This document shows positions 1-64,000 of a stretch of DNA of 64,000 nt, piece after piece (position 1 is the first letter of the stretch; each line of letters opens with the position of its first letter). The notes below the pieces were generated by a model, which did not search any database, had not been told where the DNA came from, and saw only the letters and a program-made list of their open reading frames with translations. Made by a program: the position numbers and the translations under genes. Source of the DNA: Sulfurimonas marina (GTDB taxonomy: Bacteria; Campylobacterota; Campylobacteria; Campylobacterales; Sulfurimonadaceae); NCBI RefSeq assembly GCF_014905095.1, contig NZ_CP041165.1, forward strand, positions 310,001 to 374,000, given 5' to 3'.

Positions 1-1
1 G

Positions 2-646
2 TCTTTCCGCGGGCTTGGAATTGATGAAGGGCTTCGTATTTTACAAAAAGTAAAAGATGAGTTTGGCTATAAAGTTGTAACTGATGTTCATGAATCTACG
101 CAAGTAGCGCAAGTTGCTGAGGTTGTAGATATGCTTCAAATTCCTGCATTTTTATGTCGTCAGACAGACCTGCTTGTAGCATGTGCACAGACGGATAAAG
201 AGATCAATATTAAAAAAGGACAGTTTCTTTCAGCTGATGCAATGAAGTACCCTCTTTTAAAAGTGCTTCAAACTCGCGGATGTAATGAAGCGACATACGA
301 AAATGCAGCAAAACACGGTGTGTATCTGTGTGAGCGTGGGAACTCTTTTGGTTACGGGAATCTTGTAGTAGATATGAGAAACTTAGTGATCATGAGAAAC
401 TATGCACCTGTTATTTTCGATGCGACACACTCTGTTCAAATGCCTACAGCACAAGACGGTAAAACAGGTGGAGACAGCTCAATGGTTCCATACTTAGCAA
501 GTGCGGCAGCAGCAGTTGGCGTTGACGGTTTCTTCTTTGAAACACACTTCGATCCAAGCATTGCTTTGAGTGACGGACCGAATATGGTAAAATTAGACCA
601 ACTAAACGATTTAATAGAAAAAATCAAAAAAATTCAAGCGATATAA
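2..646 (+). CDS. kdsA: 3-deoxy-8-phosphooctulonate synthase, C-terminal part (partial gene)
   Basis: KdsA condenses phosphoenolpyruvate with arabinose 5-phosphate to make KDO-8-phosphate for the lipid A inner core. The frame is open from base 2, so the start and roughly the first 60 residues lie outside the window; about 214 residues are present. Recognisable family stretches include [45 protein letters not shown] and DATHSVQMP. The gene is 11-14 nt upstream of ribH on the same strand, so kdsA-ribH-nusB probably form one transcript. Length and motifs are normal for what is visible. DAHP synthase is a distant alternative but the motifs favour KdsA. Confidence 0.93.
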
Positions 647-660
647 ATTAAAGGAAAATG

Positions 661-1125
661 ATGCAAGTTATTGAGGGTAAATTAAGAGCTGTTGAAGGTA
701 AAAAAATAGCGATCGTAAGTACAAGATGGAATCACTTCGTAGTTGACAGATTAGTAGAGGGTGCAAAAGATGCATTCTTAAGACACGGCGGTGAAGAAGA
801 TAACTTAACACACGTATTAGCACCGGGTGCATTTGAATTACCGATGGTTGTTCAAAAACTTTTAGAGAGTGGAAAATATGACGGTGTATGTGCATTAGGT
901 GCAGTTATTCGTGGTTCAACTCCTCACTTTGATTATGTATCTGCTGAAGCGACAAAAGGGATCGCATCTATGAGTTTAAAATATCAAAAACCTGTTTCAT
1001 TCGGTCTTTTAACAACAGACACGATCGAGCAAGCGATAGAGAGAGCTGGTACTAAAGCCGGGAATAAAGGTTTTGAAGCGATGACTGTTGTACTTGAAAT
1101 GCTTGACCTTTACGAGGTACTGTAA
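661..1125 (+). CDS. ribH: 6,7-dimethyl-8-ribityllumazine synthase
   Basis: RibH carries out the penultimate step of riboflavin synthesis, joining 5-amino-6-ribitylaminouracil with 3,4-dihydroxy-2-butanone 4-phosphate in a cytoplasmic icosahedral or pentameric shell. Family signatures are visible: [16 protein letters not shown] near the N terminus, PGAFELP in the middle, and [14 protein letters not shown] with the catalytic region. The length of 154 residues is typical. Two adjacent ATG codons occur at 658 and 661; the second is 5 nt from the AAGGA at 651-655 and is preferred. The stop codon overlaps the nusB start by one base (TAATG), which suggests translational coupling. Confidence 0.95.
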
Positions 1126-1526
1126 TGGCGACTAGACATCATGCTCGTATGGCTGTAGTTAGCCTTTTATATGCTTACGATTTAGGAAACGGAAATATCG
1201 CTGAACACACAGACGAGATTTTAGAAGAGAAAAAGATCCGTAATAAACAAAAAGATTTTGCACTCAATTTGTATGAAGGTGTAATGGAAAAACTGCCGGA
1301 ATGTGACAAAGCAATTATAGAACATCTAAAAGAGTGGGATTTTGAGCGTCTCGGTGCTATTGAAAGAGCGACACTTAGACTTGCAGCATACGAGATCTTA
1401 TTTGGTGAACTTGACAGTGCAGTTATTATCAACGAAGCTGTTGAGATTACAAAAGCTTTTGGAACTGAACAATCTCCAAAATTTATTAACGGTGTATTAG
1501 ACGCGATCTCTAAAGACAAAAAGTAG
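1125..1526 (+). CDS. nusB: Transcription antitermination factor NusB
   Basis: NusB binds boxA RNA with NusE (ribosomal protein S10) and supports antitermination of rRNA operons. The 133-residue all-helical protein shows the family landmarks: ATRHHARMAVVSLLYAYD at the N terminus, ERATLRLAAYEILF in the middle and the terminal segment with INEAVEITKAFG and FINGVLDAI. It overlaps ribH by one base; the ribH-nusB pairing is common in bacteria. Nothing unusual is seen. Confidence 0.95.
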   Translation: MATRHHARMAVVSLLYAYDLGNGNIAEHTDEILEEKKIRNKQKDFALNLYEGVMEKLPECDKAIIEHLKEWDFERLGAIERATLRLAAYEILFGELDSAVIINEAVEITKAFGTEQSPKFINGVLDAISKDKK

Positions 1527-1530
1527 TTTT

Positions 1531-2802
1531 ATGCGATATCTTGCACTCGTAATAGCGTTTGCTCTAAATCTTTTTGGAGCGAATGAATGTAATTCGTGCC
1601 ATCAAGAACAAACAAAATATATGACAAGTGAATGTACAACTTGTCATGTAGATACCCAACCACACCTAAAAGACAATCTACAAAAAACTTCCCCTGTTAC
1701 ACTTACAAACTATCAAAAATTTTATAACGATGACAGACCGATCATCCGTTCTTATCAAGGGAAAATGCAGACTAGTTACGGTTCATCACAATATTTTCAT
1801 ATGCAGGGTGATGTTCATTTCCAAAAAGGGATGATCTGTCAAGATTGTCACAGTTCAAAAGAGCTTCACAGTGACGGTTTTTGGCAGGCAAAGCAAGCGA
1901 GCAAGATAAAGTGTCAAGATTGTCACGGAACGATTGAAAAATATCCGTGGGAAATGGAAAATTCGTCAGAGATAAAAGCTAAAAGAGAAGGGGATAGTCT
2001 GCTATTTCATCTAGCATCTGGCAAAGTTATAGAACTCAAACCTCTCAAACTTTTAAAAAGAAGTGACGCCTTGTCCAAAGCGGCATGTATAGCGATGAAA
2101 AATATTGAGGCTCATTCAAAAAATCTTGAGTGTTCAAGTTGTCATGCTACATGGGCTCCACAGTTTTACGGCTCTGCACTTACATATAAAGAGATGAAAA
2201 ACAAAAAGCAAAAAGTTGAAAAAGAGAGCTTGTTTGTACGATGGGAAGAGCCGTTTTTAATGCAAAACAAAGATGGAAAAATCAGCCCTGCAGTACCAAA
2301 AACACCTCTAAAGACGATACTTACAGATGCTAAGGGAAATAGTACTATTGAACAAGGTGAGAACCTTTTGCAACCATTTGCTCCCCATACAATTCAGAAA
2401 AAAGCGAGAAGTTGTGAATCGTGTCATACTTCCTCTAAAGTATTAAACGGAACTATTGATAGCGGAGTATTTCAAGATAAAAATATTACACACTTTAATC
2501 TATCTAAAGTTTTAAGCGAGAAACAAAGAGATAAGCTTGATCGCAGAGGTGTTTGTTTATCATGTCACGATACGATTCCAAACGGTAATTTAGCAATTTC
2601 GACAGTCTCTCATATTACGCAGATGGTTACGATCGGGATTGATGAAAAACAGCATCAAACGATTCTTAAACGAATACTCAATATGAGTGCTTGGTTTCAG
2701 ATTATTTTAGTATTATTCGTTGTTTTAATATTGATATATATAATCTATACTACCGTCATAAAAAAGAGATCGATTAATCCGCGAAACAGAGGTTGGAAAT
2801 GA
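1531..2802 (+). CDS. Seven-haem, membrane-anchored periplasmic cytochrome c
   Basis: Seven CXXCH haem-binding motifs are visible in order: CNSCH, CTTCH, CQDCH, CQDCH, CSSCH, CESCH and CLSCH. A short N-terminal hydrophobic segment (residues about 1-17) would export the protein, and one strongly hydrophobic helix near residues 385-412 followed by KKRS would anchor it, leaving the haem domain in the periplasm. It resembles tetrahaem and multihaem quinol- or redox-partner cytochromes, but I cannot assign a substrate. The stop codon overlaps the next gene, a DUF302 protein, which suggests the two work together. The start lacks a strong Shine-Dalgarno. Electron-transfer function is inferred from the haem motifs only. 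Confidence 0.88.
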   Translation: MRYLALVIAFALNLFGANECNSCHQEQTKYMTSECTTCHVDTQPHLKDNLQKTSPVTLTNYQKFYNDDRPIIRSYQGKMQTSYGSSQYFHMQGDVHFQKGMICQDCHSSKELHSDGFWQAKQASKIKCQDCHGTIEKYPWEMENSSEIKAKREGDSLLFHLASGKVIELKPLKLLKRSDALSKAACIAMKNIEAHSKNLECSSCHATWAPQFYGSALTYKEMKNKKQKVEKESLFVRWEEPFLMQNKDGKISPAVPKTPLKTILTDAKGNSTIEQGENLLQPFAPHTIQKKARSCESCHTSSKVLNGTIDSGVFQDKNITHFNLSKVLSEKQRDKLDRRGVCLSCHDTIPNGNLAISTVSHITQMVTIGIDEKQHQTILKRILNMSAWFQIILVLFVVLILIYIIYTTVIKKRSINPRNRGWK

Positions 2803-3245
2803 TGAAAAGTTTACTATTTTTAATTACATTTTCTCTTAGTTTATTCTCTTCAGAGATGATTATCAAAGAGAGTTCTTGCAGTGTTGATCAAACAGTTCTA
2901 AATATACAAAATATTGTAAAGAATAAAGGACTTGCTCTGTTTGCTACAATTGATCACGGTGCAAATGCAAAAGATGTAGGAATGGAACTTTCAGACTCTA
3001 AAGTGGTGATATTTGGAAACCCTAAACTTGGAACAACACTAATGCAGCAAGATATAAAAGCAGGATTAGACCTTCCACTTCGTATTTTGGTATATAAAGA
3101 TCAAAACGGAAACGTAAAAATGGCATATAGAGACGGCTCATGGCTGGCTGAGCATCATCTTTTAAATGCCCCTAAAAAAATTGCAAAAGTAAATAATGCA
3201 ATGGACAAAATTACAACAAGAGCGGGACAATGCAAAAAAGACTAA
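2802..3245 (+). CDS. DUF302 family exported protein
   Basis: About 147 residues, beginning with a signal peptide (MKSLLFLITFSLSLFSSEM) and followed by a DUF302-like core: VKNKGLALFATIDHGANAKDVG, then VVIFGNPKLGTTLM and a LPLRILVYKD strand. DUF302 proteins are small alpha/beta proteins of unknown biochemical role that often sit beside redox or sulfur genes. ATG codons at 2799 and 2802 both overlap the upstream cytochrome stop; 2802 is chosen because it leads straight into the signal peptide. Its end overlaps mqnC by 16 nt. Co-expression with the seven-haem cytochrome is likely; a direct interaction is inference. Confidence 0.8.
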   Translation: MKSLLFLITFSLSLFSSEMIIKESSCSVDQTVLNIQNIVKNKGLALFATIDHGANAKDVGMELSDSKVVIFGNPKLGTTLMQQDIKAGLDLPLRILVYKDQNGNVKMAYRDGSWLAEHHLLNAPKKIAKVNNAMDKITTRAGQCKKD

Positions 3246-4279
3246 CAAAAGAAGAAGCACTTGATTTAATTAGAAACGCTGATCTCAAAGAGCTGGGAAG
3301 ATTAGCGACACAACGAAAAAAAGAGTTACATCCTGATGGTGTTACATCGTTTGTCATTGATAGAAATATCAACTACACAAATATCTGCTGGGTTGATTGT
3401 AAATTCTGTGCATTTTACAGACACGAAAAAGATGCAGATGCATATGTACTTACGTTTGATGAGATCGATGCAAAGATCGATGAACTTTTAGAGATTGGCG
3501 GGACACAGATCCTTTTTCAAGGAGGCGTACATCCAAAACTGAAGATTGAATGGTATGAGGATTTAGTTGAACATATCCATACAAAATATCCACAAATTAC
3601 GATTCACGGTTTTTCTTCAATCGAGATCGACTTTATCGCTAAGGTCTCACGTATCTCTGTTTCGGAAGTTTTAGCACGTCTTAAAGCAAAAGGTTTAGCA
3701 TCTATCCCTGGTGCGGGGGCAGAGATCCTCTCAGACAAAGTAAGAGATATCATTGCGCCGAAAAAGATTGACAGTGATGTATGGGTAGATATCCATAGAC
3801 AGGCACACAAACTTGACATTAAATCAACTGCGACTATGATGTACGGAACTGTTGAGAGTGATGAAGATATTATCGATCACCTCGATATGGTAAGAAACTT
3901 GCAAGACGAAACCGGAGGATTCCGTGCGTTTATCATGTGGAGTTTCCAAGGGAAAAACACTGAGCTTTTACGCCTGATTCCGGATATGCCAAAACCATCA
4001 TCAAATAGATACCTTAGACTTTTAGCGGTTGCACGTCTGTATCTTGATAATGTTCCAAATATCCAAAGTTCATGGGTGACACAAGGGCCGTACATCGGGC
4101 AGATGGCTCTTCATTTCGGAGCAAATGATCTCGGTTCAACTATGATGGAAGAGAATGTTGTAAGCTCGGCGGGAGCTAGCTTTAGAATGGCAAAAGATGA
4201 GATGGTACACCTTATCAAAGAGATAGGTGAAACACCGGCAATTAGAAATACGGCGTACGATATTTTAGAGACTTTTTAA
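3230..4279 (+). CDS. mqnC: Cyclic dehypoxanthinyl futalosine synthase (radical SAM)
   Basis: MqnC cyclises dehypoxanthine futalosine in the futalosine route to menaquinone, the respiratory quinone of Campylobacterota. The radical-SAM iron-sulfur motif is CX3CX2C (CWVDCKFC, about residues 46-53) followed by AFYR, which separates MqnC from aminofutalosine synthase MqnE. Further matches are ILFQGGVHPKL, HGFSSIEI, ASIPGAGAEIL and TATMMYGTVE. At 349 residues the length is normal. It overlaps the DUF302 gene upstream and the M16-like gene downstream (TAATG), so it sits inside an operon. mqnP, a later gene of the same pathway, lies about 8 kb downstream. Confidence 0.93.
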   Translation: MQKRLTKEEALDLIRNADLKELGRLATQRKKELHPDGVTSFVIDRNINYTNICWVDCKFCAFYRHEKDADAYVLTFDEIDAKIDELLEIGGTQILFQGGVHPKLKIEWYEDLVEHIHTKYPQITIHGFSSIEIDFIAKVSRISVSEVLARLKAKGLASIPGAGAEILSDKVRDIIAPKKIDSDVWVDIHRQAHKLDIKSTATMMYGTVESDEDIIDHLDMVRNLQDETGGFRAFIMWSFQGKNTELLRLIPDMPKPSSNRYLRLLAVARLYLDNVPNIQSSWVTQGPYIGQMALHFGANDLGSTMMEENVVSSAGASFRMAKDEMVHLIKEIGETPAIRNTAYDILETF

Positions 4280-5562
4280 TGAAGTTTTTTTTAGCACTTT
4301 TTTTATTAGGACAGATTGTAATGGCAGCAAAGATTGAGAGCATAGAGGTAAAAGGGATAGAAGTTCCCGTAATTTTTGAAGAGGATTCAAGACTTCCGAT
4401 AGTTACAACACAGTTTGTATTTACAAACTCGGGAAGTATAACAGACACGAAGATAGCAGGTCTTGCAAAGTTTTCATCTCGCATTTTAAATGAAGGGACG
4501 AAAAAGTTAGGTGCAGACGGTTTTGCACAGGAGTTGGAATCTCGTGCTATTCACATCTCTTCAAACTGTGGAAAAGAGACTTTTGTGATCGAAGTGAGCT
4601 CTTTAAAAGAAGAATATGCCAAGTCTATGAAGTATTTAAAAGAGCTGGTAGATGATCCAAACTACAGTGAGAGTGCATTAGAAAAAGTAAAAACTACAAT
4701 GATTGGCGGACTCTCAAGAAAAGCAAACGACTTTGACTATGTTGCAGCAGTTGAGTTAAACAAAGTACTTTTTGAAGGGACAGTTCTCGCACAACCAAGC
4801 AGCGGTGAGATCGAAACACTTAAAAAGATTAAACTCAAAGATGTAAAAACATTTGTAGATGAGCATATTTGTCTATCTCGTGCGATTGTAGTGGTTGGTG
4901 GAGATGTGACTTTAGAGGATGTGAAAAAGCAGATCAAAAAAGTTCTAAAAACGCTTCCAAAAGGAAAAGCTGAAGAATTACCACATTTTGATGTAAGAGC
5001 AGAGTCTAAAGAGAATGTGTTAGACAGAGAAACACAACAGGCATATATCTATTTCGGTTCTCCATACAATATGGATGTGAGCGATGAGGACAACTACAAA
5101 GCTAGAGTAGCTACTTTTATTTTGGGAATGGGTGGTTTTGGAAGCCGTCTTATGGAAGAGGTTCGTGTAAAACGCGGTTTGGCTTACAGTGCATATGCAA
5201 GAGTTGAAGTGACAAAATCACGCTCATATCTAACGGGATATCTGCAAACAAAGATAGAATCAAGTGATGAAGCAAAAACAACTGTGAAAGAGGTGTTTGC
5301 CGATTTCGTAAAAAACGGCGTGACACAAGATGAACTAGAGCAAACGAAGAAGTTCTTACTTGGAAGCGAGCCGCTTAGAGTTGAGACAATGAGTCAAAGA
5401 CTTAACCGTACATTTATGGAGTACTATAAAGGGTTTAAACTCGATCACTCTAAAGAGGAGCTAAAAAAGATCGAAGCCCTGCAGCTTGATGAATTAAACG
5501 AATTTATAAAAAAACATACAGAGATACTTGACCTTAGTTTTGCGATCGTAACTAAAAAATAA
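4279..5562 (+). CDS. M16 (pitrilysin-like) family protein lacking the zinc-binding motif
   Basis: A 427-residue exported protein with a signal peptide (cleavage probably after MAA) and the two-domain M16 fold: an N-terminal half with TKIAGLAKFSSRILNEGT and a C-terminal half with the family RGLAYSAYARVE segment. Catalytic M16 proteins have HXXEH at the position where this protein reads K-F-S-S-R, so both histidines and the glutamate are absent, while the substrate-binding Arg/Tyr region is kept. This fits a non-catalytic partner subunit or chaperone-like paralogue. It follows mqnC with a TAATG overlap. No catalytic M16 partner is in the window. Fold assignment is confident; function is open. 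Confidence 0.85.
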   Translation: MKFFLALFLLGQIVMAAKIESIEVKGIEVPVIFEEDSRLPIVTTQFVFTNSGSITDTKIAGLAKFSSRILNEGTKKLGADGFAQELESRAIHISSNCGKETFVIEVSSLKEEYAKSMKYLKELVDDPNYSESALEKVKTTMIGGLSRKANDFDYVAAVELNKVLFEGTVLAQPSSGEIETLKKIKLKDVKTFVDEHICLSRAIVVVGGDVTLEDVKKQIKKVLKTLPKGKAEELPHFDVRAESKENVLDRETQQAYIYFGSPYNMDVSDEDNYKARVATFILGMGGFGSRLMEEVRVKRGLAYSAYARVEVTKSRSYLTGYLQTKIESSDEAKTTVKEVFADFVKNGVTQDELEQTKKFLLGSEPLRVETMSQRLNRTFMEYYKGFKLDHSKEELKKIEALQLDELNEFIKKHTEILDLSFAIVTKK

Positions 5563-5569
5563 GAGATAT

Positions 5570-7810
5570 ATGACACAGACACTTATTGGGCAGATCGACA
5601 GAATCCTTTTCGAAGATGACGGATTTGTTATTGCTGTACTTAAAAGTGGAGAGAAAGTCAGCGGTACATACTATGAGAGTAGTATTGAAAGTATTAAAGG
5701 CTCCGCTGTTACTCTAAAAGGGGTATGGGAGGAGCATAAAAAGTACGGACGTACTTTTAAGTTTGAATCTCTTAAAGTAAATCAAAATGAACTCTTTTTC
5801 TTTTTAAACAAAATAATAAAAGGTTTTACGAAAAAACTTGCAGCCGATCTGATAGAACATTTTGGTTCTAAAGAGTTGGTAAATATCTTAGATAATGATA
5901 TAGAGAGACTTTTAGAGTTTAAAGGGATAAAGGAAAAACGTCTTAAAAAGATCCAATCCTCTTGGAAACAGTTTCGCTCTATGAGAAATTTGGGAGAGTT
6001 TTTAAGCCCTTTTGATGTTTCCCCAGCATTACTTACTACAATTGCAAATGCGATGAAAGATGTACAAGAACCTTGTACAAAGATCAAAGAGAACCCTTAC
6101 GTACTTACAAATATCTCTGGCATTGGTTTTAAACGTGCCGATGAATTAGCCCTTAAAATGGGTGTAGCAGCTGAGGATGAAAACAGGCTTAGTTCGGCAA
6201 TGGATTATGTACTTTTAGAGTACTGCGAAGCTAACGGAAATAGCTGTATTTCAAAACAGATCCTTTTTACTGCCCTTGATGAACTACTTGGATTTTTTAA
6301 CAAAGAGAACCTTTATGAGGCTATTTTAGTTGAACGTGTTGCAGAGCAAAGCATTGTGCTAATGAAGCACGATCGTGTCTCTCCTGCAAGACTGTATGAT
6401 GCTGAGAAGTTTTTATACGATACATTCTCTAAAAGAGCAAAACTTGATAACGGCGGTTTTGTAAAAGATCTTGACAGTTTTTTAGCGGATCAGGAGTTAA
6501 AACTTGGAGAGCAGCAGAGAAAAGCGGTAGAGTCAATCAACCAAGGTGCAAGTCTGCTCTTTTTAGTGGGATATGCAGGTACCGGTAAATCAACCACTTC
6601 AAAAACTATTCTCAATCTTTTAAACACGCGTTACGATAAAAAAGAGATCATCACCTGTGCACTCAGCGGTATTGCATCGCAGCGTATCAGCGATACGACG
6701 GGGTATGAGAGTGCGACTATTCAATCGCTCTTGGTAAAACACGAAGAATCGGATAAGTTTCCATACTCGGTGGTGCTTATTGATGAGGCGAGTATGATAA
6801 ACTCCTCGCTCTTTGCCAGACTGATGGGGAAAGTTTCCAACGGTGCAATCGTGATCGTAGTTGGGGATGATGCTCAGCTTCCACCTATCGGAGCGGGAAA
6901 TGTTCTAAGTGATATGCTTGAATTGCAGTTTGCCCCGATTGTAAAACTTACACAGATCTACCGTCAAAGTGAAGATCAGGCAATCACACTTATCGCTAAT
7001 GATATTCGTCAGGCACAAGTGCCGCAGTATCGTGCAAAGTATGAGGATTTTGAGTTTATTGATGTAAGTATTGCAAACTATTACGCTTTGAAAAATCAGC
7101 TTTCACAAGATGAGTTAAAAGATCTGCGTGAGAAAAATTCTCAAGATATCATTGCTGAGATGTTGCATAAAGTGGTTGAGTCGATCGAAAAAGCGCGTTA
7201 CAGACTTAACAATAAACAGATCAAAGAGTATCTGAACTATTTTCAAGTGATTACTCCTATGAAGGGTGGGACACTCGGTACGACAAATCTCAATAAAATT
7301 TTGCAGGAGTACTTTAACCCAAATCCGAAAAAATGTTTTAAAAAGGGAGGTGTAGAGTTTCGTTTGATGGATAAGGTAGTTCATACAAAAAATGAGAACA
7401 TGACCTCTTGGAGTTCCGATGGATTTAAGATGGGGGAAGATTCAGCTCAAAGACGCGTATTTAACGGAATGAGCGGGCTTTTATTTAAGATAGAAGATGA
7501 AGATGAACAACTGTTCGTATATTATCCGAATGAGGATATTGTGGTGCAGTATGAGTTTGATGAAGCAAAAAACTATTTGATGCTCTCGTATGCCCTTACT
7601 ATCCATAAAGTGCAGGGGATGGAGTATGACATAGTTGTTATTCCTATGAGTTTTTCTCACTATATTATGCACAACACAAAACTCATCTATACTGCGATCA
7701 CAAGAGCAAAACACAGATGTATAATTATCGGTGAAAGTGGCGCTTTTGAGAATGCATGTAGAAGAGTTGAAACTACAAAAAGAGATACCGTTTTACTGGA
7801 GTTAAATTGA
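5570..7810 (+). CDS. recD2: RecD2-like ATP-dependent DNA helicase
   Basis: A 746-residue superfamily 1B helicase of the RecD/TraA type without RecBC partners nearby. The N terminus (GQIDRILFEDDGFVIAVLK) is the OB-like region of RecD2, followed by helix-hairpin-helix-like stretches (FKGIKEKRLKKI, ISGIGFKRADEL). Walker A GYAGTGKST is near residue 335, Walker B VVLIDEAS near 403, then GDDAQLPPIG, LTQIYRQ and the C-terminal YALTIHKVQGMEYD and YTAITRAKH motifs. These translocate 5'-3' on single-stranded DNA in characterised relatives. The end overlaps the weak TTG that could start the next gene. Symbol given by architecture. Confidence 0.9.
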   Translation: MTQTLIGQIDRILFEDDGFVIAVLKSGEKVSGTYYESSIESIKGSAVTLKGVWEEHKKYGRTFKFESLKVNQNELFFFLNKIIKGFTKKLAADLIEHFGSKELVNILDNDIERLLEFKGIKEKRLKKIQSSWKQFRSMRNLGEFLSPFDVSPALLTTIANAMKDVQEPCTKIKENPYVLTNISGIGFKRADELALKMGVAAEDENRLSSAMDYVLLEYCEANGNSCISKQILFTALDELLGFFNKENLYEAILVERVAEQSIVLMKHDRVSPARLYDAEKFLYDTFSKRAKLDNGGFVKDLDSFLADQELKLGEQQRKAVESINQGASLLFLVGYAGTGKSTTSKTILNLLNTRYDKKEIITCALSGIASQRISDTTGYESATIQSLLVKHEESDKFPYSVVLIDEASMINSSLFARLMGKVSNGAIVIVVGDDAQLPPIGAGNVLSDMLELQFAPIVKLTQIYRQSEDQAITLIANDIRQAQVPQYRAKYEDFEFIDVSIANYYALKNQLSQDELKDLREKNSQDIIAEMLHKVVESIEKARYRLNNKQIKEYLNYFQVITPMKGGTLGTTNLNKILQEYFNPNPKKCFKKGGVEFRLMDKVVHTKNENMTSWSSDGFKMGEDSAQRRVFNGMSGLLFKIEDEDEQLFVYYPNEDIVVQYEFDEAKNYLMLSYALTIHKVQGMEYDIVVIPMSFSHYIMHNTKLIYTAITRAKHRCIIIGESGAFENACRRVETTKRDTVLLELN

Positions 7811-7826
7811 CAAAGAAAGAAAGTAG

Positions 7827-7832
7827 TATAAT
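7827..7832 (+). promoter_or_regulatory. Probable -10 element for the LOG gene
   Basis: A perfect TATAAT lies at the end of recD2. Initiation about 7 nt downstream would fall just before the AAAGGTGG Shine-Dalgarno at 7838-7844, supporting the ATG at 7852 as the start and a private promoter for this gene. Confidence 0.5.
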
Positions 7833-7851
7833 TATGCAAAGGTGGTCAGAT

Positions 7852-8763
7852 ATGCAGAATGAAAAAAGAGTAAGATTTCCTTGGGAGGATCCTAAGTCAT
7901 CAAAAGAGGACCCAAAAGCATCAGAATTAATCGATAGACTGGTAAAGAGTCCTACATATAAACTGGCTTTTCAAGACAGCGATTTTTTAGAATCGAGTGA
8001 AGCACGCGGTGTACGTTTAGAACTAGATTATTTAAAAGCAGAACTACAGATTAGAAAACTTGGTATTGAACATACGATAGTTGTTTTTGGAAGTGCAAGA
8101 ATAGTAGAACCTAAAACTGCCATAGCACGATTTAACGAAGTGGAAGAGAAGCTTGAAAAAGCACCTGACGATAGAGTGTTATTGCGTGAATTGTATGTTG
8201 CCGAGCGTATGATCGGAAAGAGTATCTACTATGAAGATGCACGCAGATTTGGTCGATTAGTTGGCGAGAGTGGAAAAAATCCCGATGATTGTCGTATTAC
8301 GATTATGACTGGTGGCGGTCCGGGAATCATGGAAGCTGCAAATCGTGGTTCTTACGATGTTGGTGCAAAGACGATCGGACTTAATATTTTGTTACCACAT
8401 GAACAGTTTCCAAATCCTTATATAACGCCGGAACTCTGTTTTCAGTTTCACTACTTTGCTGTAAGAAAGATGCACTTTTTAAATCGTGCCAAAGCACTTG
8501 TTGTATATCCAGGTGGTTTTGGAACGTTTGATGAGCTTTTTGAAACACTCACACTTATACAAACAGAAAAAACAACTCCTATCCCTATAGTACTTGTCGG
8601 TAAAAGTTTTTGGGAGAGAGCCCTGAACTTTGCTTTTTTACAGGAAGAGGGTGTAATTGCAGCTGAAGATTTGGAAATATTTAAATTTGTAGACAATGCC
8701 AATGAAGCATGGGAATATATACTTAACTGGTATACGGAAAAAGGTATTCCATTAGTGCAATAA
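7852..8763 (+). CDS. LOG family protein (lysine-decarboxylase-like nucleotide phosphoribohydrolase fold)
   Basis: About 303 residues with the Rossmann-like LOG domain: IVVFGSARI, then MTGGGPGIMEAANRG (near residue 155) and the diagnostic PGGFGTFDE motif (near residue 219) with the ETLTLIQTEK that follows. LOG proteins cleave phosphoribose from nucleoside monophosphates, including cytokinin precursors in some organisms; the substrate here is unknown. Starts at 7807 (TTG) and 7834 (ATG) are in frame, but the ATG at 7852 has an AAAGGTGG at 7 nt spacing and a -10 placed just upstream. An N-terminal extension of about 70 residues precedes the conserved core, which is longer than in the short LOG proteins. 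Confidence 0.88.
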   Translation: MQNEKRVRFPWEDPKSSKEDPKASELIDRLVKSPTYKLAFQDSDFLESSEARGVRLELDYLKAELQIRKLGIEHTIVVFGSARIVEPKTAIARFNEVEEKLEKAPDDRVLLRELYVAERMIGKSIYYEDARRFGRLVGESGKNPDDCRITIMTGGGPGIMEAANRGSYDVGAKTIGLNILLPHEQFPNPYITPELCFQFHYFAVRKMHFLNRAKALVVYPGGFGTFDELFETLTLIQTEKTTPIPIVLVGKSFWERALNFAFLQEEGVIAAEDLEIFKFVDNANEAWEYILNWYTEKGIPLVQ

Positions 8764-8807
8764 TTTAAAATAGTGTACAATAGTGAAAAAATATGAAAAG
8801 GTATCTT

Positions 8808-10331
8808 ATGAAAACTTTGATTTTTTCACTATTACTACTATCTACATCTCTTCTGGCCAGAGGCTATAATCCTCAAGAAATTTGCGTAAATGTTGATAAA
8901 GCAGTGAAAGAGGCAAATTTTATCTATAAAAAGTTTGATGATCCTACAAATGCACTTGTTCTTCTTAATGGAACCGATTTCAGAAGTATAACTTATCGAA
9001 AACCTGATTGTATGACTGAGAAGCAGTATCTTTCTTATTTAGAAAAATATGCTTTTTATAGTGCTAAAAGTACTAAAAACTCTAGAAATACAAGGACATT
9101 GGAAGAGTTTGTAAAAAAATATCCTAACCGTCCAAACTTCCTGCTTTACCTTGCAAATGCTTATGAAAACAATTACTTCTCTCAAAACTATTATAGAAAT
9201 AAAGGGAAGATGCGTACACAGGCGATCGATACCTATAAAAAATATATAGAGCTTGCAAAGAAACAGAAACAAAGAGTCGATAAACATGCTTTAGAATTTG
9301 TTAAAAGCGGTGGACTGAAAAAAGCGGAAAAAACTTGGGGAAAATATCTTAATCCTCAAAACAAGATCCCTCTTGGATCATTTCAAGCTTATTATATTGA
9401 CACACGTGAGCCGAAAAAAGTTATCTATTCAGAAGGTGTTGATACGGTAAGTATAAACTATCCATACGATCAGTTTCACAATATAAACTCGGCAAATTTT
9501 GGCGGATACTGGGTTGGAAAAGTAAAGTATGACAAAGATACAAAAGAGAATATTGTCATTTATCAGAGTCAAGCGACAACGAGAATAATAGTTGACGGAT
9601 ATATTATTTATGACGGAACAAATTCAGCAGAGATTCCGTATGAGTTTAAAAAAGGGGTGCATACCATAGAGGTGGAACATCTCAACAGGTGGCACACTAC
9701 AAATTTACTTGTAAAAATACTTCCGATGGTAAAAAAGTATAGCCGAAATGAGTTACAGGCGGTACTAAAACCGTTAGTAGAACAGCAAACTCAGTTTTGG
9801 TACGTAGGTGTTTATGAGAGTGAACGTAAAGGGAACGATATTACACTTCGTATTCAAAAGTCTGATAAACCTGTTGTGTTGATGTTACAGTCCCATAGAA
9901 TGGTAACGTGGAACATTGTCAATGATTACAATGTAGAAATTAAAGCGATAGTGGCAAATTCAACTTCGATGGTCTCTTCGATCAGCGGTGATGTGAAAAA
10001 TAGCAAAATATTTTTTACTGATTACCCTGTTGGACGGGGTTATAAAAGTGGACTTGAAGAGAAAAGAAATCAAAAATGCAAGTGTATAGCTAACGGTATC
10101 TTAACATGTGGCAGTTCAAGTGGTTTTGATGCCGATACTATTCCAAAAATGTTTGGGAAAAAGATCAGAGGGTTTAGCGGAAAATATAGAACTGCTATCT
10201 TGGCTGTACCGCAAGTACAAATGAGCGATAAAATATATCGAGAGATTGAAGTACGTAAAGAGAAAATAGATGCACTTAGAGCAAAATGTACGAAAAATAA
10301 ACAGATAAATACAGAGGATTTATTTAGATAA
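8808..10331 (+). CDS. Exported protein with TPR-like and PA14-like regions, function unknown
   Basis: About 507 residues beginning with a clear signal peptide (MKTLIFSLLLLSTSLLARG). Residues about 90-170 look like helical repeat (TPR-like) sequence, with YPNRPNFLLYLANAYE and QAIDTYKKYIELA. Residues about 205-300 resemble a PA14-like beta domain: FGGYWVGKVKY, TTRIIVDGYIIYDG and KKGVHTIEVEHLNRWHTT. The C-terminal part contains several cysteines (CKCIANGILTCGSS). An ATG at 8793 is in frame, but AAAAGG at 8796-8801 lies 6 nt before 8808, and a TACAAT -10 at 8776-8781 fits that choice. Surface carbohydrate or peptide binding is only a guess. Confidence 0.72.
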   Translation: MKTLIFSLLLLSTSLLARGYNPQEICVNVDKAVKEANFIYKKFDDPTNALVLLNGTDFRSITYRKPDCMTEKQYLSYLEKYAFYSAKSTKNSRNTRTLEEFVKKYPNRPNFLLYLANAYENNYFSQNYYRNKGKMRTQAIDTYKKYIELAKKQKQRVDKHALEFVKSGGLKKAEKTWGKYLNPQNKIPLGSFQAYYIDTREPKKVIYSEGVDTVSINYPYDQFHNINSANFGGYWVGKVKYDKDTKENIVIYQSQATTRIIVDGYIIYDGTNSAEIPYEFKKGVHTIEVEHLNRWHTTNLLVKILPMVKKYSRNELQAVLKPLVEQQTQFWYVGVYESERKGNDITLRIQKSDKPVVLMLQSHRMVTWNIVNDYNVEIKAIVANSTSMVSSISGDVKNSKIFFTDYPVGRGYKSGLEEKRNQKCKCIANGILTCGSSSGFDADTIPKMFGKKIRGFSGKYRTAILAVPQVQMSDKIYREIEVRKEKIDALRAKCTKNKQINTEDLFR

Positions 10332-10374
10332 AATGTAGTAAAATTCATTCAATTATTTGAAGTGGGGGAGTACC

Positions 10375-11223
10375 ATGGTAAAAGTTGCAGCGATTCAGAT
10401 GCAAATGGGTGAAGATAAAAGTCAAAATGTTGCAAAGGCAAAGGACTTTGTTAAAGAAGCGGCAAACAATGGTGCAAATATTATCCTCTTACCGGAGTTG
10501 TTTGAAGGATACTATTTTTGTAAAGATATGGATCAAAAATATTTTTCTTGGGCACAGCCACTAGAAAATAATCCTGTAATTGCAGAGTTTATCCCATTGG
10601 CAAAAGAGCATCATGTTGTGATCTTGGTGAGTTACTTTGAAAAAACAGAAGATAAATATTTTAACTCTTTAGTTGCAATTGACACTGACGGAACAGTGAT
10701 GGATAACTATCGTAAAACACATATCCCAGATGGTCCAGGATATGAAGAGAAGTTCTACTTTACTCCAGGGGATACAGGCTTTAAAGTGTATAAGACAGAG
10801 TTTGGAAATGTAGGGGTTGGGATCTGCTGGGATCAGTGGTTTTGTGAAACTGCACGCGCGCTTACACTTATGGGTGCCGACATTATTTTCTATCCGACTG
10901 CGATCGGAAGCGAGCCTGAGATCCATTTAGATTCTAAAGAGCACTGGCAACGTGTGCAAATGGGTCATGCTGCAACAAATACTATCCCTGTAGTTGCTGC
11001 AAATAGAATTGGAAAAGAAATAGGTGAGAGTTGCGAGCTTACTTTTTACGGTTCTTCATTTATCACTGACTATACGGGTGAGAAGATAGCTGAAGCGAGC
11101 CGTGATAAAGAGGAGATCATCTACGGTGAATTTGACTTTGCAGAGAATGCAAAGCAAAGAGAGTACTGGGGGCTTATCCGCGATCGTCGTCCCGCTGCTT
11201 ACTCAAAACTTTGTGAAGAATAA
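10375..11223 (+). CDS. aguB: N-carbamoylputrescine amidase (nitrilase superfamily)
   Basis: The protein should hydrolyse N-carbamoylputrescine to putrescine, CO2 and ammonia, the last step of the agmatine deiminase route to polyamines. The catalytic Glu-Lys-Cys triad is visible: LLPELFEGYYF (Glu near residue 40), NYRKTHIP (Lys near 113) and GICWDQWF (Cys near 150). The segments HIPDGPGYEEKFYF and TAIGSEP are typical of AguB rather than other nitrilases. A strong GGGGGAG at 10364-10370 fixes the ATG at 10375, 282 residues. Its 3' end overlaps miaA on the opposite strand by 50 bp. No agmatine deiminase is in the window. Confidence 0.9.
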   Translation: MVKVAAIQMQMGEDKSQNVAKAKDFVKEAANNGANIILLPELFEGYYFCKDMDQKYFSWAQPLENNPVIAEFIPLAKEHHVVILVSYFEKTEDKYFNSLVAIDTDGTVMDNYRKTHIPDGPGYEEKFYFTPGDTGFKVYKTEFGNVGVGICWDQWFCETARALTLMGADIIFYPTAIGSEPEIHLDSKEHWQRVQMGHAATNTIPVVAANRIGKEIGESCELTFYGSSFITDYTGEKIAEASRDKEEIIYGEFDFAENAKQREYWGLIRDRRPAAYSKLCEE

Positions 11224-12094
11224 TATCCTCTAAATCTTCAAGTTTCGCACTCGTGATATTTTCAAACTGAGTGCGATTAAATGTTTGCTGTCTTTTTGCA
11301 AGTTGTGCAGTATGGATGGTAATGAGTTGTATCATCTCCTCTTTTGTCACTTTCCCATCTAAATAATCAAGCACTTCAACAATCCCAATCGCCGACATTG
11401 CATTTGGCTCTCGTGTATATTTTTGCTCCAAGTAGGCTACTTCATCAATAAGACCCATCTCGGCCATTTTAGATGTTCGTTTATTGATTCTCTCGCGAAG
11501 TACTTCTCTATCAACATCGATGTTGAAAATCTCCAGATTTTCTATGATAGGTTTTGGAGGGTTTTGTCTAAACCACTCACTTGGTGAGAGCTTTGAAGCT
11601 TCATAAATCAAAAGTGCTTTTTCAATGCGATAGCGGTCGGTTTGAGCAATGTTTTTCATATACTCGGGGTCTATATGATTGAGCAAATCGTAACACTCTT
11701 GAAGGTTTTTGAGTTTTTGCTCTACACTGTTTTTTATCTCCTTAGAGATTTCCGGCAATTGTGATAACCCGTCAAGCAAAGATTTTAGATAAAAAGAGGT
11801 ACCCCCTACAATTACAAGGTTTTTATCATTTTGTTGACATCTTTTTACAACATCTTGATAGATCTGGATAAGTATCTCAACACTAAAGTACTCATTTGGA
11901 TAGAGCTCATCTATTCCAAAGTGTTTGATTAACGAGAGTTCCTCTTTTGATGGTTTAGCCGATACGATATCGATCTCTTTATAGATACTAAGTGAATCGA
12001 TTGAGAGTATATAAGCATCTATTTTTTGTGCTATTTTGATTGCGAGATCACTTTTTCCTGATGCGGTCGGACCTATGATTGCGAGTTGTTTCAT
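11174..12094 (-). CDS. miaA: tRNA dimethylallyltransferase
   Basis: MiaA transfers a dimethylallyl group to N6 of A37 in tRNAs that read codons starting with U. The 306-residue protein has the P-loop GPTASGKS at residues 8-15, SIDSLSIYKEIDI, SAKPSKEE, the family VGGTSFYLKSLLDGL and a tail with TAQLAKRQQTFNR. The start codon is preceded by TATAAT exactly 6 nt upstream and there is no Shine-Dalgarno, so the mRNA is probably leaderless. The 3' end overlaps aguB convergently by 50 bp. Confidence 0.94.
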   Translation of the reverse strand: MKQLAIIGPTASGKSDLAIKIAQKIDAYILSIDSLSIYKEIDIVSAKPSKEELSLIKHFGIDELYPNEYFSVEILIQIYQDVVKRCQQNDKNLVIVGGTSFYLKSLLDGLSQLPEISKEIKNSVEQKLKNLQECYDLLNHIDPEYMKNIAQTDRYRIEKALLIYEASKLSPSEWFRQNPPKPIIENLEIFNIDVDREVLRERINKRTSKMAEMGLIDEVAYLEQKYTREPNAMSAIGIVEVLDYLDGKVTKEEMIQLITIHTAQLAKRQQTFNRTQFENITSAKLEDLEDIILHKVLSKQRDDDRG

Positions 12095-12100
12095 TTTAGA

Positions 12101-12106
12101 ATTATA
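12101..12106 (-). promoter_or_regulatory. -10 element predicting a leaderless miaA mRNA
   Basis: On the minus strand the sequence reads TATAATTCTAAAATG, with the hexamer 6 nt before the start codon. Transcription starting about 7 nt after the hexamer would begin at the A of ATG. Confidence 0.6.
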
Positions 12107-12175
12107 CCATTGAGTTATATCATTTTAAAGCAAGTTTGGATAAAATAGCTTAAATTATACAAAAAGGGTGAGGGT

Positions 12176-13036
12176 TTGCAAGATTTAAAACAAAAACTAA
12201 AAGATTTTAATGAACTTGTAATGTTTGAACACTCTATATTTTCACTGCCGTTTATCTTTATAGCGATGGTAGTAGCGGCTGATGGATGGTTTGGTTTTGG
12301 ACTTCTGTTTTTAGGAGCATTAGCTGCTGTAACTGCAAGAAATTTTGCAATGGGTGTGAACCGTTATGCAGATCGTGATATCGATGCACATAACCCTCGT
12401 ACGGCAAACCGTCCAAATGTTGACGGAAGACTTGATGCAACTTCTATACTTATTTTTATCGGAGTGAATGCTCTTGCTTTTATCGTAATAGCATACTTGA
12501 TTAACCCTTTGGCATTTAAACTCTCTATACCGATCTTGTTGGTACTTGGCTCATACTCATATTTTAAGCGTTTCTCTTCAATGGCTCATATAATTTTAGG
12601 AATTTCTCTTGGGCTTGCACCAATTGCGGGAGTTATAGCAGTAAGTGCAGCAATCCCTATCTGGTCAGTACTTCTTGCTCTTGGTGTTATTTTCTGGGTA
12701 GCTGGTTTTGATCTGCTTTATTCACTCCAAGATATGGAATATGATGTAGAAAAAGGGCTGCACTCAATCCCGTCAAAATACGGTGCAGAATCAACACTTT
12801 TTATCTCAGCACTTTTCCATGGACTTGCAGTGCTTTTTTGGCTCCTTTTTGTATGGGCTGCAGATCTTGGCTTTTTCGCACTTTTAGCAGCTGCGGGCAG
12901 CGGGCTGGTTCTTGCGTATGAGCAAAAGCTGGTACGTCGTGATTTTACACAGATAGACAGAGCATTTTTTACAGTTAACGGTTATCTAGGTATTGTATTT
13001 TTTATCTTAATAGTACTCGATAGGATATTAGCATGA
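12176..13036 (+). CDS. mqnP: UbiA-family polyprenyltransferase of the futalosine pathway (MqnP)
   Basis: An integral membrane prenyltransferase that attaches the polyprenyl tail in menaquinone biosynthesis. The two Asp-rich motifs of the UbiA family are present: NRYADRDIDAHNPRTANRP and DLLYSLQDMEYDVEKGLHS. About eight to nine hydrophobic segments fill the rest of 286 residues. The start is TTG with AAGGGTGAGGG immediately upstream (12165-12174); a later ATG (residue 16) is less well placed. mqnC is in the same window, which supports MqnP over UbiA. A TAAAAT at 12141-12146 may be its promoter. The stop overlaps the next gene by 4 bases. Confidence 0.85.
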   Translation: MQDLKQKLKDFNELVMFEHSIFSLPFIFIAMVVAADGWFGFGLLFLGALAAVTARNFAMGVNRYADRDIDAHNPRTANRPNVDGRLDATSILIFIGVNALAFIVIAYLINPLAFKLSIPILLVLGSYSYFKRFSSMAHIILGISLGLAPIAGVIAVSAAIPIWSVLLALGVIFWVAGFDLLYSLQDMEYDVEKGLHSIPSKYGAESTLFISALFHGLAVLFWLLFVWAADLGFFALLAAAGSGLVLAYEQKLVRRDFTQIDRAFFTVNGYLGIVFFILIVLDRILA

Positions 13037-13557
13037 GTGAACCACGTTTAGTACCGGCACCGATAAGTATCTCTTTTAGTGAAGCAGATTTAGACCTTGA
13101 AAATTACGAAAGAGAGTTTCAGAGTTTAAGTGAGAGTGATGATGACCCGATCGCACAATGGCTCAAACTTGCAAAAGCAAGAGGGGAAGCATCGGAGAGT
13201 GATCCGGTACTTTTAAATCTACTTGTAGAACTTCATAGAAAAGTAGATGCCCTTGAAGCATTTTTGAAAAATGAAACTCCTAAAAGAGTTTCGTTGACAA
13301 CTGAAGAAGATATTGAAGGGATCGGATTTGAGCACTTCAAATTAAAACAGCCAGCTTTAGAGGTTGGCAAAACTTACTATGGTCGTATTGAGATGCCGGT
13401 ACACCCAAAGAGAGATGTAGGTGTGTTTTTTAAAGCCCAGAGCCCTACATTGGCAAAATTTACCCGTATTCATGAGAGAGACGAAAAAGAGTGGGCATCA
13501 TATATGACTGCTCGTGAACGTGTACTTATCAGAGAGTTAAGAGAGAAGAAAAATTGA
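13033..13557 (+). CDS. Conserved protein of unknown function, PilZ-like possibility
   Basis: A 174-residue soluble, acidic protein with no signal peptide or membrane segment. The first third is acidic (SEADLDLENYEREF), the middle has a helical LLNLLVELHRKVDALEAFLKNE segment, and the C-terminal half has short beta-like stretches (GKTYYGRIEMPVHPKRDVGVFFKA) ending in a charged helix. This layout, a short helix before a small beta domain, recalls divergent PilZ-type proteins, but I do not see a clear RxxxR plus D/NxSxxG pair, so cyclic-di-GMP binding is not supported. It overlaps mqnP upstream and the next gene downstream by 4 bases each, so it is part of a tight operon leading to ftsW. Confidence 0.7.
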   Translation: MSEPRLVPAPISISFSEADLDLENYEREFQSLSESDDDPIAQWLKLAKARGEASESDPVLLNLLVELHRKVDALEAFLKNETPKRVSLTTEEDIEGIGFEHFKLKQPALEVGKTYYGRIEMPVHPKRDVGVFFKAQSPTLAKFTRIHERDEKEWASYMTARERVLIRELREKKN

Positions 13558-14078
13558 ATTTAGAGCAGATAAATTTTCAGCTGGAGTATGTTGTCGTCAT
13601 TATGGCGCTCATCATTTTATATCTTTTATATTATGTTTATACAAAAGATACGACCTACTCTAAAAATATCCGCTCTGTAGCTTCTGTTGTGGAAGATTTG
13701 AATCGTGAGCTTTATTATCTCAAAAAACAATTATCAGAAGCTGAGACAAAGTTTCAGTCAAACTCACAAAGAATGAATGATGATGAGATCTATCAGGAGA
13801 TCGAGAGAAGTGTGTACGATATGGTGCAACCACTCTCTATAGCCATGAAACAATTACAATCAAATATTGAAGTGATTGAGGGGCAGATCGAACATAGAAT
13901 AGCACAGCTTGAAAGCGGTGTAAAACAATTTTCTATTCCGACATCTATCCATGCAAATGATGATGAAAAAATTATTTCACTTTTTAAGCAGGGTGTATCG
14001 ATCGAAACAATAGCAAAAGAACTCCATCTTTCAAAACCTGAAGTAGAGTTTGTTCTTAAAATCAATAAAATCAAGTAG
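13554..14078 (+). CDS. Single-pass membrane protein with coiled coil and C-terminal helix-turn-helix
   Basis: A 174-residue protein starting at TTG that overlaps the previous stop (TTGA). Residues about 10-28 form one transmembrane helix (YVVVIMALIILYLLYYVY). Residues about 40-125 are coiled-coil-like (LNRELYYLKKQLSEAE and a later amphipathic stretch). The last 35 residues look like a helix-turn-helix: ISLFKQGVSIETIAKELHLS, then KPEVEFVLKIN. The layout resembles DUF6115-type proteins seen near motility or division genes in other bacteria. The position directly before ftsW suggests an envelope role; this is inference. DNA binding is not established. Confidence 0.7.
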   Translation: MNLEQINFQLEYVVVIMALIILYLLYYVYTKDTTYSKNIRSVASVVEDLNRELYYLKKQLSEAETKFQSNSQRMNDDEIYQEIERSVYDMVQPLSIAMKQLQSNIEVIEGQIEHRIAQLESGVKQFSIPTSIHANDDEKIISLFKQGVSIETIAKELHLSKPEVEFVLKINKIK

Positions 14079-14083
14079 TATTA

Positions 14084-15274
14084 ATGGCGGATAGAAAACT
14101 TTTTACTTTAGTATCTATTTTAGTAGGACTAAGTATTATTATCTCCTATTCACTCACAGAGTATACGGTTTTACTTTTCGATACAAACCAGTTCCATTTT
14201 GCGATCCGTCAAACTGTTTTTGGTTTGGTTGGGATTGTACTTATTTATGTCCTTTCACTGGGTGATCCGGATAAACATCTTAAACCGCTTGGATTTACAC
14301 TCTTTTTCGGTTCATTAATACTTATGATAGCTATGCCTTTTTTACCGGAGAGTGTGGTTTCAGAAGTTGGTGGTGCAAAACGCTGGATCAAAGTAGCGGG
14401 ATTCTCTTTAGCTCCTGTTGAGTTTTTTAAAGTTGGATTTGTATACTTTTTAGCATGGAGTTTCTCTCGTAAACTTGGACATCATAACGGCATGGGGATA
14501 AGAAGTGAATTCCGCCGTTTCCTCCCTTATGCAGTAGTGTTTGTTGCTGCAATGTTTATTATCGCCTTTTTGCAAAAAGATTTAGGACAGGTTGTAGTTC
14601 TTGGCGGGACGCTTCTGTTTATGCTTATCTTTGCAGGAAGCAGTTTTAAATTTTTCCTGAGTATTTTAGGTGGAATCTTCGGAGCGGTGGTACTGTTTAT
14701 TCTGACAGCTGAACACCGTATTGCCCGTATTAAATCTTGGTGGGCATTGGCACAAAATTCTGTATTAGAGATCATGCCTGAGTTTGTTGCCGAGAAGTTG
14801 CGTGTACCTGTTGAGGTAGAACCATATCAGATAGGTCACTCACTCAATGCTATTCACAACGGTGGACTCTTTGGTGTTGGGCTTGGTAACGGTACATTTA
14901 AACTTGGATTTTTATCTGAAGTACATACCGACTTTGTTTTAGCCGGAATTGCCGAAGAGTTTGGATTTATAGGGATACTTTTTGTTGTGTTTATTTTTAT
15001 GTGGATGCTGCAAAGAATATTTAAAATTGCCAACCGTACCAAAGATACAAGTATCTATCTTTTTAGTATCGGAATAGGTCTAGTATTGTCGTTTGAGTTC
15101 TTGGTAAATGCCTACGGTATTAGTGGAATTACCCCTATTAAAGGGATCTCGGTACCGTTTTTATCTTACGGTGGTTCGGCGATGCTCGGTGCTTGTTTAT
15201 CTGTAGGAATGGTACTTATGGCATCTAAAAAAGCAAATATGAATGGAAAGACCTCTATCTCAACCTCTGAATAA
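14084..15274 (+). CDS. ftsW: SEDS-family peptidoglycan polymerase FtsW
   Basis: A ten-helix SEDS protein that polymerises lipid II into glycan strands at the division septum together with a class B penicillin-binding protein. Visible family marks are GGAKRWIKVAGFSLAPVEFFK, FLQKDLGQ, YQIGHSLNAIHNGGLFGVGL, DFVLAGIAEEFGF and the C-terminal GISVPFLSYGGSAML. Length is 396 residues. RodA shares these motifs, but murG following directly downstream favours FtsW. The stop codon lies inside a hairpin (15264-15284), and the last coding bases are part of the left arm of a 22-bp inverted repeat whose right arm is next to the murG start. Confidence 0.9.
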   Translation: MADRKLFTLVSILVGLSIIISYSLTEYTVLLFDTNQFHFAIRQTVFGLVGIVLIYVLSLGDPDKHLKPLGFTLFFGSLILMIAMPFLPESVVSEVGGAKRWIKVAGFSLAPVEFFKVGFVYFLAWSFSRKLGHHNGMGIRSEFRRFLPYAVVFVAAMFIIAFLQKDLGQVVVLGGTLLFMLIFAGSSFKFFLSILGGIFGAVVLFILTAEHRIARIKSWWALAQNSVLEIMPEFVAEKLRVPVEVEPYQIGHSLNAIHNGGLFGVGLGNGTFKLGFLSEVHTDFVLAGIAEEFGFIGILFVVFIFMWMLQRIFKIANRTKDTSIYLFSIGIGLVLSFEFLVNAYGISGITPIKGISVPFLSYGGSAMLGACLSVGMVLMASKKANMNGKTSISTSE

Positions 15275-15515
15275 ACTTCAGAGGGCTAAAAAAAGTTAAA
15301 ATTGTGTAAAATATTTTTGAAGCGTAGCTGTAGCTACGGTGATGGAAATTTTTGTGCAAGGTTGATTTTTTTTAACCCTCCCTTCGGGTAAGTTATACAA
15401 GCGTATACTCTGTGTTAGATAACCTTCAGCATAGCTCACTATGCTAAAGAACATCTGCCTTGATTATAAACTTGTATAATTTACTGAAGAAAATTCAGAG
15501 GTTGTGATAGAGGTC
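15250..15515 (+). repeat. Structured ftsW-murG intergenic region bounded by a 22-bp inverted repeat
   Basis: The arms at 15250-15271 and 15494-15515 are reverse complements with 21 of 22 matches. The left arm is the end of ftsW; the right arm ends 3 nt before the murG ATG and includes its Shine-Dalgarno. The 222-nt spacer holds nested inverted repeats: 15295-15301 with 15370-15376 (GTTAAAA/TTTTAAC), a GTAGCT/AGCTAC hairpin near 15325-15340, 15391-15401 with 15471-15481 (10 of 11), and an AGCATA/TATGCT hairpin near 15428-15445. This could be a miniature inverted-repeat element or a folded RNA controlling murG. No coding sequence is seen in the gap. Confidence 0.7.
15264..15284 (+). terminator. 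Hairpin overlapping the ftsW stop codon
   Basis: CCTCTGAA and TTCAGAGG form an 8-bp stem with a 5-nt loop that contains the stop codon. A GCTAAAAAAAG follows rather than a T tract, so termination is uncertain; the left half can instead pair with the distant repeat arm near murG. Confidence 0.4.
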
Positions 15516-15518
15516 TAT

Positions 15519-16547
15519 ATGAAAATTTGTATAACAGGTGGTGGAACAGGCGGTCACTTAATGGTAGCCGAGGCTTTGGTTGAAGCTGTTGTAAATGATG
15601 GAGATGAAGCGATATTTATCGGTTCAAACAAAGGTCAGGACCAAAAGTATTTCGGTGAGCATAGTGAGTTTTCACATGTCTACTTTTTGGAAACTACGGG
15701 TGTTGTCAACCAAAGAGGTTTGGGAAAAATAAAAGCACTCTATAAAGTGTTCAAAGCTTTTTTAGAGGCAAGAAAGATTTTAAAAGAACACAAAATAGAA
15801 GCGACTTACAGTGTCGGCGGTTTTTCTGCAGCAGCGGCATCTTTTGCGACACTCTCTTTATTTAAACCCCTTTTCATTCATGAACAAAATGCAAAAACAG
15901 GACGACTCAATGGGCTTTTAAAACCATTTGCCAAACGTTTTATCTCTGGATATGAGAAAGATTCCAAGATTCAGGGGTATCCGGTTAAAGAGGTTTTTGT
16001 AAAAACTGCACGAGTGAGAACGGAGTTAAATACGATCATATTTTTAGGCGGCAGTCACGGGGCACGCGCTATTAACGATCTAGCACTCAGTGTAGCCTGG
16101 AAATTAAAAAAACAAGGGATTAAAATTATTCATCAAGCAGGGGAGAGTGACTTGCAAAGGGTGGAGGAAGAGTATAAAAAACTAGGCATTGACGATGTTG
16201 AACTCTATGGCTTTACAAAAGAGCTCCCAACATTAATCGAAAAGGCAGATATGGCGGTAAGCCGTGCGGGAGCTTCAACACTTTGGGAGTTAAGTACAAA
16301 TGGATGTCCAGCTTTTTACATCCCGTACCCATATGCAGCTGGTGATCATCAGTACTATAATGCAAAGTTTATTGTAGATAATGATTTGGGCTGGTGTGAG
16401 CGAGAGGGTGAAGAGTTGCAATCAAAACTGCTTCATGCAATCAAAGAGAGTGCACTCGCTACTAAAAGTGAAAAGCTTTTGGAATATAATCAAAAAAATG
16501 TAGCGACCACAATGATCACAGAGGTGAGGGATCTGCTCAATGCTTAA
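15519..16547 (+). CDS. murG: Undecaprenyl-PP-MurNAc-pentapeptide GlcNAc transferase
   Basis: MurG converts lipid I to lipid II on the inner face of the cytoplasmic membrane. The N-terminal glycine-rich loop GGGTGGH is at residues 6-12, followed by SVGGFSAAAA, HEQNAKTGRLN, FLGGSHGARAIN and the UDP-GlcNAc site SRAGASTLWEL with PYPYAAGDHQYYNA. An upstream in-frame GTG at 15504 is possible, but GAGG at 15510-15513 is correctly placed for the ATG at 15519, giving 342 residues. The gene ends 8 bases into the DedA gene. The Shine-Dalgarno lies in an arm of the inverted repeat around the ftsW-murG gap, which could affect its translation. Confidence 0.93.
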   Translation: MKICITGGGTGGHLMVAEALVEAVVNDGDEAIFIGSNKGQDQKYFGEHSEFSHVYFLETTGVVNQRGLGKIKALYKVFKAFLEARKILKEHKIEATYSVGGFSAAAASFATLSLFKPLFIHEQNAKTGRLNGLLKPFAKRFISGYEKDSKIQGYPVKEVFVKTARVRTELNTIIFLGGSHGARAINDLALSVAWKLKKQGIKIIHQAGESDLQRVEEEYKKLGIDDVELYGFTKELPTLIEKADMAVSRAGASTLWELSTNGCPAFYIPYPYAAGDHQYYNAKFIVDNDLGWCEREGEELQSKLLHAIKESALATKSEKLLEYNQKNVATTMITEVRDLLNA

Positions 16548-17139
16548 GGATTTAGCACAGTTTTTAGTTGATCAGATATTTGAGTTTGGATATCCGGGAA
16601 TATTTATACTGATGGCTATTGAATCAAGTTTTATCCCGTTTCCTAGTGAGATAGTTCTTGTCCCTGCAGGATATTTGGCATCTCAAGAGAAGATGAATAT
16701 AGTTTTAATAGCTTTGAGTGCCGTTGGTGGTTCTATGGTTGGAGCGTTTATTAACTACTATCTTGCATATTTTGTAGGGCGTAAGTTTTTAAATAAATAT
16801 GGAAAGTACTTTTTTATCTCTAAAGAGGTACTTGCTAAAATGGACAGCTTCTTTACAAAGCATGGAGCAATATCAACTTTTACCGGAAGACTTATTCCCG
16901 GTATTCGTCAGCTTATCTCGATCCCTGCCGGTTTAGCGCATATGGATATAGTAAAGTTTTCAATATATACGGCTTTAGGTGCTGGACTATGGTCACTTGT
17001 TCTGATATTTTTAGGGTACTTCATAGGTGAAAATCAAGAGTTGATAGATCAGTATTTAAAACAAATAACTTTCTCTATAGTTATTTTAGTTATAATATTT
17101 GCTTTCATATATTATAAAATCAAAATAAAAAAGGTTTAA
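16540..17139 (+). CDS. DedA family membrane protein
   Basis: A 199-residue integral membrane protein with the DedA signatures: FGYPGIFILMAIESSFIPFPSEIVLVPAG near the N terminus, GGSMVGAFINYYLAYFVGRKF in the middle, and FTGRLIPGIRQLISIPAGLAHM. DedA/VTT proteins are membrane scramblases or transporters; some recycle undecaprenyl phosphate, and others affect membrane homeostasis and drug resistance. Being translationally coupled to murG makes a lipid-carrier role attractive, but this is inference. Four to five hydrophobic segments are visible. The next gene starts 2 nt downstream. Confidence 0.9.
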   Translation: MLKDLAQFLVDQIFEFGYPGIFILMAIESSFIPFPSEIVLVPAGYLASQEKMNIVLIALSAVGGSMVGAFINYYLAYFVGRKFLNKYGKYFFISKEVLAKMDSFFTKHGAISTFTGRLIPGIRQLISIPAGLAHMDIVKFSIYTALGAGLWSLVLIFLGYFIGENQELIDQYLKQITFSIVILVIIFAFIYYKIKIKKV

Positions 17140-17140
17140 A

Positions 17141-17617
17141 ATGGAGTATATGTTTTCGAGTGGTTTTTTTGGTACTAGAGCACCACTTTTTATGGATGTT
17201 GTTACATTAATAGTAGCGGTTTTACCGTTATTGATTTTTGGTGGAATCATGTTTGCAAAAAAAGGTAATTATAAAATGCATGCTTTTGCACAAAACTTGA
17301 TCTATGTGGTTTCTGTTATCGTTGTGATTTATTTTGAATACGGTGTACGTATAGGAGGTGGGTTCGCCACTTTTGCATCTGATACGGAAGTAAATTATAC
17401 CTATGCACTTTTTGTATTAGTTTTTCATATTGCAATTGCAGTGGCTACATTTTTTTACTGGACACTTACAATCATTAAAGCAAATAAATGGTTTAAAGCA
17501 GATGTTATACCTGGAGAGATGTCAAAAACTCATAAACTGATGGCGATTAAAAGTTTTGTAGGTATTATCTTTACATCTATGACAGGTATCTGGGTGTATA
17601 TATCACTATTTATATAA
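17141..17617 (+). CDS. Four-helix membrane protein, DUF420-like
   Basis: A 158-residue protein with four strongly hydrophobic segments and histidines at helix boundaries (KMHAFAQNL, VFHIAIAVA, KTHKLMAIKS). This pattern resembles DUF420/CtaM-like proteins, which are associated with haem-copper oxidase assembly, but the similarity is by layout only and the family call is tentative. It lies 2 nt after the DedA gene and 20 nt before the thiol peroxidase on the same strand, so it is probably co-transcribed. Histidines positioned to bind haem or metal are the only functional hint. Confidence 0.65.
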   Translation: MEYMFSSGFFGTRAPLFMDVVTLIVAVLPLLIFGGIMFAKKGNYKMHAFAQNLIYVVSVIVVIYFEYGVRIGGGFATFASDTEVNYTYALFVLVFHIAIAVATFFYWTLTIIKANKWFKADVIPGEMSKTHKLMAIKSFVGIIFTSMTGIWVYISLFI

Positions 17618-17637
17618 AAATTTTAAAGGAGAAATGA

Positions 17638-18105
17638 ATGATAGAAGTTGGCGCAGCTGCACCGGAGTTTTGTTTACCAAATCAAGATGATGTGGAGATC
17701 TGTTTACGTGATCTCAAAGGAAAATGGATAGTTCTTTATTTTTATCCAAAGGATTCAACTCCGGGTTGTACGACTGAAGCGTGTGAGTTTACGGAAGCTA
17801 TGCCGGAATTTGGTAATATGGATGCTATTATTTTAGGTGTGAGTGCAGACTCTACAAAAAGACATCGTAACTTTATAGAAAAACAAAACCTTAGCATTAC
17901 ACTACTAAGTGATGAATCAACTGATATGATGCAAGAGTACGGTGTATGGCAACTAAAGAAAAATTACGGTCGTGAATATATGGGGATAGTTCGTTCAACG
18001 CTTATTATCGATCCTCAAGGTGTAGTTCAAGCTGTTTGGGAAAAAGTTCGTGTAAAAGGTCATGTTGAAGCTGTAAAAGAGAAGCTTGCGGAGTTGCAAG
18101 GCTAA
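17638..18105 (+). CDS. bcp: Thioredoxin-dependent thiol peroxidase (Bcp/PrxQ type)
   Basis: An atypical 2-Cys peroxiredoxin that reduces hydroperoxides in the cytoplasm using thioredoxin. The active-site segment STPGCTTEACEF carries the peroxidatic cysteine and, five residues on, the resolving cysteine expected for the PrxQ/Bcp class. LYFYPKDSTPGC and GVSADS are also typical. AAAGGAG at 17625-17631 lies 6 nt before the chosen ATG; an out-of-frame ATG at 17634 is ignored. Length is 155 residues. A hairpin between this gene and the convergent porin probably ends both transcripts. Confidence 0.94.
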   Translation: MIEVGAAAPEFCLPNQDDVEICLRDLKGKWIVLYFYPKDSTPGCTTEACEFTEAMPEFGNMDAIILGVSADSTKRHRNFIEKQNLSITLLSDESTDMMQEYGVWQLKKNYGREYMGIVRSTLIIDPQGVVQAVWEKVRVKGHVEAVKEKLAELQG

Positions 18106-18169
18106 TTCATTTGGCTTGATGCATGGACTGTTTTTACAGAATAGGAAGCTCAAAATAGAGCCAAAAGTA

Positions 18170-18191
18170 GTTCCACTTGAAAAAGTGGAAC
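18170..18191. terminator. Hairpin between convergent bcp and porin genes
   Basis: GTTCCACTT and AAGTGGAAC form a perfect 9-bp stem with a GAAA loop, 17 bp beyond the porin stop. There is no strong T tract on either side, so it may act as an mRNA-stabilising 3' stem as much as a terminator. Confidence 0.6.
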
Positions 18192-18207
18192 AATACCTAA
18201 TTAAATA

Positions 18208-19875
18208 TTAGAATTTATATCTTAGATAAAAACGAATATCCTGCGCATTTTTAACTATATTTCCGAGCATATCTTGTGCAGTCGTATTTCCTGCATTCGC
18301 AGCTGTTTCTATGTCAGAAATTTTCATTGCTGCACCAGTTGAATCTCCAAAGAATCCATTACTTCCTGTAAAGTCGTAATCTATATACGTATAGCGGATC
18401 TGCATAGATAAAATATCTTCTACAAGGTATTCTGTAAAATAAGCTTCATATGCATTACCGCGTGCAGCCATTTTTGAACCTATATTTGTATCTTCTGCAT
18501 AAGTAATACTTCTCCAGTATTTCGTACCATGGTTAAATTCTAATCCCCATCTTCCATCTTCTGTGATAAGTGAAGGGAATTGTGTACCGATCCAGTATGA
18601 ATAACCTGTTTTTGATTCTCCGGCAGTTGTTTGTTGTCCATCCAGTGTCCATTCCGAATAAAGCATTCTAGCATCTGCTTTTGGATCAGTTTTACTCATA
18701 GCACCACTTACGAAGAAAGTAGTTTCATCTAAAAAGTCACTGATACCATCTCCTATACCGTTAATCATAAAGCTTGCTGTAGCACTATACATCCCCCCTA
18801 CAGTTTCCATACCGTAAAATTGATTTGTAGCAGTGTTTATATCGGCTCCGATTAAATTGTTTGCATAATAAAGCTGAGTATCTAAAGTATACTGACCGTC
18901 ACTGTAAGCTCTAAAAATAAATCCAGCAAGATCAATATCTGCAAGATCACCTTCAGTCGTTGCATATGGAACTGAAGTTTGAATAGTACTTGTGTTCATA
19001 TCCATTGCAAAGAATTTTGGAGCTGCATTTGTACCGCCGCGACCTGCACAGAACTTAACATACATACCGTTAACTCCAGTCAGGTTTTCAAGCTTAAATA
19101 GAGAACTTAAACCATCAAACTCAACATTAATTGAATGTCCTTGAGGCGATGCTGCATGATCATCATCTCTTAGGTTAATAAGGTGTCCGTTTGTTGATGG
19201 ACGACGACCTATACTAAATGTCCATGGGATATCAGTTCCAACAAATGTTGAGTTTTTGTATAGAAAGTATGCATTTTTTACACGGAGAGTATCATCATAA
19301 GCATTCTCATTCGTAATCCAGTCAAATGTTTCAAACGGAGTCATATTAGCTCCTGAACCACTTCTGTGTCCAAATGCTTTATTATATGCTAGTTGCCCAT
19401 GAAAACTGATTTGGTGAGTTGCTGCCCAGTCCATATTTAACCAGAATCTATTTGTCATGAAAGCATCATTTTGATATTTATCTCCATTTGCCATTTCATA
19501 ATCTAGATTTTCTAATGCAAATCTGTAATCAACACCAAATTTTAAATGGTTACCACTTGTAGCTTTATTGATCTCTGTAATGCTTTCATCTAGCTCTTCA
19601 AATGCTTCGATAACATCAAAATCTTCTTCCTCGTCAGAATCCTCTTCGTTATCTGTTTCTTCATCAGAGTCAGCATCTTCACTTTCGTCTTCGTCATCTG
19701 ATTTTTTAGATGTAACTGATATAGACTTTTTTGCTCTTAATTCTTCTAGCTCTTTTTGCATTTTTTGCATTTTAGCTTCCATTGCTTCGAAGCGATCGTA
19801 CATTGTGTCAGCTGATAAATTACTCCCTAGTATCGTAGCTGAAGCGACCAATGATAATAATAAAGGCTTATTCAT
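18208..19875 (-). CDS. Outer-membrane porin, DUF3373-like
   Basis: About 555 residues: a signal peptide (MNKPLLLSLVASATILGSNLSA), a short coiled coil (MYDRFEAMEAKMQKMQKELEEL), a run of about 40 mostly Asp, Glu and Ser residues, and then a beta-barrel-like remainder with alternating aromatic strands ending in FYLRYKF, a typical outer-membrane insertion signal. Conserved pieces such as IGRRPSTNGHLINLRDD match DUF3373 proteins known from Campylobacterota. AAAAGGGAAGAG precedes the ATG at 19875; 20 further in-frame residues upstream are discarded because the signal peptide starts here. The acidic run between coiled coil and barrel is unusual. Confidence 0.82.
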   Translation of the reverse strand: MNKPLLLSLVASATILGSNLSADTMYDRFEAMEAKMQKMQKELEELRAKKSISVTSKKSDDEDESEDADSDEETDNEEDSDEEEDFDVIEAFEELDESITEINKATSGNHLKFGVDYRFALENLDYEMANGDKYQNDAFMTNRFWLNMDWAATHQISFHGQLAYNKAFGHRSGSGANMTPFETFDWITNENAYDDTLRVKNAYFLYKNSTFVGTDIPWTFSIGRRPSTNGHLINLRDDDHAASPQGHSINVEFDGLSSLFKLENLTGVNGMYVKFCAGRGGTNAAPKFFAMDMNTSTIQTSVPYATTEGDLADIDLAGFIFRAYSDGQYTLDTQLYYANNLIGADINTATNQFYGMETVGGMYSATASFMINGIGDGISDFLDETTFFVSGAMSKTDPKADARMLYSEWTLDGQQTTAGESKTGYSYWIGTQFPSLITEDGRWGLEFNHGTKYWRSITYAEDTNIGSKMAARGNAYEAYFTEYLVEDILSMQIRYTYIDYDFTGSNGFFGDSTGAAMKISDIETAANAGNTTAQDMLGNIVKNAQDIRFYLRYKF

Positions 19876-20026
19876 CTCTTCCCTTTTCGTATTACATTTA
19901 TTAATACTTTCTGCATTAATTCCGTTACTATACATTAATCTATATAAATCTTTTTTTAAACTATGTGATAAAAATATAATATCTAAATCCTATGTAAAAG
20001 AAAGCTTAAATTAAACATAGTTTCAG

Positions 20027-20032
20027 TATAAT
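20027..20032 (+). promoter_or_regulatory. rpsB: -10 element of rpsB-tsf
   Basis: A perfect TATAAT about 155 nt before rpsB. No clear -35 is seen, which is usual for this phylum. Initiation near 20039 gives a leader of about 150 nt. Confidence 0.6.
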
Positions 20033-20038
20033 TCGCCG

Positions 20039-20188
20039 ATTTTTCTTCCGCAAGGCTAGAAAATATTAACAGGCTAATGTCAAAAAGTTAGTGCGACCTC
20101 TTCAGATTATAAGAGTCATCGTTCGACATTTTCCAAAGCTAACTAACATTATTTCTGGCTCAAAAATGTAGCCTTTAAAGGACCTTAT
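20039..20188 (+). promoter_or_regulatory. Foldable rpsB leader RNA
   Basis: The leader contains a nested hairpin: AATGTC (20076-20081) with GACATT (20125-20130), enclosing CTCTT (20098-20102) with AAGAG (20111-20115). GTTAG (20087-20091) can pair with CTAAC (20143-20147), and TAATGT (20075-20080) could pair alternatively with ACATTA near 20147-20152. Two mutually exclusive folds before a ribosomal protein gene suggest autoregulation by S2, as known for other rpsB leaders. I do not recognise a named family. Confidence 0.5.
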
Positions 20189-20953
20189 ATGGTAACTATG
20201 AAAGACCTATTAGAATGTGGTGTACACTTCGGTCACCAAACTCGTCGTTGGAATCCAAAAATGAAAAAATTCATTTTCGGTGTTCGTAAAAATATCTATA
20301 TCCTAGATTTACAAAAAACTTTACGTTACTTCCGTAACACTTACCAAATCGTATTAGATGCTGCTGCAGAAGGTAAAACAGTACTTTTCGTTGGTACAAA
20401 GAAACAAGCTCGTAACTCTGTAAGAGAAGCTGCTCTTTCTTGTGGTATGCCATACGTAGATAACAGATGGTTAGGTGGTATGCTTACTAACTTCCCAACT
20501 ATTCAAAAATCTATCCGTAAACTTGACGTAATTACTGAGATGCAAGAAAACGGTCAAATTGATCTTTTAACTAAAAAAGAAGCATTAATGCTTTCTAGAA
20601 CTAAAGATAAACTTGAAATGTACTTCGGTGGTATTCGTGATATGAAAAAACTACCAGATATGCTTTTCATTATCGATGCTGCTAAAGAGCACACTGCAGT
20701 TTTAGAAGCAAGACGTCTTGGTATTCCAGTTGTAGCTCCACTAGATACAAACTGTGATCCAGATCTTATCACTTACCCAATCCCAGGTAATGATGATGCT
20801 ATCCGTTCTATTCAACTTTTCTGTCGTGAGATGGCTGCAGCTATCAACGAAGGTAAAGCTTTAGCAGAAGGTGGTGCAGATAACTCTAACGAGGAAGCAT
20901 CTGAAGAAGCTGCAACTGAAGAAGCAGCAGTAGAAACTACAGAGGAAGCATAA
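20189..20953 (+). CDS. rpsB: 30S ribosomal protein S2
   Basis: S2 is a late-assembling protein at the back of the small subunit, needed for S1 binding. The N terminus ([24 protein letters not shown]) and the segments [30 protein letters not shown] and [15 protein letters not shown] are canonical. The last 25 or so residues are an extra acidic Ala/Glu tail not found in the E. coli protein. AAAGGA lies a few bases upstream. tsf follows after 2 nt, the usual pairing. Confidence 0.97.
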
Positions 20954-20955
20954 TT

Positions 20956-22011
20956 ATGGCAGCAATTACAGCAGCAATGGTTAAGGAGCTCAGAACTGCA
21001 ACTGACGCTCCAATGATGGATTGTAAAAAAGTTTTAGTTGAAGCTGACGGAGATATCGAAAAAGCAAAAGAGCTTTTAAAAGAAAGAGGTATCGCTAAAG
21101 CTGCTAAGAAAGCTGATAGAGTTGCAGCAGAAGGTCTTGTAGGTCTTAAAATTGCTGATGACTGTTCTAAAGCTACAGTTGTTGAAATTAACTCTGAAAC
21201 TGACTTCGTTGCTCAAAATGAAGGTTTCAAAGATTTAGTTCTTAAAACAACTGAAGAAGTTTTCAACACTAATCCAACTGATGTTGAAGGTGTAATGGGT
21301 ACTGAATTCGGTACTTACTTCACTGAAAGCGTTGCAAAAATCGGTGAAAAAATTGAACTTCGCCGTTTCGGTAGTTTAGAAGCTGAAGATGATACTGTTG
21401 CAATGAATGCTTATGTTCACTCTAACAACAGAATCGCTGTAATCGTAAAAGCTAAATGTGACTCTGCAAAAACTGCTGAAGGTATGAAAGATGTACTTAA
21501 GCAAGTTGCAATGCACGCATCTGCTATGAAACCACAAGTTTTAAGCTACAAAGATTTCTCTACTGAATTCGTTGAGTCTGAAACTAAAGGTCGTATCGAA
21601 GCTATTAAAAAAGAGAACGAAGAGTTAGCACGTTTAGGTAAAACACTTAAAAATGTTCCATCATTCGTATCTATGGTTCAATTAACTGACGAGATCATGA
21701 AAAAAGCTGAAGAAGATATCAAAGCTGATCTTGCGGCTCAAGGGAAACCTGAAAAAATCTGGGACAAAATCATCCCTGGTTCGTTAGCTCGTTTTGTTGA
21801 TGACAACACTACTTTAGATAAAGAGCAAGCTTTACTTGACCAAACTTACGTACTTGACGATAAGAAAACAGTAGCAGAGGCTGTTGAGGCTGCTGCTAAA
21901 GCTCTTGGCGGAACTGCTGAGATCGTTGACTTTATCCGTCTTGAAGTGGGTGAAGGTATCGAGAAAGCTGAAGATGACTTCGCAGCTGAAGTAGCTGCAC
22001 AAATGGCTTAA
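20956..22011 (+). CDS. tsf: Translation elongation factor Ts
   Basis: EF-Ts is the nucleotide exchange factor for EF-Tu. The N-terminal UBA-like part reads [26 protein letters not shown], followed by the TDFV core ([15 protein letters not shown]) and the C-terminal dimerisation module. At 351 residues it is longer than the E. coli protein, as is usual in Campylobacterota, because of an insertion in the C-terminal half. It is co-transcribed with rpsB and followed by a hairpin. Confidence 0.97.
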
Positions 22012-22022
22012 TGCCTTTTTGA

Positions 22023-22045
22023 GCTAAGGGTGTTTATCCCTTAGC
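22023..22045 (+). terminator. Hairpin after tsf
   Basis: GCTAAGGG and CCCTTAGC form a perfect 8-bp stem with a 7-nt loop, 12 nt after the tsf stop. The following CATCCCCTTTAC is only weakly T-rich. Confidence 0.6.
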
Positions 22046-22097
22046 CATCCCCTTTACTACACATTAATTTTCCTTATATAAATTCCTTTTAACATGC

Positions 22098-22103
22098 TAT
22101 AAT
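22098..22103 (+). promoter_or_regulatory. -10 element predicting a leaderless NDH-2 mRNA
   Basis: TATAATCTTTTTATG: the hexamer is exactly 6 nt before the start codon and no Shine-Dalgarno is present. Confidence 0.65.
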
Positions 22104-22109
22104 CTTTTT

Positions 22110-23327
22110 ATGCAAAAAGATCAAAAAAATAAAATCGTGATCATTGGCGGTGGATATGCCGGACTCAATGCACTAAAAAAACTCGCTAAAGATCAAAACA
22201 ACGAGATTGTACTTATTGATAAAAAAGCGTATCACTTTATGCAGACAGATGTATATGACCTGATAGCGAACGAACACGATTTTGCCCAAGTGAGTGTTGA
22301 TCTTTTTACTTACTGTACAGGGTTTGATCACAACGTTACTTTTTTAAAAGAAGAGATAAAGAGCGTTGACTTTAAAAACAAAAAAGTTATCTCTGAACGA
22401 AAAAGAATAACCTATGACTATCTCATAATAGCAGTAGGTGCTAGAACAAAGTTTTTCTCAAATATTGAAGGTTTAAGAGAGTATGCCTACGGTGTAAAGG
22501 CACTTCATAGGGCTATGTATTTTAAACAAAAGTTTGAGATGAGTCTTTTTCAAAAGATCGATCAAGAAGGAACATACTGTAAACCTTTAAATATCGTGAT
22601 CGCAGGTGGGGGGTTAAGCGGTGTTGAGATCTCTGCACAGATGGCATCTTTTGCAAAAGAGTTTTATAAAAACAATAATTTTTTATGTAGAAAACTCAAT
22701 ATTGTACTGGTAAATTCTTCAGAGTTTGTTTTAAAGAACTTGGATGATAAGCTTGTGAAATATTCAGAAAAGCATCTAAAAAAGCTCGATGTGACAATTA
22801 AGAGAAATGCAAAAGTTCAGAGTTTAACGCCAACTAGGGTAACCCTTAGTAACGGAGAAGAGCTTGAGATGGATTTTATGATCTTTGCAGGGGGAATAGA
22901 GCCAAACGGATTAGTATTTAACTTAGAGTTATCGAAAAATCAACAGGGTTATTTAGAAACCAATGAGTATCTTCAAAGTGTTAATCATGAAGATGTTTTT
23001 GTTGTCGGGGACTGTACGACAATTTATGATAAAAATAAAAAACGTTTACCCCCTACTGCTGATATTGCAGAACAGATGGGTAGATGTGCTGCTAATAATA
23101 TTACAAGACTTATATACAAACAAAAATTGAAAAAACACATGGTACGCCAAAGAGGGATACTCATTGCTTTAGGAAGACGATATGCATGTGGAAAAGTTTT
23201 TGGTTTATATCTAAACGGTTTTAGTGCATACCTTATGAAAAAAGCTATTGAAAAACTTTATCTATTTAAACTGAATAAGCAATCGAAAAAGGGTTGTAAA
23301 AAGATATTTTGTACCCTACAAGATTAA
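22110..23327 (+). CDS. Type II NADH dehydrogenase-like FAD oxidoreductase
   Basis: A 405-residue two-dinucleotide-fold flavoprotein: the FAD loop IIGGGYAGLNAL near residue 11, YLIIAVGARTKFF, a second Rossmann loop IVIAGGGLSGVEISAQ near residue 165, and VFVVGDCT near the C terminus. The tail (SAYLMKKAIEKLYLFKLNK) is an amphipathic, basic helix suited to membrane association, as in NDH-2. Such enzymes pass electrons from NADH to quinone without pumping protons. Sulfide:quinone reductase relatives are possible, but the conserved redox cysteines of that family are not evident. Its position between tsf and the ABC gene is an insertion relative to the C. jejuni order as I remember it. Confidence 0.8.
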   Translation: MQKDQKNKIVIIGGGYAGLNALKKLAKDQNNEIVLIDKKAYHFMQTDVYDLIANEHDFAQVSVDLFTYCTGFDHNVTFLKEEIKSVDFKNKKVISERKRITYDYLIIAVGARTKFFSNIEGLREYAYGVKALHRAMYFKQKFEMSLFQKIDQEGTYCKPLNIVIAGGGLSGVEISAQMASFAKEFYKNNNFLCRKLNIVLVNSSEFVLKNLDDKLVKYSEKHLKKLDVTIKRNAKVQSLTPTRVTLSNGEELEMDFMIFAGGIEPNGLVFNLELSKNQQGYLETNEYLQSVNHEDVFVVGDCTTIYDKNKKRLPPTADIAEQMGRCAANNITRLIYKQKLKKHMVRQRGILIALGRRYACGKVFGLYLNGFSAYLMKKAIEKLYLFKLNKQSKKGCKKIFCTLQD

Positions 23328-23343
23328 TTTAGTAACTTTTCAC

Positions 23344-23349
23344 TATAAT
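23344..23349 (+). promoter_or_regulatory. -10 element predicting a leaderless ABC ATPase mRNA
   Basis: TATAATCTTTTTATG, identical over 15 bases to the signal before the upstream NDH-2 gene; 6 nt separate hexamer and start codon. Confidence 0.65.
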
Positions 23350-23355
23350 CTTTTT

Positions 23356-24000
23356 ATGGAAATTTTAGAAGCAAACAACCTTTCACACTCATTTGATTAC
23401 AAGTTATTTGATGATGTTTCATTCTCTTTAAATAAAAAAGAACGCATAGCTATTATCGGAATGAGCGGAAGCGGAAAGTCGACACTTTTACATATCATCT
23501 CATCACTCTTAAAACCTCAAAGCGGCAGTGTAAAACTTTTTGGAGAAGATATCTATAATCTCAATAAAAGTAAACTCGCAGAGATTAAAAGAGATAAAAT
23601 CGGGCTTGTATTTCAGTCCCATTATCTTTTTCGCGGTTTTTCTGCATATGAAAATTTAGAGGTAGCCGAGATACTATCGCAGCAGCCGATTGATGAAGAG
23701 TTGTTAAAAAGACTCGATATTGAGCATTGTATAAAACAGAAGGTTACGGAACTCTCAGGCGGTCAGCAACAACGTGTATCTATCGCAAGGGTTTTGACAA
23801 AAAAACCGGAAATAATTTTTGCAGATGAACCGACAGGAAATCTGGACAGTAAAACCGCTCATGAAGTTATGGAGCTGTTTTTTGAATATTGTGACAAAAA
23901 TGATGCAGGTATGGTTCTAGTTACACACGATACAGGTCTTGCACAGCTGTGCGACAAAGTGTACAGACTCGAAGATAAAGAGTTAAAAAGAGAAAAATAG
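23356..24000 (+). CDS. ABC transporter ATP-binding protein, LolD/MacB-like
   Basis: A 214-residue ATPase with Walker A GMSGSGKST near residue 36, Q-loop VFQSHYLF, signature LSGGQQQRVSIAR, Walker B IIFADEPTGNLDS and the H-loop VLVTHD. ADEPTGNLD and the compact length are typical of the LolD/FtsE/MacB class that drives lipoprotein release or related envelope machines. No permease lies beside it; fliR follows after 1 nt. The same neighbour relation exists, from memory, in C. jejuni (Cj1180c-Cj1179c). The partner permease is presumably encoded elsewhere. Confidence 0.85.
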   Translation: MEILEANNLSHSFDYKLFDDVSFSLNKKERIAIIGMSGSGKSTLLHIISSLLKPQSGSVKLFGEDIYNLNKSKLAEIKRDKIGLVFQSHYLFRGFSAYENLEVAEILSQQPIDEELLKRLDIEHCIKQKVTELSGGQQQRVSIARVLTKKPEIIFADEPTGNLDSKTAHEVMELFFEYCDKNDAGMVLVTHDTGLAQLCDKVYRLEDKELKREK

Positions 24001-24001
24001 T

Positions 24002-24766
24002 ATGCAATGGGCAGCAATATTTAACGATTATAATGTAGTTGGATTTTTATTACTGTTTTTCCGTTTTGCTGCCCTATTTTTAACAGTACCTATATTTTCT
24101 CATCAAAATATCCCTATTACTATTAAGGCTGCTATCGCTTTTTTCTTTACGATAGTATTCTACTCCTCTATGCCACCGTTGCAAATCTCGATCGATATCC
24201 CGACTATAGTGTTGGCAATACTGAGTGAATTTATCTTCGGGCTTGCCATTGGAGTTGTTTTACTGCTTGCATATCATGTTATAACGTTTGCAGGTGGTCA
24301 GATATCTTATATGATGGGTTTCTCACTAGCAAGTGCTATTGACCCACAAACAGGTGTTTCGATGCCTATTATCTCGCAGTTTTTGTCACTGATCGCTTTA
24401 ATGGTACTTTTTAGTTTAAATCTTCATCATTGGGTACTTCTGTTTGTTGATGCGTCACTCAAAAGTGTTCCTTTAGGGGGCTTTTTAATGAGTGAAGATT
24501 TTTTTAACTATACACTCCATGCTACTTCAAATATGTTTTTAGTAGGCTTTATGATAGCCTTCCCGATTATTGCTTTATCTTGGCTGGCAGATGTGATCTT
24601 CGGAATGCTTATGAAGACGATGCCACAGTTCAACTTACTTGTTATCGGTTTCCCGATAAAGATCATGGTTGCATTTGTTGTTCTTATAGCAACAATCACA
24701 GCAACAATGTTGATCGTAAAAGGGCAGATGCAAGAGGCTTTTAACACCTTAGAGATGTTTTTTTAG
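24002..24766 (+). CDS. fliR: Flagellar export apparatus protein FliR
   Basis: FliR is a core subunit of the FliP/FliQ/FliR export gate in the flagellar basal body. The 254-residue protein has about six hydrophobic segments and family motifs LLLFFRFAALFLTVPIF, SYMMGFSLASAIDPQTGVSMPIISQF and MPQFNLLVIGFPIKI. It is the only structural flagellar gene in the window and lies next to chePep, so this is a motility-linked cluster. Start ATG at 24002, directly after the ABC gene stop. Confidence 0.93.
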   Translation: MQWAAIFNDYNVVGFLLLFFRFAALFLTVPIFSHQNIPITIKAAIAFFFTIVFYSSMPPLQISIDIPTIVLAILSEFIFGLAIGVVLLLAYHVITFAGGQISYMMGFSLASAIDPQTGVSMPIISQFLSLIALMVLFSLNLHHWVLLFVDASLKSVPLGGFLMSEDFFNYTLHATSNMFLVGFMIAFPIIALSWLADVIFGMLMKTMPQFNLLVIGFPIKIMVAFVVLIATITATMLIVKGQMQEAFNTLEMFF

Positions 24767-24802
24767 TTTTTTTTGATACAATACAGTGATTATTGATTTT
24801 GA

Positions 24803-24808
24803 TATAAT
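24803..24808 (+). promoter_or_regulatory. -10 element of chePep
   Basis: TATAAT in a T-rich context, 27 nt before the GTG start, giving a leader of about 20 nt that includes the AAGGA Shine-Dalgarno. Confidence 0.55.
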
Positions 24809-24835
24809 CAGAGAATATTGTCGAAGGAAAAACAA

Positions 24836-26782
24836 GTGCAAATCTTACTTTTAAATGATAATCCAGTTGTTACTAAATTAGTTACATTAAGTGCCCAAAA
24901 AACATCCGATGAACTTGATGTTGTTGGGAGCATAGATGAGATTGATGAATCTAAAGATTATGATTTACTTGTTGTTGACGATACAAAATATAGCGAAACT
25001 CTTCTAGAAGATCTTAACTTTAAAACTACATATGTTAAATCACTCTATATATTATCACGCGATGCAGAACCAGTAGATGGTTTTACTACGACACTGAAAA
25101 AACCGTTTTTACCTACAGACTTAGTAGAACTATTTGCAGTGCTTGGCAAAGAGATTGCAAATATAGATGACGATGACTTAATAGATGATGCAGAAGGTAG
25201 TGCTGATAGTGACTTTAAACTGGATGAAGATATAGATCTTGATGATGAATTGCCTGCACTTGAGGGTGACCTTCCTGAACTTGAAGATGAACTTTTAATT
25301 CACGAAGATGATACTCTAAGCGGTGAGAGTGTTTTAGATTCTGAAGAGGCACAAAAAGTGAAAGATCTATTGGATGAAGCTGAAGATGATTTTGAACTAG
25401 ATGATTCATTAGACTTAGATGATTCTCTAGAAGATCTTGATGAGTTGTCGGACGGGGATGAAGAGATAGATGAATTAGAAGGTTCAGAAGAAGATTTTAA
25501 TCTTGATGACCTTGTAGACGGATTTGCGGAGGAAGAGTCTATCTCAGATGATGAGACAAATCTGGATGAGTTAGAAGATGAACTTTCTTTAGACGAAGAA
25601 GAACTTATAGAAGAAACTCCTGAGACTTTAGAAGAGCCAGAAGAATTTGAAGAATTAGGAACTGATCTTGAAGAAGATTTTGAACTTCCTGATGAACTTG
25701 AAGGTTTAGAAGAGGAGAGTTCTGCTGAGCAAGAGGATGAAGAGGACTTTGATCTTGATGCATTAGTGAATGAAGTAGCGGCTGACTCTGCTGAAGAGGA
25801 GCTCAAAGAAGAGAGTTTAGACGAGCTTGAAGATGAAGATTTTGACCTTGATGAATTAGTAGAAGGTTTTGATGAACTTGAAACAGAAGATGCAAAAGAG
25901 GAAGAGGAACTCACTGAAGAAGAGACAATTGATGAACTTGAAGATGAGATGATCGAGGATTTAGCGGAGTTATCTAGTCTTGAAGAAGTGGAGTCTCTAG
26001 AGGAAGAGAGTGAAGAGGAGAACTTAGCAGAAGAGTCTGAGTTAGAATCTGAACCTGAAGAGGAGTCAGAAGAAGCTGAACTTCCAGATGAGCTTGAGCT
26101 TCCTGATGAACTCGAACTTCCAGAAGAACTCGAACTCCCGGATGAGCTTGAAGGTTTAGAAGAGGTGAGTGCTGCCGAAGAAACTGAAGAGCTAGAAGAG
26201 AATTTTGACCTTGAAGCATTAGCAGATGAAGCGACTGAACTTGGTGAAGAAGAGTCTTTAGAAGATGAGATTGAAGAGTTGGAAGAGACTACACTAGAGG
26301 GAAGTGAATTTGATGATCTAGAGGATGAGTCTTTTGAAGAAGAGTTAGTTGAGGAGCCGCAATTAGGCGAAGAGTTTGAAGAGAGTTTAGAGAGTGATGA
26401 AGATATCTCTGCACAAATCGAAGATGCTGTAAGTCAGTTAACTCCTGAAGAACTAGAGAGTGAGATTGAACTAGATATAGACAGTTTATCCAGTCAAGAC
26501 CTAAAACTTGCACTTGGTGAAGAGATCGAAGAGATTATCCCTGAAGAAGAGGAAGTTGTAGAGGAACTGCCGCAAGAGAGTTCAGAGGAAGCGGATCTAG
26601 GTGAAGATCTAATTGAAGAGGAGTCTGAAGAGGCGAATTCTGAAGAAGAAGTTTCTGAAGATGAGAACGATGGTGTTGAAGCACTCAAAGCACTTCTAAA
26701 AGCTCTAACGGATAAAGATGTAGCAGCTTCGATGAAGGGGATGAAAATCAATATAAATATAACATTAGGTGAGGGTAAATGA
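24836..26782 (+). CDS. chePep: Highly acidic chemotaxis regulator ChePep (poly-E-rich protein)
   Basis: About 648 residues. Residues 1-105 resemble a response-regulator receiver (ILLLNDNPVVTKLV, DYDLLVVDD, LYILSRD, LKKPFLPTDL). A middle of about 500 residues is dominated by Glu, Asp, Leu and Ser, with repeats of LPDELE and DFDLDALV type. A conserved tail of about 35 residues contains VEALKALLKALTDKDVAASMKGMKININI. This matches HP0322/ChePep of Helicobacter pylori and Cj1178c, polar proteins that control flagellar reversals, as does the position between fliR and gmk. AAGGA at 24824-24828 selects the GTG at 24836 over the TTG at 24818. Confidence 0.85.
   Translation: MQILLLNDNPVVTKLVTLSAQKTSDELDVVGSIDEIDESKDYDLLVVDDTKYSETLLEDLNFKTTYVKSLYILSRDAEPVDGFTTTLKKPFLPTDLVELFAVLGKEIANIDDDDLIDDAEGSADSDFKLDEDIDLDDELPALEGDLPELEDELLIHEDDTLSGESVLDSEEAQKVKDLLDEAEDDFELDDSLDLDDSLEDLDELSDGDEEIDELEGSEEDFNLDDLVDGFAEEESISDDETNLDELEDELSLDEEELIEETPETLEEPEEFEELGTDLEEDFELPDELEGLEEESSAEQEDEEDFDLDALVNEVAADSAEEELKEESLDELEDEDFDLDELVEGFDELETEDAKEEEELTEEETIDELEDEMIEDLAELSSLEEVESLEEESEEENLAEESELESEPEEESEEAELPDELELPDELELPEELELPDELEGLEEVSAAEETEELEENFDLEALADEATELGEEESLEDEIEELEETTLEGSEFDDLEDESFEEELVEEPQLGEEFEESLESDEDISAQIEDAVSQLTPEELESEIELDIDSLSSQDLKLALGEEIEEIIPEEEEVVEELPQESSEEADLGEDLIEEESEEANSEEEVSEDENDGVEALKALLKALTDKDVAASMKGMKININITLGEGK
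26081..26152 (+). repeat. Four in-frame 18-bp tandem repeats in chePep
   Basis: Four consecutive 18-bp units encode LPDELE, LPDELE, LPEELE, LPDELE with synonymous differences between units. A diverged copy of the adjoining ELEGLEE segment occurs earlier near 25690, so the acidic region has grown by duplication. Confidence 0.85.
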
Positions 26783-27399
26783 GTAGTATAAACGGTGCGG
26801 TATTAGTACTTTCAGGACCAAGCGGTGCTGGAAAAAGTTCTTTAATCAATGAGATATTTGATGAGTTGGGAAATTGTTATTTTTCAATTTCAACTACTAC
26901 ACGTCCAATGAGAGAAGGGGAAGAGGATGGTGTTCATTACCATTTCGTAGATGAAGAGGAGTTCAAAAAAGATATCGAAGATGATAACTTTTTAGAGTAT
27001 GCAATAGTGCACGGAAACTACTACGGAACTTCTATGAAACCTGTAAAACAAGCACTCTCAGAAGGGAAACTGGTTATTTTCGATATAGATGTACAGGGAA
27101 ATACTGCAGTGAATAACCGTCTAGGTGATATCACTACATCTGTATTTATCACACCGCCGACTCTTAGTGAACTTGAAAAAAGACTTCGTAACCGTTCGAC
27201 AGATGAAGAGGAAGTGATTGAGCGCCGTATTAAAATGGCAAAAAAAGAGATTCAGCGTGTAAGTGAGTACGAGTATCTTCTAATTAACGATGATCTAAAA
27301 GTTGCGGCGGAAAAACTTTTACTGATCGCAAAAACTGCAAGATTTAAACAGGCAAATGAAGAGATTAATGAATTTGTCCAAAAATGGGAAGATATTTAA
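26779..27399 (+). CDS. gmk: Guanylate kinase
   Basis: Gmk phosphorylates GMP to GDP with ATP. P-loop SGPSGAGKSS lies near residue 11, followed by the GMP-binding STTTRPMREGEEDGVHYHFV, EYAIVHGNYYGTS, VIFDIDVQG and RNRSTDEEEVIERR. Length 206 residues. Its start overlaps the chePep stop by 4 bases (ATGA), implying coupled translation of an essential nucleotide enzyme with a motility protein; the same order occurs in H. pylori and C. jejuni as I remember them. Confidence 0.96.
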   Translation: MSSINGAVLVLSGPSGAGKSSLINEIFDELGNCYFSISTTTRPMREGEEDGVHYHFVDEEEFKKDIEDDNFLEYAIVHGNYYGTSMKPVKQALSEGKLVIFDIDVQGNTAVNNRLGDITTSVFITPPTLSELEKRLRNRSTDEEEVIERRIKMAKKEIQRVSEYEYLLINDDLKVAAEKLLLIAKTARFKQANEEINEFVQKWEDI

Positions 27400-27450
27400 C
27401 AGTTCATAATATAATTTGAACTGATAAGAGAAGATAAATAAAAACAGTGA

Positions 27451-27456
27451 TATAAT
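27451..27456 (+). promoter_or_regulatory. -10 element of tatA
   Basis: TATAAT, about 30 nt before the tatA start. AAAGGA upstream of the ATG is the Shine-Dalgarno. Confidence 0.5.
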
Positions 27457-27486
27457 CACGAACTTAAAATTATAAAGGATATTACT

Positions 27487-27729
27487 ATGGGTATGCCAAG
27501 TGGAACAGAGCTACTACTGATATTTGGAATTATCGTACTTTTATTTGGAGCTAAAAAAATACCTGATTTAGCTAAAGGTTTAGGAAAAGGTATTAAAAAC
27601 TTTAAAGACGAGATGAAAGATGTGAACGAAGAAGTAGCATCTAATGAGCCTAAAAAAGTTGAAGGTGACAACACTACTGAAGTAGCATCTAAAACTGAAG
27701 AAGCTCCGAAAAACACTACACAAGCGTAA
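27487..27729 (+). CDS. tatA: Twin-arginine translocase subunit TatA
   Basis: TatA assembles the size-variable pore for folded proteins carrying twin-arginine signals. The 80-residue protein has a short N terminus, one transmembrane helix ([21 protein letters not shown]), the conserved FGxxK/P hinge, an amphipathic helix ([15 protein letters not shown]) and a charged, Thr-rich tail. tatB and tatC are not in the window. The gene lies between gmk and argS, an order shared with other Campylobacterota from memory. Confidence 0.92.
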
Positions 27730-27734
27730 CAGCC

Positions 27735-29330
27735 TTGAAGCAACGTGTATCACAGATACTTCGCGACAAACTTGGTCGTGAAGTTGTTTTAGAAAAACCG
27801 CGTGACCGCTCTTTTGGTCATTTTGCAACTCCAATAGCTTTCTCATTAGCAAAAGAACTTAGAAAATCTCCGATGATGATCGCAGAAGATTTAGCGACTT
27901 CATTTGAAGAACATGATGAGTTTACTGCAGTAGAATCTGTAAAAGGGTACTTAAACTTCCGTTTGAGTGAAAACTTTTTAGCTGAGTATGCATCTTGGGC
28001 ACTTGAAAATCCAAGTGAATTCGGAACGCAAGAGAAAAACCAAAAGGTACTTTTAGAGTTTGTATCTGCTAACCCTACGGGTCCTCTACACATTGGACAC
28101 GCTCGTGGTGCAGTTTACGGTGATACTTTATACCGTCTGGCAAAACACCTTGGTTATGATATTACTGCTGAGTATTATGTAAATGATGCAGGAAATCAGA
28201 TCGACTTACTTGGTCTTTCTATCCAGCTTTATGCAAGAGAGAACCTTTTAGGTGAAGATGTTGAGTACCCTGAAGCGTATTATCGCGGAGAGTATTTAGA
28301 GGGTCTGGCTAACGGTGCCGAAGCAAAATTCGGTCGTGAGATTTTTACGGATGAATCATGTCAAAAAGAGCTTGCAATGTGGGCTAAAGATGAAGTGATG
28401 AAGATTATCGTAGCAGATCTTGGCGATACAAACATCAAGTTCGATACTTTTGTATACGAGTCAACACTTTATGATGACTGGGACAGAGTAATGGCTAAGA
28501 TGGGCGAGGGTGTTTACGATAAAGAGGGGAAAACATGGATCGCTTCAGAAGCTAAAGGTGATGAGAAAGACCGTGTTGTTGTTCGTGAAGACGGACGACC
28601 AACTTATCTTGCCGGAGATATTGTGTACCACAACCAAAAATTTGAGCGTGGATATGAGCACTATATTAACATCTGGGGAGCTGATCACCACGGATATATC
28701 GCACGTGTAAAATCTGCAATTGAGTACCTTGGGTATGATAGTGAAAAACTTGAAGTACTCCTTTCTCAAATGGTAAGTCTACTTAAAGACGGTGAGCCGT
28801 ATAAGATGAGTAAACGTGCTGGTAATGTTATTCTTATGAGTGACATCGTTGAAGAGATTGGTGCAGATGCACTAAGATTTATCTTTGCAAGTAAGAAAAG
28901 TGATACGGCTTTAGAGTTTGACTTAAGCGAATTCAAAAAGCAAGATAGTTCAAACCCTATCTTTTACATCCAATATGCACATGCTAGAATCAAGACGCTT
29001 TTAGAAAAAGCAGAAGTATCGGCTGAAGATATTGCAAATGCTAGTCTGAAAAACTTAGGTGAAAATGCAGATACATTACTTTTTGATGCATTGCTTTTAC
29101 CTGAGGTGATTGAAGATGCATTTAGTTCTCGTCAGATCCAAAAGCTTCCTGATTATCTAAAAGCACTTGCAGCATCACTTCACAAGTTCTATTACGATGT
29201 TCGTATCATCGGAACTGAAGATGAAGCAAAACTTCTTAAACTTCTTTCAGTAGTAGCTCTTAGTATCAAAACTGGTCTAGGACTAATGGGAATCGAAGCA
29301 AAAGACAAAATGAGTAAAGAGGAAGATTAA
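27735..29330 (+). CDS. argS: Arginyl-tRNA synthetase
   Basis: A class I synthetase of 531 residues charging tRNA-Arg. The N-terminal Add-1 domain has LEKPRDRSFGHFATPIAFSLA, the HIGH motif appears as HIGHARGAVYGD, and the KMSKS equivalent is YKMSKRAGNVI. The DALR anticodon-binding domain closes the protein. The start is TTG, 6 nt after the tatA stop, without a strong Shine-Dalgarno; it gives the expected N terminus. The end overlaps the convergent L,D-transpeptidase stop within a hairpin. Confidence 0.95.
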   Translation: MKQRVSQILRDKLGREVVLEKPRDRSFGHFATPIAFSLAKELRKSPMMIAEDLATSFEEHDEFTAVESVKGYLNFRLSENFLAEYASWALENPSEFGTQEKNQKVLLEFVSANPTGPLHIGHARGAVYGDTLYRLAKHLGYDITAEYYVNDAGNQIDLLGLSIQLYARENLLGEDVEYPEAYYRGEYLEGLANGAEAKFGREIFTDESCQKELAMWAKDEVMKIIVADLGDTNIKFDTFVYESTLYDDWDRVMAKMGEGVYDKEGKTWIASEAKGDEKDRVVVREDGRPTYLAGDIVYHNQKFERGYEHYINIWGADHHGYIARVKSAIEYLGYDSEKLEVLLSQMVSLLKDGEPYKMSKRAGNVILMSDIVEEIGADALRFIFASKKSDTALEFDLSEFKKQDSSNPIFYIQYAHARIKTLLEKAEVSAEDIANASLKNLGENADTLLFDALLLPEVIEDAFSSRQIQKLPDYLKALAASLHKFYYDVRIIGTEDEAKLLKLLSVVALSIKTGLGLMGIEAKDKMSKEED

Positions 29331-29338
29331 TCCTCTTT
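29316..29338. terminator. Shared hairpin containing both stop codons of argS and the L,D-transpeptidase gene
   Basis: AAAGAGGA and TCCTCTTT form an 8-bp stem; the loop holds the palindromic TTAA that supplies a TAA stop to each strand. TTTTA follows on the plus strand and A/T-rich sequence on the minus, so it may end both convergent transcripts. Confidence 0.65.
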
Positions 29339-30007
29339 TAGCTCAGGATAGAGTTTATAAACTTCCTTTAGATACATTTTCGGTACTTGTATAAGTATCG
29401 GATTTTTATCCTTATCTAACCACTTTATAACTTTCAACAGATCTTTTTCATTCATTGATGTACAACCGGCAGTTCCGGCATTTTTCGCTTTTTGTATATG
29501 GATAAATATACAAGAACCTCTTTTCTTGATCTGCTCATTGTTATGAATAACTACTACACCGTATTTATATTGATTGTCTTTTCGTTTCATATTTTCAAAA
29601 CTTTTGATTCCCTCTGCCGAGTTCAAAAATCTATTGTAATATTTTGAATCACTCTCATCGACACAGATTAAGTTCTCATCGGCATAGAGATATGATAGAT
29701 TTAACGAGAGCTCTTTTTCATAACCAAATGCAGAACCAAGTTTAAAAATACCTGCAGGGGCTTTTTTATCCCCCTCCATTTTTATCGGTTCATCACTTTT
29801 ATGAGGAATTGTGATAATTCCCAGCCCCCAACCCAAACCATTCTTTCCAAGGTTTACATCTATGTTTTTAAAGACTAGTTTATCATCCTCATAAGCCCTA
29901 AGCTGTGCCTTTGAAGCATTGAAATCATCGGCAACTACAAGGAGTATTTGAGATGAAGAAAACAGTAGTGAACAGAAACTTAGAGTAATTAAGAAAACTT
30001 TTATCAT
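29327..30007 (-). CDS. Exported L,D-transpeptidase (YkuD-like) family protein
   Basis: About 226 residues with an N-terminal hydrophobic segment (MIKVFLITLSFCSLLFSSS) for export or anchoring. The YkuD catalytic region is FIHIQKAKNAGTAGCTSM, where the histidine and the cysteine in GCTS are the expected nucleophile pair; KKAPAGIFKLG is the usual upstream motif. Members cross-link peptidoglycan or cleave stem peptides; in Campylobacterota such proteins can influence cell shape. The ATG at 30007 is chosen because it begins the signal segment; a 35-residue upstream extension is unlikely. The GNAT gene is transcribed divergently from the short gap at 30008-30055. Confidence 0.82.
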   Translation of the reverse strand: MIKVFLITLSFCSLLFSSSQILLVVADDFNASKAQLRAYEDDKLVFKNIDVNLGKNGLGWGLGIITIPHKSDEPIKMEGDKKAPAGIFKLGSAFGYEKELSLNLSYLYADENLICVDESDSKYYNRFLNSAEGIKSFENMKRKDNQYKYGVVVIHNNEQIKKRGSCIFIHIQKAKNAGTAGCTSMNEKDLLKVIKWLDKDKNPILIQVPKMYLKEVYKLYPELKED

Positions 30008-30055
30008 AAAGTATGGTACTATTAGAAAGTTTTGATTTAAATAAAATTGGAAAAT

Positions 30056-30682
30056 ATGATGGGTATAACGATAAAACAAGCTACAGCTGATGACGCAAAG
30101 TTCTTGGCGCAAATGATATTAAAAAGTTCTCGTGCAGGTAAAAAGACGGGTCTATTCGACTTCTTATTTGAGATGAAACCTGAAGATGAGATCATCGCTA
30201 AACTGGAACAACTGACACAAACCGAGTCAAAAAGTCATTGCCATTATAAAAATTTTCTAATTGCCCAGATAGATGGAAAATGTGTAGGAACACTCTGTAG
30301 CTATGAACCTAGAATATCCAACAAAGAAACATTTATAAAAGCCCTGCAGGAGATAGGGTGTTGTGAAGATGCAAACAAAATTTTAGAAGCTTTTTACGAT
30401 TGTAGTTTTGATGTAAGAAAAAGCACGTTAATGTTTGATTTTATGGAGGAGTTAGACGGTTTTGTAGATGTAGGAGTCTTAAAAGCTCTTATGCAAAAGT
30501 CACTTCTAACTGCTCGCCTTAAAGGGTATAGAAGAGCACAAACTATCATAGAGATAGGTTCACTCGAAACTGAGATGTTTTACAAAAAACTTGGCTTTAT
30601 CTTTGTAGAACAAAAAGAGTGTGAAGGGTATAGAGAAACATTCGGGCGTAACGGGATTATGCTTTTTGAGATAGAGTTTTAG
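30056..30682 (+). CDS. GNAT family N-acetyltransferase
   Basis: A protein of about 208 residues with the GNAT pattern: ITIKQATADDAKFLAQMIL at the N terminus, a central beta pair around FLIAQIDGKCVGTLCSYEP, the acetyl-CoA-binding helix region KSLLTARLKGYRRAQ and the terminal ETEMFYKKLGFIFVEQ. The substrate cannot be told. ATG codons at 30056 and 30059 are adjacent; the TTG at 30047 is less likely. A TAAAAT at 30042-30047 would leave almost no leader. Its stop codon contributes to the Shine-Dalgarno of the following antiporter gene. Confidence 0.78.
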   Translation: MMGITIKQATADDAKFLAQMILKSSRAGKKTGLFDFLFEMKPEDEIIAKLEQLTQTESKSHCHYKNFLIAQIDGKCVGTLCSYEPRISNKETFIKALQEIGCCEDANKILEAFYDCSFDVRKSTLMFDFMEELDGFVDVGVLKALMQKSLLTARLKGYRRAQTIIEIGSLETEMFYKKLGFIFVEQKECEGYRETFGRNGIMLFEIEF

Positions 30683-30684
30683 GA
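30681..30684 (+). promoter_or_regulatory. Shine-Dalgarno pointing to an ATA start codon
   Basis: AGGA overlaps the GNAT stop codon and lies 7 nt before ATA at 30692. No ATG, GTG or TTG in the antiporter frame occurs until 30923, so this site defines the likely start. Confidence 0.6.
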
Positions 30685-30691
30685 TAGATTC

Positions 30692-32059
30692 ATAGAACCT
30701 TCAATTCTCTCAATTATTCCTCCCCTTTTAGCAATTTTTTTAGCACTTTATACAAAAAATGTACTTCTCTCATTATTTGGTGCAATCTTTTTAGGTCTCT
30801 TCTTTATATACGATTTTTCTATTTTTGCAACTTTTAGCGGTGTTCTAGAACTCTTCACAACATTACTCTCCAAAGGGTGGATATTAAAAACTTTAGGGTT
30901 TGCTATTCTTGTTGGAAGCATTATGGAGATTTTAGAACGCTCTGGTGCGATCGGTTCATTTGTAAAATATATGACGGAAAAGCGTGCATTAGTAAACTCT
31001 CCCCGCTCGGCATTAATGATTAGTTACATTATAGGTGTAGTTATATTTATAGAATCCTCTATAACATCACTTATAGCAGGTGCTGTGGGAAAACCTTTGT
31101 GTGACAGAGAAAAGGTGAGTCGTGCAAAGCTTGCGTATGTGTGTGATTCAACATCTGCACCGATTAGCTCACTTATACTGTTTAACGGCTGGGGTGCTTT
31201 GCTTTTAGGGCTAATTATTACACAAATAGAAAGTGGGATGATAAAGGGTGACAGCGTATCTCTTTTAATCCATGCGGTTGTGTATAACTTCTACTCTATC
31301 AGTGCACTGATTGTGACTTTTGTAGTAGTTTGGTTTGGACTTTATACAAAAAGCATGGAAGAGTCACAAGTTTATAGACCAACTAATGCACACTTTTCCA
31401 TAAGAAGTGCAGGTGCTTGGAGTATGTTGTTACCGATTCTGTTTTTAGTGTTCTCTGTATTTGGTTTTTTATATCTGACGGGTGATGGAGATATCTTAAA
31501 AGGGAGCGGTTCAAGCTCTATATTTTATACTACAGTATCGACGATGATATTTATGTTGATCTTGTATGTATTTATTCAAAACATGCCTTTTAAAAACTAT
31601 CTCAAAGCCTCTTATCTAGGAGGAAAGAAACTTTTTCCGATTGCAATGGTACTTCTTTTTGCATTTGCAATAGGCGAGGTGACCAGTGAGCTCAAAACTG
31701 GGTTATATCTTGCTTCATTTGCAAGTGAAAATATCAATATTTCTCTGCTTGCAGGTGTGATCTTTATACTCAGCGGGATTATCGCTTTTTCAACTGGGAC
31801 AAGCTGGGGGACTTTCTCTATTATGATTCCGATTGCAGTTCCTATGGCTGTAGCACTTGACGGGGATGTAGCTTTGGTTATCGGAGCTGTTATAAGCGGG
31901 GGAGTGTTTGGGGATCACTGCTCACCAATCTCAGACACTACGATCATCTCCTCACTTGCGAGCGGATGTGATGTAGTAGAACACGTTAAAACACAACTCC
32001 CTTATGCACTTTTGAGTGCTTTGATCGCATTGGTGTTTTTTATACTCTTTTCATTATAA
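30692..32059 (+). CDS. NhaC-type Na+/H+ antiporter with a non-canonical ATA start
   Basis: If read from ATA at 30692 the product is 455 residues with 10 or more membrane helices. The first 77 residues are clearly coding and antiporter-like (ILSIIPPLLAIFLALYTKNV, SLFGAIFLGLFFIYD) and run in frame into the rest (ILERSGAIGSFVKYM, VCDSTSAPISSLI, FSTGTSWGTFSIMIPIA, GDHCSPISDTTIISSLA). The first usual start, ATG 30923, would remove the first two or so helices. AGGA is 7 nt before ATA. So either AUA initiates, or ATG was lost by a point mutation or sequence error. It presumably exports Na+ in exchange for H+. The end overlaps the convergent lipoprotein gene by 6 bp. Confidence 0.8.
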   Translation: MEPSILSIIPPLLAIFLALYTKNVLLSLFGAIFLGLFFIYDFSIFATFSGVLELFTTLLSKGWILKTLGFAILVGSIMEILERSGAIGSFVKYMTEKRALVNSPRSALMISYIIGVVIFIESSITSLIAGAVGKPLCDREKVSRAKLAYVCDSTSAPISSLILFNGWGALLLGLIITQIESGMIKGDSVSLLIHAVVYNFYSISALIVTFVVVWFGLYTKSMEESQVYRPTNAHFSIRSAGAWSMLLPILFLVFSVFGFLYLTGDGDILKGSGSSSIFYTTVSTMIFMLILYVFIQNMPFKNYLKASYLGGKKLFPIAMVLLFAFAIGEVTSELKTGLYLASFASENINISLLAGVIFILSGIIAFSTGTSWGTFSIMIPIAVPMAVALDGDVALVIGAVISGGVFGDHCSPISDTTIISSLASGCDVVEHVKTQLPYALLSALIALVFFILFSL

Positions 32060-33493
32060 AGAGGTGTATTTACTTCTATACTCTTTCTCGATCAGCGCTT
32101 TTAGTTTTTTCGCTTCCGGCGCTTTAGGATAGCGTTTTATGTACTCTCTGTAGAAGTTTATATTCTCTGAGCGTTTTGCTTCTCTGTAGGCCTCTTTTTC
32201 CTGAATACGGTTACGTTGCAGTGTAAGAGATTTATAGGCTAAATGTCCCTTTTTAACAGAGAGTTTCACCACAGGGATAAGACGCTCCTCTAAAAGTTTC
32301 TCTTTTAAATCTTGAAAGTTTTTTCGTTTTATTTTTAGAGCAATCTTTTTGTGAAAACTGTTTGTAGTTGAGTAGAGAATAGCTTCGAGTTTACCGGTTT
32401 TTTTATTGTAACGGATATCTTTGAACTTTGGATCCCCTAAGAGTGTTTTGGCTGTTTGTGTTGTAGAGCCAATGAGTTTATAAAGCTGTGCAAACTTCTC
32501 ATCGAGAGAGAGTGAGCTATCGTAGACAATAGCATCTGCCTCAGAGCTTTTCTTTCGTACGGGAGTGATAAGTGATATCCCCTGAGCATGAGACAGTTTT
32601 TTTATGTAACTGCTTTGGACACCATTGTAGAGCTTTTTGTTTTTCTTGTATCCAAATGCACCGTTTGTACGGTATCCATCCTTTGCTTTGTATGTATAAA
32701 GCAGCGGCAAGTTCATCTTGACAATGTTCCCTTTGTTCCAAACAACCTGATAATACTGCTGATACTCTTTAAAAGGGTTGTTTCTTTGTAAATCTTGCAA
32801 TGTTGGGATATCCCAACTGTTCTTAACCCCGTTAAGAGTTAAGTGTGAGAGTGAATCGTAACTCTGTTTTTGTGAATCACGTTTTGACTGAAGATATAGC
32901 ACCATAGAGTTATTTTTACTAAAGAGGTAAGAGTTCCCTTTTTCTCTGAAGTTACCGCTATAGATGAGAGTGTTGAATTTAGCTCTGTTTATTTTCGGCC
33001 ATTTCGATATAACCCCTATTGTTTTAGGGAGATACTCTGTGGGTTTATATTTCTCAACGTAGTCAACGTAAGGAGTAGGGAGTGCCCAGATCAGATCTGT
33101 TTTTTTATCGTAGAGTGTGTAGAACTGTTGGTTGTCAAACTTCCAGTTAAAAGTTTGGATGTTAAGTTGTTTGTGCAATTCAACTTTGTAAGTAAGAGGC
33201 TTGTCAATTTGTAGCCATTTGGTAAACTTTTGATACCCTTTTTTACTTACCTCGATCAGATAGTTCCCGGCATCGAGTTCTATACCGTCATAGTATTTTG
33301 GTTTTATATTTAGGATTTTAACAGTAGCACCTGAAGGTGCTATTACATGGAGTGATGGCTGGAGGGATTTTTTTGTTGTTGGTTGGAGCTCATGTTTTAT
33401 CGGTTGGTCAACATGTATGACTCTCTCTTCTTTCGTACTGCATCCAGTGAAGAAAGTGAAAAGTAAAATAAAAACAAAAAAGCTCCGTACCAT
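32054..33493 (-). CDS. PEGA-domain lipoprotein of unknown function
   Basis: A 479-residue protein with a lipoprotein signal (lipobox FTGC, cysteine at residue 18). Residues about 47-112 resemble a PEGA beta domain (HVIAPSGATVKILNIKPKYY, LDAGNYLIEVSKKGYQKF). The middle (residues 115-320) is rich in aromatic residues and has a KKTDLIWALP and NSWDIPTLQDL pattern reminiscent of DUF1566-like surface domains. The C-terminal 100 residues are charged and helical. It is the last gene of a minus-strand operon with the exonuclease and DUF4139 genes; AGGAG overlapping the exonuclease stop is its Shine-Dalgarno. Envelope location is well supported; the role is not. Confidence 0.78.
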   Translation of the reverse strand: MVRSFFVFILLFTFFTGCSTKEERVIHVDQPIKHELQPTTKKSLQPSLHVIAPSGATVKILNIKPKYYDGIELDAGNYLIEVSKKGYQKFTKWLQIDKPLTYKVELHKQLNIQTFNWKFDNQQFYTLYDKKTDLIWALPTPYVDYVEKYKPTEYLPKTIGVISKWPKINRAKFNTLIYSGNFREKGNSYLFSKNNSMVLYLQSKRDSQKQSYDSLSHLTLNGVKNSWDIPTLQDLQRNNPFKEYQQYYQVVWNKGNIVKMNLPLLYTYKAKDGYRTNGAFGYKKNKKLYNGVQSSYIKKLSHAQGISLITPVRKKSSEADAIVYDSSLSLDEKFAQLYKLIGSTTQTAKTLLGDPKFKDIRYNKKTGKLEAILYSTTNSFHKKIALKIKRKNFQDLKEKLLEERLIPVVKLSVKKGHLAYKSLTLQRNRIQEKEAYREAKRSENINFYREYIKRYPKAPEAKKLKALIEKEYRSKYTSL

Positions 33494-33494
33494 T

Positions 33495-34235
33495 TTAGTC
33501 TCCTAGATATAAATTAATAGAGTATCTCATATCCTCATCAAGATTTTCCATGCTTTTTAGCATCCAGCGAAGATATTGCGGATCTTCAGCGGCTACCTCT
33601 TGAAGCATTCTTCCTCTGTATTTTCCAAATCGGAATATTTTTACAAGGATAGGTTCTTTTGTAAGTGCAACCATCTTCTCAACAGGGTTTTCATTTGGAA
33701 ATTTTGCTTGAACCGCTTTTCTAAGCTCAGTTAAAAAGAGTTTTAAAACTAAAACATCTCCGATCGCATCGTGCGCTTTTACCTCAATGCCCAGAGCATC
33801 CGCTTCTTGTTTCTCTTGTTTGTAAAGACCCATTTTGTAGCGGAAGTATTGAAGTCTATGTGCATCTTCATCTTCAAAGATATGTTTAGCTACACGAAGA
33901 GTGTCGATCAGTTTCATCTGTAAATTAAAACCCTCTTTTTGAAGCATTCCAATGTCAAAAGGAGCGTTGTGGATGATCATGTAGTTATCGGGAGTATTGA
34001 GCTCCAATAGTTTTTGATATGAAGCCATATCCGTACATTTTGGTTTTCCCTCGATCATCTCGGGAGTGATACCGTGAACCTCCATGGCAGGGTATTTGAT
34101 CTCTATATCGCTTGAACAAAACTCGTTATAAACCTCTATCTCTTTGCCGCCGAGTACTAAATATCCTAACTGAATAATGCGATCGAGTTCATCTGTCCCT
34201 GTTGTTTCCGTATCTAATATTATATATTTTGCCAT
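33495..34235 (-). CDS. DEDDh 3'-5' exonuclease with C-terminal DUF3820-like segment
   Basis: A protein of 246 residues related to the DNA polymerase III epsilon subunit. Exo I is ILDTETTG at residues 6-13, Exo II is IIHNAPFDIGML and Exo III is HDAIGDV, giving the DEDDh set of acidic residues plus histidine. The C terminus (FRFGKYRGRMLQEVAAEDPQ, YLRWML) matches the DUF3820 motif often fused to such nucleases. The ATG at 34235 begins the conserved fold; an upstream in-frame extension overlapping DUF4139 is rejected. It lies between two envelope genes in an operon, so its cellular role is unclear. Confidence 0.87.
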   Translation of the reverse strand: MAKYIILDTETTGTDELDRIIQLGYLVLGGKEIEVYNEFCSSDIEIKYPAMEVHGITPEMIEGKPKCTDMASYQKLLELNTPDNYMIIHNAPFDIGMLQKEGFNLQMKLIDTLRVAKHIFEDEDAHRLQYFRYKMGLYKQEKQEADALGIEVKAHDAIGDVLVLKLFLTELRKAVQAKFPNENPVEKMVALTKEPILVKIFRFGKYRGRMLQEVAAEDPQYLRWMLKSMENLDEDMRYSINLYLGD

Positions 34236-34245
34236 TAAAGTCTCT

Positions 34246-35574
34246 CTATTTTTTTCTTTCAAATTCTGCTGTAAATGTTTTTGTAGTATTTGCTTGAACC
34301 GTAAGGGTAAATGTAACAAAATTTCCCTTAGTATAACTGTATTTTTCCCGTGAAAAAACTTTTGCTCTTTTATCTTTACTAAAAGGAACACGGATTATTA
34401 CGGTTTTTTGCTTATCTGAACTGTTTGTTACGGCGTATTTGATCTTGGCACTTAGAAGATGTTTTCTCTCTTGTCGCTCGATCAGTGTTTGGAGTACTTT
34501 AATGTCAAACTCTTTGCCGATGGCGAGATCTATTTGAGTATTTTTAGGAGTGTGTGAAATTGAACTCTCCCCTAAAAGGATACTCTGTCCCTTTAGTTTT
34601 GAGTAAACTCTAACAGTCCCTTTTGGGAGCGGCTGGTTAAGCTCTTGAACAACTACATGCTGAATCACGTCATGTTTTGTTTCCCCTTTTAGGTGTAGCG
34701 GATTAAAGAGCCGGGCTACATACTCTTTGTGAAACTTCATATTTTCAAGTGACAAAAACTTGATCTGCGTTTTTTCATTGTTTGCCAGATCAACTTTGAA
34801 AGGGACATTGTAGTGGTGGTATCCCTCAAACGACTGGTGTTGTACGCTTGTGTCCATCTCGGCTGCGGCCAAAGTTTTGTAGCGTACGGGTTGAGGCTTG
34901 TTTACAAAGTTTACATCACCCGCTATAAACGAGAGTGAAGTGTCGTGAAACGCTTTTCCCGAACGGTTATTGACACTCAGCCAGCCGCTTAAATCTACTG
35001 CACTCTTGTGAATGTTGAGAATGTAATTACTAGTGAGTGAAATGTTGGAGATGAGGTACTCTAGCTCAAGAGGAGCTTTTATGTTTTTAGAGCTTTTAAC
35101 ATTCCAGACAAGTGAGGGTTTTGTGATCAGGGTTTTTGGGATATCTTTGAAGATGATATTTTCAACTTTTACGGGGATGATCTGGTTTTGTTTTGTCTTT
35201 ACCAAAGCGCGTGAGCCTTCTACAGAGAGGAGTGTCGCTTTTTTTGTTTTATCTTTATCTGTTTTAAATGTCACCTCTTTAGCTATGTGGGCATCCAACA
35301 TTTTTCTAAGGGAGAGTTGATCGTAACGATACTGCTGCGAGTAAAGAGTTACCCCTTTTGGAAGTTTTATGTTGACAGAATCGGTGTTGATGCTGTTTGC
35401 AACATTGTCGTAGACGATCAGAGTGTCGTTGCGGTTTAGTTTGAGATCTCTTGCCTCATGTACAAGCGCACGGTTAGAGTTGTAAACAACGAGTGAAGAG
35501 TTTGTCGGTTCAGTTGAAAGCGTAGCACCAAAACCCAGAGATGAAAGAAGTAAAAGTGATGTGAGAGTTTTCAT
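34246..35574 (-). CDS. Exported DUF4139-like protein
   Basis: A 442-residue protein with a signal peptide (MKTLTSLLLLSSLGFGATL). The N-terminal half carries NRALVHEARDLKLNRNDTLIVY, and the C-terminal beta-rich half has YNVPFKVDLANNEKTQIKFL, VQELNQPLPKGTVRVYSK and a final strand block rich in Thr and Phe, the pattern of DUF4139/DUF4140-type mucoidy-inhibitor-A relatives. Function is unknown. AAAAGGG lies upstream of the ATG. The start codon and promoter are inside a 63-bp sequence repeated 1056 bp away on the other side of the eamA gene. Confidence 0.78.
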   Translation of the reverse strand: MKTLTSLLLLSSLGFGATLSTEPTNSSLVVYNSNRALVHEARDLKLNRNDTLIVYDNVANSINTDSVNIKLPKGVTLYSQQYRYDQLSLRKMLDAHIAKEVTFKTDKDKTKKATLLSVEGSRALVKTKQNQIIPVKVENIIFKDIPKTLITKPSLVWNVKSSKNIKAPLELEYLISNISLTSNYILNIHKSAVDLSGWLSVNNRSGKAFHDTSLSFIAGDVNFVNKPQPVRYKTLAAAEMDTSVQHQSFEGYHHYNVPFKVDLANNEKTQIKFLSLENMKFHKEYVARLFNPLHLKGETKHDVIQHVVVQELNQPLPKGTVRVYSKLKGQSILLGESSISHTPKNTQIDLAIGKEFDIKVLQTLIERQERKHLLSAKIKYAVTNSSDKQKTVIIRVPFSKDKRAKVFSREKYSYTKGNFVTFTLTVQANTTKTFTAEFERKK

Positions 35575-35630
35575 AAGAGTACCCTTTTAAATAAAATATT
35601 TAATGATACTCTTTTATGAAAAATTTGTCT
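35568..35630. repeat. 63-bp direct repeat, copy A (DUF4139 start and promoter)
   Basis: Matches copy B at 36624-36686 at 59 of 63 positions without gaps. It covers the first codons, Shine-Dalgarno and probable promoter of the DUF4139 gene on the minus strand. An internal inverted repeat, CATAAGAGTA against TACTCTTTTATG, could be an operator or hairpin. This copy also reaches the last bases of the eamA gene. Confidence 0.85.
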
Positions 35631-36522
35631 AAAAGTATTTTTGGGTGTTTTTATAAAATAGAGATAAGTAGATCCCAAAGGCTATGAGACTAGCGCCCAA
35701 TAGATGGTAGGAGTGTAAACTCTCTTTTAAAAAAATTGAAGCTAAAATGATACCGAAGATCGGCATAAGGTGGGTAAACTGTGCCGTTTTTGATGCACCT
35801 ATTTTCTCTATGCCGTAATGCCATAAATAGTAAGAGGAGATCGATGCAAAAATAGAGACATACAAAAAAACAGGGTAGTTGTTTTGCAACACTTCCAGCT
35901 CTTGTTGAAACGAGTAGCCTTGATAGAGATAAAACGGCAGCAAGACTATCAAACCTATTGCCACGGTTGTAGAAAAATACTCAAAATCATTAAGATCTTT
36001 TGGTTTGTACTTGAGTAAAACAGAGTATAAAGCCCACGATAATGAAGTGATGATAATGAGAATATCCCCTTGATTAAACTCCAGAGTCAAAATATTTGCA
36101 ATGTCGGCTTTGAGTATTAAAAATATTACGCCGAGGGTTGATAGTATGATCCCCGTAGTTTGGTAAAACTTTATCTTTTGTTTTAAAATAAAGAAAGAGA
36201 GAACAAGCACTAAGATCGGAACAGTCGAGTTTATGATCAGGGCATTTGTAGAAGTGGTGAATGTAAGTCCGTAGTACAACAGGGTATTAAATGTCGTGAT
36301 CCCAAGTATTGCCAGCACTGTTAGAATTGTAAAATTTTGTTTTAGAGAATGGATGATTTTTTCGTGTCTGATGATTAAAATCGGAGATACCATCAAAAAA
36401 ACAAAAAACCATCTAAAAAAAGCTAATTCCATAGGTGTTATGTCGTCTTTGACAAATCTCCCGAGTACAAAGTTTACAGACCAAAATAGTACACATAAAG
36501 TTATTAAAAAATAGGTTTTGAT
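35629..36522 (-). CDS. EamA/DMT-family transporter with a non-canonical ATC start
   Basis: If read from ATC at 36522 the product is 297 residues with about ten membrane helices, the usual EamA length. The first 30 residues are plausible DMT sequence (KTYFLITLCVLFWSVNFVLG, then RFVKDDITP) and run in frame into MELAFFRWFFVF. Starting at the first ATG (36432) would delete the first helix. AAGGAG lies 6 nt before ATC and an in-frame TAA directly precedes it, so no alternative start exists upstream. A TATAAT is at 36574-36579. Either AUC initiates or the start codon has mutated. Substrate unknown; amino acids or metabolites are typical for the family. Confidence 0.8.
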   Translation of the reverse strand: MKTYFLITLCVLFWSVNFVLGRFVKDDITPMELAFFRWFFVFLMVSPILIIRHEKIIHSLKQNFTILTVLAILGITTFNTLLYYGLTFTTSTNALIINSTVPILVLVLSFFILKQKIKFYQTTGIILSTLGVIFLILKADIANILTLEFNQGDILIIITSLSWALYSVLLKYKPKDLNDFEYFSTTVAIGLIVLLPFYLYQGYSFQQELEVLQNNYPVFLYVSIFASISSYYLWHYGIEKIGASKTAQFTHLMPIFGIILASIFLKESLHSYHLLGASLIAFGIYLSLFYKNTQKYF

Positions 36523-36528
36523 TTATTG

Positions 36529-36534
36529 CTCCTT
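36529..36534 (-). promoter_or_regulatory. Shine-Dalgarno pointing to an ATC start codon
   Basis: AAGGAG on the minus strand, 6 nt before ATC (36522-36520). This is one of the strongest Shine-Dalgarno sequences in the window, in front of a codon that is not ATG, GTG or TTG. Confidence 0.65.
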
Positions 36535-36573
36535 AAAATTATGAAAGAGATATTTGTAAGTTTTAGTTGCGTA

Positions 36574-36579
36574 ATTATA
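36574..36579 (-). promoter_or_regulatory. -10 element of the eamA gene at 36522
   Basis: TATAAT on the minus strand about 50 nt before the ATC start, indicating that the promoter as well as the Shine-Dalgarno is intact. Confidence 0.5.
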
Positions 36580-36623
36580 CCTGCTTTAACTATGCGGAAA
36601 TCTAACATTTTGGTAGAAAAGAA

Positions 36624-36686
36624 TTTTCATAAGAGTACATTTTTTAATAAAGTATTTAATGATACTCTTTTATGAAAAATTTGTCT
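36624..36686. repeat. 63-bp direct repeat, copy B
   Basis: Same orientation as copy A (59 of 63 identical). On the minus strand it retains ATGAAAAT, but the reading frame stops after 14 codons and the AAGGG Shine-Dalgarno is lost, so it looks like the remains of a duplicated gene start. The 36523-36725 gap otherwise holds only the eamA promoter. Confidence 0.85.
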
Positions 36687-36725
36687 GAAGTAATAATTTT
36701 TTTCGGAGGCTAAACTATACTGTTT

Positions 36726-37340
36726 TTATGTCTGTTCTGTACTTGACGTCTCATGCAATATATTGTTTCTATGTTCCCAAAATTCATATAAATTGTATTT
36801 AGTCTTAATTATAAGCTCTATGATTTTTTGTAAAGATTCTTCTGTGAATTGTACATATTCTTGTTGCATACCATTTTTTGACATTCTAAGTTTTACAAAA
36901 GCATATCCCTCTTCGTTCGTACTTTCCCAATTAGCATGTGCTACAAGATTACGTAACTTAGCAGATTCTTTTAAATCGTTAACAAGTTGCTCATAACCTA
37001 TAAGATTTTTATCTAAAGCAATTTGAAAATCATCGCAAAATCTTTTCAATAAGTCTACTTTTGCAGAAAAGCTCATTTTACTTAAAACAATTAAACCTGT
37101 AGAATCGGTTCGGTCTGTAAATCTTTCGCAAAGTACTGAATCTAAAGAACTTTCCAAAGAATTGAAATACATGATAATTAATCCAATAAATGGAATTGCA
37201 TTTTCCAAATATTCTTCAGCTTTTTCTTCATCATCAATTTCATGATAAAGATGTTGCATAAAATCTGTAAGTTTTGTTTTCATATAGTCAAAATTCCTTT
37301 TGTGAGATAACTGTTGTATTAGAACTATTATATCTGTCAT
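36726..37340 (-). CDS. HEPN-like protein of unknown function
   Basis: A 204-residue, mostly helical soluble protein. The sequence AKLRNLVAHANWES contains an RX4H (RNLVAH) motif placed late in the protein between helices, as in HEPN ribonuclease folds; LRNLVAHANW is also seen in small proteins of phage-defence and toxin type. No nucleotidyltransferase or antitoxin-like partner is adjacent. TAAAAT lies 6 nt before the ATG at 37340 with no Shine-Dalgarno, so the mRNA may be leaderless. An internal ATG at 37283 with AAAGGAA upstream is an alternative start. Catalytic activity is inference from the motif only. Confidence 0.65.
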   Translation of the reverse strand: MTDIIVLIQQLSHKRNFDYMKTKLTDFMQHLYHEIDDEEKAEEYLENAIPFIGLIIMYFNSLESSLDSVLCERFTDRTDSTGLIVLSKMSFSAKVDLLKRFCDDFQIALDKNLIGYEQLVNDLKESAKLRNLVAHANWESTNEEGYAFVKLRMSKNGMQQEYVQFTEESLQKIIELIIKTKYNLYEFWEHRNNILHETSSTEQT

Positions 37341-37346
37341 AGCTTG

Positions 37347-37352
37347 ATTTTA
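37347..37352 (-). promoter_or_regulatory. -10 element predicting a leaderless HEPN-like mRNA
   Basis: Minus strand reads TAAAATCAAGCTATG: a one-mismatch -10, 6 nt before the start codon. Confidence 0.45.
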
Positions 37353-37406
37353 TCTATATAAAATAGAAAACTCACTACACTTATACCAAAAAAGTAGGGC
37401 AGATTA

Positions 37407-38537
37407 GTGATCGAAAATCCTTTGACATATTTACTTATACTTTCTATTTTGGCAAGTGGATTTTACTTTTTGGAAGAGAAGTCAAAACACAAGATCTTTA
37501 CCTTCCTTCCCTCTGTTGTAATGATTTACGCTTTTTCCATGTTCTTGGCAAGTATGAATGTTTTTGCACAAAACGATGCGATCCACGATATCTATAAACT
37601 TGCAAAAACAAACCTGCTCCCTGCAATGCTCTTTTTAATTCTTTTGCAGGTTGATTTAAAAGATTTTATAAAACTTGGACGTAAACTTCTCATCGCCTAT
37701 CTGCTGGCGGTGGTCTCGATCGCAGTCGGTTTTATGGCAGTGGTGTATCTTTTTGGATTCGATGAGACGATCGCAAGCTCTTTTGGCGCCTTGGCTGGAA
37801 GCTGGATGGGCGGTACGGCAAATATGGTGGCGGTCGGTTCGGCTCTTGGTGTGAGTGAAGATGCTTTTGCGTATGCACTTGTCGTTGACAGTGTAAACTA
37901 TACGATCTGGGTAGCGTTTTTACTCTTTTTAACTCCCTTTGCATCTTATTTTAACCGTTGGAGCAAAGCGGACGATAGTGTTGTGACTATGAATGGAATC
38001 GGGTGTTCATGTACAGTTGGTGCAAAGCGTTACTGGTTTTTGGTTCTGCTTGCGATCTTAGTCTCTTTTGTCACTCAACTTTTGGCAACACAGTTTACTA
38101 TTTTAAATTCTACTACAACCATAGTGGTACTCGCTACCCTTTTTGGGATCCTCGGTTCCTTTACAAAACTAAGAGAGGTTGGAGGCTCAAGCGAGATCGC
38201 AACGACAATGCTCTACATCTTGGTAGCACTTATAGGTTCGCAGGCGGTAATCGAGAGTTTTTGGAGTGTGGGCTTGTATGTTCTTGCAGGGTTTCTAATT
38301 TTGGCTATCCATTTTGTACTTATGGCACTTGGGGCAAAACTTTTTAAACTCGATCTTTTTTCGATCGCAGTGGCGTCACTCAGCAACATCGGCGGTGTAG
38401 CCTCGGCTCCGATCCTTGCTGCAACTTACGATAAAAAACTTGTAGGTGTGGGAGTGCTCATGGCGATCATGGGTTACATCATTGGAACTTTCGGAGGTCT
38501 TTTTGTGGGAAATATTTTAGTGGGGATGGCGCAGTGA
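37407..38537 (+). CDS. DUF819 family membrane protein
   Basis: A 376-residue protein with about ten to eleven hydrophobic segments. Typical DUF819 stretches are LLPAMLFLILLQVDLKDFIKLG, SFGALAGSWMGGTANMVAVG and the C-terminal SLSNIGGVASAPILAATYDKKL. The family is transporter-like, with an internal repeat, and has no agreed substrate. The start is GTG; AGGGCAG is a few bases upstream. It overlaps the dipeptide epimerase by 4 bases (GTGA), so the pair is probably a functional unit, perhaps for uptake of cell-wall dipeptides. This last step is inference. Confidence 0.83.
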   Translation: MIENPLTYLLILSILASGFYFLEEKSKHKIFTFLPSVVMIYAFSMFLASMNVFAQNDAIHDIYKLAKTNLLPAMLFLILLQVDLKDFIKLGRKLLIAYLLAVVSIAVGFMAVVYLFGFDETIASSFGALAGSWMGGTANMVAVGSALGVSEDAFAYALVVDSVNYTIWVAFLLFLTPFASYFNRWSKADDSVVTMNGIGCSCTVGAKRYWFLVLLAILVSFVTQLLATQFTILNSTTTIVVLATLFGILGSFTKLREVGGSSEIATTMLYILVALIGSQAVIESFWSVGLYVLAGFLILAIHFVLMALGAKLFKLDLFSIAVASLSNIGGVASAPILAATYDKKLVGVGVLMAIMGYIIGTFGGLFVGNILVGMAQ

Positions 38538-39523
38538 AGATAGTAAGCATTACAACAACAAGGGAGAGGATCCCTTTAAAAACTCCGTTTGTAACAGCTC
38601 TAAGAACTGTGTATGATGCGGAGTTTATACGGGTGAAAATTGTGTTTGAGAGTGGGAGTGAGAGTTTTGGAGAAGCTCCTGCAACCAAAGCGATCACTGG
38701 GGAAGATTTAGAGAGCATTGAGCAAAACATCAAAGAGCTCACTCCTTTACTCCTTGGGCTTAATCGTGCAGAAGCTCTGCAAACTCTACATACTTCTTCG
38801 ATCGGCTCCTCTTCAAAAGCGGCAATAGATATGGCACTTTTTATCCAAGAGACCATCAGCAACAGTGAGCCGATAGAGACAGATATTACGATCTCGCTTG
38901 GCAGTAAAGAGGAGATGTTAAATGAAGCACGTATTGCACAAGAGCGGGGGATAAAACTCTTTAAAGTAAAACTCGGCAAAGATATAGAGCATGCCATAGA
39001 GGTAACGCAGAGTTTGGCTGCAAAGTTCCCCGAGCATCAACTCCTCATAGATGCAAATCAGGCGTGGAGTGTTGCGCAGAGTTTGGAGTATATCGAGGGG
39101 GTAAAAGATCTAAGCTCTATAGCTTTGATCGAACAACCTGTGATCGCAAAAGATCTAGAAGGGTTAAAAAACATCTCGCAAAATTCACCCATTCCGATCT
39201 TAGCCGATGAAGCGGTATTTAGTTTTGAAGATGCGAAACATATTCACCAAAACGGTATTGCAGAGATGATAAATATTAAACTGATGAAGTGTGGTGGTGT
39301 AAGTCAGGCTATAAAGATTTTGGAGTATGCAAGGGAGCATAACATAACGTGTATGCTCGGTTCAATGATCGAAGGTCCCATCTCGATTAATGCAGCTGTG
39401 CAGCTCGCTTTTAACTACAGAGATGTGATCAAGTTTGTCGATCTTGACAGCCCGCTGCTCTATAAAGAGCCCTCAGAACTGCTTAGTTTCCATTTCGATC
39501 GGGGTGAGGTTTTTGTGCGATAA
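38534..39523 (+). CDS. L-Ala-D/L-Glu (dipeptide) epimerase, enolase superfamily
   Basis: A 329-residue enolase-superfamily protein of the muconate-lactonising subgroup. The capping domain includes RIPLKTPFVTALRT. Barrel residues are visible in order: the KxK strand FKVKLG, metal ligands in LLIDANQAWS, IEQPV and ILADEAVF, and the lysine in INIKLMKCGG; LGSMIEGPISINAAVQLA closes the barrel. This set is typical of dipeptide epimerases that recycle murein L-Ala-D-Glu, though other dipeptides are possible. GTG start overlapping the DUF819 stop. The end overlaps nhaA on the opposite strand by 41 bp. Confidence 0.83.
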   Translation: MKIVSITTTRERIPLKTPFVTALRTVYDAEFIRVKIVFESGSESFGEAPATKAITGEDLESIEQNIKELTPLLLGLNRAEALQTLHTSSIGSSSKAAIDMALFIQETISNSEPIETDITISLGSKEEMLNEARIAQERGIKLFKVKLGKDIEHAIEVTQSLAAKFPEHQLLIDANQAWSVAQSLEYIEGVKDLSSIALIEQPVIAKDLEGLKNISQNSPIPILADEAVFSFEDAKHIHQNGIAEMINIKLMKCGGVSQAIKILEYAREHNITCMLGSMIEGPISINAAVQLAFNYRDVIKFVDLDSPLLYKEPSELLSFHFDRGEVFVR

Positions 39524-40835
39524 AGCGCAGCCAAAGAAACCCACCCAGACCTGCTAGAAGCGAAGCAGTTAAAATAGCTATTTTTGCTTGAAAGATGTAA
39601 GAGGCATTACCGTAAAAAGCGAGTTCGGCTACGAAGATACTCATCGTAAAACCTATTCCGCCCAGAAGTGAAACCCCAAAAACCTGACTCATAGAGCTGT
39701 TGTCCGGAAGTTGAGCTATCCCCAGTTTTGTAGCGATGTAAGAGACTCCCGCTATTCCTAAAACTTTACCAAACACTAACCCTAAAATAATCCCTAAAGA
39801 GATAGGCTGCAGCAGTGCTTCATCCACTTCGGCAAAGTTGATGCTGATACCCGCATTTGCAAGGGCAAAAAGGGGAATAACAAGTAAACTCACAGGAAGA
39901 TGCAGCACCTGCTCTAACCTTGCAGAAGGTGATTGGATAGAGTCGATCTTCTCAGACATATTGATAAGAAGTGCTTTTTGTTTCTCATGCAAAGAGTAGT
40001 CTGTTGCAACAGGATAGTTGTCGTACTCGTTTAGGTTGTTTTCCATATGGTGGGTAAAGTCATCTGGAGTGTATTTTGGTTTTGAAGGGATCGCCATTGC
40101 CGCTATAACACCTGCGATCGTTGCGTGCACACCCGATTCGAGCATGAAAAACCATAAAAACATACCTACAAGAAAGTATGGAAGTATTGCATGGATACCA
40201 AATCTGTTAAATATAACCATTATTAAAAAGCTGATTCCAGCCAGTACTAAAGGAAGCAGATGTATTTGATCAGTATAAAATACTGCGATCACAACAACGG
40301 CACCCAAGTCATCTACAATGGCAAGGGCAATTAAAAAAGTTACAAGTGACGGAGATACACGTTTGTTTAGTAAAACAAGCGCACTAATGGCAAAGGCGAT
40401 ATCTGTCGCCATCGGGATTCCCCAGCCGTTTTGACTTGGCAGACCGCTGTTTATATAGATGTATATGAGTGCGGGTACAATCATCCCGCCAAGAGCAGCA
40501 AGAATCGGAAGAATTGCGACACGTACGTTTGAGAGCTCACCTACTAGTATATTCCTTTTGATCTCAAGACCGATTAGAAAGAAAAATATTGCCATCAGGC
40601 CGTCGTTTATCCAGTGGTGAATAGTGTGTGAGAGTTTCCAGTCACTAACATTGAACGATATTTTAAGATGGAAAACATCTTTATAAAATTCATAAAGGGG
40701 AGTATTTGCCAGTATAAGTGCAACTATTGTCATAAAAACGAGGATAATACCCGTTGTCGTTTGTGCATGAATAAAGTGTTCAAGCGGAGTCGCCACCTTT
40801 TGAAATGTCTTTTCCCACGGTGCATAAAGTTTCAT
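39483..40835 (-). CDS. nhaA: Na+/H+ antiporter NhaA
   Basis: NhaA exchanges two protons for one sodium ion across the inner membrane. Family features include FFFLIGLEIKRNILVGELS, the paired aspartates in ALAIVDDLGAVVVIAVFY, GWGIPMATDIAFAISAL and GIGFTMSIFVAELAF. The length is 450 residues. AAGGAA directly before ATG 40835 selects that start over 40859. It has a second long hydrophilic loop (HHMENNLNEYDNYPVA and following) seen in epsilonproteobacterial NhaA proteins. Together with the NhaC-type gene, the window carries two unrelated sodium antiporters, in keeping with a marine or saline habitat. Confidence 0.95.
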   Translation of the reverse strand: MKLYAPWEKTFQKVATPLEHFIHAQTTTGIILVFMTIVALILANTPLYEFYKDVFHLKISFNVSDWKLSHTIHHWINDGLMAIFFFLIGLEIKRNILVGELSNVRVAILPILAALGGMIVPALIYIYINSGLPSQNGWGIPMATDIAFAISALVLLNKRVSPSLVTFLIALAIVDDLGAVVVIAVFYTDQIHLLPLVLAGISFLIMVIFNRFGIHAILPYFLVGMFLWFFMLESGVHATIAGVIAAMAIPSKPKYTPDDFTHHMENNLNEYDNYPVATDYSLHEKQKALLINMSEKIDSIQSPSARLEQVLHLPVSLLVIPLFALANAGISINFAEVDEALLQPISLGIILGLVFGKVLGIAGVSYIATKLGIAQLPDNSSMSQVFGVSLLGGIGFTMSIFVAELAFYGNASYIFQAKIAILTASLLAGLGGFLWLRFIAQKPHPDRNGN

Positions 40836-40925
40836 ATATTTCCTTGTAAAGTTTTGCAAAAAGTCTTAATTCTTAATTATAGCAACTATTTGCGAGTTTA
40901 TATAAAAGTATGGAAAAAACTGCTG

Positions 40926-40931
40926 TATAAT
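40926..40931 (+). promoter_or_regulatory. -10 element predicting a leaderless mRNA for the repeat-protein operon
   Basis: TATAATCCTTTTATG: hexamer 6 nt before the ATG at 40938, no Shine-Dalgarno. This would be the promoter of the three-gene operon to 44306. Confidence 0.65.
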
Positions 40932-40937
40932 CCTTTT

Positions 40938-42176
40938 ATGAATTTAGAGAATCTGAAAAATCAAACTATTTTATTGCTTGGAAAACCGAGAGCTTTTAAC
41001 GAGGAGGAGTTTCTTTCTCAACTTAAAACTCATAATATTGAGCTGACTAGAGAGCTTGAGGATAATGTTCGTTTTATTATAGAGGGGAGAGTTCTAAGCC
41101 CTTACGAGCAAAACTTTTCCGATGAGTTGTATGAGATGAAAAAGTTTGAATTTGTCTCTATAGATGAACTCGAAAAACTCTTAGCTGAGGAGATCGATGA
41201 TAACGTACTTTTGATGAGTCTGAAACTCTCACATGACCGTGATCGAATGAAGAGTTTTCTGCAAAACGGGTGTATAACTGACGGGCTCTTTTTTAAACTG
41301 CTAAAGAGTTACAAATGGGGCGGGGAAGATTTCTTTGAAAACGATGATAACCGTGACGTAACGGCGGCACTCATTGAGCGTTTTTATGAGAATATAGAGC
41401 GTAACCACAATGTACAGTTTGCGACAACGGGTCTAATCCATCTTATATCTCAGACGAAAGATGAAGAGTTGCTTGAAGCGATTAGTGATCTTGAGCCTAT
41501 CAAGTTTCATCCAAAGATAAAAGTTATTTTAGCGACTCATCCTAACACGCCTAAAAAGGTTTTAAAACGATTTTTAAAAGAGGGTGACGATGAGGTTTTA
41601 GAAGTGATCTACTCTAACGTCAACCTCGATAAGATGATCGCAAAGAGCTTGATAGATGAAGCAGATATCGCGAAAAAGATAGCGGCAAACATAGCCCTTG
41701 ATGATGAGCTGTTTAGATTGTTAGAAAACTATTCGGATCAGCTCGCAAAAAACACTACTCTAACTGAGGAGATGCAGCAAAGCTTATTTGATATGTCTGA
41801 AGAGAGTGTTGATGAAAATCTGGTACAAAACAGCAGTGTAAAGGGAGAGCTTTTAGAAGAACTCTATCAAAAATCGGCTCATCTGCAACGTTACATTTTA
41901 GAGAACAATTCGACACCAAAAGAGATTTTAGAGAGTGCTTTTGAAGATGTTAACAATCATCTCTCACTTGCTAAAAATATTTCCACTCCACAAGAGATAC
42001 TTACGAAACTTTATGAATTGGGTGATGCCGAAGTGCTGTTAGAGCTTGCAAAAAATGAAAACACACCGGTTGAACTGCTTTACCAAATGCAGTTAGACAG
42101 CAGATTTGAGAGGGCTGTAAGAACAAACGAGGCCTTTGGAAAACATATTCAGACAGAAAATATAGGATGGTTATGA
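40938..42176 (+). CDS. Helical-repeat (LRV-like) protein, first gene of a MoxR-VWA operon
   Basis: A soluble 412-residue protein with no known enzyme motif. The first 75 residues (QTILLLGKPRAFNEEEFLSQ, then VRFIIEGRVLSPYEQ) have an alternating pattern loosely like a BRCT domain. From about residue 180 on there are degenerate helical repeats of about 22-28 residues carrying A-N/T-x-x-x-T/S-P-x-E-x-L cores: ATHPNTPKKVL, NNSTPKEILESA, KNISTPQEILTKL, KNENTPVELLYQM. This is the leucine-rich-repeat-variant style used for protein binding. It overlaps the MoxR gene by 4 bases. The likely role is a substrate- or partner-recognition subunit for the ATPase; this is inference from context. Confidence 0.7.
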   Translation: MNLENLKNQTILLLGKPRAFNEEEFLSQLKTHNIELTRELEDNVRFIIEGRVLSPYEQNFSDELYEMKKFEFVSIDELEKLLAEEIDDNVLLMSLKLSHDRDRMKSFLQNGCITDGLFFKLLKSYKWGGEDFFENDDNRDVTAALIERFYENIERNHNVQFATTGLIHLISQTKDEELLEAISDLEPIKFHPKIKVILATHPNTPKKVLKRFLKEGDDEVLEVIYSNVNLDKMIAKSLIDEADIAKKIAANIALDDELFRLLENYSDQLAKNTTLTEEMQQSLFDMSEESVDENLVQNSSVKGELLEELYQKSAHLQRYILENNSTPKEILESAFEDVNNHLSLAKNISTPQEILTKLYELGDAEVLLELAKNENTPVELLYQMQLDSRFERAVRTNEAFGKHIQTENIGWL

Positions 42177-43162
42177 AAGCGACAAATTTAGTAAAATCAT
42201 TAACGGCTTTGATCGAGAAAAAAGTACCTACATTTCTTTGGGGTGCTCCTGGGATTGGAAAATCTTCCATAGTGAGAGAGATAGCAGAATCTCAAAATGT
42301 TGGTTTTATTGACCTGCGTCTGGCCCTAATGGACCCGACAGATCTCAAGGGAATTCCTTTTTACGATAAAGAGAGTCATACGGCACTTTGGGCACCGCCT
42401 GCATTTCTACCAAAAGAGGGGGAAGGGATACTCTTTTTAGATGAGTTAAACTCCGCTCCTCCTGCTGTGCAGTCTTCTGCATACCAGTTGATCCTCGATC
42501 GTAAGATCGGAGAGTATGAGCTACCTGAAGGCTGGGCGATCGTAGCTGCAGGAAACCGTGAGGGTGATCGCGGTGTTACATATAAAATGCCTTCCCCTCT
42601 TGCAAACAGATTTGTGCACTTTGAGCTAGAAGTGGATGTGGATGACTGGAGAGAGTGGGCGTATAAAAGTGAGATAGAACCGAGCATCATTGCCTATATC
42701 TCATACAAAAACGAACACCTTTTTACCTTTGATCCTAAAAACGATACAAAAAGTTTTGCCACTCCGAGAAGCTGGGAATATGTAGATAAGATTATGAAAG
42801 CGGAGATCACTTCTGATGTGATACTCGATACGCTAAGCGGTGCGATCGGAAAAGATGTGGCAGTTGGCTTTTTGAGCTTCGTAAAAGTGATGGACAAACT
42901 GCCTGATATTAACAAAATCCTTGAGGGGAATAGTTCTGAGTACCCTGAAGAGATCGATGTGCTTTATTCACTTGCTTCAGCTCTTGTAAGCGGTATATTA
43001 AAAGATGAGAGTAAGTTAGAAAATCTTTTAAAATATACACTTGAACTTAAAGGGGAATTTGCCGTTATGATCGTACAAGACTTGCAAAGAAACGGCATAA
43101 CTATGGAGCATAGCCCTGCATTTAAAGAATGGGTACAGAAGTTTTCTTATCTGCTAGCATAA
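42173..43162 (+). CDS. MoxR-family AAA+ ATPase
   Basis: A 329-residue AAA+ protein: Walker A GAPGIGKSSI near residue 22, DLRLALMDPTDLKGIPF, Walker B GILFLDELNSAPPAVQ, sensor IVAAGNREGDRGVTYKMPSPLANRF and a C-terminal lid. MoxR proteins are chaperone-like ATPases that work with VWA-domain partners to insert metals or remodel complexes. AGGA at 42164-42167 favours ATG 42173 over 42167; it overlaps the repeat-protein stop (ATGA). The VWA gene follows after 1 nt. This variant (DLKGIP, MPSPLANRF) is the one usually found with DUF2201 partners. Confidence 0.88.
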   Translation: MKATNLVKSLTALIEKKVPTFLWGAPGIGKSSIVREIAESQNVGFIDLRLALMDPTDLKGIPFYDKESHTALWAPPAFLPKEGEGILFLDELNSAPPAVQSSAYQLILDRKIGEYELPEGWAIVAAGNREGDRGVTYKMPSPLANRFVHFELEVDVDDWREWAYKSEIEPSIIAYISYKNEHLFTFDPKNDTKSFATPRSWEYVDKIMKAEITSDVILDTLSGAIGKDVAVGFLSFVKVMDKLPDINKILEGNSSEYPEEIDVLYSLASALVSGILKDESKLENLLKYTLELKGEFAVMIVQDLQRNGITMEHSPAFKEWVQKFSYLLA

Positions 43163-43163
43163 T

Positions 43164-44306
43164 ATGAATATACAAGAAAAGATTTCACAAGCCAAAGCAA
43201 AACTTTTAGTAGAGTATCCTTACTTTGGTACTCTTGCTTCAAAGATCTCATTAGAACTTAATGATGATCTAGAGAGTTTCAAGTCTGACGGTAAAAAGAT
43301 TGAGTATCGCGAAGAGTATCTTTCAGATCTTGAGCTTAGTGAGATAGAGTTTATCTTGGCAAACGGTGCCATGCACAAGGCTCTAGCTCATGAAAACCGC
43401 AAAGGAGATCGAAGCGGTTGGTTATGGCGAATGGCTACAGATATAGCGATTAATGATATGCTTCTTGAAAACGGTCTTGATATGCCTTATGGTGCAGAGT
43501 ATAGAAAACGGTTTGCAGGGATGTATGCCGAAGAGATTTATGCCGAGTTAAAAGATGATATCTTACGCGATGATGAAGATCTAGAGTATGAAGCGGATGA
43601 TGCCGACGATGTTGAGAAAAAAGATGAAGAGCAAAAGCAGGAGCAGCAACAGCAACAAACTGAAGAGGAACTGCAAGAGGAGATACTTCAAGAGCAGTTG
43701 ATGGCGGAAGAGGCGATCTCTCTTTTGGAGCAAAAGTTTCAAAGCGGTGAAGCTCCTGAATCTATAGAGCGTTTTTTTGATATAAGTGGCTTTGGAAAGA
43801 TAAACTGGCGTGATGAGCTTAGAGATGCGATCGATAAATATTATAGAGATGACTACACTTTGCTTCCACCTTCAAAAAAACTGTTGTATCAGGGGATCTA
43901 CCTTCCATCAAACATCTCAAACACTTTTAAACTTGTGATTGCCATTGACTCCTCCGGCTCGATCGATGAGGAGCTGTTAAATCAGTTTTTGAGCGAAGTG
44001 AACTTTTTGATGGAGCATGTACAAAACTATGAGATTACTCTTATAGTGTGTGACGATATGATCCACTCACACCAAACTTTTTACAGCGGAGAGCCTTTAG
44101 AAGTAAAAGTTGTAGGGAGTGGGGGGACTGATTTTCGCCCTGTATTTGAGTTTATCGAGCAAAATATAGATGAGGTGAAACTGTTGCTTTATTTTACTGA
44201 TCTCGACGGTATTTTTCCTAAAGAGGAACCAAATTATGAAGTGAAATGGGTCTCTCTAAAAGAGAGTGAAATCCCATTTGGAGAGCTGAACTTACTCGAA
44301 GACTAA
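43164..44306 (+). CDS. DUF2201-like metallopeptidase-fold/VWA protein
   Basis: A 380-residue protein. The N-terminal part has AMHKALAHENRKGDRSGWLW followed by RMATDIAINDML, which resembles the HExxH-type putative metallopeptidase half of DUF2201; the glutamate of HExxH is lysine here, so peptidase activity is doubtful. A low-complexity Glu/Gln linker (about residues 140-180) follows. The C-terminal VWA-like domain has the metal-ion-dependent adhesion motif DSSGS near residue 268 and LLYFTDLDGIFPKEEP. It is the presumed adaptor for the MoxR ATPase. The last 15 bases overlap the convergent GGDEF-like gene. Confidence 0.83.
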   Translation: MNIQEKISQAKAKLLVEYPYFGTLASKISLELNDDLESFKSDGKKIEYREEYLSDLELSEIEFILANGAMHKALAHENRKGDRSGWLWRMATDIAINDMLLENGLDMPYGAEYRKRFAGMYAEEIYAELKDDILRDDEDLEYEADDADDVEKKDEEQKQEQQQQQTEEELQEEILQEQLMAEEAISLLEQKFQSGEAPESIERFFDISGFGKINWRDELRDAIDKYYRDDYTLLPPSKKLLYQGIYLPSNISNTFKLVIAIDSSGSIDEELLNQFLSEVNFLMEHVQNYEITLIVCDDMIHSHQTFYSGEPLEVKVVGSGGTDFRPVFEFIEQNIDEVKLLLYFTDLDGIFPKEEPNYEVKWVSLKESEIPFGELNLLED

Positions 44307-45545
44307 GAGGTTTTTGCCTGAGTGTTTTGCTTTATATAAAAGCATATCTGCTTCGTTTAGGTTCTCTTCAATGCTCTCGTCCGTATTGTATAGAGTTGCA
44401 CCGAGTGAAATTGTAAACTTGATACTTTTTTCTTTGTCGATTTTAATAGTAGCGAGTTCCACTTCTGAACGGATCGCTTCATAGATATCTGCTGCAGTGT
44501 CTCTGTCGATATCTTTTAAAACTACACAAAAATCCTCTTCGCTGATTCGTGCTACGATATCGCTTGCATTTGTTCCACTTTGTAGGATATTTCCAAGGGC
44601 TACAAGCACTTTATCTCCAACTTCAGAACCGTATGTATCATTAAGGTGTTTAAAGTTGTCAATGTCGATAAGAGCAATTGCGAGCTTTATCTCATCCTCT
44701 TGAATATCCTCTAGGAATTCATTCATTAGGTTGTAAAAATTTCGTTTGTTATAAAGACCTGTAAGGTGATCTCTGTTTGCGTACTGAGTTATCATCTGTA
44801 TATTTTCCAACGCTTCGATCGAGTTGGTAATACGGCATGAAAACTCCTCTTTTGAGAAAGGTTTTTTGATGTAGTCGTTTGCCCCGTTTTTTAGAAAAAG
44901 TGCATTGATATCATCTGAATCGTTACCCGATAAAGCTACTACTGAGAGTTGATCTTTCGGGTATGTTTTTCTGATCTCTTTTGTGAGCTCTAAGCCGTTC
45001 ATTACAGGCATATTGTAATCAGTCAGAACTAAAGAGATGTCCGGATTTACGTTGAGTATCCCTAAAGCTTCCTCACCGTGGGCTACAGTGATAACATTAA
45101 AGAAATGATTTTCAAGCATAGTTTTCATCTGGTTTCTAAATACAAGAGAATCATCTACTACTAAAATTTTATGTTGCTGGTTTTGACGGAGCCTTTTAAT
45201 AGTATTGATAATATACTCGATATCGTTCATACCACTTTTGTTTACATAGTCAATAATGTTTTTCTCAAGCATTTTCTGTCTGAAATCTTTGTCGATATTA
45301 GCGCTTAAAACAAGTACATGGTTTTTGTTTTTTAAAGCGTAGTCGATCACCTCTCCATCGGGAGCATCCGGAAGATTTACATCTAGAACCGTAACAAAGT
45401 ATTTATACCCTTTTAAAAAGAGTTTCGCCTCTGCTAATGTAAAAGCGGTATCAACTTCCATATCTAAAGCGAGTGAGAGCTTTTTTGCTATGAGTTTTGC
45501 GAGTGATTTGTTATCTTCAACGATTAGTATTTTTTGTTTTTCCAT
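44292..45545 (-). CDS. Double-receiver response regulator with GGDEF-like output domain
   Basis: A PleD-like layout in 417 residues. Receiver 1 (1-118) has VEDN and the phospho-acceptor segment VTVLDVNLP; receiver 2 (125-245) has VVDDS, LVLTDYNMPVMNG and a KKPFS lysine. The GGDEF-like domain (255-417) begins DHLTGLYNKRNF and keeps IDIDNFKHLNDTYG, but the signature loop reads RISEEDF where active cyclases have RxGGDEF or RxGGEEF. Both glycines are replaced, so diguanylate cyclase activity is doubtful. It overlaps the PAP2 gene by 1 base and is the last gene of the eptA-PAP2 operon. Confidence 0.87.
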   Translation of the reverse strand: MEKQKILIVEDNKSLAKLIAKKLSLALDMEVDTAFTLAEAKLFLKGYKYFVTVLDVNLPDAPDGEVIDYALKNKNHVLVLSANIDKDFRQKMLEKNIIDYVNKSGMNDIEYIINTIKRLRQNQQHKILVVDDSLVFRNQMKTMLENHFFNVITVAHGEEALGILNVNPDISLVLTDYNMPVMNGLELTKEIRKTYPKDQLSVVALSGNDSDDINALFLKNGANDYIKKPFSKEEFSCRITNSIEALENIQMITQYANRDHLTGLYNKRNFYNLMNEFLEDIQEDEIKLAIALIDIDNFKHLNDTYGSEVGDKVLVALGNILQSGTNASDIVARISEEDFCVVLKDIDRDTAADIYEAIRSEVELATIKIDKEKSIKFTISLGATLYNTDESIEENLNEADMLLYKAKHSGKNLLVFE

Positions 45546-46237
45546 TATTCTACTACCTTTTCAACTTTTACAACACGTGCAATAATAAGAATGATTAGCC
45601 AAGCGAGCACCATTGTTATAAACGTATGACTGAAGAAATGATCCCCTATGATCATTTTGTACAGACCCATACTCCAGCCGATAACAAGTGCTACCCCAAT
45701 TGTGAAGTATTGGTCTTTTCTCTTTTTGAATAAAAAAGCCAAACTCAGCAGTGCGAAACCACCACTTGCATGACCCGCAGGCCAACACTTTAGCTGATGT
45801 CCGCGAGAAAGAACTTCCTCGGGATAGTTTTCCCATACTTTTGTTTCAGGGTAAAGTCCGCCGTATTGGATCACGTCTCTTGGACAAGGCATATTTGTAT
45901 TTGATTTTAAAAGCCCTGTGATTGAGGGTACCATAATGGCAGCTAGAACAACAACCAAAATACCTCGTCTTGATTTTCTGACAAGTGTACTCACTTTGTA
46001 AAAGGCAAGTGAGAATAAAAATAAAACACTGATAAGGATAAGAAGTTTTTTGATCCCGTCATAAAAAATAAATTTATAAGGCTCTACATTGGGTGAGAGG
46101 ATCCAATGTTTTTCACTTAAGTTATAAAACATATCTTGAAGATATAGATCAAAACCGCTAAGACCAAAAAAAACTATGCTAAAAACTAGCAGGGAAAAAG
46201 TAAAAAGTATATTTTTAGTGCTTGCCATTGAAGACAT
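45545..46237 (-). CDS. PAP2-family phosphatase, probable lipid A 1-phosphatase (LpxE-like)
   Basis: A 230-residue membrane protein with about six hydrophobic helices and the three PAP2 phosphatase motifs: KSNTNMPCPRD (motif 1, K-x6-RP-like with altered RP order), CWPAGHASGG (motif 2) and GLYKMIIGDHFFSHTF (motif 3; H-x3-D-like region altered). In H. pylori the lipid A 1-phosphatase gene lies next to the phosphoethanolamine transferase gene, as here. It overlaps eptA by 23 bp and the GGDEF-like gene by 1 bp, so the three are translationally linked. Dephosphorylation followed by phosphoethanolamine addition would lower surface charge and raise polymyxin resistance. Confidence 0.82.
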   Translation of the reverse strand: MSSMASTKNILFTFSLLVFSIVFFGLSGFDLYLQDMFYNLSEKHWILSPNVEPYKFIFYDGIKKLLILISVLFLFSLAFYKVSTLVRKSRRGILVVVLAAIMVPSITGLLKSNTNMPCPRDVIQYGGLYPETKVWENYPEEVLSRGHQLKCWPAGHASGGFALLSLAFLFKKRKDQYFTIGVALVIGWSMGLYKMIIGDHFFSHTFITMVLAWLIILIIARVVKVEKVVE

Positions 46238-47831
46238 CCAGATCTTTGTCGTACGCTTCTGTTTTTACTTTAAAGATACCGAGCATTGAGTGAAACAGGT
46301 TGTCTTGAGTAAATTTTTGCTCTTTTACAGCTTCTATTTTTTCCATATTTACATCTTGTTTCATTTGCTCGCCAAACCACATAAATGCACCAATGTGTGT
46401 TTGTGCATCAGGGGCCATAAAGTACGGCAGACCGTGAAGATATACACCACCTTCCCCGAGAGATTCACCGTGGTCACTCATGTAAAACATTGCCGTTTTA
46501 TAATCTTTGTCATATTGTTTCAAAAATGAAATTGTTTTTGAAAGGAAAAAGTCTGTATATAACAATGCATTATCATAAGCATTTTTGATCTCTTCTTGTG
46601 TACACTCTTCAAGTTGGTTTGTTTCACATACAGGTGTATATTTTTCAAACTCTTTTGGATAGCGTTTGTAGTATGCCGGACCGTGGTTACCCATTTGGTG
46701 CAGTACAATAAACATATTTTTGTCTTTGTTTTTCTCAATGAAGTCATCAAGTCCTATAAGCATACCAATATCACGACATTCACCGTCCTCTGTACAGATT
46801 GTGTTAAGTTTATTGGATTTATAGTTCTCATAAGGAACTCTTAGCGCCATCCCTTTGGAGTCTGAGTTGTTATCACGCCATAAAACTGCTATGTCATCTG
46901 TATGTGCAAGTACATCTAAAATATTTTCGTGTGTGATCCCTTTTTTGTATGAATATTCATCTCTCTCAAACGGAGAGAACATACAAGGTACAGATTCTGC
47001 CGTTGAAGTTCCACATGAAAATACATTTGAGAAGTTGATAATATCCTCTTTGCTTAAACGTGGATTTGTCTCTCTTTCATAACCGTTGAGTGAAAAATGA
47101 TCAGCACGAGCCGCTTCACCCACTACAAAGATTACAAGTTTTTTAGTTTCGTTTGCATCCCCTTCGATCTTCGCATCTTCACCTAACGGTTTTACAATGA
47201 TAGGACCCGAGTTAAATGTTTTATTGATGTATTTTCCAGTTGAATAGATCCAGTATGGAGGATTTGTAGAGTAACGAAGCGGTTTATGCTCACGGAAAAA
47301 CGATGTGTAGTGTTTAGAGAAGATAAACACAGAGAGCAGTACAAGTGCTAACGCACCAAACACAGTTACGATCTTTGCAAACATCTCTTTTTTAAACGAA
47401 CCGTATTCGATCTTTGATTTATAGACTAAAAATGCCGGTAGCAAACCTAAAAAGATAAAATAAAGAACCTGTTTGATACTAATAAGATCAAGTGTTTCAG
47501 CCATATCTGTCTGCATCATATTTCTGATCATAGTGTCGTCTATAACGACTTTGTATGAATTCATAAAATAGTTTGTCATTGATGAGACAATAAGGATGAG
47601 GATAATGATAGGTTTAAGTGTGTATTTGGAACTTACCAGTGTTAAAAGCAAGCTTGTAACTGCAAAGAGTACAACTGCCAAAGAGATTAAAAACCCTGAA
47701 TTTGAAAAGTTGAAAGGGTACACTTCTAACACATTGTGAAAAAAAGCGTAGTTGTCAAAAAGGACTAAAAAAAGTGCCGTAAAAAGTATGAGTTTTGTTT
47801 GTGTAAGTGCTTTGATAATGGTTTCCTTCAT
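46215..47831 (-). CDS. eptA: Lipid A phosphoethanolamine transferase (EptA-like)
   Basis: A 538-residue inner-membrane protein with five N-terminal helices and a periplasmic alkaline-phosphatase-fold domain. Catalytic features are VVGEAARADHFSLNGYERETNP (metal ligand Glu), CGTSTAESVPCMFS with the nucleophilic threonine, and YMSDHGESLGE near the C terminus; cysteine pairs expected for disulfides are present (CTEDGEC, CETNQLEEC). It transfers phosphoethanolamine to lipid A. No Shine-Dalgarno is obvious. It is the first gene of the minus-strand operon with the PAP2 phosphatase and the regulator. Confidence 0.92.
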   Translation of the reverse strand: MKETIIKALTQTKLILFTALFLVLFDNYAFFHNVLEVYPFNFSNSGFLISLAVVLFAVTSLLLTLVSSKYTLKPIIILILIVSSMTNYFMNSYKVVIDDTMIRNMMQTDMAETLDLISIKQVLYFIFLGLLPAFLVYKSKIEYGSFKKEMFAKIVTVFGALALVLLSVFIFSKHYTSFFREHKPLRYSTNPPYWIYSTGKYINKTFNSGPIIVKPLGEDAKIEGDANETKKLVIFVVGEAARADHFSLNGYERETNPRLSKEDIINFSNVFSCGTSTAESVPCMFSPFERDEYSYKKGITHENILDVLAHTDDIAVLWRDNNSDSKGMALRVPYENYKSNKLNTICTEDGECRDIGMLIGLDDFIEKNKDKNMFIVLHQMGNHGPAYYKRYPKEFEKYTPVCETNQLEECTQEEIKNAYDNALLYTDFFLSKTISFLKQYDKDYKTAMFYMSDHGESLGEGGVYLHGLPYFMAPDAQTHIGAFMWFGEQMKQDVNMEKIEAVKEQKFTQDNLFHSMLGIFKVKTEAYDKDLDVFNGKH

Positions 47832-47905
47832 TGAACTGTTTGTAAAACAATATAAATTTTTGAAATTGTAGCAAATTTAAACAAATACTTGCTACTCTTG
47901 CACTT

Positions 47906-49168
47906 ATGAAAAGTGAAGTAACGGGTCTGCTTGAATCAGGAAGTAATGTTTTTTTAACGGGTGGGGCCGGAGTTGGTAAAACTACGATCACGCAAGAGGT
48001 GATCAAACATTATGAAAGTGAGGCAAAAAAAGTTGCAAAACTGGCCTCTACAGCAATGGCAGCTACCCTTGTGGGTGGGCAGACACTTCACAGTTTTTTT
48101 GATTTTGGAATTGCAGGCTCTTTAGAGGAGTTGGAAAAAAACGGCAAACTGGAACCGAAGAAGAAGTTAAAAAAACTTATAAACTCCCTTACACTTATTG
48201 TGATTGATGAGATCTCTATGGTTAGCAGCTCTTTGATGGAGATGGTTGCCTATCGCTTGGAGCAGTGTGAATTTGAAGGCTCTGTTTTGGTAGTCGGGGA
48301 TTTCTTGCAATTGCCGCCTGTGGTTAGAGGCTCGCAAAGAGCAGAGTTTGCTTTTGAATCGCCATCTTGGGATGAATTGGATTTTAAAGTTGTTGAACTT
48401 ACACATATCTACAGAACCGATGATCAGAAATTTATAGAGCTTTTAGGGCATGTACGTTTCGGCTATGTAGATGAAGATGTCCATAACCAGCTTAATCATT
48501 ATATAAAACCGCTTCCAAATGAACTCAATAACTTTACCTTTTTGTTCGGAAAAAATATCTCCGCTTCACAGCACAATAAAAATCAGCTGGAAAATATTGA
48601 AGGGGAGCTTTACTCTAAAGAGGCACAGGTAATTAAACACAAAACAAGTGTTAACGATAAAGAGGTAGAGAGATTTTTTGATGATGCCAGGATTGAAAAA
48701 GAGCTGGAACTAAAGATCAATGCCCCTGTACTTTTTACAAGAAACGCTTGGAACTACTATAACGGTGAGCGCGGCGTGATCGTAAACATAGATGAGCAGT
48801 ATCTTTACGTACAAAAATCTGACGGACGTGTAGTGAAACTGGAAACGGTTGCACAAAGCAAATCGCAGTGGGTTGAAAAAACGATAAACGGCAAAAAAGA
48901 GATGGTTGAGGAGAGCAGTTTTTCAATCTATCAGTATCCTGTAAAACTTGCCTTTGCGATCACCATTCACAAGTCGCAAGGGATGAGTATTGAAAACCTG
49001 ATCATAGATACAAGGCAGATATTTGCCCCATCACAGTTTTATGTAGCGCTCTCAAGAAGTTCTAATCCAAATAATCTTATACTGATCGCACCAAATACAC
49101 AATGGTATAATCTTGCTTTTGTAGACCCTCAAGCACTCGCATTTGTTAAACAAGGTTCAAAATGTTAA
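47906..49168 (+). CDS. Pif1/RecD-like superfamily 1B helicase
   Basis: A compact 420-residue helicase. Walker A is FLTGGAGVGKTT near residue 17, followed by STAMAATLVGGQTLHSFF, Walker B LIVIDEISMVS, GDFLQLPPV, ELTHIYRTDD and the C-terminal LAFAITIHKSQGMSIENLIID and YVALSRSSNPNNLIL. Pif1-like proteins unwind 5'-3', including G-quadruplex and replication-blocking structures. It has no N-terminal nuclease or HhH domain, unlike the RecD2-like protein at 5570. The ATG has no Shine-Dalgarno; TACTCT lies 7 nt upstream, a weak leaderless candidate. The end overlaps the EamA gene by 7 bases. Confidence 0.9.
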   Translation: MKSEVTGLLESGSNVFLTGGAGVGKTTITQEVIKHYESEAKKVAKLASTAMAATLVGGQTLHSFFDFGIAGSLEELEKNGKLEPKKKLKKLINSLTLIVIDEISMVSSSLMEMVAYRLEQCEFEGSVLVVGDFLQLPPVVRGSQRAEFAFESPSWDELDFKVVELTHIYRTDDQKFIELLGHVRFGYVDEDVHNQLNHYIKPLPNELNNFTFLFGKNISASQHNKNQLENIEGELYSKEAQVIKHKTSVNDKEVERFFDDARIEKELELKINAPVLFTRNAWNYYNGERGVIVNIDEQYLYVQKSDGRVVKLETVAQSKSQWVEKTINGKKEMVEESSFSIYQYPVKLAFAITIHKSQGMSIENLIIDTRQIFAPSQFYVALSRSSNPNNLILIAPNTQWYNLAFVDPQALAFVKQGSKC

Positions 49169-50052
49169 GACAACTCGATAACGGCATACTCTACATGTTG
49201 CTCTCAGCACTTATCTCGGCACTCAACGGTGCACTTACAAAAATACTCGCAGATGATATGTCGGCTTTGGAGATAGTGTTTTTTAGAAATATGATTGGAA
49301 TCTTTTTAATCCTTTATGCACTTAGACATACCCCGCCTAAACTCAGCGGTGGAAGTTTTCATCTGCTCTTAACACGAGGCTTGTTCGGGTTTTTGGCAAT
49401 GATTCTCTTTTTCTACACTATTACGACTATCCCTTTAGGCGAAGCAATAACGCTCAATAAAACCTCACCGTTTTTTGTCACAATACTTGCTTTTTATCTT
49501 CTGGATGAAAAACTGAGTCCTATGACACTTTTAGCACTGCTTATCGGTTTTTTAGGGGTGATTTTAATAGTAAAACCTTTTGGTATGAGTTTATCGTATG
49601 AACATATCTTGGGAGTATTCGGCGGTTTTTTTGCAGCAGCTGCGTATACTACTATTAAGAGGATCAAAGATATTTACGATTCAAGGGTGATAGTTTTATC
49701 GTTTGTAGGGGTGGGGACAATTCTTCCAAGCTTACTCTTTTTGGCAGCTCCATATATAACGGCACCTGAGTCGATAGCTTTTCTATTTCCCGAGTTTATA
49801 ATGCCAAGTAGTTTCAAACTGTGGGCTTTAATAGCTTTTATGGCGTTGATCTCTACACTCTCACAATGGCTCCTTACAAAAGCGTACAGTGCAAAAAAAT
49901 TAAGTGTCGTAGGTGTGATCAGTTATACAAACATCCCCTTTGCGATCGGATTTGGATTTTTACTTGGGGATGCTTTTCCGGACAATTTAACATTTTTAGG
50001 AATAGCACTGATTATTTTTGGCGGTATATTGGTTGGGAGAAAAAAGAGTTAA
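49162..50052 (+). CDS. EamA/DMT-family transporter
   Basis: A 296-residue membrane protein with ten hydrophobic segments arranged as two EamA repeats: the first includes LYMLLSALISALNGALTKIL and FFYTITTIPLGEAI, the second ALIAFMALISTLSQWLL and SYTNIPFAIGFGFLLGD. The segment LTKAYSAKKLSVVGVISYTN is typical of the RhaT/DMT exporters. Substrate unknown. The start overlaps the helicase stop, so the two may be co-transcribed. It starts with a normal ATG, in contrast to the other EamA gene in this window. Confidence 0.87.
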   Translation: MLRQLDNGILYMLLSALISALNGALTKILADDMSALEIVFFRNMIGIFLILYALRHTPPKLSGGSFHLLLTRGLFGFLAMILFFYTITTIPLGEAITLNKTSPFFVTILAFYLLDEKLSPMTLLALLIGFLGVILIVKPFGMSLSYEHILGVFGGFFAAAAYTTIKRIKDIYDSRVIVLSFVGVGTILPSLLFLAAPYITAPESIAFLFPEFIMPSSFKLWALIAFMALISTLSQWLLTKAYSAKKLSVVGVISYTNIPFAIGFGFLLGDAFPDNLTFLGIALIIFGGILVGRKKS

Positions 50053-50090
50053 TTTTTTGGTATCATAGTTCAATTAAAAGGGTGCATATA

Positions 50091-51926
50091 ATGTTAGATA
50101 AAAAGCTCATAAAACAAACTCTTCAAGAGATCAAACTATTAAGAGAAGAACTTTTTCATGCTCGATCCAAGCTCTCAGATAATGAAACACATTTCAAAAG
50201 TTTACTCAATTTAGAACATTATATGATCCTACGTTCTAAAGACAGAACAGAACTGCAAGAGAAACTTTTTTTACTTTCACTCTCATCTTTAGGACGCTCA
50301 TATGCTCATGTCGCAGCCAGTATAGATACTCTTTATGACCAATTGAGTTGTTGGGCAGATAAAAAAAGTATCTCTAAGAAGAAGATGAAGAGCTTTCTCC
50401 ATATCAGTATATCTGAGTCAATTACAGAATCTTCAAAAAATGCAGCAGCTCTTTTTGGCGGAGATGTCGCAGCAAAGCTCAGTAAACAAAAAACAGCAGT
50501 GATGGTCACACTTCCTTCACATGCTACTGAGAATGACGGCGCACTTATTAAGGAACTTGCATCAGAGGGTGTACAGGTATTGCGTATCAATACGGCACAT
50601 GATGATCTAAGTGTATGGAAAAAGATGGCTGCTGTAGTTGAAAAGATCAACCAAAGACGTAAAATTGAGGAGAAGATCAGAATATTTGTCGATCTTGCAG
50701 GACCAAAGATTAGAACAGGTGCGATACAAAGGTTGTCCCTGCCGGTGAAGATAGGGAGCAATAAACATCAAAGTGAAGTACTTTTATCTACTACTCAAAG
50801 CACTATGCCACAAAGTCGTGACCCTTTTACTTTAGAGAAGATACCGGCAAAGATAAAGATTGATGAAGAGCTCTTTAGTGAATTAGAACTTGGAAAAACA
50901 GTTACACTTTATGGTGTAGATGGGAAAAAAGCTCGAATAAAAATTATAGATGTGAGATCTGATTATGTAAAAGGGAGCATTGAAAAAAAGATCTATATCG
51001 ATGAGGATTCACACCTAAAATATAAAATATATGAGAGCTCAGTAAAAGATATTGTAAAACAGATGGAATCTATCCGTTTATATACAGGAGATACTTTGGT
51101 ACTTACAGAGCGAGATATATTAGGCCGTTCTGCAGAAGTTGAAACAAGTGGAGAAGTTATTACTCCTGCAATAATTAGTTGTAGTTTCAAAGATCTAAGT
51201 TCAATGGTACAAGTTGGTGATCCGATTTTTATAGATGATGGAAAGATTAGACTTAAAGTTGTAAAGGTTGTTGATAACGATATAGTATGTGAAGTACAAA
51301 ATACTAAAATCAAGGGTGTTGTACTTAAAGAGGAGAAAGGGATAAACTTTCCGGAGACATTTATAAAGACAGCAGCTATAACAGAACATGATAAAGGTTT
51401 AATAGATGGAATCCTGGAGTTTGTAGATCTGTTGGGAATCTCATTTTGTCAAAGTGCAAAAGATGTTGAAGAGTTACAAAATATTTTAACTTTAAAGGGA
51501 TGCACTGATATAGGGATTGTTCCAAAGATAGAGACAAAACAGGCGGTTACACAGATGCCGGAGATTTTACGACAACTACTTCAATGGCAATCTTCTGGGG
51601 TGATGATCGCACGCGGTGATCTTGCTATTGAGGTTGGTTTTGCAAATCTGGCTTCTATTCAAGAGAAGTTACTCGACATATGTGATGCGGCACATATTCC
51701 TGTTATTTGGGCGACACAGGTATTGGAGGGGCAGATGAAAAATAATTTGCCTAGTCGTGCTGAGGTCACTGATGCGGCAATGGGAGGTCGAGCAGAGTGT
51801 GTAATGTTAAACAAAGGGATGTTTGCTGCAGAAACCATTACGATTTTACGCCATATTTTACATGAAATGCATCAGAGCTTTAAGAAAAATAGGCAGTTGC
51901 TAAGTAAAGAGACAATGTGGCATTAA
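50091..51926 (+). CDS. Pyruvate-kinase-like protein with long N-terminal extension and no C-terminal regulatory domain
   Basis: A 611-residue protein. Residues 1-130 are a helical extension not found in ordinary pyruvate kinase. From residue 133 a divergent PK barrel follows: KTAVMVTLPSHATEN, VLRINTAHDD (normally MRLNFSHG), FVDLAGPKIRTG near 200, a long B-domain-like insert to about 440, VPKIETKQAV near 476, MIARGDLAIEVGF near 505 and WATQVLEGQMKNNLPSRAEV near 540. Only about 60 residues follow, so the allosteric C-terminal domain is missing. AAAGGGTG precedes the ATG at 50091. Active-site Arg and Lys appear kept, so activity is possible but substrate and role are open. Confidence 0.82.
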   Translation: MLDKKLIKQTLQEIKLLREELFHARSKLSDNETHFKSLLNLEHYMILRSKDRTELQEKLFLLSLSSLGRSYAHVAASIDTLYDQLSCWADKKSISKKKMKSFLHISISESITESSKNAAALFGGDVAAKLSKQKTAVMVTLPSHATENDGALIKELASEGVQVLRINTAHDDLSVWKKMAAVVEKINQRRKIEEKIRIFVDLAGPKIRTGAIQRLSLPVKIGSNKHQSEVLLSTTQSTMPQSRDPFTLEKIPAKIKIDEELFSELELGKTVTLYGVDGKKARIKIIDVRSDYVKGSIEKKIYIDEDSHLKYKIYESSVKDIVKQMESIRLYTGDTLVLTERDILGRSAEVETSGEVITPAIISCSFKDLSSMVQVGDPIFIDDGKIRLKVVKVVDNDIVCEVQNTKIKGVVLKEEKGINFPETFIKTAAITEHDKGLIDGILEFVDLLGISFCQSAKDVEELQNILTLKGCTDIGIVPKIETKQAVTQMPEILRQLLQWQSSGVMIARGDLAIEVGFANLASIQEKLLDICDAAHIPVIWATQVLEGQMKNNLPSRAEVTDAAMGGRAECVMLNKGMFAAETITILRHILHEMHQSFKKNRQLLSKETMWH

Positions 51927-51960
51927 GAAAAAGTAGTATAGAATTTTTTAAGGAGTTTTT

Positions 51961-52101
51961 ATGAAAATTATTTTTGTAAGTTTATTGGTTGTTTTAGGTT
52001 TTAGTGCTTGTAGTTCAAAAAGTAGTGGGATTTCAGATAAAGAGTATGACCGCTCAAACAGTGCGAGTGAAAAATCGCTAAATAAATTAGATAGTGAATG
52101 A
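51961..52101 (+). CDS. Small lipoprotein of unknown function
   Basis: A 46-residue product: a hydrophobic signal (MKIIFVSLLVVLGFSAC) with lipobox GFSAC, then a short polar tail rich in Ser, Lys and Asp. AAGGAG lies 5-6 nt before the ATG. It is 34 bp downstream of the pyruvate-kinase-like gene, and its stop codon is part of a hairpin shared with the convergent peroxiredoxin gene. It resembles short entericidin-like lipoproteins only in form. Function unknown. Confidence 0.75.
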   Translation: MKIIFVSLLVVLGFSACSSKSSGISDKEYDRSNSASEKSLNKLDSE

Positions 52102-52126
52102 GTTGAGCTATTAAAGCTCAGACTCA
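52099..52126. terminator. Hairpin at the convergent lipoprotein/peroxiredoxin ends
   Basis: TGAGTTGAGCT (52099-52109) pairs with AGCTCAGACTCA (52115-52126) with one bulged base, spanning the lipoprotein stop and the last codons of the peroxiredoxin gene. It lacks a clear T tract. Confidence 0.55.
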
Positions 52127-52707
52127 TGTTTCGCTAAGTAGTCAGCAACACCTTCAGTAGAAGCTTTCATACCTTCGTCACCTTTGTTCCAACCAGCTGG
52201 ACAAACTTCCCCGTGCTCGTTAGTAAATAGCATAGTATCAACCATACGGATCATCTCATCAATGTTACGACCAAGTGGTAAGTCATTGATAACTGCATGA
52301 CGTACTGTACCGTCTGCATCGATTAAGAATGAACCACGAAGTGCTACAGACTCACCGAAAAGTACATCGTAATCTCTAGAGATTGATTTTGAAAGGTCAG
52401 CTACTAGTGGGTATTTGATTCTACCGATACCACCTTTATCTACCGGAGTTTCTCTCCATGCAAAGTGTGAGAATTGGCTATCAACTGATACACCGATTAC
52501 GTTAACACCACGAGAAGTGAACTCTTCGATTCTGTGAGAGAAAGCGATAATTTCAGATGGACAAACGAAAGTAAAGTCTAGTGGATAAAAGAAAAGTACT
52601 GCACCTTTTTCCCCTAAGTTATCCATTAAGTTAAAATCTTCTACGATTGAACCGTCTGCTAAAACTGCTGTTGCTGTAAAGTCTGGAGCTTTGTTTGTTA
52701 CTAACAT
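52111..52707 (-). CDS. Typical 2-Cys peroxiredoxin (AhpC/TSA family)
   Basis: A 198-residue cytoplasmic peroxidase. The peroxidatic cysteine is in PLDFTFVCPSE near residue 50 and the resolving cysteine in GEVCPAGW near residue 170. The fold motifs APDFTATAV and GVSVDSQFSHFAW are standard. AAAGGAC lies upstream of the ATG. It is the second peroxiredoxin in the window after bcp; in Campylobacterota this type usually draws electrons from thioredoxin rather than AhpF. The 108-bp gap to the CHAD gene is AT-rich and should hold its promoter. Confidence 0.94.
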   Translation of the reverse strand: MLVTNKAPDFTATAVLADGSIVEDFNLMDNLGEKGAVLFFYPLDFTFVCPSEIIAFSHRIEEFTSRGVNVIGVSVDSQFSHFAWRETPVDKGGIGRIKYPLVADLSKSISRDYDVLFGESVALRGSFLIDADGTVRHAVINDLPLGRNIDEMIRMVDTMLFTNEHGEVCPAGWNKGDEGMKASTEGVADYLAKHESEL

Positions 52708-52815
52708 TGTTATATGTCCTTTTTTTAAATTAAGTTACCAAAATTCTATCTAAAGTTTATTAAGCTAAATTTAGTTCCTAGTATTTAAATGATTATTTTA
52801 AGTTAAGGATAATTT

Positions 52816-53589
52816 TTATCGTTTAGAGCTATTTTTGTTTTTATGAGGTTCTGAAATATTTCTCTTAAGAGCTTCCAGAATTTCTGTACGCTCTTTAATT
52901 AGTTTTTGACACTCTTTAGATGGCTTTTTTTCACAAAAGTGCTGTAGCCATTCAAGTTGATTTGCATAGTCTTGTACCATCCCCAAATGTTTTTGAATTA
53001 ATTTACACTCTTTGATTGTTTTGGAGTAGTCTTTGATTTTAGATTGATGAATGAATTCTAGTGCGTATCGTAAAACTTTGAACTCTATACGCAGTTTGTG
53101 CATTTTTTTAGTGGAGGGTTGTTCCTCTAAGTGTTCAAATGCAATAAAAGTGTTTTGCTTATGGAGCTGAGTAGTTGTTAAAAGCCAGCTTGAATCATAG
53201 GAGAGGGGAAGCTTTAGAAGTTTTTCCTTTAATAAGGAAAGGTTCTTTAGAAATTTAGTTCTAAAAGCTTCATTCCAAACTTTAGTGAAACACTCGCTTC
53301 TATATGTTTGAATATCTTTTGTTAAAGTTGGATATTCCAGAGGATCGAGAGAGGATAAAAATACATCTAGTTCACGTAATTGGTTTGTAGGTTCTATAAA
53401 AGATTTCAGTGTATGGTTAAAGGTTGAAGGCTCAATGAGGTAAAGTTTTACTAAAGAGCGTAAACGTCTTAGCGTTACCCTTAGCTTGTGTAGATGTTCA
53501 ATATCTGATTTTTCAGAAATCAAAGGCAGTTTTTCAATGGCTTGATCAAACTGCTCAATCAGATAAGCTTTTAGAGAATTCTTTTGCAT
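52816..53589 (-). CDS. CHAD-domain protein
   Basis: A 257-residue all-helical protein dominated by the CHAD (conserved histidine alpha-helical) domain. The first repeat carries IEHLHKLRVTLRRLRSLVKL, the second KKMHKLRIEFKVLRYALEF, each with the conserved His and Arg/Lys residues that bind polyphosphate in characterised members. No CYTH domain is fused. TATAAT lies 6 nt before the ATG and no Shine-Dalgarno is seen, so the mRNA is probably leaderless. A role in polyphosphate granule binding is the family expectation; no polyphosphate kinase gene is nearby. Confidence 0.88.
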   Translation of the reverse strand: MQKNSLKAYLIEQFDQAIEKLPLISEKSDIEHLHKLRVTLRRLRSLVKLYLIEPSTFNHTLKSFIEPTNQLRELDVFLSSLDPLEYPTLTKDIQTYRSECFTKVWNEAFRTKFLKNLSLLKEKLLKLPLSYDSSWLLTTTQLHKQNTFIAFEHLEEQPSTKKMHKLRIEFKVLRYALEFIHQSKIKDYSKTIKECKLIQKHLGMVQDYANQLEWLQHFCEKKPSKECQKLIKERTEILEALKRNISEPHKNKNSSKR

Positions 53590-53595
53590 ACATTA

Positions 53596-53601
53596 ATTAT
53601 A
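53596..53601 (-). promoter_or_regulatory. -10 element predicting a leaderless CHAD mRNA
   Basis: Minus strand reads TATAATTAATGTATG: hexamer 6 nt before the start codon. Confidence 0.6.
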
Positions 53602-53670
53602 TAATATGTTTAGTACATTTTTAAATTTAGATAGATATAAACTATTATTTATTGAATTTGGATATACTTT

Positions 53671-53727
53671 CATCGATTTATGAGCACGCTATCATGTGCG
53701 TCCATACTTCAATAAACAATCGATGAC
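53671..53727 (+). promoter_or_regulatory. Folded leader element before metK, riboswitch candidate
   Basis: TCATCGATT (53671-53679) pairs perfectly with AATCGATGA (53719-53727). Inside, TATG (53680-53683) pairs with CATA (53704-53707) and ACGC (53687-53690) with GCGT (53699-53702), leaving an 8-nt loop and an 11-nt single-stranded segment (53708-53718). The Shine-Dalgarno GGGAG follows within 2 nt, so ligand or protein binding could gate translation. It does not match a SAM riboswitch that I can name. Confidence 0.5.
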
Positions 53728-53738
53728 GGGAGAAAATA

Positions 53739-54899
53739 ATGTCACAAAAAGAGTACATATTTACTTCAGAGTCTGTAACAGAAGGGCATCCTGATAAGAT
53801 GGCTGATCAGATCAGTGATGCAATTCTGGATTATATTATTGAAAATGATAAAAATGCTAGAGTTGCATGTGAAACTCTGGTATCTAATGGTTTTTGTGTA
53901 ATAGCAGGCGAACTGAAGACTACGGCATATGCGCCGATGCAAGAGATTGCTAGAAAAGTGGTTCAAGAGATAGGCTATACTGATGCTACATACGGTTTTG
54001 ATTACCGTTCTGCTGCAGTTTTAAACGGAATAGGTGAACAATCACCTGATATTAACCAAGGTGTTGATCAAGCAAGTGGAGATATTGGAGCGGGTGACCA
54101 AGGTTTAATGTTTGGTTATGCATGTCGTGAAACTGATGTGCTTATGCCGTTACCTATATATTTATCTCACCGTTTAACGCAAAGACTAGCTCAAGTAAGA
54201 AAAGAGGGAATTATCCCATATCTTCGTCCTGATGGAAAAGCACAGATTAGTGTGAAGTATGTTGACGATAAACCTGTATCAGTTGATACGGTAGTTGTAT
54301 CTACTCAGCATGCTCCGGAAGTTGCGCAAGAACAGATCCATAAAGATGTGATCGAAGAGGTTATCAAACATGTAATCCCGCACGAGATGATGAGTGATGA
54401 AACTAAGTTTCATATCAATCCGACAGGAAAGTTCGTAATTGGTGGTCCACAAGGTGATGCAGGTCTTACAGGACGTAAGATCATTGTTGATACTTACGGT
54501 GGAAGCTGTCCTCACGGTGGTGGAGCATTTTCTGGAAAAGATCCGACCAAGGTTGACAGAAGTGCAGCATATGCAGGAAGATGGGTTGCTAAAAACTTGG
54601 TAGCTTCTGGTGTATGTGATAAAGCAACTATCCAAGTAGCGTATGCTATCGGTGTTGCACACCCTGTATCTGTTATGGTAGATACTCACGGAACTGGTAA
54701 AGTAGAAGAATCGAAAATTGAAGCATGTGTAAAAGAGATATTTGACCTTTCACCTGCGGGAATTATTAGAGACTTAGATTTACTTCGTCCTATATATAGA
54801 AAAACAGCGGCGTATGGTCACTTCGGAAGAGAAGAAGAGGGCTTTACATGGGAGAAAACAGACAAAGTAGAGGCGATAAAAAGCTTTTTAAACATCTAA
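53739..54899 (+). CDS. metK: S-adenosylmethionine synthetase
   Basis: MetK makes SAM from methionine and ATP. The 386-residue protein has [20 protein letters not shown] at the N terminus, the ATP motif [12 protein letters not shown] near residue 118 and the P-loop-like [19 protein letters not shown] near residue 260. GGGAG-type Shine-Dalgarno (CGGGAG) lies 8 nt before the ATG. A foldable leader occupies the 70 bases upstream. SAM feeds the radical-SAM enzyme MqnC among others. A 10-bp hairpin spans the stop codon. Confidence 0.97.
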
Positions 54900-54922
54900 G
54901 TGTAACTAATTATTACACTTAG
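54896..54922 (+). terminator. Hairpin at the metK stop codon
   Basis: CTAAGTGTAA and TTACACTTAG form a perfect 10-bp stem with a 7-nt loop; the stop codon is inside the left arm. No T tract follows. Confidence 0.5.
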
Positions 54923-55000
54923 TAAACTATATGATAAGTTTTAGCTACATTTAAAACTCTTCATTGTATAGTTACTTTCAAATAATTACAGGAGAAAATT

Positions 55001-55285
55001 ATGGCAGTTTATATTAATGATACATGTATCAACTGTGGTGCTTGTATTGACGAATGTCCAGTAGAAGCTATCGTTGATGAAGATGATAATCCAACTGGTG
55101 AAGAAATTTACTACGTTTACGGTGATAAATGTGTAGAATGTGTTGGTCACCACGATGAGCCAGCATGTGCTACTGCATGTCCTACTGAGGGTTGTATCGT
55201 ATGGGATGCTATCGGAGATTCTCCAGAGCACCGTGATGATATCACTGATGAGCAACGTTCAAGTCAAGAACCAGTAGTAGAATAA
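55001..55285 (+). CDS. 2[4Fe-4S] ferredoxin, Allochromatium type
   Basis: A 94-residue ferredoxin. Cluster 1 ligands are CINCGACIDECP and cluster 2 ligands follow the CX2CX8CX3CP spacing (CVECVGHHDEPACATACP), the insertion-bearing pattern of Alvin-type low-potential ferredoxins. The tail is acidic. AGGAG precedes the ATG. Such ferredoxins are electron carriers for reductive-TCA-cycle oxidoreductases (pyruvate and 2-oxoglutarate:ferredoxin oxidoreductases) in related autotrophs; that link is inferred from family knowledge. A hairpin terminator follows. Confidence 0.92.
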   Translation: MAVYINDTCINCGACIDECPVEAIVDEDDNPTGEEIYYVYGDKCVECVGHHDEPACATACPTEGCIVWDAIGDSPEHRDDITDEQRSSQEPVVE

Positions 55286-55296
55286 TTCTGGTTTTT

Positions 55297-55316
55297 AGTG
55301 GGGCTCTCGCCTCACT
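55297..55316 (+). terminator. Terminator after the ferredoxin gene
   Basis: AGTGGGGC and GCCTCACT form an 8-bp stem (one G-U pair) with a TCTC loop, followed by ATTTTAG. Confidence 0.65.
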
Positions 55317-55396
55317 ATTTTAGTCGAAAAGTCGACATCTTTCTTAATTTAAATCAAAAAAATCAATTTTTAAACTAAAATATACTTTTTTTTAGA

Positions 55397-55402
55397 TATA
55401 AT
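55397..55402 (+). promoter_or_regulatory. -10 element of the ndk-rpmF-plsX-fabH cluster
   Basis: TATAAT downstream of a T-rich stretch, about 35 nt before the ndk ATG. Confidence 0.55.
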
Positions 55403-55436
55403 CGCACCCTAATTTTATATTTTCAGAGGAGATTTG

Positions 55437-55850
55437 ATGGAACGTACACTATCAATCATTAAGCCAGATGCAGTTGCAAAGGGTGTTATAGGGAAAATTT
55501 TAGATCGTTTTGAAAGCAATGGTCTTAAAATCGCAGCTACTAAAAAACTTCAATTAAGCAGAGCAGATGCTGAGGCATTCTATGCAGTTCATGCTGAGAG
55601 ACCTTTTTTCAATGACTTAGTTGATTTCATGATCAGTGGACCGGTTGTTGTTTCTGTTTTAGAAGGTGAAAACGCAATGGCTAAAAACCGTGATCTTATG
55701 GGTGCTACAAATCCTAAAGAAGCTGAAGCTGGTACAATCCGTGCAGATTTCGCTGAAAATATAGATGCAAATGCAGTTCACGGAAGTGATTCTTTAGAAA
55801 ATGCAGCTATTGAAATCGCATTCTTTTTCTCTGAAAGAGAAATTTCATAA
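55437..55850 (+). CDS. ndk: Nucleoside diphosphate kinase
   Basis: Ndk balances nucleoside triphosphate pools through a phosphohistidine intermediate. The 137-residue protein shows [18 protein letters not shown] at the N terminus, [17 protein letters not shown], the substrate segment [19 protein letters not shown] and the active-site histidine in [19 protein letters not shown] at 55425-55431 fixes the ATG at 55437 rather than the TTG at 55434. It is followed by the yceD-rpmF-plsX-fabH series. Confidence 0.96.
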
Positions 55851-55865
55851 GTTAAGCTGTATTTT

Positions 55866-56222
55866 TTGAAAATACTACTTAGAAAAGTAACAAATACTCC
55901 AGTGGAGTTTGAGCTAGACTCAAACGAAATGACTTTTAAAGGTTATTTGGAGTATTATAAGCCAAAGTTGATTTTGCTCAAAGCAAATTTAAACGGAAAG
56001 CTTGAAAAGCCTTGCGATATATGCGCAGAGGATATGCAGATCTCAGTTGATGAGGATGTAGAGTTTTATATATCTGATGGAATATATAAAGATGAAGGCG
56101 ACATCGAACTTGATGTTGTTGAGTCTTTTGACGGCCATGCAGACTTGGATGAGCTTTTACACTCAGAGATTGAAATGATTAAAAGCGATTACCACTCTTG
56201 TGATAATTGTAAAGAAGATTAA
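55866..56222 (+). CDS. DUF177 (YceD-like) protein
   Basis: A 118-residue protein starting at TTG, 15 nt after ndk. It has the DUF177 pattern: LEKPCDICAEDMQISVDEDVEFYI in the middle and an ending with DLDELLHSEIEMIKSDYHSCDNCKED, including two cysteine pairs (CDIC and CDNC) that could bind a metal. DUF177/YceD is typically encoded directly before rpmF, as here, and has been linked with ribosomal RNA maturation in other bacteria. No membrane segment. Confidence 0.85.
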   Translation: MKILLRKVTNTPVEFELDSNEMTFKGYLEYYKPKLILLKANLNGKLEKPCDICAEDMQISVDEDVEFYISDGIYKDEGDIELDVVESFDGHADLDELLHSEIEMIKSDYHSCDNCKED

Positions 56223-56243
56223 AATTCAACAAAGGAATAGATT

Positions 56244-56393
56244 ATGGCAGTACCTAAGAGAAGAGTATCTCACTCACGTTCAGCGAAACGTAGAACTCAC
56301 TATAAAATTTCTTTAGCTCGTCCAGTTAAAGATAAAGATGGAACTTATAGATTACCACACCACATTAATCCAACTACTGGTGAGTACAAATAA
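56244..56393 (+). CDS. rpmF: 50S ribosomal protein L32
   Basis: A 49-residue basic protein, [20 protein letters not shown] at the start and [11 protein letters not shown] at the end, matching L32. The zinc-binding cysteines of other L32 versions are absent, so this is the C-minus form. AAAGGA lies upstream. Position between yceD and plsX is the common arrangement that links ribosome and fatty acid synthesis genes. Confidence 0.95.
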
Positions 56394-56396
56394 TTA

Positions 56397-57407
56397 ATGG
56401 TTACAATTGCTATTGATGCAATGGGAGGGGACTTTGGTCCCGAACCAATTGTAAAAGGTTGCTTAAAAGCACTTAAACGTAAAGACTTCACACCTATACT
56501 AGTGGGTAACAAAGAAGAGATTTTATCTCTATTACCAAAAAAACTACCAAAAAGTTATAGAGATAAGATTTCAATAGTTGATGCTGACGATGTAATTAGT
56601 ATGTCAGATGCAGCTACAGATGCAGTAAAACGTAAAGAGAGTACTATTTACAAAGCTGTAGAACTAGTAAAAAACGGTGAGGCACACGGTGTAGTTTCTG
56701 CTGGACACAGCGGAGCAACGATGACATTAGCAACACTTAGACTCGGTCGTCTAAAAGGTGTTTCTCGTCCGGCACTTGTAACACTTATGCCAACAAGAAC
56801 AGGGCGTCGTTCTGTTGTATTAGATGTTGGAGCAAATGTTGATTCTAAACCTGAACATTTAGCAGAATTCGCCGTAATGGGTGGCTGTTATGCTGAAGAT
56901 GTTTTAAATGTTGAAGAACCTTCTATCGGATTATTAGCAAACGGTGAAGAGGACTCAAAAGGGAATGAATTAACAAAAGCAACATTCAAACTTCTTCAAG
57001 GTTACAGAGGTTTTAAAGGGAATGTTGAAGGAAGTGACATTTTTAATGGAAGTTGTGATGTTATCACTTGTGACGGATTTGTTGGAAACCTTGTACTTAA
57101 AGCGAGTGAAGGTGTAGCCTCAACAATTTCTGCACTTATTAAAGACTATATTAGAAAATCACCTGTAGCTATTACGGGTGCTCTTTTAATGAGAAAAGTT
57201 TTTAAACTTCTTAAAAAAGAGATCGATTATGCTGAGATCGGCGGTGCACCGCTTATCGGTATAAAAGGTTGTGCAATTGTAAGCCATGGTAAAAGTAATG
57301 CTAGAGCAATTGAAAATGCTATTTATCAGGCAATTAGATATGTTGATACTGGTGTAAATAAACATATAGAAGCTAGAATAGCTGAGTTAAAACAAAAGGA
57401 AGCTTAA
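56397..57407 (+). CDS. plsX: Phosphate acyltransferase PlsX
   Basis: PlsX converts acyl-ACP to acyl phosphate at the start of phospholipid synthesis. The 336-residue protein has [18 protein letters not shown] at the N terminus, [30 protein letters not shown] and the glycine-rich [13 protein letters not shown]-like segment ([17 protein letters not shown]). It starts 3 nt after rpmF and overlaps fabH by one base (TAATG). Peripheral membrane location is known for the family. Confidence 0.96.
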
Positions 57408-58405
57408 TGGCATACGCTGCATTTCGTTCTATTGGTGCATATGTTCCAGAGAAAATTTTAACAAATGAAGATCTGACTCATATGGTTGATACTTCAGATG
57501 AATGGATTACAAAAAGAACAGGTATTAAAGAGCGTCACATTGCAGCTGACAATGAGTTTACAAGTGACCTAGGTGTAAAAGCTGCTGAAAAAGCTCTAGA
57601 GAGAAGCGGTATAAGTAAAGATGAGATCGATATGATCGTATGTGCAACAATTTCACCTGATTATTTTTGTATGCCTTCAACAGCAACTATTATCGGTACA
57701 AAATTAGGGATTAAAAACGCAACAGCTTTTGATATCTCTGCTGCTTGTACAGGATTTGTTTACATCCTTTCAATCGCAAAAGCTTTCATTGAAGCGGGCA
57801 TGAAAAAGAATGTACTGATTATCGGTGCAGAAAAGCTTTCAGCTATTACTGATTATACTGATCGCGGTACTTGTATCCTATTTGGTGATGGTGCCGGTGC
57901 AGCTGTTATCTCTGCTACAGATAATAAAGAGGAAGCTATCATTGACGTACATACAGGTGCAGATGGTGAATATGCAGACCTTCTTATGACTCCAAATGGT
58001 GGAAGCGGTTCAGCTCACGATTCACTTGACCAAGAAGCAGCAAGCTGTTTTATGCAAATGAAAGGGAATGAAACTTTCAAAGTTGCGGTAAGAACTCTGA
58101 CAAAAGATGTTCAAGAGATTTTAGCTGACAATAATGTTGCAAGTGACGATGTAGTACACTTTGTACCGCATCAAGCAAATTACCGTATCATTAAAGCGGT
58201 TGGTGATGCACTAAAAATGAAAGATGAACAAGTAGTACTTACTGTTGCAAAATACGGTAATACTTCAGGTGCATCAATCCCTATGGCTATCAATGATATC
58301 TATGAAGAGGGGAAACTAAAAGCGGGTGAGCTTATGTTGCTTGACGCTTTTGGAGGCGGTTTAACATGGGGTTCAGCTCTAGTCCCATTTTCACCTTTAA
58401 AATAA
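57407..58405 (+). CDS. fabH: 3-oxoacyl-ACP synthase III
   Basis: FabH condenses acetyl-CoA with malonyl-ACP to start fatty acid synthesis. The 332-residue thiolase-fold enzyme has the Cys-His-Asn triad: Cys in [11 protein letters not shown] near residue 113, His in [12 protein letters not shown] and Asn in [25 protein letters not shown] and the terminal [13 protein letters not shown] are typical. It is the last gene of the rpmF-plsX-fabH operon and is followed by a structured noncoding element and a terminator facing the biotin carboxylase gene. Confidence 0.96.
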
Positions 58406-58413
58406 CATTTTTG

Positions 58414-58500
58414 CCAAATTTCTTCGTTGAAATTTGGTTTTCTTTCGTCACTTACTTCAGTAAGCTCCTCAACAAAACCAAACTTCGCTGAGAATTTTAA
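58414..58500. repeat. Multi-hairpin noncoding element between fabH and the biotin carboxylase gene
   Basis: CCAAATTTC (58414-58422) pairs perfectly with GAAATTTGG (58429-58437) around a TTCGTT loop; CTTAC (58451-58455) pairs with GTAAG (58460-58464); and GGTTTT (58436-58441) with AAAACC (58474-58479). The two outer thirds are also imperfect reverse complements of each other over about 28 nt. The 58406-58574 gap holds no gene. The compact, self-complementary make-up suggests a dispersed repeat or 3' RNA structure. Confidence 0.55.
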
Positions 58501-58542
58501 CAACCTAAAATAGTAAGAAAACTATTTTTTCTCTTTTTAAAA

Positions 58543-58568
58543 CACTCCCATACTTTTAGTTGGGAGTG
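58543..58568 (-). terminator. Terminator of the biotin carboxylase gene
   Basis: CACTCCCA and TGGGAGTG form an 8-bp stem with a short loop; on the minus strand a TTTT run follows directly. Confidence 0.75.
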
Positions 58569-58574
58569 TATAGA

Positions 58575-60044
58575 TTAATAGAGTGTAAAATCATTTTGCA
58601 GTGAAACGAGTTTATTCTCTTTGAGTTCTTGAATCATTGCTGCTAACTCTAAAAACTTCTCATCTTCATTTGCTATATCACTTGTAGTATCCAATGTAAG
58701 TGTATCTAGATTTAGATCAAGATATCCCGTATCAAATTTCCCTGCTTTAAATGCTGCATTTCGAACTATAGCTTTATGTAAAGGTATATTTGTTTTAAAG
58801 CCCTCTATATGAAACTCATCCAATGCACGTCTTGCTTTTGCTACAACACCTTCCCAGTCTAATGCTGTGATGATAAGTTTTCCTATCATCGAATCGTAGC
58901 AAGTCGGGAGTTCGTACCCTGCATACAGAGCACTCTCTAGCCTTACACCGGGACCTGTAGGTGTGAGATATTTTTTCACTGTTCCCGCTGTGGGCATAAA
59001 GCTTTTCTGCGGATCTTCAGAATTGATTCTAAACTCTATTGCATAGCCGCGGAAGTTGATCTCATCTTGTTTGTATCTAAGAGTGTCACCTGCAGCTATC
59101 TGTATCATCCTTTGTATAATATCTACACCTGTTACCATCTCTGTAACGGGATGTTCAACCTGTACACGAGTATTCATCTCTATAAAATAGATCTCATCTT
59201 TATCATCTACCAAAAACTCAACCGTGCCGACACTCTCATAGCCAAGCTTTTTCATAGCATCTACCGAAATTTGGCAGAGTTTTTCCCTTACATCATTATT
59301 TAAAAGGGGTGAAGGAGTTATCTCTATCACTTTTTGATGGCGTCTTTGAATAGAGCAGTCTCGCTCCCCAAGATGGAGAACATTGCCATATTGATCGGCT
59401 ATAATTTGGATCTCGATATGTCTTGGATTTTGTACATACTTTTCAATAAATACTTCCCCTTTGCCAAAATATTTGATAGATTCATTCGTAGCTGATTCAA
59501 ACATCGCTTCAAAGTCATTGGCAAAATGGACAATTCTCATACCTCTGCCACCGCCACCAAATGCAGCTTTGATAATTACGGGGTAACCGATCTCTTGAGC
59601 TATCTTTTTACCATCATTAAGATCTACTACGGGTGTAGAGGTCCCTTCAACTACAGGTACACCTACATCTTTCATAGCTACTTTTGAAGCCATTTTATCA
59701 CCGAATAGTTGTATATGGTGAGGCTTCGGACCGATAAATGTTAAACCGTTATTTTCACAAGCTTGTGCAAACTCTGCACTCTCTGATAAAAAACCGTACC
59801 CGGGATGAATCGCATCACACTTAGTTTTTTTTGCTATATCTATTATCTTTTCATATTTTAGATAGGCATCGATAGGATTACCTACTATAGGGTGGGCTTC
59901 ATCAGCTCGTGCTACCCATAAGCCGTTTGCATCTGCTTCGGAAAATATTACAACCGATTTTATATCAAGTTCTTTACATGCTCTGATAATTCTCAGTGCA
60001 ATCTCTCCACGGTTTGCTATTAAAATTTTTGCTATTTTTTTCAT
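58575..60044 (-). CDS. accC: Biotin carboxylase subunit (AccC/PycA type)
   Basis: A 489-residue ATP-grasp enzyme that carboxylates biotin on a carrier protein. The N terminus KILIANRGEIALRIIRACKEL, HPGYGFLSE, the glycine loop AAFGGGGRGMRIV, RDCSIQRRHQKVIE and the active-site EMNTRVQVEHPVTE are canonical. The tail after residue 445 is about 40 residues longer than E. coli AccC, ending in an acidic helical segment. It is encoded alone, without accB, so it could serve acetyl-CoA, pyruvate or 2-oxoglutarate carboxylase; the symbol is provisional. AAAGGC precedes the ATG at 60044. Confidence 0.85.
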   Translation of the reverse strand: MKKIAKILIANRGEIALRIIRACKELDIKSVVIFSEADANGLWVARADEAHPIVGNPIDAYLKYEKIIDIAKKTKCDAIHPGYGFLSESAEFAQACENNGLTFIGPKPHHIQLFGDKMASKVAMKDVGVPVVEGTSTPVVDLNDGKKIAQEIGYPVIIKAAFGGGGRGMRIVHFANDFEAMFESATNESIKYFGKGEVFIEKYVQNPRHIEIQIIADQYGNVLHLGERDCSIQRRHQKVIEITPSPLLNNDVREKLCQISVDAMKKLGYESVGTVEFLVDDKDEIYFIEMNTRVQVEHPVTEMVTGVDIIQRMIQIAAGDTLRYKQDEINFRGYAIEFRINSEDPQKSFMPTAGTVKKYLTPTGPGVRLESALYAGYELPTCYDSMIGKLIITALDWEGVVAKARRALDEFHIEGFKTNIPLHKAIVRNAAFKAGKFDTGYLDLNLDTLTLDTTSDIANEDEKFLELAAMIQELKENKLVSLQNDFTLY

Positions 60045-60180
60045 AATAATGCCTTTAATTAATTCAGGCAATCATTGTAGTAGATTCAAGGTAACTTGTC
60101 TGCTTATTTTTTGTGAATATATTTATTAATATATGAACTAAAAGTTATCCATTTTTGTCATATAAATTCTCTTGTAGCTC

Positions 60181-63100
60181 TTATAAATAATCTTTTATAT
60201 TTACACTATCTATTTGTTCAGGAGTTAAGTATTTTTTTGCATATATATTATGTAGGTCACTCTCTAAAAACAGTTTAAATATATCTCCGTCAATATGTTG
60301 ATCTTTTACCATAAAACTGAGTATTTTTAATGATTCGGAAAGTGTTTTTGCCTTTTTGTAAGGTCTGTCAGAGGCTGTTAAGGCTTCAAATATATCTGCA
60401 ATTGCCATTATACGAGCAGGAATTGAAAGCTCATCTTTTGTGAGTTGTTTTGGATACCCTGTCCCTATTAGTGTCTCGTGGTGAGTCCCCGCATATTCAG
60501 GAATATTTGTCAGATGTTTTGGGAAAGGGATATCTTGAAGCATTTTTATTGTCATAATAACATGCTCATTAATTTTATAACGCTCCTCTTCAGAAAGTGT
60601 CCCTTTTTCAATACACAAATTGTAGACCTCTCCATAGTTATAAAGATACTGAGGGACTTCTAGTTTAAAGCCGCTTCGTCTGTATGCTTCATAATCAAAT
60701 GATTCTCTTTTGACAATATGTTCTTGTTTGTCACTAAGTAATTTTTCCGTAACGGGCAGGGTAGATGCTTTAGACTTATCGTAACGTAAACTCTCCTCTT
60801 CACCTAGACCTAAAGAGTCATCAAAGTGTCTAATCCACTCTTTTTCTGATATATCTTTGACCCTTTGTTGTTGCTCTTGACTCATAAACTCTCCGCCAAT
60901 ATTTACACTGGCAATAAATTCAAAATCTTTAAGCAGTTGTGCTTGCTCTTTTTTGAATTGTTCAAGTGCTTGTTGTTCATCTTTATCGTTAAGTCTTGCT
61001 TCTAGGTATCTGATCTGGGCATCACGCCATAGAACTTCAAACCTTGTACGTATCTCATGAATACGGTTATAGATAGTTTCCAGTTTGGTAGATTTGTCCA
61101 CTACATATTCAGGTGTAGTTACTTTCCCGCAATCATGAAGCCAGGCACCGAGCTCAAATTCACGTAGTTCATCCTCAGTTTCTAGTTTGAACTCTTTGAA
61201 AATCCCTTCATTAGATTCATTGGCTTTTTCAACGAGCATCTGCGCAATTACAGGTACACGTTTACAGTGTCCACCCGTATAAGGAGACTTGGCATCAATT
61301 GAATCTGCTATTAATTTTACGATAGAGTCAAGTAAATGTTCTTGAGACCTTTGATATTCGTCAATACTTAGTGACATAGAAAACATAGAGTTTGATAATT
61401 CTATAAACTCTATTATATTCGTATTAATATTATTCACTTTTGTAAATTGTCTATTTTTAATTTTTTCATTTTCAACAATCAGATCTTTAATAGGTTCTAT
61501 AATGATACGTGTTGCATAAAAAATGACAGGTAATGAGAGTATAAGAAGTATAATGGCGATTATAAATGAAAACTTCATATTCTCATAATATGGTGCCAAA
61601 AGTACGTCAGAATCAAGTTTTATACCAAGAAACAGATGACCGTTCTGCAAGGGTTTATAGATAGCATAGTAGTGTTTTTTGTTAGTGCTATATTCAACAA
61701 CATGTTGTTTACCTTTTAAAAAGTGTTCCATTATTGGTGGATCAATCATGGTATTATTATTTGAATTTTTCGTAAACCACTTATATTTTAAGAGTGCTTT
61801 TTCTTGAGGTGTAATTGATTGAATAGTTTTATTGAGAATAGATAAAAGTATAGGGTCATCTTTTTGAGACATTAGGTAGATGGCACGGGGTTCATAATTA
61901 TCATATTCGGCACACCAAGCACCTATAGTGAGGTTTTTTACATAGAGTTGTTTTGTTAAAAACTGGAACGCTTCTTTTGTCTCAATGATTGCATCAATAT
62001 CATCTTGGGAAAGCGCTAAGATACTTGATGTAAGATCATCATATCGTTTAAGTTGTATTTTTGGGTATTTCTCTTTGATAAGATCTTCTATCGCCCAGCC
62101 TTCAACTACACCGACCCTTTTATAGTTTAGATCTTTTAATGAATAAACATTTGTTGTATGTTGATTTGTAATAAAGTAGTTTTTAAAGTGGTAAATCGGA
62201 TCGGAGAATAAACCAAACTGTTCCCTTTGAGGTGTCTTATAAATAGATTGGACAATATCTATCTCTTTGTTTTTAAAGTTTTGGATAATTTGCTTCCATG
62301 TTAAACCGTTGATAAACTCTAGTTTCAGTCCGCTTTTTTTTGCCATCAGGTGTAAGAGATCTATGGAATATCCTGTCGGTTTACCTGCCGATTGAAAATC
62401 AAAAGGTACCCAGTCTTTTTCATTTGAGACGATTAGTGGAGGGGAGTTTTTTATATACTCCTGCTCCTCTTGTGTAAAATTGACCGGTTCTGATTTTTGA
62501 AAATTGTTTTTACTGTTTTGTTCGAGAGCATTGGAAGATGCTAGGATATTCCCATTACTGTTAAAAAGAAATATTTCAGAATTTTTTTCAAATTTTTGCA
62601 GATGAAGAAAATTATTGAGTTTTTTCATTGTCATATCTATAGCAAGTACACTCCCTTTTTTCTTCAACTCAACTGCATATGTAGTTCCCGTATTTTTTAG
62701 GTTTGTAAATAGATAGGGCTCTGTCATAATTGGTTTATTTGTATTGACCGCACTTTTATACCAAGGGCGAGAGAGTGGATTGTATTTTTTTATTTTAGAA
62801 GATTGTTTTAAGAGTTTTTTTGTTGCATCCAAGTAGTAATATTCTACTTTGTTGTTTATATGAATTAGTACTATCCATCTTGTATCTTTGGGAGCTTTAT
62901 AGGTTTCAAAGAGTAAAGGGGATTCATGCATATTAATCACTTCATAAAACGTACCCTCTTTGTGTGCAAAATAGGTCGCGTATATGTTCTTATTTAGTGA
63001 CATTATTTGTATACATGTATCTAAAGCAGGATGATTATAATCAAATGTGATCTTCTTATAAAGTTTAGTGTTTGCAGTGTTTGTTTTTAAAATATCTTCA

Positions 63101-63288
63101 ATATCTCGGTTATTAGATGTGATCTCTTCAGAGATGTTAGTGCTTATGAGTTTAAATGTTTTGTGTGTAGATTCAATAGCCATACTATTGTTAAAATAGT
63201 ATTGTGATGTTAGTAAAGAGAGAGCGACAATAGCGACAATTATTAAAAATATTCCTAGAATATTTGTTCGGATACTTCGTCTAAACAT
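60181..63288 (-). CDS. Membrane sensor with Cache-like, SBP_bac_3 and HD-GYP-like domains
   Basis: A 1035-residue receptor. One N-terminal helix (residues 10-30) leads to a dCache-like periplasmic region (to about 275, with NPLSRPWYKSAV), then a type 3 solute-binding domain (about 285-500: PPLIVSNEKDWVPFDFQ, DIVQSIYKTPQRE). A second helix near 585-605 is followed by a HAMP-like segment and an HD-GYP domain (LHDCGK near 735, and HHETLIGTGYP near 960). About 200 residues are inserted between HD and GYP motifs, and the usual HHExxDG reads HHETLIG. It probably senses a small molecule and may degrade cyclic-di-GMP. AAAGGA precedes the ATG. Confidence 0.85.
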   Translation of the reverse strand: MFRRSIRTNILGIFLIIVAIVALSLLTSQYYFNNSMAIESTHKTFKLISTNISEEITSNNRDIEDILKTNTANTKLYKKITFDYNHPALDTCIQIMSLNKNIYATYFAHKEGTFYEVINMHESPLLFETYKAPKDTRWIVLIHINNKVEYYYLDATKKLLKQSSKIKKYNPLSRPWYKSAVNTNKPIMTEPYLFTNLKNTGTTYAVELKKKGSVLAIDMTMKKLNNFLHLQKFEKNSEIFLFNSNGNILASSNALEQNSKNNFQKSEPVNFTQEEQEYIKNSPPLIVSNEKDWVPFDFQSAGKPTGYSIDLLHLMAKKSGLKLEFINGLTWKQIIQNFKNKEIDIVQSIYKTPQREQFGLFSDPIYHFKNYFITNQHTTNVYSLKDLNYKRVGVVEGWAIEDLIKEKYPKIQLKRYDDLTSSILALSQDDIDAIIETKEAFQFLTKQLYVKNLTIGAWCAEYDNYEPRAIYLMSQKDDPILLSILNKTIQSITPQEKALLKYKWFTKNSNNNTMIDPPIMEHFLKGKQHVVEYSTNKKHYYAIYKPLQNGHLFLGIKLDSDVLLAPYYENMKFSFIIAIILLILSLPVIFYATRIIIEPIKDLIVENEKIKNRQFTKVNNINTNIIEFIELSNSMFSMSLSIDEYQRSQEHLLDSIVKLIADSIDAKSPYTGGHCKRVPVIAQMLVEKANESNEGIFKEFKLETEDELREFELGAWLHDCGKVTTPEYVVDKSTKLETIYNRIHEIRTRFEVLWRDAQIRYLEARLNDKDEQQALEQFKKEQAQLLKDFEFIASVNIGGEFMSQEQQQRVKDISEKEWIRHFDDSLGLGEEESLRYDKSKASTLPVTEKLLSDKQEHIVKRESFDYEAYRRSGFKLEVPQYLYNYGEVYNLCIEKGTLSEEERYKINEHVIMTIKMLQDIPFPKHLTNIPEYAGTHHETLIGTGYPKQLTKDELSIPARIMAIADIFEALTASDRPYKKAKTLSESLKILSFMVKDQHIDGDIFKLFLESDLHNIYAKKYLTPEQIDSVNIKDYL

Positions 63289-63382
63289 AGCACTATCCTT
63301 TAAATAGTGTCTATGATAGTCTATTTAGTATAAATAGTTAATTAAAAAAATTATTTAATAACAAGTCTGTTTTTTGAACCTT

Positions 63383-63760
63383 TTAGTTATACAATGCGGT
63401 TAATTTATTAAATATATTTTTATAAAATCTCTCTTCATCAGGAAGTTTTAGCTGAGTGTCCCTTTGTTGTTCTCCCCACATAGGATTTGGATAGTAGTTA
63501 TCATCTTCAAATCTAGCCATAACATGGATATGTACACGTGGAAGCATATTTGCAAACGATGCAACGTTTACTTTTGTAGGTCTGTAGTATGAAAGCATCT
63601 CTTTTTCAACTACGTTAACGATATCAAAAAGTTGATGTCTTAACTCATCACTTAAATCACTTATCTCTTTATATGGTTCTTTTGTAAAAACTTTTACCCA
63701 AGGGATTTGGGATTCTTCTTTTTCTATATAAAAATCTTGATTTTCGAAAATAATATACAT
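63383..63760 (-). CDS. HIT family nucleotide-binding protein
   Basis: A protein of about 125 residues. The histidine triad segment reads PRVHIHVMARFED: the second and third histidines of HxHxHxx are present and the first is arginine, so the nucleophilic middle histidine is kept. The N-terminal IIFENQDFYIEKEESQIPWVKVF and the tail GEQQRDTQLKLP fit small HIT hydrolases or transferases acting on nucleotides. ATG 63760 is preferred to a GTG two codons upstream. The 94-bp gap on its 3' side, toward the sensor gene, is AT-rich with no gene. Confidence 0.8.
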   Translation of the reverse strand: MYIIFENQDFYIEKEESQIPWVKVFTKEPYKEISDLSDELRHQLFDIVNVVEKEMLSYYRPTKVNVASFANMLPRVHIHVMARFEDDNYYPNPMWGEQQRDTQLKLPDEERFYKNIFNKLTALYN

Positions 63761-63804
63761 AAGCACGTCACTTTTTTGTATATTTTATCATAAAAAGGGG
63801 GAAA

Positions 63805-63828
63805 ACTAAATCCAAAGATGGATTTAGT
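63805..63828 (-). terminator. Terminator of the RGG-tailed gene
   Basis: ACTAAATCC and GGATTTAGT form a perfect 9-bp stem 10 bp after the stop on the minus strand, followed by TTTTCCCCCTTTTT. Confidence 0.8.
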
Positions 63829-63838
63829 GTAGTTTTGG

Positions 63839-64000
63839 TTAGTGTCTGTTCGACGATCTTCTTCTAGAATCTCCACCGCGAGAACTACGAGAACCACCAT
63901 CGCGAGAACCGCCAGAACGTCCTCTTGAGTTTCTATGTCCAGCGCGTCTGTTTCCACCGCGGCCTCTTGAATTTCTATCTCCGCCTCTTTTACTAGCACG
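63839..64000 (-). CDS. RGG-box C-terminal tail of an RNA-binding protein or helicase (partial)
   Basis: The last 53 codons of a gene that begins beyond the window. The visible part is almost entirely Arg, Gly and Ser, with RGG, RSGGSRDGGSRSS and SRRRSSNRH segments, typical of the disordered RNA-binding tails of DEAD-box helicases or of small RRM-type proteins. Which of these cannot be decided here. A different reading of the same strand gives an acidic product and is an artefact. It ends with a strong hairpin terminator. Confidence 0.75.
   Translation of the reverse strand, partial: RASKRGGDRNSRGRGGNRRAGHRNSRGRSGGSRDGGSRSSRGGDSRRRSSNRH

Follow-up and report, generated by a model that had tools for sequence, protein, structure and literature searches.

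In Sulfurimonas marina, a gene for a predicted inner-membrane transporter of the DMT/EamA family contains no canonical start codon that would keep its conserved N-terminus, and its protein should, judging from orthologs and a structural model, begin at or beside an ATC codon at position 36522 of the window (the whole stretch of 64,000 nucleotides that was analysed, positions 310,001 to 374,000 of contig NZ_CP041165.1). We infer that low-level initiation takes place at this AUC, which is the best reading of the sequence and one that we hold as moderately probable.

Sequence layout around the ATC codon

Positions 36540-36508 of the minus strand, read directly, are AATTTTAAGGAGCAATAAATCAAAACCTATTTT, and the stretch that carries the ATC, with AAGGAG 6 nt 5' of it and an in-frame TAA directly ahead, is ...AATTTTAAGGAGCAATAAATCAAAACCTATTTTTTAATAACT... 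The features of the gene are as follows (all on the minus strand).

35629-36522 (-): EamA/DMT transporter open reading frame, 297 codons, ATC to TAG (Pfam EamA, 177.2 bits; AlphaFold pLDDT 89.6; 10 predicted transmembrane helices)
36520-36522 (-): ATC, the putative start; close orthologs have an internal Ile, Leu or Met codon in this column (sequence, ortholog alignment)
36523-36525 (-): in-frame TAA directly 5' of the ATC (sequence)
36529-36534 (-): Shine-Dalgarno AAGGAG, 6 nt ahead of the ATC (sequence, spacing survey)
36430-36432 (-): first in-frame canonical start, an ATG, with no Shine-Dalgarno seen (sequence, Pfam score, AlphaFold)
36574-36579 (-): TATAAT, possible -10 element (by eye only)

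The spacer between AAGGAG and ATC is CAATAA (36528-36523), and its final three bases are the in-frame TAA which, as it abuts the ATC, blocks any in-frame start further upstream. Downstream, 297 open codons lead to a TAG (35631-35629), and ATG, GTG and TTG are absent in frame from the 30 codons that separate ATC 36522 from ATG 36432. The elements listed by a previous sequence-only reading of this DNA (AAGGAG, 6 nt, ATC, a stop directly upstream and a first ATG, 36432, 30 codons in) were all confirmed. A coding stretch of 30 codons devoid of ATG, GTG and TTG is not rare alone (28% of stretches of this length). A 464-kb part of the genome contains 145 AAGGAG sites, both strands counted, so that the chance of meeting one at any of the four allowed spacings ahead of one given codon is about 0.0006; at the genome's own AAGGAG sites, 5 and 6 nt are the favoured spacings (15 of 19). 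No strong RNA structure surrounds the ATC (-6 kcal/mol, z +0.73). The gene has the marks of a near-cognate (AUH) start, namely a normal Shine-Dalgarno spacing and the lack of any canonical start that keeps the conserved N-terminus.

Another frame is open just upstream and runs into the gene.

36504-36608 (-): 34-codon upstream open reading frame beginning with ATG, in another frame (the EamA frame is its -1 frame; sequence)

This frame ends 16 nt beyond the ATC, its TAA sharing bases with EamA codons 6-7, and translation begun at ATG 36608 might pass from it into the EamA frame in two ways: ribosomes might reinitiate at the ATC once they have met the nearby stop, or slip by -1 at TTT TAA, where a P-site TTT can re-pair after the slip and the product would be N-terminally extended. 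We regard this route as very improbable: no Shine-Dalgarno was seen ahead of ATG 36608, the TATAAT at 36579-36574 falls inside the frame, the slip site is not a classical heptamer and no ortholog carries such an N-terminal extension.

The predicted transporter and its first helix

Domain and structure predictions both identify the product as a putative DMT/EamA-family inner-membrane transporter. Two EamA repeats (PF00892) were found in two stretches, far above the curated cut-off of 28.2 bits, and the AlphaFold model (the pLDDT given above is the mean) has ten membrane helices, the first of which (residues 2-23) is modelled with high confidence. Foldseek matches this model to the solved DMT structures 7paf, the LicB choline importer, and 5i20, which we take to be a YddG-type DMT exporter, with TM-scores of about 0.74-0.78; both share the fold and the 10 helices of the EamA protein, with an identity of only 14-18%.

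The sequence of the first helix is common to all 24 aligned orthologs, in which F13, W14, S15, N17 and F18 are invariant. Conservation and model alike indicate that the 30 codons ahead of ATG 36432 are real protein, and the earlier suggestion that they encode a first helix is thereby borne out. It is hardly credible that the protein is instead a 267-aa form starting at ATG 36432. This ATG is the first canonical start and may be picked by automatic annotation, and the shorter form still matches EamA at 153.9 bits (down from 177.2), but it would lose the first membrane helix together with the five invariant residues, and the ATG has no Shine-Dalgarno. A protein that started at 36432 with a full set of helices had been named as evidence against the ATC; since this start removes helix 1, that objection falls.

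Start codons of the orthologs and origin of the ATC

The seven closest other orthologs differ from the S. marina gene in where they start. At the column of the ATC, four of them have ATA (L061, L062 and L002, 80-81% identity, and L065, 69%), which encodes an internal Ile (MSN-IKTY, MLN-IKTY, M-IKTY, (GTG)SN-IKTY); L004 and L063 have TTA or CTA (one each), and L064 has an ATG inside (TTG)SN-MKTY. Their start lies 3 codons upstream in five and 1 codon upstream in one; the remaining one may start either at a TTG 3 codons ahead of the column or at an ATG within it. More distant Arcobacter-type orthologs begin with ATG AAA at exactly the ATC column, so that orthologs overall start with ATG, GTG or TTG 1-4 codons upstream or at the column. 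None of the close orthologs uses ATC, and as a start it is confined to one genome. Two orthologs with 80% identity carry the same peptide IKTYFLIT, which shows that the reading frame at the junction is real, and the upstream sequences of the orthologs align poorly, which fits a gene moved between genomes. We also noticed that in L084, a 44% identical ortholog, no in-frame ATG, GTG or TTG precedes the conserved N-terminus and the start candidates are ATT or CTG; this sequence is metagenome-derived and so less certain.

Because close orthologs carry Ile, Leu or Met internally at this column, the simplest account is that the ATC was probably once an internal codon, inherited from an ancestor, and came to stand first when the one to three codons ahead of it were lost. 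The sequence-only reading had held that only the start codon deviates and that it differs from ATG at the third base, implying a change of ATG to ATC; neither view finds support, as the close orthologs start 1 or 3 codons further upstream and the sisters have mostly Ile or Leu codons in this column. A point change from ATG to ATC in this lineage is possible, given that Arcobacter-type orthologs start with ATG AAA at the same column.

An ATG at 36522 could also exist in the true genome and have been obscured by a sequence error or a culture mutation, which we consider improbable. A single G to C change distinguishes the ATC from ATG AAA ACC TAT, a sequence that would match both the Arcobacter-type ATG AAA TAT TAT and the ATG AAA ACT TAT of L064. 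However, the genome is a single contig with 99.89% completeness, the ATC lies outside any homopolymer, and the Ile or Leu found in close sisters gives no reason to expect ATG at 36522. A homopolymer error at the start was rejected, as the nearby T6 run has the same length in L062 and no indel is needed.

Under low-level AUC initiation, the first codons (the ATG and up to two more) would have been lost in this lineage, leaving an Ile codon at normal Shine-Dalgarno spacing; the ribosome would dock on AAGGAG, and the initiator fMet-tRNA would pair with the AUC 6 nt downstream, its third base mismatched, to yield fMet-KTYFLIT... at a reduced rate. Such a low output may be tolerable, or even useful, for a transporter of this kind. 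An altered initiator tRNA found no support at the level of the anticodon: the three tRNA-Met genes seen all carry CAT (30 of the 45 tRNA matches had a locus of their own, and these loci cover several of the other matches too), and the third-base mismatch at AUC is therefore expected. AUC is expected to be a poor start, since IF3 rejects weak third-base pairs in vitro (PMC10158994).

Genomic context and selection

Elsewhere in the genus, at ten loci in nine other genomes, a DUF819 gene and a gene for a 442-aa protein are divergent neighbours; here, a gene for a 204-aa protein and the EamA gene are inserted between them. Comparison of these loci places the EamA gene, which is sporadic within the genus, in a lineage-specific insertion, and two repeat copies flank the gene exactly.

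35564-35633 (-): 70-bp direct repeat, downstream copy, overlapping the EamA stop codon (sequence comparison)
36620-36689 (-): 70-bp direct repeat, upstream copy, 91% identical (sequence comparison)

The downstream copy corresponds to the upstream region and the start of the 442-aa gene (34246-35574). The 204-aa gene of the same insertion (window 36726-37340, minus strand) has no Pfam match. The EamA gene has an atypical GC3 of 0.397, a value reached by 5 of the 291 long genes in the surveyed part of the genome, and it scores below typical genes in codon usage.

These features bear on the main rival, in which the gene is a recent start-loss allele, barely or not translated, and thus a pseudogene that has yet to decay. 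We judge it unlikely, although it is the alternative that deserves most weight. In its favour, orthologs have a canonical start upstream of the column or at it, no close ortholog begins at the ATC, which is found in a single genome, and the gene is sporadic, compositionally atypical and located inside the insertion. Against it, the 297 codons show no stop, no frameshift and no other disabling change, all 46 residues that are invariant in the other orthologs are kept (46/46), the Shine-Dalgarno is preserved at just the distance that the ATC requires, and relatives use AUH starts. Pairwise dN is about 0.10 against a dS of 1.5-2.6 when the gene is compared with L061 and L002. This lack of decay is weaker evidence than it looks, because most of the divergence may predate the start loss: a recent loss would look the same, the intact frame and the low dN/dS reflecting mostly the time before it. 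If the start was lost at insertion, on the other hand, the 9% divergence between the repeat copies would mean that the gene has since had time to decay to some extent.

Probable near-cognate starts in other genes of the genus

A gene of the Na+/H+ antiporter family in the same window (30692-32059, plus strand) starts with ATA in 27 of the 30 same-genus genomes. Among these we count L056, whose ATA precedes the first matched residue by 4 codons; in the remaining three genomes an ATG stands one codon ahead of the ATA position. The codon is always ATA, though ATA accounts for 43% of the Ile codons of this gene and ATT and ATC together for 57%, so that ATA only would occur by chance with a probability of 0.43^27, or about 1e-10, relatedness ignored. 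The stretch from the upstream stop to the ATA is free of canonical starts in all but three genomes, which have a TTG 7-9 codons ahead of the ATA; on the downstream side, the position of the first canonical codon ranges from codon 4 to codon 77, and no usable ATG, GTG or TTG is left. The ATA does not overlap the preceding gene, and its Shine-Dalgarno (AGGA) is weak. Read-through, frameshift or fusion from the preceding gene was rejected: the phase of its stop differs among relatives, which rules out a fused or frameshifted product. There is thus good evidence, from comparison of genomes, that this ATA is a conserved AUA start. The EamA ATC had been described as the second such case in 6 kb, on an equal footing with the ATA at 30692. 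The count is correct, and both are near-cognate starts of genes for inner-membrane transporters in the same genome, but the two differ in kind: the ATA is conserved across the genus behind a weak AGGA, whereas the ATC follows a perfect AAGGAG and is found in one genome.

The survey for non-ATG starts behind a good Shine-Dalgarno that the sequence-only reading had proposed was run on a 464-kb part of the genome (458 predicted genes). We retained frames of at least 100 codons in which a Shine-Dalgarno of at least 5 nt lay 5-9 nt before ATA, ATC, ATT or CTG and in which 3 or more codons preceded the first canonical start; the scan was run without a codon-usage filter, since scores of that kind lacked the power to detect the EamA gene. 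The EamA gene was the only frame retained. We also noticed that in a probable outer-membrane protein gene outside the window (G000:C1:383747-385021, plus strand) a single in-frame TAG (384380-384382) separates 211 open codons from a further 212.

One more near-cognate candidate came from the 464-kb survey, also outside the window.

G000:C1:441447-441785 (L129:7447-7785) (+): rnpA, RNase P protein (Pfam, E 1.7e-22; genus comparison)

In 28 genomes of the genus, the first 18 codons of rnpA lack ATG, GTG and TTG, the exception being one genome with ATG as codon 9, and in three genomes the whole frame is free of canonical starts; ATT is the sole start candidate common to all 28. The end of rpmH overlaps rnpA and contains this ATT (e.g. 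AAA AGA TTG TCA GTT TAG), so that the conservation of the ATT is partly that of L34. At 28 of 30 loci, however, rpmH encodes the Leu in question by TTG, although TTG represents 11% of Leu codons there, and in another family rpmH has CGA before the TTG in 9/9 loci, CGA being 14% of Arg codons. In two families with an in-frame TTG start candidate in rnpA, the ATT is gone, with ACT in 3 of 4 loci. The codon choice of rpmH and the loss of ATT where a TTG candidate exists argue that the ATT itself is kept, and a start of rnpA at ATT is a strong lead, not proof. IF3 as a special case was rejected: it was found in 45 of the 46 genomes searched, with infC apparently starting with TTG. In the genus (L086-L115), infC appears to start with TTG (TGAGGTAAATTTTTGAG), unlike infC of E. 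coli, which has an AUU start.

Precedents and significance

AUU and AUA starts are already documented in bacteria, and the EamA AUC would add one more such gene. In S. aureus, AUH starts were described for infC and ccpN (AUA), cvfC1 (AUU) and, in one lineage, citZ (AUA), and reporters of ccpN, cvfC1 and citZ gave about 10% of the AUG output in poor medium (PMC13009471); pcnB of E. coli is cited inside the same paper as having an AUU start. In B. subtilis, an rny-lacZ fusion whose start codon was mutated to AUC is still expressed at a low level (PMC10303841). Switches to AUN starts are very rare, with 1 AUU among 61,358 ancestral AUG starts in 36 genome groups, an annotation-based figure (PMC5622118). 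No paper on start codons in Sulfurimonas bearing on the EamA ATC was found.

The S. aureus genes citZ, ccpN, infC and cvfC1 resemble the EamA gene in being ordinary chromosomal genes with an AUH start, several of them with an extended Shine-Dalgarno, and the citZ start is, like the EamA ATC, limited to one lineage. They differ in that their starts were shown by ribosome profiling and/or luciferase fusions, whereas the proposed EamA start is an AUC, in another phylum, read from sequence. The AUU starts of E. coli infC and pcnB share with it the third-base difference from AUG and an expected low output, but they are conserved and regulatory whereas the EamA ATC is found in one genome.

It is possible, and we propose it tentatively, with slightly more doubt than confidence, that AUH starts are a standing low-output setting in Campylobacterota, or at any rate in this genus (the antiporter AUA genus-wide, the rnpA AUU in several families), and that the EamA gene is a recent case in which the start shifted to an internal AUC and the gene was retained. 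As gene finders normally call only ATG, GTG and TTG, genes with near-cognate starts are annotated too short or overlooked. Use of the ATC would show how a gene can survive the loss of its start by means of the next codon located at the right Shine-Dalgarno distance. The interest of the single-genome EamA case comes from the conserved near-cognate starts around it: taken together, the EamA ATC, the conserved ATA and the probable rnpA ATT suggest that near-cognate starts are a regular and testable feature of this group.
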